34,315 nt of DNA from Pseudomonadota bacterium (lineage in GTDB: Bacteria > Pseudomonadota > Gammaproteobacteria > Arenicellales > UBA868): NCBI GenBank assembly GCA_018672825.1, contig JABHUE010000154.1, positions 1-34,315 on the forward strand. The letters are read 5' to 3'. Below the pieces are notes generated by a model. It did no database searches, was not told the origin of the DNA, and saw nothing but the letters and a program-made list of their open reading frames with translations. Within the stretch, counting starts at the first letter, position 1. Every line of letters starts with the position of its first letter. The translations under genes were made by a program, and so were the position numbers. Shown here one piece after another: positions 1-34,315 of the stretch.

Positions 1-546
1 AGAAAAAAATTTCTGGCGTGGCAATGCCTGGTCAGACAGCGTGCGATGCGAGTCGGTGATGGTCGGCCAACAGATGGCATGCGTCCAAGCGTATCTCTTG
101 TAGATGGTCAAAATTTTTCAGAGTCAGTTACCCTGTTACTGATACACATTAGCCCATCGGAGGATATTGCTCAATTCCGGCACTTGGCGCGAAAAACTCA
201 TGATCCTGCGGACCGATATAAAGCCGCGATCAAGTTTCTGTCCTCGACCTATTATCAGCGAGCGAATGAATTTTCAGATCAGTTGACGGGCTCTTTTAGT
301 TCCAACAGTTTGCTCGCGCGAGCATTGAGCGCTAGCGGAGCCTGTATGCTTGATTTCACGCAGTTTGGCTCTCGATTTAAAATGGAGTGTCACGTTCAAC
401 TTCTGAAATCGGATAGCGAGCCTTACCAGGCGACCTATTGGCATAATGCGTTATTCAATCCGCGGATTCCGCCTGACCTCACGGTTTTGGGTTTTACTCC
501 CAGATGGGATTCGGCAACGTTAGAGGAGGGTCTACGTGTCAGCTAG
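1..546 (+). CDS. C-terminal part of an unrecognised protein (5' truncated)
   Basis: The reading frame is open from base 1 to a TAG at 544-546, so the gene probably begins before the window; the ATG at 46 has no Shine-Dalgarno sequence and need not be the start. About 181 residues are visible. I do not recognise the family. The fragment looks like a real soluble domain: mixed charge, many aromatic residues, no membrane segment, and compact aromatic-rich stretches such as YYQRANEFSDQLT and QATYWHNALFNPRIPP. It ends one base before the converging end of the GntR regulator, which suggests a compact gene-dense locus. I compared it from memory with the haem-dependent dimethylamine monooxygenase family (DUF3445) and saw no match. 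That it is coding is fairly sure; its function is unknown. Confidence 0.6.
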   Translation, partial: RKKFLAWQCLVRQRAMRVGDGRPTDGMRPSVSLVDGQNFSESVTLLLIHISPSEDIAQFRHLARKTHDPADRYKAAIKFLSSTYYQRANEFSDQLTGSFSSNSLLARALSASGACMLDFTQFGSRFKMECHVQLLKSDSEPYQATYWHNALFNPRIPPDLTVLGFTPRWDSATLEEGLRVS

Positions 547-547
547 G

Positions 548-1291
548 TTAACGACCGCGATGGCTGGCCCCAACCAAATCGTTTCGAGCTTGATCAAGGT
601 GCTCATATATTGTGTCTAGAGCCGAATGAAGATCACGTTTGGCGATCATATTAAATAAATGTCGATGATGAGCGTTATATTTTGAAATTCGGTCGGGAAT
701 TAAAATAGATTCTTTCATCTCTACCCACTGGTCATGTGTTCTTGTTTCATTGATCAATTGGTAAAGCCAGACCATCAACCGATTTCGTGTGCACTCGGCT
801 AGTGCAAGATGAAATTCGGCGTCTGATTTAGAAAAATCCTCGGCATCGCTAGAAGCCGCTTCTACCTTTAATAACGCCTCTCGCATTCGTTCCAAATCGA
901 TAGCGGTCGCGTTCGCGACGGCAAGCCGGACGATCTGCGGCTCAATTCCGAGTCGAACTTCGATGAGTTCTAGCGGGCTTGTCACATCGGCTATTTTGGA
1001 ATGTTCGGAAAATTCTCGATAGGTCACAAAGGTGCCACTGCCGACTTGACGGTCAACGATCCCAAGATCCTCGAGTTGTCTAAGCGCTTCTCGGATTGTG
1101 CCTCGCGAAGTCTTAAAAATTTCAGCGAGTTCGCGCTCAGCGGGCAGTCGCTCATTAAAGTCGTACGTTCGGTCGAAAATAGCCCGCCTCAGGCTTGCAG
1201 CGACTCCCGCCGAACCGCGAACTGAAACTGCTGTCGGCAAGGGCGGCGATTCATCAGCGAGCTGGGCTTTAGTTATGGGTCGATTCTTCAT
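548..1291 (-). CDS. GntR-family transcriptional regulator, FCD (FadR-like) subfamily
   Basis: This 247-residue protein has an N-terminal winged helix-turn-helix (about residues 28-95; the LPAERELAEIFKTSRGTIREAL stretch is the classic GntR signature) and an all-helical FCD ligand domain (about 105-240). The FCD metal-site pattern is visible: Asp and His in SKSDAEFHLALAE, His in NAHHRHLF and His in TIYEHLDQA. Such proteins are usually repressors relieved by a small carboxylate or a pathway intermediate. It is divergent from the DAO-ligase-synthase operon that starts at 1587, and the shared 295-base region carries a perfect 16-bp palindrome, so control of that operon is the obvious inference. 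The ligand cannot be read from sequence. Length is normal for the family. Confidence 0.88.
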   Translation of the reverse strand: MKNRPITKAQLADESPPLPTAVSVRGSAGVAASLRRAIFDRTYDFNERLPAERELAEIFKTSRGTIREALRQLEDLGIVDRQVGSGTFVTYREFSEHSKIADVTSPLELIEVRLGIEPQIVRLAVANATAIDLERMREALLKVEAASSDAEDFSKSDAEFHLALAECTRNRLMVWLYQLINETRTHDQWVEMKESILIPDRISKYNAHHRHLFNMIAKRDLHSALDTIYEHLDQARNDLVGASHRGR

Positions 1292-1586
1292 TCATTAACG
1301 CTCTGGGCTGATACATTCTGAAGTATAAAACCAAAATTGCAATTGGTATTAATTCGGTATTCCATAAGTAACTCTTTTTTCTAATTCTTATGATCATAAG
1401 ATAAAATATATGTAAAAAAATAGGAAAAAAATTACCCAAGGAAATTCAGTTCTTAGTTTAAAGGTGTAGCTTTGGTACATTCTCTTTGAGCCTATCCAAG
1501 GCAGACTAATAAAGTTGGCTAATTAAGAACGACTGCGGATCTGACCCGGTTGCAACTTTACCAAGAGAACTCGGAGACCCCTCGAA
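1292..1586. promoter_or_regulatory. Divergent regulatory region between the GntR gene and cluster 1
   Basis: The region is AT-rich in its middle (about 1310-1440) and holds two palindromes: AATTGCAATT (1335-1344) and TCTTATGATCATAAGA (1386-1401). The last ~145 bases before the oxidoreductase ATG are less AT-rich and would form a long 5' leader, with GGAG at 1573-1576 as a plausible ribosome binding site. I could not match the leader to any riboswitch class I know (glycine, THF, SAM, glutamine types considered). No promoter boxes are assigned. Confidence 0.5.
1386..1401. promoter_or_regulatory. Perfect 16-bp palindrome, candidate GntR operator
   Basis: TCTTATGATCATAAGA is its own reverse complement. 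It lies about 95 bases upstream of the regulator start and 185 bases upstream of the oxidoreductase start. Dimeric FCD regulators bind short palindromes in divergent regions, so this is the best operator candidate. The assignment is inference. Confidence 0.45.
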
Positions 1587-2930
1587 ATGGCTTTCCCCAC
1601 GAACTCTAAATACGTCATTATCGGAGCTGGTATTCATGGATTGAGTACCGCTTATCATTTAGCGCTCAACCTTAGAAGCAAAGGCTTGGGCAGTGGTCGA
1701 GATATTCTGGTCATAGACAAGACTTCTATTGCTGCCGGCGCTTCTGGAATCGCCTGCGGCGTTGTCCGGAATAACTATTTTCAGCCCGCGATGCGGGAGT
1801 TGATGGCGCATAGCGTTAAGGTTTGGGAGAGTGATGCTGAGGCGTACAGTTATCACCCTGTCGGATATATGCAAATTAGTCCGGAAGTAATGCGTGAGGA
1901 TGTTGCGAGTATTGCTGAGCAACAGAAAGAGATCGGCTATGAATCGGTTTTTATTGAAGGTGCGAAAGAGTCGACCCACTATATGAAGGGGTTGTTTGAT
2001 GACTGGCAGGCTCAAGGGATTACCTCAGTCTTGCATGAGAAATCTGGTGGCTACTCAAACAATACACGAGCAATGTATGGGTTGGCGGCCAAAGCGGAGG
2101 CAGAGGGGGTTCGAATACTGACGGGGGTGGCGGTGACGGGGTTTGACCGCGATAGTGGTTCCGAGGCAATTCGTTCTGTTCAGACTGATAAGGGCGATAT
2201 TCAATGTGAATTTGTTGTGGTGGCGACCGGACCTTGGGTCAAGCAGTTCTGGGAAATGCTTGACCTGCCGCATGAGGTGAACATTAAGGCAAAAGACGGC
2301 CTGATCCACGACGGTATTCCAATGTGGGTGTTCTGGTCATTGCAGGAAGGCACTTTGGGTGTTGATCCGAAAATGCAACGCACAAACGATGGCGTAATGC
2401 CACCTGTTATCCATGTTGATTCCGATGCGCCGCTTTTCTCAAGCGTTGATGGCACGCTGATTACGGAAGAGATGTGGGGCATTTATTACAAACCCGACTT
2501 TCACTTTGATGGTATTCAAGGTGGTGCTGCACCGTTCAAGGTCGAAACTGACCCTGACCATGTGGCGGTGGATCCTTACGGGCCCGATTCTCCAGATTTT
2601 GTCGTCGGCCCTGAATTTGCCCATATGTGGTGCTCGGCGCTTGCTCACTGCCAAAAGCGCTTTGAGGGTCAGATGCCGCTTTATAAGGATGAGCCCTCCG
2701 GTGGTATTGGGGCATTTACCCCCGATAGTTTCCCAGTTTTTGATATTTTTTGTGATAACTGTTACGTCGTTGCGGACTCCAATCATGGTTACAAAATGCT
2801 TGGCGTCGGTAAACTGGTTGCCGAAGAGTTGACCGGAGTCAGAAGTGAGCTGATGAAACCTTTTCGATATTCGCGATATGCGGATGGAGATTTACATCCG
2901 GTATCGAATAGTCCGTTTCCATGGAGTTGA
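1587..2930 (+). CDS. DAO-family FAD-dependent oxidoreductase (amine or N-methyl amino acid oxidase/dehydrogenase)
   Basis: 447 residues. The N-terminal Rossmann motif GAGIHG (residues 13-18) followed by STAYHLA, an acidic residue at the end of the second strand (VIDK) and the C-terminal GAFTPDSFPVFD plus SNHGYKMLGVGKL region are those of the DAO/SoxB/DadA superfamily. The enzyme should oxidise a C-N bond of a secondary or primary amine or amino acid. Two features set it apart from known relatives, by alignment from memory: the covalent-flavin Cys of monomeric sarcosine oxidase is Gly here, and the flavin-linking His of heterotetrameric SoxB is not seen in SGGYSNNTRA. A long insert (about 235-330) has no obvious match. 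It is the first gene of the operon with the ligase and the synthase-like proteins, so an N-alkylglutamate or related adduct is a plausible substrate. The exact substrate is unresolved. Confidence 0.82.
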   Translation: MAFPTNSKYVIIGAGIHGLSTAYHLALNLRSKGLGSGRDILVIDKTSIAAGASGIACGVVRNNYFQPAMRELMAHSVKVWESDAEAYSYHPVGYMQISPEVMREDVASIAEQQKEIGYESVFIEGAKESTHYMKGLFDDWQAQGITSVLHEKSGGYSNNTRAMYGLAAKAEAEGVRILTGVAVTGFDRDSGSEAIRSVQTDKGDIQCEFVVVATGPWVKQFWEMLDLPHEVNIKAKDGLIHDGIPMWVFWSLQEGTLGVDPKMQRTNDGVMPPVIHVDSDAPLFSSVDGTLITEEMWGIYYKPDFHFDGIQGGAAPFKVETDPDHVAVDPYGPDSPDFVVGPEFAHMWCSALAHCQKRFEGQMPLYKDEPSGGIGAFTPDSFPVFDIFCDNCYVVADSNHGYKMLGVGKLVAEELTGVRSELMKPFRYSRYADGDLHPVSNSPFPWS

Positions 2931-3002
2931 TGATCAACGCCTGATATTCGACGGACCACTTAAGCATACAAAAAAATAATAAAACGATTAGAGGAGAACA
3001 CA

Positions 3003-4472
3003 ATGACTGACTTAGAAGCCCACGTTGAACAACCCGGGCGCGCCGAGCTTGTTAAACAGGTTCGGGAAAAAATTAACGCGACTGGCGTCGACTATATTTA
3101 TTATCAATTTATTTCGGTTACTGGCCGCATCGTAGGTAAAGGTATTCCTTCGGCGCATTGGGAGCGAATTGCCGAAAGAGGTTTTCAGTTGGTTTATGGA
3201 TCAACGGCTAACTTATTTGTTGATCGCCATGGAGATTACATCGGCTACGGACCAGAATCTTCGGAACTTGTGGGTATCCCAGATGCTGAAACATTCTGTC
3301 AACTACCGTGGGATAAACGAATTGGTCGTGTTTTTTGCACGCTGTTTCGTAATCGCGAGGAGCGGGATAATCCCGGTGGCGCATTAACTTCAGATTGCCG
3401 TGGGAATTTACGCCGCATTCACAATACATTTCAGGATAAGCATGGACTTGACATGCGATGCGGTACCGAACCTGAAATGATGTGGTTGAAGCGTGGTGAG
3501 GATGGCAAGCCAGATGGTGGGGTGACTAAACCAAATTGCTATCACATCGATCAGTTTGAAGAGCTCCGACCGACCTTTATGAAGGTTATCGAATACTCGC
3601 AACAAATGGGTCTCGACATTATTCAGGGTGACCATGAGGATGCACCAGGGCAGCTTGAGTTAAATACCCAGTTTGACGATGTGCTTCGGAACGCAGACCG
3701 ATTAACCACTTATCGACAAATTTGTGCGCAGGTCGCTCGTGAAGATAACTTGATCGCCTGTTTTATGTCTAAGCCATTTATGGGTGTGTCAGCTTCCGGC
3801 TGTCATCACAATATGTCACTTTGGCGCGGGGGCGAAGATACGGTTAATAATTTGGGCATGGATTCGCTACCGGGTATGGAGGGAGCATTCAGTTACCGGG
3901 TGGGAGGTGAGAATACTTTCATGCCGGATCCATCAATTGATAAACGCGCGCCTGGACCAATCGGACTTAAATGTATTGGTGGCGTTATTAATCATCTCGG
4001 CGCGTTAACCTCTATTGGATCCTCGACTGTTAACTCCTATCGCCGACTATGGGATACCGGGTTCTGGGCACCCATCTTCGCCGATTGGGGATATCAGAAT
4101 CGCACGTGTGCGTTGCGTGTTTCTGCGCCGGGGCGATTTGAGTACCGCTCGGTAGATTCGATGGTGAATCCTTACCTGATGGGATCGGCACTCCTGAAAG
4201 CATTTGATGATGGTATCGATAACAACTTGGAAGCGGGTGAGGCTGAAGAGCGAAATATCTACGAGGCGATCGATGCGGGTAAGGAAGTGAGGAAATTACC
4301 GATGTCGTTGGGTGAGGCGCTGGACGAGTTGCGAAATGATGAAGTCATCAAATCATCGATGCCAGATGAGATGTTCAGAGTATTTGAGCATTACAAGCGT
4401 GACGAGTGGGAACGATTCATGCATACCACCACCGAGTGGGATATGGAGAACTATCTTGATTGTTTGCCATAA
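3003..4472 (+). CDS. Glutamine-synthetase-like amine-glutamate ligase (489 aa)
   Basis: A GS-fold ATP-dependent ligase expected to form a gamma-glutamyl amide. The catalytic signatures are intact: GTEPEM (154-159) and DHEDAPGQLELN (210-221) for metal and glutamate, KPF (257-259) with HHN (268-270) for ATP, NSYRR (344-348), NRT (366-368) and RFEYR (378-382). It is about 55 residues longer than the gmaS product at 28379 and clearly divergent from it, with extra sequence around 275-315 and 405-430. That makes a different amine substrate likely. True nitrogen-assimilating GlnA is less likely given the neighbours: an FAD amine oxidase upstream (72 bases) and the three glutamate-synthase-like genes downstream. 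The start is well supported by AGAGGAGAA just before the ATG. Relatives include GmaS, PuuA and IpuC-type enzymes; the substrate is unknown. Confidence 0.82.
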   Translation: MTDLEAHVEQPGRAELVKQVREKINATGVDYIYYQFISVTGRIVGKGIPSAHWERIAERGFQLVYGSTANLFVDRHGDYIGYGPESSELVGIPDAETFCQLPWDKRIGRVFCTLFRNREERDNPGGALTSDCRGNLRRIHNTFQDKHGLDMRCGTEPEMMWLKRGEDGKPDGGVTKPNCYHIDQFEELRPTFMKVIEYSQQMGLDIIQGDHEDAPGQLELNTQFDDVLRNADRLTTYRQICAQVAREDNLIACFMSKPFMGVSASGCHHNMSLWRGGEDTVNNLGMDSLPGMEGAFSYRVGGENTFMPDPSIDKRAPGPIGLKCIGGVINHLGALTSIGSSTVNSYRRLWDTGFWAPIFADWGYQNRTCALRVSAPGRFEYRSVDSMVNPYLMGSALLKAFDDGIDNNLEAGEAEERNIYEAIDAGKEVRKLPMSLGEALDELRNDEVIKSSMPDEMFRVFEHYKRDEWERFMHTTTEWDMENYLDCLP

Positions 4473-4503
4473 AAATGGTGGCGACCTCGATAGACGATAT
4501 GAC

Positions 4504-4522
4504 TGCCAATCTGTATTTGGCA
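4504..4522 (+). other. Small hairpin between ligase and amidotransferase genes
   Basis: TGCCAA (4504-4509) and TTGGCA (4517-4522) form a 6-bp stem with a 7-base loop in the 91-base gap. There is no T-tract, so it is not a terminator; it could be an RNA-processing or stability element, or chance. Confidence 0.25.
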
Positions 4523-4563
4523 CCTGAATACAAATTTTTAAACGTTAGCGAGGAGAAAATCCT

Positions 4564-5499
4564 ATGTGCGGGATAGCCGGTTTAATTCACCGGGGCAAGA
4601 GTAGCAACGTGGGTCGTGAACTGACAGCGATGCTGCAATCTTTAAAGCATCGAGGCCCAGATTCAACTGGCTTCGCGCTTTATGGCAGCCCAAAATCAGG
4701 AGAACATGTTCTGCGTTTCAAAGTTGCAGAGCAGGAAGATATGCGTCATGGGTTTCAGATTCAGCATTTGGTCAAAGAGCGTCGAGCAGAAGTCGACCGA
4801 CGTTTAGACGAGTTAGGTGCAACACGAGTTGCAGTGGAGGATGCCACGGACTATGCTTTTCGGTATTCGATCTCATATGACGGCGACATGAAGAAGTTGG
4901 CTGACTATGTTGAAGATGTTGAGGGTGCGGAAATCCTCTCGATTGGAAATACCCTTGAATTGATCAAAGATCTTGGAGATGCTGGTCAAGTCTCCAGTCA
5001 ATATGGTCTGGGAGAGTTTGGAGGTACCCATGCAATCGGGCACACTCGAATGGCAACGGAATCGGATGTTGATATTCGTTCTGCTCATCCCTACTGGGCT
5101 TATCCTTTTAATGATATTTCAGTCGTTCATAATGGACAACTTACCAATTATTGGGGATCTCGTCGGGAGATGGAGCGACGTGGGCACCGCTTTATGTCTA
5201 ATTGCGACTCTGAATTGATTGCGGTTTATCTTGCTGACCGCATGGAACGCGGTGACAGTCTTGAAGAGTCTATGCATCGATCTGTAGGTGAGCTGGACGG
5301 CGTGTTTACCTATGTTGTTGCCACCGCTGACAAGCTCGGTATGGCTAAAGATGTCATGGCAGCTAAACCTATGGTGCTTTATGAAAGCGATGAGTTTGTA
5401 GCGTTAGCTTCGGAAGAGGTCGCGATCCGCAGCGTCTTCCCCCATGAAATTGATACATATGATCCATATGAAGGAGAGGTAATGGTATGGCAGAGCTAG
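4564..5499 (+). CDS. Class II glutamine amidotransferase, N-methylglutamate synthase subunit A-like (GlxB/MgsA type)
   Basis: 311 residues. The protein starts Met-Cys-Gly-Ile-Ala-Gly, so Cys2 becomes the N-terminal nucleophile of an Ntn-hydrolase after Met removal. HRGPDSTGFALY, GGTHAIGHTRMAT, HNGQLTNYW and SNCDSELIAVYLAD are the glutamine-binding and catalytic signatures of the glutamate synthase/PurF family. It would release ammonia, or handle a gamma-glutamyl amide, and pass the amine to a partner FMN subunit. An insert of roughly 75 residues (about 60-140) separates it from minimal amidotransferases and is shared with the paralogue at 22289. Its stop overlaps the next gene by 13 bases, implying translational coupling and a stoichiometric complex. 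The start is fixed by the catalytic Cys and by GAGGAGAA upstream. Confidence 0.87.
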   Translation: MCGIAGLIHRGKSSNVGRELTAMLQSLKHRGPDSTGFALYGSPKSGEHVLRFKVAEQEDMRHGFQIQHLVKERRAEVDRRLDELGATRVAVEDATDYAFRYSISYDGDMKKLADYVEDVEGAEILSIGNTLELIKDLGDAGQVSSQYGLGEFGGTHAIGHTRMATESDVDIRSAHPYWAYPFNDISVVHNGQLTNYWGSRREMERRGHRFMSNCDSELIAVYLADRMERGDSLEESMHRSVGELDGVFTYVVATADKLGMAKDVMAAKPMVLYESDEFVALASEEVAIRSVFPHEIDTYDPYEGEVMVWQS

Positions 5500-6332
5500 A
5501 ACAAGATCATGAATCCTATGAATTGGGAATGCACACAGAGCAGCTGAGTGGCAGAACCCAGCAAGTATTTTTTTCCGCCGAAGAATCCGATCACTTAGTT
5601 TATCCTTGGGCGCCTCAGGTTGATTTCGAAAAAACCGCTGAGATCGATGCCAACTCGCTTGATCAGAGAGCTGTTAATCAAGAAATCAGCCGTCTGATGA
5701 ACGAAGGCGTTGGTACCATCACTGTGCGCAATCCTGGCGCTAAACACTCTCTGGGTGTGGGTATCTTGAGTCGTCTGAACCTTCATTTTGATGGGAGCTT
5801 GGGCTATTTTGGTTGTGGGCTGTTGGACGGGCCGAACGTAACGGTGAGTGGGCGTGTCGGTTGGTCCTGCGCAGAAAACATGATGGCGGGAACCGTTGTC
5901 ATCGAGAAAAATGGCGGCTCGACCTTTGGCGCGGCGATTCGAGGTGGCGATCTGGTCTGTAAGGGCGATGTGGGGAGTCGCACCGGCATCGATCAGAAAG
6001 GCGGCACCATTATCGTCGGCGGTAGAACGGGTGCATTCTCTGGATTCATGATGCAGCGGGGTCGTATGGTCGTTCTCGGCGATGCAGGCAAGAATCTTGG
6101 TGATTCGATGTATGACGGCACAATATATGTCGGCGGAGAGATTGCCGATCTTGGTGTTGATGCGGTTGAAGCAGAAATGACTGATCTTGATTGTCACTGG
6201 ATCGAGAGAAAGTTGTCCCAGTATGGACTGGAGGCGCCCAAGGGTGCGAAAAACATGAAAAAAATTGTGTCGGGTAAGCAGTTATGGAACTACGACAATC
6301 TTGAGCCTGCAGAAAAGAAACTTGTACTCTAG
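5487..6332 (+). CDS. GXGXG beta-helix protein, glutamate synthase domain 3-like (GlxC/MgsB type)
   Basis: 281 residues. About residues 75-250 are a right-handed beta-helix of the GltB C-terminal type, with repeated glycine-rich turns (GYFGCGLLDG, TFGAAIRGGD, GGRTGAFSGF, NLGDSMYDG). This domain is structural and joins the amidotransferase and FMN parts of glutamate-synthase-like complexes. The first ~65 residues have no counterpart in the shorter fused version at 23185 and look like a specific extension. It overlaps the amidotransferase gene by 13 bases and is followed 26 bases later by the FMN gene, so the three encode a split synthase. In the N-methylglutamate pathway this corresponds to MgsB. 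Confidence 0.86.
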   Translation: MAELEQDHESYELGMHTEQLSGRTQQVFFSAEESDHLVYPWAPQVDFEKTAEIDANSLDQRAVNQEISRLMNEGVGTITVRNPGAKHSLGVGILSRLNLHFDGSLGYFGCGLLDGPNVTVSGRVGWSCAENMMAGTVVIEKNGGSTFGAAIRGGDLVCKGDVGSRTGIDQKGGTIIVGGRTGAFSGFMMQRGRMVVLGDAGKNLGDSMYDGTIYVGGEIADLGVDAVEAEMTDLDCHWIERKLSQYGLEAPKGAKNMKKIVSGKQLWNYDNLEPAEKKLVL

Positions 6333-6358
6333 AGCAGGCACTGAACAGGAACGAAAAT

Positions 6359-7696
6359 ATGTCAACCAAGAGAAATAAATCTGTCATCGGCCAGAGCTTT
6401 ATGTTCCCGCCAGAGGTTATTGACGACATCCATATCAAAGCTGAGTTGGGTCGATATCGGATGCGCGGTTTTTCACTTTTCAAAAAAATCCCGAGCTGGG
6501 ATGATTTAACTTTTCTCCCGGGCACCTTGACGCGTTTTGTTATCGAGGGTTATCGCGAGAAGTGTCTTACCAAGACCATCATCGGCCCCCGGGCCAAACG
6601 GCCATTGGAATTGGATATTCCGATCTACATCACCGGAATGAGTTTTGGGGCGTTATCCTACGAAGCAAAAACAGCACTGGCGCGCGGCGCAACAATGGCC
6701 GGCACTGCAACTTGCTCAGGGGAAGGAGGAATGATTCCTGACGAGCGTCGTTACTCGGAGAAATGGTTCTATCAATGTATCCAGTCACGGTATGGGTTTA
6801 ACCCCCACCATCTCCGTCTTGCTGACGGCTGCGAGTTCTTTATTGGCCAAGGATGCAAAGTCGGTTTAGGTGGTCATTTGATGGGACAAAAAGTGACCGA
6901 TCAGGTCGCTGAGATGCGATCTTTGCCGGCGGGGATTGATCAACGCTCTCCTGCCCGTCATCCTGATTGGCTAGGACCAGACGACTTGGCGTTAAAAATA
7001 CAGGAAATTCGCGAGGCAACAAATTGGGAGATCCCTATCCAGCTAAAACTTGGAGCCGCAAGAGTCTATGACGATGTGCGGATGGCGGCTAAGACTGATC
7101 CGGATTCAATTTATATCGATGGGATGGAAGGCGGCACTGGTGCAGGACCTCATTTGGCGACGGAGGAGACAGGCGTGCCAGGTATTGCAGCCATTCGTCA
7201 GGCGCGTCGAGCGCTTGAAGATGTGGGTAAGTCAGGTGATATCTCATTGGTTTATGCCGGCGGTATTCGAAATGGTGGTGACGTCGCAAAAGCGCTAGCC
7301 CTCGGTGCTGACGCGGTCGCGATTGGACACTCATCGATGATGGCGCTGAACTGCAATAAAGACATTCCGGAGGCAGACTTCCCGAATGAAATGGGTGTTG
7401 AAGCCGGCAATTGTTATCACTGCCATACCGGTCGTTGCCCTGTCGGTGTTGCGACTCAAGATCCAGAGTTACGAAAGCGATTGGATCCTGACGCAGCCGC
7501 TGAGCGGGTTTATAACTTCTTGCATACCTTGGCAATTGAGTGCCAGATGTTAGCGAGAGCCTGTGGCAAGACTAATGTTCACTCTTTAGAGCCTGAAGAT
7601 TTGGCTGCATTGACCATGGAGGCATCGGCTCTTGCGCAAGTACCGCTTGCAGGTTCGCAGCATACCGTCGGGCGCCCTGACTTGACCCGTTTCTGA
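6359..7696 (+). CDS. FMN/Fe-S glutamate-synthase-like protein (GlxD/MgsC type)
   Basis: 445 residues, matching the FMN-binding central domain of glutamate synthase. Visible are the SFGALSYEAK and GEGGMIPDER stretches, QLKLGAARV, the GGTGAGP loop, the phosphate-binding GGIRNGGDVAKALALGADAVAIG, and a cysteine cluster for a 3Fe-4S centre (C352, C355, C360, with C332 nearby, then PVGVATQDP). The expected role is reductive transfer of an amine onto 2-oxoglutarate, giving glutamate or N-alkylglutamate. With the two upstream genes it makes a three-subunit synthase. No GltD-type electron donor is encoded in this operon; one lies at 25140. A residual N-terminal segment (1-75) resembles the ferredoxin-dependent enzymes' linker. 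Length agrees with known MgsC and GlxD proteins. Confidence 0.87.
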   Translation: MSTKRNKSVIGQSFMFPPEVIDDIHIKAELGRYRMRGFSLFKKIPSWDDLTFLPGTLTRFVIEGYREKCLTKTIIGPRAKRPLELDIPIYITGMSFGALSYEAKTALARGATMAGTATCSGEGGMIPDERRYSEKWFYQCIQSRYGFNPHHLRLADGCEFFIGQGCKVGLGGHLMGQKVTDQVAEMRSLPAGIDQRSPARHPDWLGPDDLALKIQEIREATNWEIPIQLKLGAARVYDDVRMAAKTDPDSIYIDGMEGGTGAGPHLATEETGVPGIAAIRQARRALEDVGKSGDISLVYAGGIRNGGDVAKALALGADAVAIGHSSMMALNCNKDIPEADFPNEMGVEAGNCYHCHTGRCPVGVATQDPELRKRLDPDAAAERVYNFLHTLAIECQMLARACGKTNVHSLEPEDLAALTMEASALAQVPLAGSQHTVGRPDLTRF

Positions 7697-7706
7697 GGAA
7701 AAAATA

Positions 7707-8096
7707 ATGGCTTATGAAAAAGATATTGATCATTTTATAAAAGGCGACGGTCTTGATTCAGAGCGAGAGCAGACGATTGGACAGCATATCGGATATCGAT
7801 ATGATGTAAATCTGGTGCCCGACTATGAACGACTAACGCCATTTCTGAAACGTTATATAGAGACGATGGGATGGCGTGACTTGAATTGGCTTGAGGATGT
7901 CCATATGGGCTACGAAGAAAGTCGACCCGCAGTCTTTGATCGAAATATCAACGGATGGGTGACTATTCCGCCTGAAATCTCACTCCCGGACAATCAACAG
8001 GATCGTGACATGATTGCGCGCGAATTGTTGATCAAGTTCCAAATGTCTCCGGGACATCCGATGGTTGATCTCCGAAAGGCCTACGCCAAGTTTTGA
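7707..8096 (+). CDS. Conserved-looking hypothetical protein, last gene of cluster 1
   Basis: 129 residues, acidic and aromatic, with no signal peptide, membrane segment or cysteine. I do not recognise the family. It starts 10 bases after the FMN protein stop, with GAGGAA as ribosome binding site, so it is translated with the operon. The segment GWRDLNWLEDVHMGYEESRPAVFD is rich in Trp, Asp and Glu and could be a binding surface. No similar gene accompanies the fused synthase set of cluster 2, so it may be specific to the split complex or its substrate. Subunit, chaperone or substrate-binding roles are all possible. Confidence 0.75.
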   Translation: MAYEKDIDHFIKGDGLDSEREQTIGQHIGYRYDVNLVPDYERLTPFLKRYIETMGWRDLNWLEDVHMGYEESRPAVFDRNINGWVTIPPEISLPDNQQDRDMIARELLIKFQMSPGHPMVDLRKAYAKF

Positions 8097-8100
8097 GATT

Positions 8101-8138
8101 GCGAGCGGCCCGCTGCCTTGTCTGGGTGGGTCGCTCGC
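8101..8138 (+). terminator. Terminator-like hairpin at the end of cluster 1
   Basis: GCGAGCGGCCC (8101-8111) pairs with GGGTCGCTCGC (8128-8138), with one G-U pair and a 16-base loop, starting 5 bases after the stop codon. The following T-run is short (CCTTTG), so termination may be partial. It separates cluster 1 from folD. Confidence 0.5.
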
Positions 8139-8267
8139 CCTTTGTAATGCCAAGTTATGACTTGATAGATATCTCCTTCGAGACATGATTTAGAGTTTCG
8201 AATAGACTGGCGACGATATTAATTTTCGCTAAGTCCTTTTTTTCGAATTAGCCTACTTTTCCATTTA

Positions 8268-9206
8268 ATGGCTCGAGGGTTTCAGGTGTCGGCTCAAATC
8301 AAGACGCTCTCTAATGATTACCGCGACATTAATGGTCGCCAAGTCGCTGCTCAGATGCATGCCCGAACCGCTGAAGAAGTCACCTCGCTAGTCGCGGTTG
8401 GCTGGCAACCGCGACTGGTTTCAATTCGGGTAGGGGTCGATCCCGCGGTAGATCTTTACATTCGAAACCAAGAGCGGGCCGCTCGAAAAGTCGGAATTGA
8501 GTTTGAATGTCGCAATGTCTCTGCCGGCATCTTGGAACGAGAGTTGAGAGCAACGATTACCAGTCTGAACACCGATCCGCGAGTGACCGGTGTAATCCTG
8601 CAGCGACCGGTACCGGATCATTTACCAATCGAGCAACTCCAATCAGCAATCCATCCTCTGAAAGATGTAGAAGGAATGCACCCGGCTTCGATAGGGAACA
8701 TTGTCTATCAGAATATTGATCTGGCGCCTTGTACCGCGATGGCTGCGGTAGAACTTCTGAAGCAAACCAGAGTGTCTTTGAAAGGTTTGGAAGTTACCGT
8801 TATTGGTCATTCCGAGATTGTCGGAAAGCCCATCGCGTTTCTTTTGATGGCAGAGGGGGCAACTGTAACTGTTTGCCATCATATGACGCGGGAAGTTGCT
8901 ATTCATACCCGCCGCGCAGACGCTGTGTTTGTGGCTGTTGGTCAACCAGGCCTCTTAAAAGGCGATATGTTAAAGCCAGGTGTGGTGGTCATTGATATTG
9001 GAATCAATCAGATCGAAGATGAAAGTGGTGTCAGCCGAGTAGTGGGAGACTGTGATTATGCGACGTGTCGAGAAGTGGCAGGATGGATTACGCCGGTACC
9101 GGGCGGGGTTGGGCCGGTCACCGTTGCAGTGCTGATGAGAAATACAGTTATCGCTGCTGAGCGACTGAAGGCGGCGTATTCTGAGCAATTGAGCAATCAA
9201 ATTTAA
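8268..9206 (+). CDS. folD: FolD-like methylenetetrahydrofolate dehydrogenase (catalytic Lys replaced by Gln)
   Basis: 312 residues counted from the ATG. The family normally interconverts methylene-, methenyl- and 10-formyl-THF. DINGRQVAAQ, the KDVEGMHP region, GHSEIVGKPIAFLL (NADP-binding loop), VVIDIGIN and ITPVPGGVGPVTVAVLM are clear FolD signatures. The catalytic tetrad is altered: Tyr64 and Gln112 are kept (E. coli Tyr50, Gln98), but E. coli Lys54 is Gln68 and Asp121 is Glu135. The Lys is needed for the cyclohydrolase half in the human enzyme, so this protein may act mainly as a dehydrogenase. A better start may be the GTG at 8286, preceded at good spacing by GAGGG (8275-8279); the ATG at 8268 has no such site. 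It lies 21 bases before fhs and probably forms a two-gene operon oxidising C1 units released by amine demethylation. Confidence 0.87.
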   Translation: MARGFQVSAQIKTLSNDYRDINGRQVAAQMHARTAEEVTSLVAVGWQPRLVSIRVGVDPAVDLYIRNQERAARKVGIEFECRNVSAGILERELRATITSLNTDPRVTGVILQRPVPDHLPIEQLQSAIHPLKDVEGMHPASIGNIVYQNIDLAPCTAMAAVELLKQTRVSLKGLEVTVIGHSEIVGKPIAFLLMAEGATVTVCHHMTREVAIHTRRADAVFVAVGQPGLLKGDMLKPGVVVIDIGINQIEDESGVSRVVGDCDYATCREVAGWITPVPGGVGPVTVAVLMRNTVIAAERLKAAYSEQLSNQI

Positions 9207-9227
9207 AAACGAGACCGAGGAAAAAAA

Positions 9228-10904
9228 ATGGCAAACATACCTAGTGATATTGACATCGCGCGAGTTGCAAAGACTCAGCCAATTGCAGAAATAGGGGCCA
9301 AACTGGACATTCCGGCTGACTCACTCCTGACCTATGGTCCGACGAAAGCGAAAATTAGCAATGAGTTTATCGGGTCGTTAAAGGATAGACCTGATGGCAA
9401 ATTAATATTGGTTACCGCGATCTCACCGACACCTGCAGGCGAAGGGAAAACGACGACGACAGTAGGGTTGGGTGATGGCCTGAATCGCGTCGGCAAAAAT
9501 ACATTAATTTGTCTTCGAGAGCCCTCTCTTGGCCCGTGTTTTGGCATGAAGGGCGGGGCGGCAGGTGGTGGGTATGCACAGGTCGTTCCGATGGAAGATA
9601 TTAATCTCCATTTTACGGGCGATTTCCATGCGATTGGCGCAGCCCATAATCTATTGTCCGCGCTTGTTGAAAATCATATTTATTGGAGCAATGAACTGGG
9701 TATTGATGCTCGACGGGTCACATGGCGGCGTGTCGTCGATATGAATGATCGAGCGCTGCGTGAAATTACAGTTGCGCTCGGCGGAGTGGCAAACGGATTT
9801 CCGCGAGAGGGAGGGTTCGATATCACTGTGGCCTCCGAGATTATGGCTATTTTTTGTCTCGCAGAGGACCTGGGTGATTTGCAACGGCGATTGGGGAATA
9901 TCATCGTGGGCTATACCCGAGATCGCAAGCCGATTCATGCGCGAGATTTGAAGGCTGAGGGGCCGATGACGGCACTCTTGAGAGACGCATTTATGCCAAA
10001 TTTAGTTCAGACGCTTGAAAACAATCCGGCCATTATCCATGGCGGCCCATTTGCGAACATCGCGCACGGCTGTAACTCGGTGAGAGCGACAAAGACCGCG
10101 TTAAAACTGGCAGACTATGTGGTCACTGAAGCCGGGTTTGGTGCAGATCTGGGTGCAGAGAAGTTTTTTGATATCAAATGTCGAAAGGCCGGACTCAGGC
10201 CCGACGCCGTTGTGCTTGTTGCAACTGCTAGAGCGCTCAAGATGCACGGGGGTGTGGCTAAAGGAGATTTGGGCTCGGAAAATGTGGGTGCGCTAGTGGA
10301 TGGTCTTGAGAATCTGGGACGTCACCTTCGAAATATCGGACAATTCGGCGTTCCCGGGGTAGTCGCGATTAATAAATTCACTTTAGATACCCCAGCCGAA
10401 ATTCAAGCGATACGAGATTATTGTGTACAGTTTGGCGCCGAAGTTTTTGAGTGCAACCATTGGGCAGAGGGTGGCGCAGGCACGATCGAATTGGCTGAGC
10501 ATGTATCTAAACTAGCCGATTCAGGCCAGAGTCAATTTCGACCACTTTATGACGATCATCTTTCTCTTTGGGAAAAGGTGCGAACGGTTGCGCGAACAAT
10601 TTATGGAGCTGATGACATCATTGCGGATAAAAAAGTCAGAAGCCAGTTTGAGGAATTTGAGGAGCGCTATAGTCACTTCCCTGTTTGTATGGCAAAAACT
10701 CAGTATAGTTTCTCCACAGACCCAAATCTTCTCGGGGCGCCTACGGGTCACATGGTTCCTATCCGTGAGCTAAGACTTTCCGCAGGTGCAGAGTTCGTTG
10801 TGGCAATCTGCGGTGAGATTATGACGATGCCGGGTCTCCCTCGTGTTCCTGCCGCTAATAGTATTTTTGTGAACGAAAAAGGCGAGATCGAGGGTTTATT
10901 TTAA
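9228..10904 (+). CDS. fhs: Formate-tetrahydrofolate ligase
   Basis: 558 residues, the full family length. The enzyme interconverts formate + THF + ATP and 10-formyl-THF + ADP + Pi. The P-loop [10 protein letters not shown] (68-77), [42 protein letters not shown] and [19 protein letters not shown] are unmistakable. GAGGAAAAAAA precedes the ATG. Downstream of folD and next to demethylation genes, the likely net direction is 10-formyl-THF to formate with ATP gain, as proposed for methylotrophic energy gain in marine bacteria; direction cannot be read from sequence. A strong terminator follows. Confidence 0.97.
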
Positions 10905-10931
10905 AAACTGAGTGGTGTTGATCGAGTAATC

Positions 10932-10959
10932 AAAAAGCCGGCATTTAGGCCGGCTTTTT
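10932..10959. terminator. Bidirectional rho-independent terminator
   Basis: AAAAAGCCGGC (10932-10942) pairs with GCCGGCTTTTT (10949-10959) around the 6-base loop ATTTAG. Both strands end in a T-run, so it can stop fhs transcripts from the left and tmoV transcripts from the right, which converge here. Confidence 0.9.
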
Positions 10960-11002
10960 GTGCTTAATCTAGGCGTTTGAATTGAGCTAAGTGCTGATCA
11001 AT

Positions 11003-12073
11003 CTATTGTTGACTGGGTTGACGGTCTCGGTCGCCGAAAAGCACTCTTATTACGCGGGACGGATGCAGCACGCCAACGACGTTGTGATTGGCATCGGTTA
11101 CGGCCACCGGATTGCGTTCGGTCAAAACCGCTGCGGCAACCGTCTCGATAATCGCGTCTTTCGAGACTTTTAGGTCGCTTAGGATCTCAGATTCGTTGAG
11201 GGGGTCCATGACCGATTCAATGCGAAGCACTTTTTCCCTTGGGACTTCCTCTGTAAATTTCCTGACATATTCAGTTGCAGGGTTAAGGACGATATTGGTA
11301 GGGGTATCAAGCTGTTCAATGACGCCGTCTTTCATAATAGCAATTCGATCTGCCAGCCGAAGTGCTTCGTCAAAGTCGTGGGTGACAAAAAGAATCGTTT
11401 TATTAAGGACACCTTGTAATCTAAGAAATTCATCTTGCATTTCCTTGCGAATTAATGGGTCCAAAGCAGAGAAAGGTTCGTCAAGAAACCAAATATCGGG
11501 TTCGATAGCGAGTGACCGGGCGATTCCGACACGCTGTTGCTGACCGCCGGATAGTTGTCTGGGGAAGTAATTCTCGCGTCCCAACAGGCCGACTAACTGG
11601 ACCATCTCCATTGCTTTCTTAATGCTCTCGTCAGTGCTCATGCCTTTGATCTGCAATGGAAAAGCAATATTCTCGACGACGGTCTTGTGTGGAAGCAGGG
11701 CAAAACTCTGAAAAACCATGCCCATTTTGCTTCGACGAAGCTCAATGAGTTGTTTATTGTTCATGGCGAGTAAATCTTGGCCGTCGATAAAAATACGTCC
11801 TGCGGTGGCATGGGTCAGTTTCGATATACAACGCAGAAGCGTCGACTTTCCGGACCCTGACAGCCCCATCACAACCAGCATTTCGCCTTGGAAAACTTCA
11901 AACGAAGCGTTATTCACGCCCACAATGCAGCCCGCATCTTGAAAGGCTTTTGCATCAACGTTACCTTGTGTTCCGGCGAGCATCTTTGCAGCATTTTCCC
12001 CAAATATTTTAAATACGGACTCGCAGGCGATTACAGGTCGCGTGTTTGTGGTGTGAGTTTCGTTTGAGGCCAT
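11003..12073 (-). CDS. tmoV: TMAO/quaternary-amine ABC transporter ATP-binding protein
   Basis: 356 residues. Walker A GLSGSGKS (70-77), signature LSGGQQQ (174-180) and Walker B with LDEP (197-200) mark an ABC ATPase. The ~45-residue N-terminal extension before the nucleotide-binding core and the C-terminal CBS-like regulatory segment (about 285-350) place it in the glycine betaine/proline (ProV-OpuAA) family. Assignment to TMAO (TmoV) rather than betaine rests on the operon: it follows the double-length permease by 53 bases, the binding protein, and TMAO demethylase. It energises import across the inner membrane. The start ATG has only a weak ribosome binding site. Confidence 0.86.
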   Translation of the reverse strand: MASNETHTTNTRPVIACESVFKIFGENAAKMLAGTQGNVDAKAFQDAGCIVGVNNASFEVFQGEMLVVMGLSGSGKSTLLRCISKLTHATAGRIFIDGQDLLAMNNKQLIELRRSKMGMVFQSFALLPHKTVVENIAFPLQIKGMSTDESIKKAMEMVQLVGLLGRENYFPRQLSGGQQQRVGIARSLAIEPDIWFLDEPFSALDPLIRKEMQDEFLRLQGVLNKTILFVTHDFDEALRLADRIAIMKDGVIEQLDTPTNIVLNPATEYVRKFTEEVPREKVLRIESVMDPLNESEILSDLKVSKDAIIETVAAAVLTERNPVAVTDANHNVVGVLHPSRVIRVLFGDRDRQPSQQ

Positions 12074-12126
12074 ATTTGGATTCCAAATTTGTCAGTTTAG
12101 TATGGGGTTAATTTCCGAGAGAGGGT

Positions 12127-14187
12127 TTAGTTGATGCCTAGAAGTTTTTTTCGCTCGTTCGCCCAAGTCTGGATTAAATTGTCGACTGCCAGGCACATGA
12201 ACGAAACAAATATTCCAAGGGCCAAGCCGATTCCTGCACCCCCTTTCTTCGATAGCGCCCCCATGATAATTTGTCCCAAGTCGATCGTCCCGATGAGCGC
12301 TCCGAGGATTACCATAAATAGCGCAAAGACCACAGTCTGATTTATGCCGAGCATAATATGGGGTAATGCGAGCGGTAGCTCGATGTTGATCCATCGCTGA
12401 GCGCGGGAGACTCCCGACATTGTTCCCGCTTCATGTAAAGATATGGGAACGCTATTAAGGCCCTCGACCGTGTATCGAGTCGCTGGGATAACTGCATAAA
12501 CAATCGCCGCGATCATTACAGAAGTATCGGTAATCCCAAAAAGAAGAATGACCGGGATGAGGTAAATAAAAGAAGGAAACGTCTGAAAGAAATCGCACAC
12601 TGAAAGAATCGCCCGACTGGTGACTTCATTTTGGGCGCAAACAGAGCCGACGGTGATCCCGAGAAAAGCCGAAACCAAAACTGCAAAAGTCGCCATATAC
12701 GCTGTGATTAACGCGCGGTCCCAGTACTCTGACAACGCGATAAATAAAATGAGCCCGCCAACAACGACCGCAGAACGGATCCCTCCTACGATGTAACCAG
12801 CGCCCATCACCAGGATGAAGGTTGAGACGACCGGCATCCCAAGGTAAGCCTCTCTCATCGGTACCAGTACCGAAGTGATCAGCCAAACGTTAAATGCGTT
12901 GAGTGAAGCAAAGAAAGACTCCCAGAACCAATCAATGCCAGCATCAATAAACGGAGAGATGGTAAACCCTTTATTGAAGGGAATGTAGTAGAGATAGTTG
13001 ATGCCCTCTTTAAAATAAATCCCTCCTAAATACGACAGAGCGATTGCCACCAGGGTTAGAAGAAGAAAAATAATCAAAGGCCTTTTTCTTTGATAGAAAG
13101 TTTGATTTGCGAAATAATCTCTCTGCTTGTTGGCCCATGCAAGTGAGTACTTATCGAGGATAACGGCAATTAAAACAACGCAAAGACCGATCTCGGAGGC
13201 CTTACCGATCTCCAAAGAGTTCAAAGCTACCTTCAGGTCAAAGCCCAACCCTTTTGCGCCGATAAACGCAGCAATAGTCGTCATTGCAAGGCATTGCATA
13301 ATCACTTGGTTAACACCCACCAAGATGTCCCGTTTCGCGGTTGGAATGAGCACCTTGAAGAGGAGTTGAAATCTATTACATCCGCTCATTAAGCCTGAAT
13401 CGACAATGTCCGGAGAGACTTTCTTTAACCCTAAAATGGTCAGCCTGATCATTGGAGGTGTTGCAAAAATAATGGTCGCAATCGCACCTGCGTGGTCACC
13501 GACTCCGAAGAGAACCATCACCGGTACCAGGTAGGAAAAATGAGGCAGCGTCTGCATGCAATTCAAGATGGGCTGCAAAGTCATTTCTACGGTTTTATTC
13601 AGATAGCCCCAAATACCGAATCCCAAACCCAGAAAGAAACAAACGGGAGCAGATACCAAAACAAACGATAAGGTTTGCATTGAGGGTTCCCATTGCCCGA
13701 ATACCGAGAGGTATGCGAAACCAATTCCGGCCAGCATCGCTAAACGAATGCCTTGCAGTTGGTAACCCAAAATTGCGGCACCCGCAACAATCGCGGGCCA
13801 AGGTAGAGTGGGCCACGAAAGCCATTCATTGGCATCCATCCAGGCATCACTAAATAGGGCGCTGATCGTCTGCGCGCCACCGAGAAAAAATTCCCGGATT
13901 AAGATGATAACGAAAAGAATCGCGCTTCCAATTGATCTGGTAATTATTCTGAAAACGGTTTTTTCTTCGTAGTCTTGCCAGAGGGGATCCCATACATCAA
14001 CGGTAAACCACTTGAACATCAGATTGTCGAGGAAAAAGTTTATCCACCCCGGAAAGCTTTTAAGTAAAGGGGGTAGTCGCCAGAGGTAACTGGTTTCGGA
14101 CTGAGGCACAAGAAAATACGCTGCCAAAAAAAGCACAATTAATAAGCCGAACTGTGCGGGCCTCGAATTTTTTAAACTAACAAGCAC
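12127..14187 (-). CDS. tmoW: TMAO ABC transporter permease, duplicated two-domain form
   Basis: 686 residues, about twice the length of ProW, because it carries two BPD_transp_1 permease domains in tandem (about residues 140-345 and 475-680). Each half has its own cytoplasmic EAA loop: SGLMSGCNRFQLLFKVLIP and AGTMSGVSRAQRWINIELP, both preceding a NQ-containing helix. Many hydrophobic spans are visible throughout. A fused double permease is typical of TmoW-type TMAO transporters, and one chain can replace the usual homodimer. The start is a GTG at 14187 with weak SD; no better in-frame start is obvious. It lies 210 bases after tmoX, with a terminator-like hairpin between, and 53 bases before tmoV. 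Confidence 0.88.
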   Translation of the reverse strand: MLVSLKNSRPAQFGLLIVLFLAAYFLVPQSETSYLWRLPPLLKSFPGWINFFLDNLMFKWFTVDVWDPLWQDYEEKTVFRIITRSIGSAILFVIILIREFFLGGAQTISALFSDAWMDANEWLSWPTLPWPAIVAGAAILGYQLQGIRLAMLAGIGFAYLSVFGQWEPSMQTLSFVLVSAPVCFFLGLGFGIWGYLNKTVEMTLQPILNCMQTLPHFSYLVPVMVLFGVGDHAGAIATIIFATPPMIRLTILGLKKVSPDIVDSGLMSGCNRFQLLFKVLIPTAKRDILVGVNQVIMQCLAMTTIAAFIGAKGLGFDLKVALNSLEIGKASEIGLCVVLIAVILDKYSLAWANKQRDYFANQTFYQRKRPLIIFLLLTLVAIALSYLGGIYFKEGINYLYYIPFNKGFTISPFIDAGIDWFWESFFASLNAFNVWLITSVLVPMREAYLGMPVVSTFILVMGAGYIVGGIRSAVVVGGLILFIALSEYWDRALITAYMATFAVLVSAFLGITVGSVCAQNEVTSRAILSVCDFFQTFPSFIYLIPVILLFGITDTSVMIAAIVYAVIPATRYTVEGLNSVPISLHEAGTMSGVSRAQRWINIELPLALPHIMLGINQTVVFALFMVILGALIGTIDLGQIIMGALSKKGGAGIGLALGIFVSFMCLAVDNLIQTWANERKKLLGIN

Positions 14188-14348
14188 TTGAATGAGTTCT
14201 TCTCTTTATCTGGTACGCGACGATTACATGCTACTGTCGAGGGACCGAGGAATGCCTTGATCATGTTGGTTGATCGAGTATTAATTTGTGTCTCTGATCT
14301 TGAGGGGAACGGACACTATTGCTCATTACGAGCTTTAATGCGACTAAA

Positions 14349-14379
14349 AAAAACCCTCCCCGATATGGGGAGGGTTTTT
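14349..14379 (-). terminator. Terminator-like hairpin between tmoX and tmoW
   Basis: AAAAACCCTCCCC (14349-14361) pairs with GGGGAGGGTTTTT (14367-14379), a 13-bp stem with a 5-base loop. On the minus strand it follows the tmoX stop and ends in a T-run. It probably stops most transcripts after the binding-protein gene, or protects its mRNA end, letting tmoX be made in excess over tmoWV. An alternative is full termination with a separate tmoW promoter in the remaining ~160 bases. Confidence 0.85.
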
Positions 14380-14397
14380 AAGCAGATTATCGCTAAA

Positions 14398-15351
14398 TCA
14401 GTTTTTCCAGAGATCGATCTGGTCTCGATGATTTGCAATGAATGCCGCTGCAGCTTCCGCATGGCTCATGCCTTTGCTGTCAACGTTGTCGGCCATCTCG
14501 CCAATTTGAGGGGCATTAAAAGACATTTTTGTATAAAACTTATATGCGTCTGGATGAGAAAGAGGAAACTTGATATGGGCTCCTTTTTTCAGCCAACCTT
14601 TGGGGGAACCACATCCAGTCGTTTCCAAAGTTCCGCCATTCTCAATACGGCACCCTTCAAAGTAGGGCGGGAACTCAATAAAAGTGAAACCTGCCGCATC
14701 GGTAAAGTTCGGGGACCAGTTAAAGATGACTGTTCCGCGACCTTCTTTTTTTGCCGCATCAAGTTCTGCCCAAAGTGCATTGGCTGCACCTGCAAATTTT
14801 ACGGTCCATAACTCATCAAGCCCGAGACCTTTAAGTCGGTTAGGCATGACATCGCCGTGCCACTCAACAGGTCCTTCTAACCAACGACCCTTTCCGCCTG
14901 AATCAGCTGTCGCGAAATTCTTCGCGCAATCGGGAGATTTGAGGGCTTCCCAGTTAGGGAGTCCTGGACAAAGACCATCTTCAATGACCCAGTTGGGGAT
15001 ACCCATCTCTTCGAACGTGATGAGGTCGTGGCTACCCGCATCTATTAATCCGCCTTTATCCATTGCCTCATAAAAAGGAATAGCCATCGTCGACTCCCAA
15101 GTCTCATGGGCGACGTGAAGATCACCGATTCGGACGGCCTCATATCTTGAAGCCGACTCGCTGGGCACTAATTCAACTTTGTGACCCATTTCCTCGAACA
15201 CCTGGCCCATCACGTGAGCCATCACGATTTGACTTGACCAGTTCAGTACGGGTATTCGTATCGGATCTGCGGCGTGCGTCGTTGCAGATGTCGAGGCGAG
15301 GGCGAGCAGCGTAGCTACCCCCAATCCTTTAAATGTTTTCGATTGCTTCAT
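14398..15351 (-). CDS. tmoX: Periplasmic TMAO-binding protein of ABC transporter
   Basis: 317 residues from the ATG at 15351, which has GGAGGA four bases upstream; the TTG four codons earlier lies over that site and is not the start. An N-terminal signal peptide (hydrophobic GLGVATLLALAS, likely cleavage after THA) directs it to the periplasm. The mature protein is an OpuAC-type (glycine betaine-like) binding protein. Conserved Trp-bearing stretches NWSSQIVMAH, AHETWEST, GRWLEGPVEWHGD and VIFNWSPNF would form the aromatic cage for a methylated ammonium-like group. Cysteines in GLCPGLPNW, SPDCAKNF, FEGCRIEN and TTGCGSP may form disulfides. Placement directly after tdm argues for TMAO over betaine or choline. 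The hairpin downstream suggests expression above the permease. Confidence 0.88.
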   Translation of the reverse strand: MKQSKTFKGLGVATLLALASTSATTHAADPIRIPVLNWSSQIVMAHVMGQVFEEMGHKVELVPSESASRYEAVRIGDLHVAHETWESTMAIPFYEAMDKGGLIDAGSHDLITFEEMGIPNWVIEDGLCPGLPNWEALKSPDCAKNFATADSGGKGRWLEGPVEWHGDVMPNRLKGLGLDELWTVKFAGAANALWAELDAAKKEGRGTVIFNWSPNFTDAAGFTFIEFPPYFEGCRIENGGTLETTGCGSPKGWLKKGAHIKFPLSHPDAYKFYTKMSFNAPQIGEMADNVDSKGMSHAEAAAAFIANHRDQIDLWKN

Positions 15352-15662
15352 GTTCTCCTCCAAAGTTTTTCAACTTAAATTATTTTTCGTAATCAGACGA
15401 GGCCTTGTATCGACCTTACGACTTAGTTTAGGTTACGGACCACAAGCGACCTATAACCAAAAATACACCAATTTGAAATGAGTTTAAATTGATATAAATT
15501 CTTGTTTTCAATATAAAAAATTAGGCATGACCGAAACAGTTTTCGTTTTAGACAGTGGGAACCTTCAGCAATACAGCTCCCCTAAACCCAACCTTATTGT
15601 CCATCTGAATTTAGTGAGTTATAGGCAGCCTGAGCGGGTTTGATGCGAGGCTCATCGGGAGA
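15352..15662. promoter_or_regulatory. Gap between tdm and tmoX (about 310 bases)
   Basis: No convincing gene is present. The tmoX-proximal half is AT-rich and holds an imperfect inverted pair CAATTT (15469-15474) and AAATTG (15486-15491), which fits a separate promoter for tmoX on the minus strand. There is no strong terminator after tdm, so read-through is also possible. A 38-codon plus-strand ORF at 15528 lacks a proper ribosome binding site. Confidence 0.4.
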
Positions 15663-18011
15663 CTAGGCACGAACACGCTCTTTTTTGGGGTCATAAAAAG
15701 GAAAAGGGACAACCAAAGCCGGAATTCGCTTCTGGTGTCCGTCAAGTTTTCCGATCTCTACTTCCGTGCCGGTGTCTGCGTATTCGATGTCTAGCCTACA
15801 AAGCGCAATATTTTTACCTAACACGGGCGATCGAGTGGCACTGGTAATAACACCAATCTGAGCGCGACCAACACGAACGCAATCGCCGTGAGCTGCGATC
15901 TCGTTTCCGGACACTTCGAGTCCAACTAATTTTCGCTGTGGATTTTCTTTTCGCTTCTCCAGTGCGGCTCTTCCGATGAAGTCGTCCTGTTTGGATTTAA
16001 GAGGGACCGCGAATCCAATCCCCGCTTCATACGGATCGGTTTGATCATCAAACTCATAGCCAGCGAAGACAAGGCCGGCCTCTATGCGGACCATATCGAG
16101 AGCGTCGAGCCCGAAGGGTTGAAGATCATATGACTGACCCGCTTCCCAGACAGCCTCCCACACTGCTGTTGCGTCATTCGGGTGACAGAACAGTTCGAAT
16201 CCAAGTTCACCGGTGTACCCCGTTCTCGAAAGCATGAGTGGGGTACCTTGAGGCCCGCCTAAGCGACCCACGCTGAAATAGAACCATTTAAGTTCTTCGG
16301 CGCTGGGTTGAGCTGGAGGTGCCCAGAATATCTCTTTAATAAGTTTTCGACTGTTCGGGCCTTGAATCGCAATATTATGAATTTGATCGGTTGAGGACTT
16401 AACAAGCACATTCAGTTTCAAAGCAGCGGCCTGTTCGCGTAACCAGATGCCGCTGTAATCGTCACCGCCAATCCATCGGAAGTTGTCAGGTCCCAGGCGT
16501 AGGGCGGTGCCGTCATCGATCATTCCGCCGTGGGGATAACACATCGCGGAATAGACAACCTGCCCAATCGAGAGTCGCCGGACATCCCGGGTCAGTGCCG
16601 TTTGCATGAGCGTTTCGGCGTCTGGACCAAGGATTTCGAATTTGCGAAGCGGCGAAAGATCCATCACGACAACTTTTTCACGACAAGCCCAATACTCCTC
16701 GACCGCGCCGGCATTATTAAAGCAAGTCGGCAGCCAGTATCCGCGGTAGTCGACAAATTTTCGAGTGTGTTTGGAGGTTTGACTGTGAAATCCAGTTTCG
16801 CGAGTCAGTTGAGGTTCGGCATCAGGTGTCATACGATAGGCTATTGCTGTAGAGAAAGTTTTTTCGGCGCTGTAGACGCGGACGTGGATGTCAGTTGGAT
16901 TCCATCCGTTGGCTGCGCTCGTGTCATCAGGACACGCAGTGGAAACGCAAACTAAATCAGTGAGTGCTCTTAGGAGGACGTAATCTCCTGACCGTGACCA
17001 GGGTTCATCAAGAAACAGGACATTATGCTCATCTATTCCTGTGTTGTAGAAAAAGTTAACGGCTTCCCAACCTCTGCGCGGTCGAACCCCATTGGGTGCC
17101 AGGGCGGCATTAATATTGTCTGAGCAATTTGGGTGTCCAAAGTATCCTTGATCCTCGTAATACTTCGCCGCACATGCAAGCCCAAAGGTATCGTGTCGTC
17201 CGCATGTGTCACGGATGACCTCTATAAGTGGGTTCATATCACGGTCGAAATATTTGGAAAATAACCCGGGACCAGGATACGCGCTCCCGATGAGTGTGCG
17301 GGTTGTTGTCATATCGATATGACGCTCGCTGCCACGATCGAGAGCCGGTGCTGACAGCGCGAGAAAATCAGAGCACTCTCTCCCGGCCACATCAATAATC
17401 TGAATAAATTCCCCGGCCCGGACGGCGTACTGATTTGCAGTGCATTTTTTGATCCTGAAATCCAAGCGTGGATCAGCTAGTGGCTCGGGTAGCCGTGGCT
17501 CTATTAAGTCTGCGGTCTGCGCTCGCCGAATAATCGCCTTGAGACCGGTTGGCGGTAATTGCTCGTCTATCGCCATAGGGTTTCCCGGCGCGCAGACAAT
17601 ACATAGGAGAGAGCGTTGCGCGACAAACTCCGCTTGCTCGTTCGCTTGGGTATGGTTTCCGAATAGGGGTAGGGCGCGAGCCTGACTGACATCGACGTCG
17701 CGTTTTGCGAGACCGGCAAGACATCGCTCCGAGCCGGATGCTCCCGAAGAGATCATTTGATGAAATCCCGATGCCGTGACGGATGCCCGATCGGAAAGGC
17801 CTTTTGGGTCCGGTCTACCGTCTAGATCAAACGCGATTAACTCGCAGGGTTGCCCACCTTCCGGATCAATAATGGTGAGTTGATCTCCACAATGAATTTC
17901 GAATATTGCGGAGCCCGTTGCCGGGATAGCGTATCGCTCGAGGGTCGGATCAGACCGCCACAGTCCAGGTTGCAAAGGACTAGATCTTTGAACTGTGGTC
18001 GTGTCGATCAT
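15663..18011 (-). CDS. tdm: Trimethylamine N-oxide demethylase (DUF1989 + GcvT fusion)
   Basis: 782 residues. Cleaves TMAO to dimethylamine and formaldehyde. The N-terminal half (to about 400) is a DUF1989-type region, with DTCGRHDT, FGHPNCSDN and VSTACPDDTS; the C-terminal half (about 420-775) is a GcvT/aminomethyltransferase-like tetrahydrofolate-binding domain (DLSPLRKFEI, SRTGYTGELGFE, GLDALDMVRIEAG). Three cysteines, C280, C296 and C360, are spaced 16 and 64 apart; this equals the spacing of the zinc cysteines I recall for Methylocella silvestris Tdm. The folate domain may capture the formaldehyde as methylene-THF, linking to FolD and Fhs. It is the first gene of the minus-strand block with the TMAO transporter. 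No clear SD precedes the ATG. DmdA and plain GcvT lack the DUF1989 part. Confidence 0.94.
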   Translation of the reverse strand: MIDTTTVQRSSPLQPGLWRSDPTLERYAIPATGSAIFEIHCGDQLTIIDPEGGQPCELIAFDLDGRPDPKGLSDRASVTASGFHQMISSGASGSERCLAGLAKRDVDVSQARALPLFGNHTQANEQAEFVAQRSLLCIVCAPGNPMAIDEQLPPTGLKAIIRRAQTADLIEPRLPEPLADPRLDFRIKKCTANQYAVRAGEFIQIIDVAGRECSDFLALSAPALDRGSERHIDMTTTRTLIGSAYPGPGLFSKYFDRDMNPLIEVIRDTCGRHDTFGLACAAKYYEDQGYFGHPNCSDNINAALAPNGVRPRRGWEAVNFFYNTGIDEHNVLFLDEPWSRSGDYVLLRALTDLVCVSTACPDDTSAANGWNPTDIHVRVYSAEKTFSTAIAYRMTPDAEPQLTRETGFHSQTSKHTRKFVDYRGYWLPTCFNNAGAVEEYWACREKVVVMDLSPLRKFEILGPDAETLMQTALTRDVRRLSIGQVVYSAMCYPHGGMIDDGTALRLGPDNFRWIGGDDYSGIWLREQAAALKLNVLVKSSTDQIHNIAIQGPNSRKLIKEIFWAPPAQPSAEELKWFYFSVGRLGGPQGTPLMLSRTGYTGELGFELFCHPNDATAVWEAVWEAGQSYDLQPFGLDALDMVRIEAGLVFAGYEFDDQTDPYEAGIGFAVPLKSKQDDFIGRAALEKRKENPQRKLVGLEVSGNEIAAHGDCVRVGRAQIGVITSATRSPVLGKNIALCRLDIEYADTGTEVEIGKLDGHQKRIPALVVPFPFYDPKKERVRA

Positions 18012-18361
18012 TGAAATACGTGAGAAAAAGATTCAAACAAGCGAGCAAGGGATACTAACTTCAAAGGTGGTCCCAAATGCCTGAAAAAGGGGCGAGCCAT
18101 CAATATTAACTAATATCCATATAAAAATCATTTTTAGTTAGAAATGGTCCAATATGGGTATAAAGAATTGAAAAATAACAAAAAAATATTAAAAAATTTA
18201 TTTTTTTAGGCCTTAAAAATTTAAGGTTTTTAGTTTTTCAGGCTAGGATACTCAACTATGAAAAGATCAAATTGTGGCCGACGCTAGCACCATGACTTCT
18301 TTTCATGACGTTCTTAAATCGCGGTTTCCGAGCAAACTCAACTTTTAGGGGAGGACACGCA
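18012..18361. promoter_or_regulatory. Divergent promoter region between tdm and the ammonium channel gene
   Basis: About 350 bases, strongly AT-rich from about 18110 to 18240. It contains an inverted pair ATATCCATAT (18113-18122) and ATATGGGTAT (18152-18161, one mismatch), and a tight inverted repeat CCTTAAA-AA-TTTAAGG (18211-18226). No coding potential is convincing. Promoters for tdm (minus) and amt (plus) must lie here. I cannot assign the factor; nitrogen or amine-responsive control is possible. Confidence 0.55.
18211..18226. repeat. Tight inverted repeat in the tdm-amt region
   Basis: CCTTAAA (18211-18217) and its reverse complement TTTAAGG (18220-18226) are separated by two bases, flanked on both sides by T-rich sequence. 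It may be an operator, or a weak hairpin ending in TTTTTA on the plus strand. Confidence 0.4.
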
Positions 18362-19714
18362 GTGGATAACGAACTTAGCGCTCTAAATACCATCTTCACA
18401 GAGTTTTACTATTGGGTCACAGTAGTACTGATGTTTTTGATCCATGTGGGATTTTGTATGTATGAGGTGGGCGTCTCACGACATAAAAATCATCTCAATA
18501 CCTTGATGAAGAACACCATGTTGATCCCGTTGGTGACTGTCACTTGGTTTTTCTTTGGCTGGTGGATTTATTGGGCATTTCCAAACGGCCCCGGCATTTT
18601 GGGTGGACTGGTTCTCGAGGCGGACGGCTATGGCGCCAACGAACTTGCCTTACCTTGGACGTCGGCGATGGGGGTTAATATGGCCGACCATATCAACGGG
18701 GTTTTCTGGGCCGCTTTTCTTTTATTTTCTTGGACCGCCGCCTCAATCGTTTCCGGTGCCGTCATTGAGCGAATTCGATCGTCGGCGTTTGGAATCTTGG
18801 CCATTGCCATCGGATCCGTTTTTTGGACGATCGACGCATCCTGGGGTTGGCATTACGCAGGCTGGATGGTTCAGGTTTTGGGGTATCATGATGCTTATGC
18901 CTCTGGAGTTATCCATGCAGTCGCAGGCGGCTTTGGTTTAGGTATTCTCGTTGTGCTGGGCCCTCGTATTGGCAAGTTCAATTCTGACGGTTCCAGTAAT
19001 AACATTGGCCCCCGCAATCCTTGGTTGGTCACTGTGGGTCTGTTCCTGATCTATACCGGGTTTTGGGGATTCTATGCGGCTTGTAATATCCCGATTTACG
19101 ATGCAGGAAGTGACTATGGTGGCGGCACGGCTTTCTTTACCGCTACTAATATTTACGTTGCACCGACAACACTGAGTGGCATCACGCTTAATTTTCTGAT
19201 GTCATTGTCAGGAGGTTTGCTTGCCGGTTACGTAGTCAGCAAAGGTGATCCGTTTTGGACTTATTCGGCAGGCCTTGCCGGTATCATCGCAGCATCTGCA
19301 GGTAATGATTTATACAACCCCTTGCAGGCATTATTGATTGGGGCAGCAGCGATTCCGATCATTTACAAGCTTCATTTTTGGGTCGAGAATCGATTCAAAA
19401 TTGACGATGCGGTTGGGGCAGTTGCAGTCCACGGTTATGCAGGTGTGTTCGGACTTGTGGTCTGCGGGTTCATGCTGTGGGGGTATCCGGCATCACCCTA
19501 TTGGGAGGCAACGGTTAATCCGATTGGAATGATAACCGGTGCGGTGATCATGTTTGGTGTGCTCGGCTTTTTGCCAGGGTGGGTGATCGCGAAGATTCTC
19601 AATGGTATGGGCAAACTGCGAATACCCAGAGAAGTTGAAATCGCGGGCCTTGACTACGAGTTCGCAGAATCTGCTCGAAAAGATCAGCACGCCGTTTCGG
19701 CGCTTGAAAAATAA
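18362..19714 (+). CDS. amt: Amt/Mep-type ammonium (methylammonium) channel
   Basis: 450 residues from a GTG at 18362, chosen because AGGGGAGGA (18347-18355) sits 6 bases before it; the ATG at 18305 would add 19 residues with no family match. About eleven hydrophobic helices are visible. The pore signatures are present: Asp and His in DAYASGVIHAVAGG (D-x7-H, as E. coli Asp160/His168) and DDAVGAVAVHGYAG (E. coli His318 region). The Amt signature differs in many places from enteric AmtB, so the protein is a divergent member. No glnK (PII) gene follows, unlike classic amtB operons; a small membrane protein does instead. In this context it may retain ammonium released by amine breakdown, or import methylammonium. 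Selectivity cannot be read here. Confidence 0.88.
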   Translation: MDNELSALNTIFTEFYYWVTVVLMFLIHVGFCMYEVGVSRHKNHLNTLMKNTMLIPLVTVTWFFFGWWIYWAFPNGPGILGGLVLEADGYGANELALPWTSAMGVNMADHINGVFWAAFLLFSWTAASIVSGAVIERIRSSAFGILAIAIGSVFWTIDASWGWHYAGWMVQVLGYHDAYASGVIHAVAGGFGLGILVVLGPRIGKFNSDGSSNNIGPRNPWLVTVGLFLIYTGFWGFYAACNIPIYDAGSDYGGGTAFFTATNIYVAPTTLSGITLNFLMSLSGGLLAGYVVSKGDPFWTYSAGLAGIIAASAGNDLYNPLQALLIGAAAIPIIYKLHFWVENRFKIDDAVGAVAVHGYAGVFGLVVCGFMLWGYPASPYWEATVNPIGMITGAVIMFGVLGFLPGWVIAKILNGMGKLRIPREVEIAGLDYEFAESARKDQHAVSALEK

Positions 19715-19729
19715 CAGGAGGCAATCAAG

Positions 19730-19945
19730 ATGGCTACAGTAGAAACTTGGGCAACCGAGAAAATCTCGGAATACACCGCCATTTACCCCTTTGTTGGAAC
19801 AGAGTGGGTCTGGCTGATCGTTGCGGTTGTTTTTTGGCTCTGGTGGCATGTGAAGACTAGTGCCAAAGAAAATGAGGAGTTTGACCGGATCAAAAGCCGG
19901 GGGCTTGATACCAACAGCTACGATGAACAGAGATCGGATTGGTAA
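19730..19945 (+). CDS. Small single-span membrane protein downstream of amt
   Basis: 71 residues. An aromatic-rich hydrophobic segment (about 24-42, VWLIVAVVFWLWWHV) forms one transmembrane helix, followed by a charged cytoplasmic-like tail (KTSAKENEEFDRIKSRG). AGGAGG sits at ideal distance before the ATG, 15 bases after the channel's stop, so it is translated with amt. I know no named family. It could be an accessory subunit or stabiliser of the channel, in the place usually taken by glnK. Inference rests only on position. Confidence 0.8.
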   Translation: MATVETWATEKISEYTAIYPFVGTEWVWLIVAVVFWLWWHVKTSAKENEEFDRIKSRGLDTNSYDEQRSDW

Positions 19946-19971
19946 CGATTAATGTCTATGGTTGGGTAATT

Positions 19972-20002
19972 AATAAGGGCGCCTTCGGGCGCCCTTATTT
20001 TT
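19972..20002 (+). terminator. Rho-independent terminator with UUCG loop
   Basis: AATAAGGGCGCC (19972-19983) and GGCGCCCTTATT (19988-19999) enclose a TTCG tetraloop and are followed by T residues. A 12-bp stem with this loop is a textbook terminator and closes the amt unit. Confidence 0.92.
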
Positions 20003-20044
20003 CCCCATTTACGCTACGCACGCCAATTAAAAAGGAGATCAGAT

Positions 20045-20188
20045 ATGCCCGAGGATTCGCCAGAAAATAAAAGACCCAGTCGAATGATTAATGTTGCATT
20101 TCCCTCAGCCAAGTACGGTCTCTGGATCGCTATTGCCCTGATCTGTTCGATCTTGTTGCTCAGGTTTATCGGGGTTATCGGCTCTTAA
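20045..20188 (+). CDS. Small single-span membrane protein (47 aa)
   Basis: 47 residues. It has a polar N-terminus (MPEDSPENKRPSR) and one hydrophobic helix (about 25-45, GLWIAIALICSILLLRFIGVI). AAGGAG lies at proper spacing before the ATG, which supports translation. It lies just beyond the amt terminator, so it needs read-through or its own start site, possibly within the ~40 bases between. Function unknown; it may be a second accessory peptide for membrane transport. Real coding status is probable rather than certain. Confidence 0.55.
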   Translation: MPEDSPENKRPSRMINVAFPSAKYGLWIAIALICSILLLRFIGVIGS

Positions 20189-20227
20189 ACAGACGACGAT
20201 TTTGTTCTTGGGATTCACTTGGTATGG

Positions 20228-20590
20228 TTACTCCGGATTTGAATCATGTCCGATGAGCAGGCATCCCGTCTCTGTTCTGGAGTTATGAAACGTTCCCGGA
20301 GCGTAACTGACAAAGTCTCCTTTCTTTAATACGGTCCCATCGCTTTCGATGAGTTCGCCCTCAAGAATCAGGTACTCCTCTAATTTTTTATGCTCATGAG
20401 GAATAGATGCGGAACCGGGCGCCATTCGCATTACGTACCATCCCGTTTGAACCTCCTTGTCGTAGCTAATATTCAGGAGTTTGATATCGTTTTGGGATTC
20501 ACCGTCTAAATCATATTCATCGTATGGCGCACTAAAAAGATTAATCACTTTTCGTGGGCCTCGCCAGGGAACGTCCATCGTACTTGCCAT
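20228..20590 (-). CDS. Small single-domain cupin protein
   Basis: 120 residues. A cupin_2 core holds the metal-site pattern HEHKKLEEYLILEGE (two His and a Glu) and a second motif FVSYAPGTFHNS (His), so it is likely a metal-binding beta-barrel. AAGGAG precedes the ATG at good spacing. It is divergent from tmm across 212 bases. Such small ChrR-like cupins can be enzymes or sensors; DMSP lyases of the DddK/DddQ kind were considered, but the sequence does not resemble them. Function unknown. Confidence 0.8.
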   Translation of the reverse strand: MASTMDVPWRGPRKVINLFSAPYDEYDLDGESQNDIKLLNISYDKEVQTGWYVMRMAPGSASIPHEHKKLEEYLILEGELIESDGTVLKKGDFVSYAPGTFHNSRTETGCLLIGHDSNPE

Positions 20591-20802
20591 CGTTAGTCTC
20601 CTTAATGAGGTTGAGAGGATTAAAAGCAGCGAGGCATCAGCGCCATTTCAGCTCGGTGTTGAGTGTTCGCTTAGACCAGTTATAAACCAATTCTATAGAC
20701 TAACGTTGAAGACGACGGTAACGATTGCGTTGTTGCGAGGACCCTATTAAGGTTTGGTTAACTACATTGTTCAACGCACGCTGAAAGATGATGGGGTGAG
20801 TT
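20591..20802. promoter_or_regulatory. Divergent region between cupin gene and tmm
   Basis: 212 bases without a gene. It must contain promoters for tmm and for the cupin. GGGGTGAG just before the ATG at 20803 is the ribosome binding site of tmm. No clear operator palindrome or promoter boxes stand out. Confidence 0.35.
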
Positions 20803-22146
20803 ATGCGTAAAAGAGTCGCGATCATTGGCGCAGGCCCAAGCGGTCTTGCCCAGTTGAGGGCATTTCAGTCAGCAGCCGAAAAAGGGGCTGAGATTCCAGA
20901 AGTCGTTTGTTTCGAGCGACAGTCGGATTGGGGCGGTATTTGGAATTACACCTGGCGGACCGGTACCGATGAATTTGGCGAGCCCGTTCATTGCAGTATG
21001 TACCGCTACCTCTGGTCCAACGGGCCCAAAGAATGCCTTGAGTTTGCGGACTACACATTTGAAGAACATTTTGGTCGACCGATTGCGTCATATCCGCCTC
21101 GGGAAGTGTTGTGGGACTATATGAAAGGCCGGGTCGAAAAGGCCGGCGTGCGTGATCAAATTCGGTTTTCAACTGCAGTGCGAGCGGTTGAGTATTGCGA
21201 GGAACGCGGTAATTTTTCAGTGAATGTCCACCATCTTGTAGATGATCATCATTACGTTGAAGAGTTTGATTACGTTGTAGTGGCAACGGGACACTTTTCC
21301 ACGCCGAATGTACCCCACTTTGACGGTCTGGCGAGTTTTAACGGGCGTGTTATGCACGCTCATGATTTTCGAGATGCACTGGAATTCAAAGATAAAAATA
21401 TTCTAATTATTGGCACAAGCTACTCCGCGGAAGACATTGGTTCTCAATGTTATAAATACGGAGCGAAGTCGATTACGGTCTCTCACCGAACGGCACCAAT
21501 GGGTTTTCATTGGCCGGACAACTGGGAAGAGGTTCCGATACTCACTCGGGTCGATAAAAACACCTGTCATTTTAAGGACGGTTCAAGCAAAAAGATTGAC
21601 GCGATTATTATGTGTACGGGCTATCTTCACCACTTTCCATTTCTTCCCGATGAGTTGCGCTTACAGACCGGTAACCGGTTGTGGCCATTGGGTTTGTATA
21701 AAGGAGTTTTTTGGGAACCAAACCCGAAGTTAATGTATCTTGGAATGCAAGATCAGTTTTACACTTTTAATATGTTCGATGCACAGGCGTGGTACGCAAG
21801 AGACTATATCTTGGGTCGAATTAACGTCCCTGATTTGGCAGCGATGCGCCATCATAGTCAAACATGGCGCGATCGGGAGGAGACGCTTGCAGATGATGAG
21901 CAGATGATCTGGTTTCAGGGTGATTATGTTCAGGAGTTAATAGCTGAAACTGACTATCCCAATTTCGACGTTGCGGGCGTAAACCGGACTTTCGTGGAAT
22001 GGGAGCATCACAAGCATGAGGACATCATGGGCTTTAGAAATAACGCCTACCGGTCTTTAATGACGGGGAATATGCAAGCGGTGCACCATACGCCATGGCT
22101 CGAGGCTCTTGATGATTCAAAGGATTCATACCTCAAAACCAACTGA
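20803..22146 (+). CDS. tmm: Trimethylamine monooxygenase, flavin-containing
   Basis: 447 residues, the usual length. Oxidises TMA to TMAO with NADPH and O2. The FAD motif GAGPSG (9-14), the NADPH motif GTSYSA (204-209, whose Tyr207 equals the mobile Tyr207 I recall in Roseovarius Tmm) and the FMO fingerprint [11 protein letters not shown] (179-189) are all present. [21 protein letters not shown] and the [12 protein letters not shown] stretch are typical of bacterial Tmm rather than eukaryotic FMO or Baeyer-Villiger enzymes. Tmm also acts on related amines in other organisms. It starts the plus-strand series leading to gmaS, with a 142-base gap before the next gene. The product TMAO is the substrate of Tdm encoded 3 kb upstream on the other strand. 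Confidence 0.96.
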
Positions 22147-22288
22147 TTTCCGCTGAGAAGATACTTTCGGTTCAGGACAGTCGCCCAAAATTATTGTTTC
22201 TTCAGAGGAAACAAATTTTCTGCCTATTGAATTTTCCAACAGAACGGCGTACGCTGATTACCGGGATTAAACATTTCAGGAAACAGTT

Positions 22289-23203
22289 ATGTGCGGAATA
22301 GCGGGAGTCATGTATCGCGGTAGCGAGAATTTCGGCACCGGGGAAGCGTTGATCCGTATGCTCGATGGTTGCCAGCATCGAGGACCTGATTCGACGGGCT
22401 TTGCATTGTATTCCCCCGAGCCATCCGGTCAATTAAAGCTCAGATTTTTTATTGATCCTGTCGCAACTGTCGACGTCGATAGCGCCATCGCCTCTATACG
22501 TTCACGGTTACTTGATCTTGGGGCGACGATCGAAGAGGAAGCTAAAGCCGGGGATAATTATCGGGTCACGATTCGGTATACCGGTGATATTCAAAAATTG
22601 TCATATGAAATGGAACACGCGGCGAAAGTGATATCAATTGGTACCAGTCTTGAGATTGTAAAAGATGTGGGTACAGCACATGAAGTTGATGATCGTTATC
22701 AGGTCAATCAGTTTAGCGGGACTCATGGATTGGGTCATGTAAGGCTTGCAACCGAGAGCGATGTAAAACCGGAAGCCTCACATCCTTTTTGGGCGACAGG
22801 GTTTGCAGATGTTGCAATCGTGCATAACGGCCAAATTACGAATTATTGGAAAATGCGCCGCCGCCTGGAGCAAAGAGATTTTGAATTCACCACGGACAAT
22901 GACAGCGAATTGATTGCGGTATATCTTGCCGATAAGATGGCACAAGGGATAGAGCTGAAGGAGGCTCTTGCGAGCTCGATTGATGACTTGGACGGTACTT
23001 TTTCATTTTTAGTTTCTACCGAAAATGAAATTGGTTATGCGAAGGATCGATTGGCCGCCAAGCCTATGATCATGTATGAAGATGATGACCTTGTGGCGAT
23101 CGCTTCTGAAGAGGTTTCTCTTAATCGACTCTTTCCCGGCCGCGCGCTTAATACTCGTGAACCTGCTCCTGGTTCCTTTGCCACATGGTCTCGCTCGATT
23201 TAG
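22289..23203 (+). CDS. mgsA: Class II glutamine amidotransferase, N-methylglutamate synthase subunit A-like (second copy)
   Basis: 304 residues, a paralogue of the protein at 4564 with the same architecture. Cys2 is the nucleophile after Met removal; HRGPDSTGFALY, GTHGLGHVRLAT, HNGQITNYW and DNDSELIAVYLAD are conserved. It would act with the fused GXGXG-FMN protein that follows, whose start it overlaps by 19 bases. The nearby gmaS makes this set the best candidate for N-methylglutamate synthase, acting on gamma-glutamylmethylamide. AGGAAA precedes the ATG. Which of the two sets serves methylamine is inferred from gene order only. Confidence 0.86.
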   Translation: MCGIAGVMYRGSENFGTGEALIRMLDGCQHRGPDSTGFALYSPEPSGQLKLRFFIDPVATVDVDSAIASIRSRLLDLGATIEEEAKAGDNYRVTIRYTGDIQKLSYEMEHAAKVISIGTSLEIVKDVGTAHEVDDRYQVNQFSGTHGLGHVRLATESDVKPEASHPFWATGFADVAIVHNGQITNYWKMRRRLEQRDFEFTTDNDSELIAVYLADKMAQGIELKEALASSIDDLDGTFSFLVSTENEIGYAKDRLAAKPMIMYEDDDLVAIASEEVSLNRLFPGRALNTREPAPGSFATWSRSI

Positions 23204-25143
23204 CGAAGTTGAGTGTCCGTGATGCGAACACTCAACTTCGAAAACTAGGAGAGGAAGGCGAAAATATAGAAGTTCTGAATCCAGACGCTCGACACCACAT
23301 TGGTGTTGGTCTGACGGCACCTGTTGATGTGATGGTAAAGGGGTCTGCTGGATATTTTTGTGCGGGACTGACAGATCAGGCGCGATTTACAGTAACCCAT
23401 AACGTCGGGTGGGGCGTGGGTGACAATATGTACTCGGGGTCTGTGGTTGTGGGAGGTAACGCAGGCGCGATTCCCGGAGTCGCGATCCGAGGCGCCGAAA
23501 TCGTGATTAAGGGGAACATGGGATCTCGCGCCGGGCAGGTGATGAAGGCAGGCACTTTGTGCTGTGCTGGTAATGCGAATTTCATGGCTGGATACATGAT
23601 GTATGGCGGCCGAATTATCATATTAGGTGATTCCGGTGAGAGACTCGGCGAGGACATGTCGAGCGGCGAGATTTTTGTGGCGGGCAAAGTCCAAGATCTT
23701 GGATCGGACGCGATGCTGACCGATATCTCTCAATCGGAAGTAGATTCTCTTTGCGAATTTCTCGACCGGTACGAGATTAAAGCGCCCAAAAGTTTTTCGA
23801 AAGTCATCAACGCGGGGACCAAGCTTCGATATGGCACCCCTGAGCGACCGATGCGAAGTATCCCGTTCAGCAGTTTTTCAGGCGCGTCCTCTTATTGGAA
23901 TCCGAAAGTGCAAGAAGATGTGGTGATCAAGTCGCAGAGCGGGCGGTATCGAATTCGAGGTTACGGTGGCGCTCGTCCGCTGCCACACCTAAGCGATATC
24001 GGCTTTCGTAAGAATCTTGAGAATGCGGGAAGTGACCGTAATGTTGTGCAAAGCGTAGAGATGGCAACAGAGATCGGCGGTATCAATGGGGCACGACCGC
24101 TCAAACTGAGCATGCCAGTCATGATTGCGCCAATGAGTTATGGCGCTCTTAGCCGATCGACAAAATATGCGATCGCCATGGGTTCTGCAATGTCAGGAAT
24201 CGCTGAGAATACGGGCGAAGGCGGAATGAGCGATGCGCAACGTGACGCTGCAGGCCAACTGATTTTTCAGTGCCTTGGCGGGCGACTGGGATGGAATATC
24301 CATGATATGCGGCGAGCAGACGCACTTGAGATCTACATTTCGCAGGGTGCGAAGCCCGGACTGGGTGGCCAATTAATGGCCAAAAAAGTGACGCCTGAAT
24401 TAGCTGAGATCCGAGGAATTCCATCGGGCATCGATCTTCGGTCTCCGTCAAGACATCCCGATATTTTAGGCGCGGATGATCTGGTTATTAAGGTCGAGGA
24501 GTTCCGTGAGGCCACTGGCTATGAAGTGCCCATAAGCGTCAAATTGGGTGCCGGACGGATTCGCGATGACATCAAAATCGCCTCTAAAGATGGCTTTGAT
24601 TTTGTCGAACTGGACGGAATGCAAGGTTCGACCGGTGCGGGTAGCGCTGAAGTCATCGACAACGTTGGCATCCCAACGCTTCCTGCAATCATTGAAGCTA
24701 TTGAAGCGCTGGAAGAGATCGGCGCGCGAGAAAAAATTCAGTTGGTATTAATGGGTGGCCTGCGGGATGGCGTCGACGCGGTGAAAGCCTTGTGCCTTGG
24801 TGCTGATGCGGTTGCTTTTGGGACTTCAGTCATAGTGGCGGGCGGTTGTATCTCATGCATGCAGTGTCATGTGGGTCAGTGTGTCACTGGGATTGCAACT
24901 CAGGATCCAGAGCACGAGAAGCGTTATAAGCCTGAGATCGAGGCTAGCAATATTCACAGATTCCTTGAGAGTGTTCGATGGCAAATCGCCGCACTCACCG
25001 ACGCACTCGGTTACAACGATGTTAAAAATTTGAGCCGCGATGACTTGGTGGCTTTAACCCCTGAGGCTGCGGACATCACGGGCCTGCCATATGAACCGGT
25101 AGTGAGCGCGTCTGTGATGCAAGAAGAAGGTATTAACGCATGA
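23185..25143 (+). CDS. Fused GXGXG + FMN glutamate-synthase-like protein (MgsB-MgsC fusion)
   Basis: 652 residues. Residues 1 to about 215 form the GXGXG beta-helix (GYFCAGLTD, GAIPGVAIRGAE, ANFMAGYMMYGGR, RLGEDMSSGE); about 235-652 form the FMN domain (PMSYGALSRSTKYA, NTGEGGMSDAQRD, GSTGAGS, GGLRDGVDAVKALCLGADAVAFG). The Fe-S cysteines are C555, C558, C561 and C566. In the usual N-methylglutamate synthase these are two proteins, as at 5487 and 6359; here no stop or frameshift separates them, and the linker (215-235) is smooth. The domain order is reversed compared with GltB, where FMN comes before GXGXG. The next gene overlaps by ATGA, so coupling is tight. Expected activity is FMN-dependent amine transfer to 2-oxoglutarate. 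Confidence 0.87.
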   Translation: MVSLDLAKLSVRDANTQLRKLGEEGENIEVLNPDARHHIGVGLTAPVDVMVKGSAGYFCAGLTDQARFTVTHNVGWGVGDNMYSGSVVVGGNAGAIPGVAIRGAEIVIKGNMGSRAGQVMKAGTLCCAGNANFMAGYMMYGGRIIILGDSGERLGEDMSSGEIFVAGKVQDLGSDAMLTDISQSEVDSLCEFLDRYEIKAPKSFSKVINAGTKLRYGTPERPMRSIPFSSFSGASSYWNPKVQEDVVIKSQSGRYRIRGYGGARPLPHLSDIGFRKNLENAGSDRNVVQSVEMATEIGGINGARPLKLSMPVMIAPMSYGALSRSTKYAIAMGSAMSGIAENTGEGGMSDAQRDAAGQLIFQCLGGRLGWNIHDMRRADALEIYISQGAKPGLGGQLMAKKVTPELAEIRGIPSGIDLRSPSRHPDILGADDLVIKVEEFREATGYEVPISVKLGAGRIRDDIKIASKDGFDFVELDGMQGSTGAGSAEVIDNVGIPTLPAIIEAIEALEEIGAREKIQLVLMGGLRDGVDAVKALCLGADAVAFGTSVIVAGGCISCMQCHVGQCVTGIATQDPEHEKRYKPEIEASNIHRFLESVRWQIAALTDALGYNDVKNLSRDDLVALTPEAADITGLPYEPVVSASVMQEEGINA

Positions 25144-27674
25144 CTGTATACAATCTTGACCGTATTAGCGTTCCGGTCACCCCGCCCGGATTTTCTGACG
25201 ATACATCCGATCTACATTATGTGCCGGCACCTTGTCAGGTCGCTTGCCCCGTAGGAACCGATGCGCCGTCCTATATCGGTTATATCTGGGAGCAGAAGTA
25301 CGCCGAAGCTTTCGAAGCGATAACCGCAACCAATCCTTTCAGTTCAATCTGCGGGCGCGTTTGTGACGCGCCGTGTGAGCCCGCCTGCCGGCGGGAGAGC
25401 AGTGACGGCGCAGTACAGATTCGCAATTTAAAGCGCTTTGTAATGGATAAGTTAGGGCGGGACGCACCGATCACAAAATATGAAGTATCACGAGAACAGT
25501 CCGTCGGTATTGTCGGTTCAGGCCCTGCCGGATTAACTGCCGCTTTCGAGCTCTGCAAGGCGGGGTTCGCGGTTGATATTTATGAGATGACCGATCGCTT
25601 GGGCGGTACTATGGTTTGGGGAATACCCCAGTTTCGACTGCCTGCAGGCGTTATTGAGGAAGATATTGAGCGCTTGCAGAAACAGTGCTTGGGTTTGACA
25701 GTGCACCTCAATACGTCACTGGGCTCAGCAATATCGCTTGATGAGCTGAAATCTCGCCACAACGCTGTGTTGCTTACGATTGGAGCTTGGTGGGGTAAGC
25801 CGATGGGTGTTGCGGGGGAAGATCATCCCCAGGTTGAAGACGGCGTTAGCTTTCTTCGTCGAATTAATGCAGGCGAGCGCCCTCACATGCCCGAAACCGT
25901 TGTCGTTGTTGGCGGAGGAGATGTTGCAATGGATGCCTGCCGAGCAGCACTTCGTCTTCCAGGGTGTAAGTCAGTCAAAGTTGTTTATCGTCGCGGGCCT
26001 GATGAGATTCCTGCGCGGAAGATTGAGCTGCATCATGCGCAAAAAGAGGGTATTGAGTTTATTTACAACACGCTTCAAACGGGAATCGAAGCTGACGGTG
26101 ATGACCTGTTACTCCGATGTGTTCATACCGAGGCGGGTGCACCCGATGAAGATGGGCGTCGATCTCCTGTGATTGTTGATAACAGCGAACACCATATTCA
26201 CTGCGGAATGATTATTGCTGCAGTGGGCCAGAAAGGCGTTAGCGAAGCTTTGGATGTAGATGGATTAATGTCGGGAGACCGGGTCGCAACTGATTATTCA
26301 ACGATGCAAACCAGCGACCCCCAAGTGTTTGCCGCGGGCGATGGTGCTTTCGGCGGGTCTACCATTGTGATGGCGATGAATCACGGACAGCGTGCAGCGT
26401 ATTACATTAAGGCCGCGCTAGATAACGTTGAAAACCCTATTGCATACCGTACGCCGTATCGCACTCGCCACGTACCGGTTGCGCAAGATCTTGAATGGGA
26501 GCAGTTTGCACTTGAAGAGCCCGTTTTTCATGGTGTCGGTGAGAAGCCTGAAGCTTTTCCGGAGATTGAGGATACCTATGATGAGTCTGCTGCCCGCCGT
26601 GAGGCCGCTCGATGCTATCGGTGCGATGCGGAGACGGGTTCGACGGACTACTCTGTTAGGCATCGTGAAGATCTTTTTTCAATGGCTAGAACCCATCCGC
26701 AAGATACTGCCAAGCATCAAGCAATGCTGCAGCGCCGGCTACTGAATCGTGAAAATCCCTATCCGTCAGAGCGTCCAGCGTCGCTCGATGACCTGGTTTT
26801 CTTACCTGCGAACTTGTCTCGACTGGTTATTGATCCCTACCGTGAGGCCTGTCGGATTGATATCTCGCTCTCGCCCGATGTCTTATTGAAGCAACCGTTT
26901 TTAATAGCCGGACTTGACCAAGCTCCCGAAGAAGTTAGACGATCTGCATGGCATGCAGCCAATGAAAATGGCGTGGGTGTCATCAGTCAAACCGCGCCTG
27001 ACGACAAATCCAGATGGTTTCAAATTCTGGACGCCAACAACACCCCTGATCAAGAGGCCGCTGGATGGATTCAGCCCTGGTCAGAACTCTTATCACCCAT
27101 CGACCGGCGCGACAATGCGCCATTAAAAGGGATTTCGGTAAAGCATCCTGATGATATCAGCGCCGTTCTTGATGTTGCGCTCGATCAGAATTATCAATTT
27201 CTTTTTTTAGACGCTACGGGTGGCAATGCAGACTGGGCGAGCGAACTCATGAATCAACCACGTTTCGAATTACTATCAGAGACTGTAATCGAAATGCGTC
27301 GTCGAAAAAAAGAAGAAGCGCTGGTATTAATTTATAGCGGGGGAGTCCGCTCCGGAACTGACGCAGCGCGTTTGATTGCGCTAGGGGCAAACGCTGTGGT
27401 TTATGGTGTTGCAGCTGCGTTGGCGCTGGGCGGTGAGATTGGCCAATCTCAAATTGAGTGGAGATCCGATCGCGCTCCGGGTGAGCGGACGGATGGTCTT
27501 ACGTCGATTCTTAATGCCCACGCTGGTGAGGCGTCAATGATGGCGCGTTGTACGGGTAAAACATGCCTTCACAACCTTGAACCTGAAGATCTTCGAAGCG
27601 TAACTTTGGCGACCAGTGCGGCCACAAATATTCCGGTTCCCGGCCATAACGTGACACGCGCCCGATTGCTCTAA
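25140..27674 (+). CDS. GltD-like NAD(P)H reductase fused to a degenerate FMN glutamate-synthase domain
   Basis: 844 residues. The first ~495 are a glutamate synthase small-subunit-like flavoprotein: N-terminal 4Fe-4S cysteines (C32, C36, C71, C75, C79, C83), FAD motif GSGPAG (126-131), NAD(P)H motif GGGDVA (258-263) and second FAD site AAGDGAFGG (398-406). About 545-844 align by eye with the FMN domain at 6359: LPANLSRLVIDPYREAC, IYSGGVRSGTDAARLIALGANAVVYG and CLHNLEPEDLRSVTLATSA. This part lacks the SFGALS and GEGGM loops and the 3Fe-4S cysteines, so it is probably not catalytic. The protein likely delivers electrons to the fused MgsB-MgsC partner, the C-terminal part serving as docking module. 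It overlaps its neighbours at both ends (ATGA, TAATG). Canonical GltD ends near residue 480. Confidence 0.86.
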   Translation: MTVYNLDRISVPVTPPGFSDDTSDLHYVPAPCQVACPVGTDAPSYIGYIWEQKYAEAFEAITATNPFSSICGRVCDAPCEPACRRESSDGAVQIRNLKRFVMDKLGRDAPITKYEVSREQSVGIVGSGPAGLTAAFELCKAGFAVDIYEMTDRLGGTMVWGIPQFRLPAGVIEEDIERLQKQCLGLTVHLNTSLGSAISLDELKSRHNAVLLTIGAWWGKPMGVAGEDHPQVEDGVSFLRRINAGERPHMPETVVVVGGGDVAMDACRAALRLPGCKSVKVVYRRGPDEIPARKIELHHAQKEGIEFIYNTLQTGIEADGDDLLLRCVHTEAGAPDEDGRRSPVIVDNSEHHIHCGMIIAAVGQKGVSEALDVDGLMSGDRVATDYSTMQTSDPQVFAAGDGAFGGSTIVMAMNHGQRAAYYIKAALDNVENPIAYRTPYRTRHVPVAQDLEWEQFALEEPVFHGVGEKPEAFPEIEDTYDESAARREAARCYRCDAETGSTDYSVRHREDLFSMARTHPQDTAKHQAMLQRRLLNRENPYPSERPASLDDLVFLPANLSRLVIDPYREACRIDISLSPDVLLKQPFLIAGLDQAPEEVRRSAWHAANENGVGVISQTAPDDKSRWFQILDANNTPDQEAAGWIQPWSELLSPIDRRDNAPLKGISVKHPDDISAVLDVALDQNYQFLFLDATGGNADWASELMNQPRFELLSETVIEMRRRKKEEALVLIYSGGVRSGTDAARLIALGANAVVYGVAAALALGGEIGQSQIEWRSDRAPGERTDGLTSILNAHAGEASMMARCTGKTCLHNLEPEDLRSVTLATSAATNIPVPGHNVTRARLL

Positions 27675-28318
27675 TGACGGCTCGCCCGACGAGATCGGTG
27701 CCAGCACTTGAACGGGACTCGTCCACTGTGGAGGGCAAAGCCAAGCCGCTTGAAGATGCGATTGGCCGGCAGGTGCATGTTTATCGAACCCAGCTCGGGA
27801 TGACGATTTCCAATCTCGCTCATCAGTCAGGGGTTTCGGCGGGAATGCTGTCGAAAATTGAGAATGGTCAGACGTCGCCGTCGCTCAATACGTTGCAGTT
27901 GCTTGCGGCCGCGTTAAATGTGCCGGTGACTGCGCTTTTTAGAAAATTTGAGCAAGAACGCGAAGCTTCTTTTGTTCGAGCAGGACAGGGCTTGGTGATC
28001 GATCGGCGCGGGACTCGCGCGGGACATCAGTATCACTTGCTGGGCCATTCGGTGGGTGATCGTGCAACGCTGGTCGAGCCCTATCTAATTGTGATCTCGG
28101 AACCATCCGAAGTGTTTTCGCTTTTTCAGCATGAAGGGGTTGAATTTATCTATATCCTGGAGGGAGAGGTGGTTTACCGACATGGATCCCGGCTTTACCC
28201 GATGAGTGAAGGGGACTCATTATATTTTGATGCGGATACGCCTCATGGACCCGAGGAATTGGGCAGGCTTCCTATTCGATTCTTGTCATTCATCGTTGAG
28301 CCTCAATCAGACTCATGA
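27674..28318 (+). CDS. XRE-family regulator with C-terminal cupin sensor domain
   Basis: 214 residues. A helix-turn-helix of the Cro/XRE type (about 34-88, with SNLAHQSGVSAGMLSKIENGQ) is followed by a cupin_2 domain (about 130-205, EGVEFIYILEGEVVYRHG and DADTPHGPEE). This architecture is common for regulators of amine, amino acid and polyamine catabolism, such as PuuR. Its ATG overlaps the stop of the reductase gene (TAATG), and gmaS begins 60 bases later, so it is probably an autoregulating controller of tmm-gmaS genes sensing a pathway intermediate. Ligand unknown. Confidence 0.9.
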   Translation: MTARPTRSVPALERDSSTVEGKAKPLEDAIGRQVHVYRTQLGMTISNLAHQSGVSAGMLSKIENGQTSPSLNTLQLLAAALNVPVTALFRKFEQEREASFVRAGQGLVIDRRGTRAGHQYHLLGHSVGDRATLVEPYLIVISEPSEVFSLFQHEGVEFIYILEGEVVYRHGSRLYPMSEGDSLYFDADTPHGPEELGRLPIRFLSFIVEPQSDS

Positions 28319-28378
28319 GATAGTAGCCACTATCAGCTGTTCGTTGAAATAAAAATAATCAATTGGAGGAAACGCCTT

Positions 28379-29686
28379 ATGGCAGTCAATCTCGCCGCGG
28401 TCGCTAAACAAAGAAAGATAAAGTATTTTTTGATTAGTTTTGTTGATCTATTTGGGGTCCTGCGCTCCAAGCTGGTGCCGGCCCGCGCAATCGGGCAGAT
28501 GCAGCGGGACGGCGCCGGGTTTGCAGGTTTTGCTGCGTGGCTAGATATGACGCCCGCACACCCCGATCTGTTTGCGGTTCCAGATCCTGCGAGTTTGATC
28601 CAACTGCCATGGAAGCCCGAGGTCGCCTGGCTTGCGGGTGACCTCGTTATGGACGGCAAACCTGTTCAGGCATCTCCACGCGTGGCGCTAAAAAACCAGA
28701 TCGCGTCGGCGGCAAAAGAGGGTATGCGACTGAAAACCGGGGTCGAGTGCGAGTTTTTTCTGGTGAGTCCAGATGGGATGTCGATCGCTGATGCCAGCGA
28801 TACTCAAGAAAAACCTTGCTACGATCAGTCTGCACTGATGCGTCGCTATGACGTAATTAGCGAGATTTGCGATTGCATGATTGCTTTACGGTGGAATCCT
28901 TATCAAAACGATCATGAGGATGCTAACGGGCAGTTCGAGATGAATTGGGACTATGACGATGCGTTAGTCACCGCTGATCGACACGTTTTCTTTAAATATA
29001 TGGTTAAGTCTATTGCTGAAAAGCATGGCCTGAGAGCGACCTTTATGCCCAAGCCCTTTCTGAATCTGACTGGGAACGGCTGTCACGCGCATGTTTCAGT
29101 ATGGGATAAGTCGGGCAAGAAGAATCTTTTTATCAGCAAATCAGATAAGTTGGGTTTGTCAAAAATGGCGTATAAGTTTCTGGGAGGCGTATTGCACAGC
29201 GCAGACACGCTAGCGGCCATATTTAATCCAACGGTTAACAGCTACAAGAGAATCGACGCACAGGTCACCTCGTCTGGTGCAACCTGGTCACCGAACGCGA
29301 TCACTTATGGCGGCAACAACCGAACCCATATGGTTCGGGTGCCAGATGTTGGTCGATTTGAGATGCGTTTAATGGACGGTGCGGTTAACCCCTACTTATT
29401 GCAGGCCGGCATATTGGCCGCGGGTCTTGATGGTGTGGCTAATGACCGTGATCCGGGTAAACCGTCATCGCTGAATATGTATACCGAAGGTCATAAAGCG
29501 ACCGGGGTTCGACGCCTGCCGTCCAACCTGCTTGACGCCATAAGGTTGTTCGAAAAAAGCAAGGTGCTTCGTGCGACTCTTGGCAATGAACTGGTCAATA
29601 GTTACGCCAAGCTGAAACATCAAGATTGGCGCAGTTACAGTGCGGCGATCAGTCAATGGGAGCGGGACAACACGCTCGACTGCTAA
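28379..29686 (+). CDS. gmaS: Gamma-glutamylmethylamide synthetase
   Basis: 435 residues, the usual GmaS length. Joins methylamine to glutamate with ATP. GS-fold motifs are intact: GVECEFFL (121-128), NDHEDANGQFEMN (177-189), MPKPF (223-227), GNGCHAHVS (232-240), NSYKR (287-291), NNRTHMVRVP (313-322) and RFEMR (326-330). The N-terminal FVDLFGVLRSKLVPA and GAGFAGFAAW stretches match GmaS from Methylovorus-type enzymes as I recall them. GGAGGA precedes the ATG. Its position in the same run as tmm and the second synthase-like set supports the role in the N-methylglutamate route. Type III GS/GlnT is the nearest alternative. Confidence 0.93.
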   Translation: MAVNLAAVAKQRKIKYFLISFVDLFGVLRSKLVPARAIGQMQRDGAGFAGFAAWLDMTPAHPDLFAVPDPASLIQLPWKPEVAWLAGDLVMDGKPVQASPRVALKNQIASAAKEGMRLKTGVECEFFLVSPDGMSIADASDTQEKPCYDQSALMRRYDVISEICDCMIALRWNPYQNDHEDANGQFEMNWDYDDALVTADRHVFFKYMVKSIAEKHGLRATFMPKPFLNLTGNGCHAHVSVWDKSGKKNLFISKSDKLGLSKMAYKFLGGVLHSADTLAAIFNPTVNSYKRIDAQVTSSGATWSPNAITYGGNNRTHMVRVPDVGRFEMRLMDGAVNPYLLQAGILAAGLDGVANDRDPGKPSSLNMYTEGHKATGVRRLPSNLLDAIRLFEKSKVLRATLGNELVNSYAKLKHQDWRSYSAAISQWERDNTLDC

Positions 29687-29718
29687 TATTAACGCGTCAG
29701 GTTAGCGGGTTAGCTCAC

Positions 29719-30438
29719 ATGAAATTATTGGTTTTTCAGCATATTGGGTGTGAACATCCCGGAATTTTTCGACAGTTTTTTGATGAAGCCCGGATTGATT
29801 GGGACGTAGTCAAACTTGATGCGGGAGAGCAGATTCCGCCGCTCGAACGCTTTGATGCGCTCTGGGTAATGGGTGGCCCGATGGATGTCTGGGACACTGA
29901 TTCGTGCCCTTGGCTTGTTCCCGAGAAGGAAGCGATTCGACGTTGGGTGCAAACGTTAAAAAAGCCTTTTCTTGGCCTTTGTCTTGGTCATCAGCTTCTC
30001 GCCGATTCGCTTGGGGGGACATGCGGGTGGACAGATAAACCTGAAATTGGAATCCTCGACGTTGATCTTGCTGAGGAAGCCAAAGATGATCCATTACTGA
30101 GGGGGGTGGACGCGTCCATCAAATGCTTGCAATGGCATTCAGTGTCAGTGACAACGCCTCCGGCGGGTGCCTTGCTTCTCGCGAGTTCGCCGGATTGTCA
30201 GTGGCAAGCCATGCGGGTTGGCAAGAATGCGTGGGGACTACAGTTTCACGTCGAGTTGCAAGAGTCCACGGTTCAAGAGTGGAGTGAGGTGCCGGCCTAC
30301 GCGGAAGCGCTTGAAAAAGCCAAAGGATGTAGTGCACTTGCTGAAATGAAACGCGATGCAAACGCGCTCATGCCAGAGTTCAATCGTAATGCACGTGTAA
30401 TCTTCGACAATTTTACCGAGGTAATGAGAAGGTTCTAG
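29719..30438 (+). CDS. Class I glutamine amidotransferase-like protein next to gmaS
   Basis: 239 residues from the ATG at 29719, 32 bases after gmaS; an upstream in-frame ATG at 29626 would overlap gmaS and add residues without family match. The Cys-His-Glu triad is complete: C88 in LGLCLGHQ, H177 and E179 in LQFHVE. VMGGPMDVWD is the oxyanion-strand signature. It resembles GuaA-like stand-alone amidotransferases such as gamma-glutamyl-substrate hydrolases (PuuD is a different fold detail but similar logic). With gmaS it might hydrolyse excess gamma-glutamylmethylamide or supply ammonia. Similar genes recur beside methylamine genes in marine bacteria, from memory. Exact reaction unknown. Confidence 0.83.
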   Translation: MKLLVFQHIGCEHPGIFRQFFDEARIDWDVVKLDAGEQIPPLERFDALWVMGGPMDVWDTDSCPWLVPEKEAIRRWVQTLKKPFLGLCLGHQLLADSLGGTCGWTDKPEIGILDVDLAEEAKDDPLLRGVDASIKCLQWHSVSVTTPPAGALLLASSPDCQWQAMRVGKNAWGLQFHVELQESTVQEWSEVPAYAEALEKAKGCSALAEMKRDANALMPEFNRNARVIFDNFTEVMRRF

Positions 30439-30442
30439 CCTC

Positions 30443-30862
30443 TCAACAAAAATCATCGCCCGGAGACCATTCCGGTCGCGCGAGCTCAAAATCGTCAAAA
30501 GTAAAAGCGGGCGATACCGTGCATCCGATCAAGGACCATTCGCCCATCGATTGCATCGAAAACCAGGTGTGGGCCGGAACCACCCAGTGATACTGCTGAC
30601 CCTCGGTAAAATCTTTTCCAAGCGTGAGATCTTTGATTTTTTGCCCGTCAGACGAGGTTTTAACTTTCATGGGATCGCCATCATAAAAGTGCAAAATTTC
30701 ATTTTTACTGAGGCGATGCCAGTGCGACGTTTCACCTTTTATGAGGAGATAAAAAATGAGACTCGTTGCCTCCCTCGTGTCACGGAAAGTTTCAACGAAG
30801 TGCCCCCCCTCGGGATGGGCAGAAAGTTTTAAGGCGCTAATGATGTCGGCTGCTTTTTTCAT
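30443..30862 (-). CDS. DUF985-type cupin protein
   Basis: 139 residues. The family signatures are visible: HPEGGHFVETFRD, SLIFYLLIKGETSHWHRL, EILHFYDGDP, and HWVVPAHTWFSMQSMGEWSLIGCTVSPAFTFDDFELA. The fold is a cupin barrel; function in most members is unknown. It converges with the class I amidotransferase gene, leaving only four bases between stops, and has its own promoter region shared with glcD on the other side. A link to amine metabolism is not evident. Confidence 0.88.
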   Translation of the reverse strand: MKKAADIISALKLSAHPEGGHFVETFRDTREATSLIFYLLIKGETSHWHRLSKNEILHFYDGDPMKVKTSSDGQKIKDLTLGKDFTEGQQYHWVVPAHTWFSMQSMGEWSLIGCTVSPAFTFDDFELARPEWSPGDDFC

Positions 30863-31133
30863 GAATCCACTCTCTATTTTTATTTACCTGATTTAACAAG
30901 AAGCTGCGAGCGCCGATCTCGTCCACATGAACTGTGAATACTACGGCAAGCAATAAGTATCGGATTCATTTCGGAAACATTAAATCTGTTTCTTTAGAGA
31001 TTTAACTGCTTAGTGGCCCCCCCAAGCAACCGCGGGAGTTTCAAGGTCAGACCAGCCGATGTTTTATCTTAAGTCCACCAAACCTCTATGACATACTCGA
31101 ATCGACGGCGTCAGAGATTCCAAGGATATACCT
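30863..31133. promoter_or_regulatory. Divergent region between DUF985 gene and glcD
   Basis: 271 bases without a gene. It includes a run of seven C (31015-31022 area) and moderately AT-rich stretches on both sides, consistent with divergent promoters. No clear operator or hairpin is seen. Confidence 0.35.
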
Positions 31134-32594
31134 GTGCATTCACTCGATAAACGGTTTCTAAAAGAGATCAAACGCGTTCTGCCGAGCCAGACCATTTTGC
31201 TGTCGGAAGAGCAGCGCAAACCCTATGAATGTGATGGACTGTCAGGTTACCGGGCGTTGCCAGGGGTTGTATTACTTCCTGATACCGTCGATGCTGTGAA
31301 AAAGATTCTTGCACTCTGTCAGCGCTACCAGATTCCTGTGGTCGCGAGGGGCGCGGGCACGGGCTTATCGGGAGGGGCTACCCCTCACCCGGAGGGTGTT
31401 CTGCTCAGCATGGCACGGTTTAATCAAGTGCTATCGATCGATCAAGTTGCGGCGACCGCTCGGGTTCAGCCTGGGGTTAGAAATCTTGCGATCAGTGAGG
31501 CCGTAGCCGATATCGGGCTTTATTATGCGCCGGATCCGTCCTCGCAAATTGCTTGCACGATTGGCGGCAACGTTGCTGAAAATGCGGGAGGCGTGCATTG
31601 CCTTAAATACGGTCTTACGGTTCATAACGTAGTCTCAGCTCAAGTTGTTTTGATGGGAGGCGAGATTCTGGAGATTGGCGGAGAGGCTTTGGATAATCCT
31701 GGCTATGACTTGCTGGCAGCTTTTGTTGGGTCTGAAGGTATGCTGGGTGTTGTCACCGAAGTTACCGTACGTCTTTTGCCCCGTCCGATAGCAGCAAAAG
31801 CGTTAATGTCGTCCTTTGATTCAACCGAGGATGCTGCGGCGGCCGTTGCCAGGATCATTGCTGAAGGTATCATTCCGGCTGGCCTTGAGATGATGGACAA
31901 CCCTGCAATTGTTGCGGCAGAGGACTTTGTGAGCGCCGGGTATCCACGAGATGCCGCCGCGATCCTGCTTTGTGAGCTTGATGGCGGAATCGAGGAGGTT
32001 GAGGCTGACGTGGCCACAGTTTCCCAATTATTGCTGGATTGCGGTGCGATTGACGTCCACGTCGCGCAGGACGAATCCGAGCGCGCGCGTTTTTGGTCGG
32101 GTCGCAAAAATGCTTTTCCGGCGGTCGGGCGAATATCGCCGGATTATTATTGTATCGATGGCACAATCCCGCGCAGGATGCTCGGCAAAGTCTTGGCCGG
32201 AATTACAACTCTCGCAACCGATTACCAGCTTAAGGTCGCCAACGTTTTTCATGCCGGCGATGGCAACCTTCATCCCTTAATTCTTTATGATGCCGGCAAG
32301 CCGGGTGAATTTGAGCGCACCGAGGCGTTGGGGGCGGAGATACTGCAGCTCTGTGTTCGTGCCGGCGGTACCATTACCGGCGAGCATGGCGTTGGGCTTG
32401 AAAAGATTGATCAGATGTGTGTTCAGTTTGGAGCCGGTGAGCTTGAACAATTTCATGCATTGAAGAAGGTATTTGATCCGGACGGTCTACTCAACCCCGG
32501 AAAAGCCGTGCCGACCTTATCCCGTTGCGCGGAGTTCAATGCGATGCATGTTCATGGTGGACATCTTCCGCACCCTGAGCTGCCACGGTTTTGA
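31134..32594 (+). CDS. glcD: Glycolate oxidase FAD-binding subunit
   Basis: 486 residues from a GTG with AAGG upstream. It oxidises glycolate to glyoxylate with GlcE and GlcF at the inner membrane. The PCMH-type FAD site (VARGAGTGLSGGATPHPEG, DPSSQIACTIGGNVAENAGG, VGSEGMLGVVTEV) and the C-terminal FAD-oxidase cap (NVFHAGDGNLHP, TITGEHGVGLEKI, DPDGLLNPGKAVP) are complete. Length is normal. Next to glcE and glcF the assignment is firm; D-lactate dehydrogenases share the fold but not this trio. Confidence 0.95.
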   Translation: MHSLDKRFLKEIKRVLPSQTILLSEEQRKPYECDGLSGYRALPGVVLLPDTVDAVKKILALCQRYQIPVVARGAGTGLSGGATPHPEGVLLSMARFNQVLSIDQVAATARVQPGVRNLAISEAVADIGLYYAPDPSSQIACTIGGNVAENAGGVHCLKYGLTVHNVVSAQVVLMGGEILEIGGEALDNPGYDLLAAFVGSEGMLGVVTEVTVRLLPRPIAAKALMSSFDSTEDAAAAVARIIAEGIIPAGLEMMDNPAIVAAEDFVSAGYPRDAAAILLCELDGGIEEVEADVATVSQLLLDCGAIDVHVAQDESERARFWSGRKNAFPAVGRISPDYYCIDGTIPRRMLGKVLAGITTLATDYQLKVANVFHAGDGNLHPLILYDAGKPGEFERTEALGAEILQLCVRAGGTITGEHGVGLEKIDQMCVQFGAGELEQFHALKKVFDPDGLLNPGKAVPTLSRCAEFNAMHVHGGHLPHPELPRF

Positions 32595-32607
32595 TTCGAG
32601 GTTTCAG

Positions 32608-33657
32608 GTGAACAATTTTATTCAATCCCTTGCGGAAACGGTCGGCGAAGCGGCGGCGAAAGGAGATCCGCTTTGTATTCAAGGCGGGAACACCAAAAAA
32701 TTTCTAGGTCGGGAGCCTCTGGGTAAGCCGTGCTCTATTTCGAGCTATGCGGGTGTGACCAACTATGAGCCCACCGAGCTTGTCATTACCGCCAAAGCGG
32801 GTACAAAACTAGTGAATATTGAGGCTACTCTCGCCGAGGCGGGCCAAATGCTTCCGTTTGAGCCTCCCGGTTTTGGGGTTGACGCTACGATTGGAGGCAC
32901 AATTGCTTGTGGATTATCCGGACCCGCCCGGCCTTACCGCGGCGCAGCTCGTGACCTCGTTCTCGGAATTAACTGTATTAATGGAAGCGGCCAAGTTCTT
33001 AAATTTGGCGGCCAGGTCATGAAGAATGTTGCGGGGTATGACGTATCCAGACTCATGGTAGGTGCTATGGGAACATTAGGGATCATGACTGAGATTTCCC
33101 TTAAGGTTCTACCCACACCCAGGCACACCAGAACGCTTGTGTTTGAGTGTTCCAGTTCGGCTGCGCTGAAAAAAATGACATCTCTTTTTGCCCGTTCGAT
33201 TCCGGTGACGGCGAGCGCGTGGCATGATGACTTTTTACGTATTCGTTTATCTGGCGTTAAGGGCTCGGTTGATGCGGCATCGGCCGAGCTCGGTGGAGAT
33301 TTTGATTCGGATGGGGATCAGTTCTGGCAGAAAATCAAGGAGCACCGACTTGATTTTTTTAATGGGCCCGGGCCGTTATGGCGATTGAGCCTTAAACCAA
33401 AGAACGAGGTGCTTCCGCTAACAGATCCGTACCTGATTGAATGGGGCGGCGGTCTTTATTGGGTTAAAACTTCTCGACCACCGTCAGATTTAATAAAGAT
33501 TGCCGCATCTGCAGGGGGGTACATTACACGGTTTAATGGCGGTGATCGCACGGAGAACCTTGCTGGATTGGAAGATGTTGGTTTGCGACTTAATCAACAG
33601 CTGAAAAAAGGCTTTGATCCCCAAAACATTTTAAATCCCGGCCGGTTATTTGTCTGA
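32608..33657 (+). CDS. glcE: Glycolate oxidase FAD-binding subunit GlcE
   Basis: 349 residues from the GTG at 32608, chosen because CGAGG (32597-32601) lies 6 bases upstream and because starts further up would overlap glcD with unrelated sequence. The PCMH FAD domain shows IQGGNTKKFLG, EPPGFGVDATIGGTIACGLSGP, KNVAGYDVSRLMVGAMGTLGIMTE and the C-terminal QLKKGFDPQNILNPGRLF. It lacks the larger cap of GlcD, as expected. It is 13 bases after glcD and 6 before glcF, so the three are one operon. Confidence 0.93.
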   Translation: MNNFIQSLAETVGEAAAKGDPLCIQGGNTKKFLGREPLGKPCSISSYAGVTNYEPTELVITAKAGTKLVNIEATLAEAGQMLPFEPPGFGVDATIGGTIACGLSGPARPYRGAARDLVLGINCINGSGQVLKFGGQVMKNVAGYDVSRLMVGAMGTLGIMTEISLKVLPTPRHTRTLVFECSSSAALKKMTSLFARSIPVTASAWHDDFLRIRLSGVKGSVDAASAELGGDFDSDGDQFWQKIKEHRLDFFNGPGPLWRLSLKPKNEVLPLTDPYLIEWGGGLYWVKTSRPPSDLIKIAASAGGYITRFNGGDRTENLAGLEDVGLRLNQQLKKGFDPQNILNPGRLFV

Positions 33658-33663
33658 AACATT

Positions 33664-34315
33664 ATGCATGTTGAATTAGCCCCGCAATTTTCTGAATCCG
33701 AGTTTGGTCAAGAAGCGGGCAGCATTCTTGGCAAATGCGTTCACTGCGGTTTTTGCACAGCCACATGCCCCACCTATCAAATTCTTGGGGATGAGCTTGA
33801 TGGGCCACGGGGGAGAATTTACCTTATCAAGGAGTTTCTCGAGACGGGTGATTGCACGGACACCACGCGCACGCATCTGGATCGTTGCCTGACCTGCCGC
33901 GCTTGTGAAACAACTTGCCCGTCCGGCGTCAATTACGGAAGACTGCTTGAAATAAGTCGTCCGAGAATAGACCAAACGGTTCCAAGAGACCGGCGCGATC
34001 GATTCAAGCGGTGGCTGCTTCGTCGATTGATTGGCAGTCGTTGGTTCTCGATGACTTTCAGGATAGGCCAGTCGTTGAGAGCGCTAATGCCGTCGGTTGT
34101 GGCAAGGCATATTCCGGAATCGCGACCTGCGGGAGATCGCCCTACGGCCCGGGTCAAAAAAAAAGTATTGATGTTAGAGGGTTGTGTTCAACCCGCAATG
34201 GCGCCGGTGATTAATGCAGCCGCAAGTCGGGTGCTGATGCAGATCGGTTATGAAGTTGTATCTACGCCAACGGCGGGTTGTTGTGGCGCGATCGACCTTC
34301 ATCTTGGCGCCGAAG
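33664..34315 (+). CDS. glcF: Glycolate oxidase iron-sulfur subunit, 3' end outside the window
   Basis: The frame is open from ATG 33664 to the end, 217 codons; a full protein is about twice as long. Two 4Fe-4S motifs are visible, CVHCGFCTATCP (C25, C28, C31, C35) and CLTCRACETTCP (C75, C78, C81, C85), followed by the start of the first CCG domain (LEGCVQPAMAP and TAGCCGA). This is the electron-transfer subunit of the GlcDEF complex. The gene is cut by the window edge, not by mutation. Confidence 0.93.
   Translation, partial: MHVELAPQFSESEFGQEAGSILGKCVHCGFCTATCPTYQILGDELDGPRGRIYLIKEFLETGDCTDTTRTHLDRCLTCRACETTCPSGVNYGRLLEISRPRIDQTVPRDRRDRFKRWLLRRLIGSRWFSMTFRIGQSLRALMPSVVARHIPESRPAGDRPTARVKKKVLMLEGCVQPAMAPVINAAASRVLMQIGYEVVSTPTAGCCGAIDLHLGAE

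Follow-up and report, generated by a model that had tools for sequence, protein, structure and literature searches.

A GltD-type reductase carrying a degenerate FMN glutamate-synthase domain in a trimethylamine catabolism cluster

The stretch of DNA analysed here, referred to as the window, spans 34,315 nucleotides on contig 48 of a gammaproteobacterial genome (G000) and carries a cluster for trimethylamine and TMAO catabolism. The cluster includes tmm (NF058570, 827 bits) and a gene for TMAO demethylase (NF053776, 1226 bits), as well as genes for a betaine-type ABC transporter, folD, fhs and amt. Two sets of GltB-like genes are found within it, at 3003-7696 (set 1) and at 22289-27674 (set 2). 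Set 2 consists of an amidotransferase gene, a gene in which GXGXG and FMN domains are fused, and a gene for an 844-aa protein; these are followed by a gene for an XRE-cupin regulator and by gmaS (Table 1).

Set 1 begins with a glutamine-synthetase-like gene, followed by homologues of mgsA, mgsB and mgsC. The synthetase stands in the place of gmaS and scores far under the gmaS cut-off (284 of 470 bits). The same set occurs in a similar cluster of another genome (G361, locus L060), where the synthetase is 90% identical. At the head of set 1, positions 1587-2930 encode an FAD-dependent oxidoreductase of the DAO family without an NCBIfam match at 1e-20, which might serve in the oxidation of the N-alkylglutamate made by set 1. 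Two further open reading frames of the window, at 7707-8096 (129 aa) and 46-546 (166 aa), have no Pfam match at E 0.001.

Table 1. Genes and protein segments of set 2 and of the region directly 3' of it, given as positions in the window.
Feature	Position	Strand	Basis or remarks
Class II glutamine amidotransferase (MgsA-like), 304 aa	22289..23203	+	N-terminal MCGIAG; GATase_6, 72 bits
Fusion of GXGXG (MgsB-like, residues 35-174) and intact FMN glutamate-synthase domain (residues 302-611), 652 aa	23185..25143	+	GXGXG, 48 bits; Glu_synthase, 321 bits
844-aa reductase with pseudo-FMN domain	25140..27674	+	ATG start; 4-base overlap (ATGA) with the 652-aa gene
GltD/NfnB-type FAD/Fe-S module, residues 30-495	25227..26624	+	Pfam/NCBIfam, solved structures, motifs
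N-motif FLPANLSRLVIDPYREAC, residues 554-571, near-invariant	26799..26852	+	Common to MgsC; not in the FMN domain of the 652 type
Eroded barrel core, residues 572-727	26853..27320	+	Without catalytic, FMN-ring and Fe-S motifs; amino-acid change faster than elsewhere in the chain
Retained phosphate-binding-type loop LVLIYSGGVRSGTD...LGANAVVYG, residues 728-756	27321..27407	+	Pfam, conservation
Conserved C-terminal tail MMARCTGKT..HNLEPEDL, residues 800-835	27537..27644	+	Common to MgsC
XRE-family helix-turn-helix and cupin regulator	27674..28318	+	HTH_3, Cupin_2
gmaS, gamma-glutamylmethylamide synthetase	28379..29686	+	TIGR03105, 677.7 bits (cut-off 469.6)

The amidotransferase encoded at 22289-23203 is the first subunit of the set 2 complex. 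It is 45% identical to the MgsA-like protein encoded at 4564-5499 in set 1, and its gene lies 5' of the 652-type gene in every locus whose sequence reaches that far. The 652-aa fusion is the catalytic subunit, with its Fe-S cysteines and all catalytic motifs kept, the N-motif of MgsC lost and the tail reduced. Modules homologous to MgsA, MgsB and MgsC, the FMN motifs intact, are thereby spread over 22289-25143; the central domain PF04898 has no Pfam match in the set 2 proteins. The XRE-cupin gene is co-oriented with the operon and is probably its regulator, and relatives of it are found in the neighbourhood of loci L005-L008, L010, L020, L022 and L060. The product of gmaS aligns with the solved GmaS 7cql at 632 bits and keeps the catalytic residues: on reading the alignment, its YQNDHEDANGQFEMNWDY, GATW and GGNNR stretches correspond to Asp177, Glu186, Trp300 and Arg312 of 7cql.

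In the initial annotation, residues 1-495 of the 844-aa protein were described as a complete GltD-like flavoprotein, and residues 30-495 do match GltD-like families and solved GltD (2vdc_G, E 4e-62, aligned over 32-435). The best NCBI family, PRK12771, reaches 383.6 bits over residues 29-495, below its cut-off of 516, and the NCBI cut-offs for GltD are likewise missed (TIGR01316, 255 of 472 bits; TIGR01317, 188 of 448; TIGR01318, 242 of 483). Fer4_20 (PF14691, 80 bits) and FAD and NAD(P) Rossmann domains (Pyr_redox_2, PF07992, 97 bits) are present, together with the FAD motif GSGPAG, the NAD(P) motif GGGDVAMD, AAGDGAFGG and the Fe-S cysteines C32, C36, C71, C75, C79, C83, C492 and C495. The nearest solved structures are the formate dehydrogenase subunit 9bov and NfnA 9n5u, and GltD-like subunits of this PRK12771 type, associated with NfnA and formate dehydrogenase (9n5u, 9bov, 8oh5), are the closest solved relatives of residues 30-496. 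In all three the module closes with EAxRCxxC, as it does here at C492 and C495. Since only C32 and C36 precede C71-C83, these last two cysteines may complete the first Fe-S cluster. In contrast to the 9bov type, in which the module is followed by those proteins' own C-terminal parts, it runs here into a dead FMN domain.

Profile comparison identifies residues 496-844 as a degenerate FMN glutamate-synthase domain (hereafter the dead domain), homologous over its whole length. The HMM search against Glu_synthase (PF01645) proposed in the initial annotation gives a match above the cut-off (21.3 against 20.4 bits) for residues 495-844. As a comparison of sequence with profile this match is not full-length and covers only profile positions 259-313 of 369, the phosphate-loop region. 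The same profile is matched at E<0.01 by 17 of 21 relatives. Blastp against the MgsC of the window (6359-7696) returns two segments spanning residues 548-843 (1e-16 and 4e-7), and hhalign of a profile of the 21 relatives against FMN synthase domains aligns 302 columns (99.2%, E 1.2e-19).

Motifs were tabulated from a joint alignment of 46 domains, 16 of them dead. SFGALS, GEGGM, QGxKxGxGG, RHPD, the KxGA lysine, GGTGA and the Fe-S cysteines are absent from all 16 dead domains, which bears out the earlier description of a C-terminal FMN-domain pattern without SFGALS, GEGGM and Fe-S cysteines. The N-motif FLPANLSRLVIDPYREAC (with at most one substitution), the GGxR(S/T)GTD loop and the tail ARCxGKT..NxEPED are kept in every one of the 16.

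An AlphaFold2 model of the dead domain alone has a confident barrel core at about residues 574-804 (pLDDT about 90); judging from the secondary structure, the barrel seems to lack several helices. Residues 563-836 of this model match FMN alpha-hydroxyacid oxidases such as flavocytochrome b2 and mandelate oxidase (Foldseek E 4e-10; VIA Z 20, rmsd 3.3 over 227 residues). The fold is alike, but most of the similarity in sequence falls in the phosphate loop, and the dead domain is without the synthase-type catalytic motifs. No solved glutamate synthase is among the 50 Foldseek/VIA matches listed, which does not speak against a kinship, as large chains may come further down such rankings. In the model of the full-length 844-aa protein, which has a pTM of 0.49, the linker (residues 498-570) is predicted with low confidence, and the placement of the domains is not fixed. 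Low model confidence in a near-invariant linker fits a segment that is ordered only in a complex, or it could stem from a shallow alignment.

Segment-wise identity to the stand-alone MgsC of set 1 shows a reciprocal loss, in which the dead domain kept the N-motif and tail and the 652-aa domain kept the core. Identity to this MgsC is 0.57 for the dead domain against 0.12 for the 652-type domain in the N-motif, 0.13 against 0.46 in the core, and 0.53 against 0.35 in the tail. Within the dead-domain family, identity is 0.95 in the N-motif and 0.35 in the core; among 652-type proteins the values are 0.43 and 0.81. For a distant FMN type, FMN540, identity to the set 1 MgsC is 0.37 over the tail and 0.22 over the N-motif, so ordinary divergence may account for some of the 652-type difference. 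By this yardstick the contrast in the tail is the weaker one, and that in the N-motif exceeds plain divergence. Judged from these alignments, the duties of one ancestral subunit seem to be divided between the 652-aa and 844-aa chains.

The dead domains form a single branch with 100/100 support in a midpoint-rooted tree, in which the branch is long and the exact sister group is not fixed, and the dead and 652 clades are placed apart. This single clade, the hhalign homology and the motif loss give good support to the earlier term 'pseudo-catalytic copy'. The initial annotation likened the pattern to that of the neighbouring synthases; the dead domain is closest to the stand-alone MgsC and not to the 652-aa FMN domain. 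A copy of the adjoining 652-aa FMN domain was rejected as the origin, as the kept segments are nearer to stand-alone MgsC and the tree separates the clades.

Substitution patterns indicate that the dead domain is under purifying selection, its ends constrained and its core drifting. Between the window and a 94% relative (L005), Ka/Ks is 0.03 for the reductase half, 0.01 for the linker with the N-motif, 0.14 for the core and 0.11 for residues 496-844. Against L006, L008 and L022, for which synonymous sites are saturated, Ka is 0.11-0.12 in the linker, 0.12-0.18 in the reductase half and 0.40-0.54 in the core.

Scanning 84,980 species genomes for peptide patterns recovered at least 21 relatives, a lower bound because the scan requires exact peptide words. 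They come from Alpha- and Gammaproteobacteria, from Gemmatimonadota and from a single MAG of the Pirellulales (Planctomycetota); single MAG contigs among them can be misbinned. For L017, L018 and L024, found on Gemmatimonadota/Pirellulales MAG contigs, either horizontal transfer or misbinning may apply. A phylum-wide sample yielded no further genome, and a plasmid search returned one ordinary FMN synthase only. We rejected the reading of the 844-aa frame as a pseudogene or an assembly error, its length and motifs recurring in more than 20 contigs, including that of the single-contig genome G044. In that genome of 2.4 Mb the three-gene operon stands alone (L059, G044:C1:612000-631900), and tmm has no match.

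Among 369 gammaproteobacterial genomes, a full-length dead domain is found in six (G000, G044, G093, G214, G265 and G361), and the 652-type protein (at least 973 bits) in exactly the same six. This co-occurrence is not an effect of the query, because the reverse search used the 652-aa protein. The 652- and 844-type genes are adjacent in every locus with upstream sequence and mostly overlap or lie a few bases apart. The initial annotation had proposed a survey of other tmm-bearing genomes for the same fusion; the tie to tmm is a loose one, as only two of the six genomes have tmm above its cut-off and all six have gmaS. In five of the six, the window genome, G093, G214, G265 and G361, gmaS lies directly 3' of the operon.

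Set 2 has the modules of GltB/GltD (2vdc, 6s6s, 7mfm), namely a class II amidotransferase, an FMN barrel with Fe-S cysteines, GXGXG and an FAD/Fe-S reductase, but distributes them among three chains, places GXGXG before FMN and carries a dead FMN domain on the reductase. With MgsABC of Methylobacterium, Methyloversatilis and Roseobacter (glxBCD in SAR11) it shares amidotransferase, GXGXG and FMN modules of the GltB type and the link to gmaS (PMC6237917, PMC3160333). The two belong to the same paralogue family, but set 2 alone fuses GXGXG and FMN in one chain, and it adds a GltD-type reductase subunit bearing a dead MgsC-type domain. Described operons contain mgsABC, gmaS and mgdABCD and no dedicated reductase subunit (PMC6237917, PMC13390433); set 2 departs from this content with an 844-aa reductase inside the operon. 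When mgsABC and gmaS were moved into Pseudomonas putida, mgsABC worked there without a dedicated reductase (PMC6237917), so a dedicated donor is no general need and set 2 is a variant. A literature search of partial coverage found no paper on such a fusion of a reductase and a dead FMN domain.

Many gammaproteobacterial proteins of the MgsC/GlxD type (L033-L041, L049) have lost the Fe-S cysteines, with, for example, YDDWHEGRDPAG replacing CHHCHTGxCPVG. Without the cluster, an FMN synthase of this type would lack an obvious connection to a donor of the GltD type. The MgsC-type proteins of L032, L047 and L051 keep the cysteines, and those of L032 and L051 are gmaS-adjacent.

In GltB/GltD, electrons pass from NAD(P)H to FAD, then through Fe-S clusters to FMN. 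With slightly better than even confidence, we read 22289-27674 as encoding a three-chain, reductase-equipped enzyme of the N-methylglutamate-synthase type, whose dead domain is an obligate assembly subunit pairing with the FMN domain of the 652-aa chain. The pairing or docking of these domains, the substrate, the NAD(P)H donor and the direction of electron flow are features that we infer. In the proposed route, GmaS would make gamma-glutamylmethylamide (GMA), from which the amidotransferase chain would free methylamine. Methylamine and 2-oxoglutarate would condense at the FMN site of the 652-aa chain, and the imine would be reduced to N-methylglutamate. Electrons would travel from NAD(P)H to the FAD and Fe-S clusters in residues 30-495 of the 844-aa chain, and from there would reach the Fe-S cluster and the FMN in the 652-aa chain. 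The dead MgsC-type domain would have arisen once, retaining the N-motif, tail and phosphate-type loop of an ancestral MgsC-type subunit, and would stand in for a second MgsC subunit against the 652-aa domain, placing the reductase beside its acceptor. Docking onto the 652-aa partner, as the initial annotation suggested, gains indirect support from the shared six of 369 genomes, the adjacent genes and the complementary segment losses. A further reading, held tentatively and at somewhat below even confidence, is that reciprocal loss divided an ancestral FMN synthase subunit into a catalytic half, the 652-aa chain, and a dead half joined to the reductase in the 844-aa chain. The dead half would then supply the N-motif and tail in trans, neither chain would work alone, and the complex would be an NAD(P)H-coupled N-methylglutamate synthase.

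N-methylglutamate is the likeliest product of set 2, because gmaS is genuine and adjacent in five of the six genomes and each of the six also holds an ordinary GltB. The presence of this ordinary enzyme in every genome is also the reason for rejecting set 2 as the housekeeping glutamate synthase. Against this product, gmaS of G044 adjoins a stand-alone mgs set about 90 kb away from the operon, and the contigs of several relatives show no gmaS in the available neighbouring sequence. These loci, and a domain content equal to GltB plus GltD, would suit an NADPH glutamate synthase in split form that uses glutamine and ammonia, a reading that is rather doubtful given the ordinary GltB, the gmaS adjoining the operon in five of the six genomes, and the MgsA, MgsB and MgsC homologues, which are its closest paralogues in the window.

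It is unlikely that the dead domain is a ligand sensor, in which the GGxR(S/T)GTD...LGA loop would bind a phosphate ligand (FMN, a nucleotide or a sugar phosphate) and regulate electron entry. No part of the barrel is better kept than this loop, in which G734, G735, R737, G739, T740 and D741 are invariant and which gives rise to the FMN_dh, Glu_synthase and IMPDH matches. That a loop of the FMN-phosphate-binding type is invariant hints at ligand binding having been kept, and the regulatory role first suggested beside docking may apply. However, the core of the barrel varies (0.35 identity among family members), no conserved residue pattern for a ring or base is found beyond the loop, and GGxRxGxD may be structural.

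Self-pairing of the dead domain, or its pairing with the stand-alone MgsC set (4564-7696), would make the 844-aa chain a shared reductase and is distinctly improbable. The N-motif and tail of the dead domain do resemble stand-alone MgsC, and both sets share one cluster in the window and in G361, but presence of the 844-type protein tracks the 652-type protein exactly, and G096, G225 and G316 have the set 1 MgsC type without an 844-type domain. That the dead C-terminus is a decaying passenger without function is barely credible: the core does evolve faster than the reductase half and all catalytic motifs are lost, but few other parts of the protein are conserved as well across phyla as the ends of the domain, Ka/Ks over residues 496-844 is 0.11, and the length is kept in all full-length members.

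For marine bacteria the N-methylglutamate route is one of the main ways of using methylamine. The redox cofactor of N-methylglutamate synthase (NMGS) has been stated to be unknown (PMC6237917), and a GltD-type reductase built into the synthase operon points to NAD(P)H as the donor. If the assembly reading of set 2 is true, an NAD(P)H-coupled synthase would name the redox partner of the N-methylglutamate pathway in these bacteria. The reciprocal loss between dead and live domains would then also be an unusually clear example of a pseudoenzyme domain turned into an obligate assembly part.
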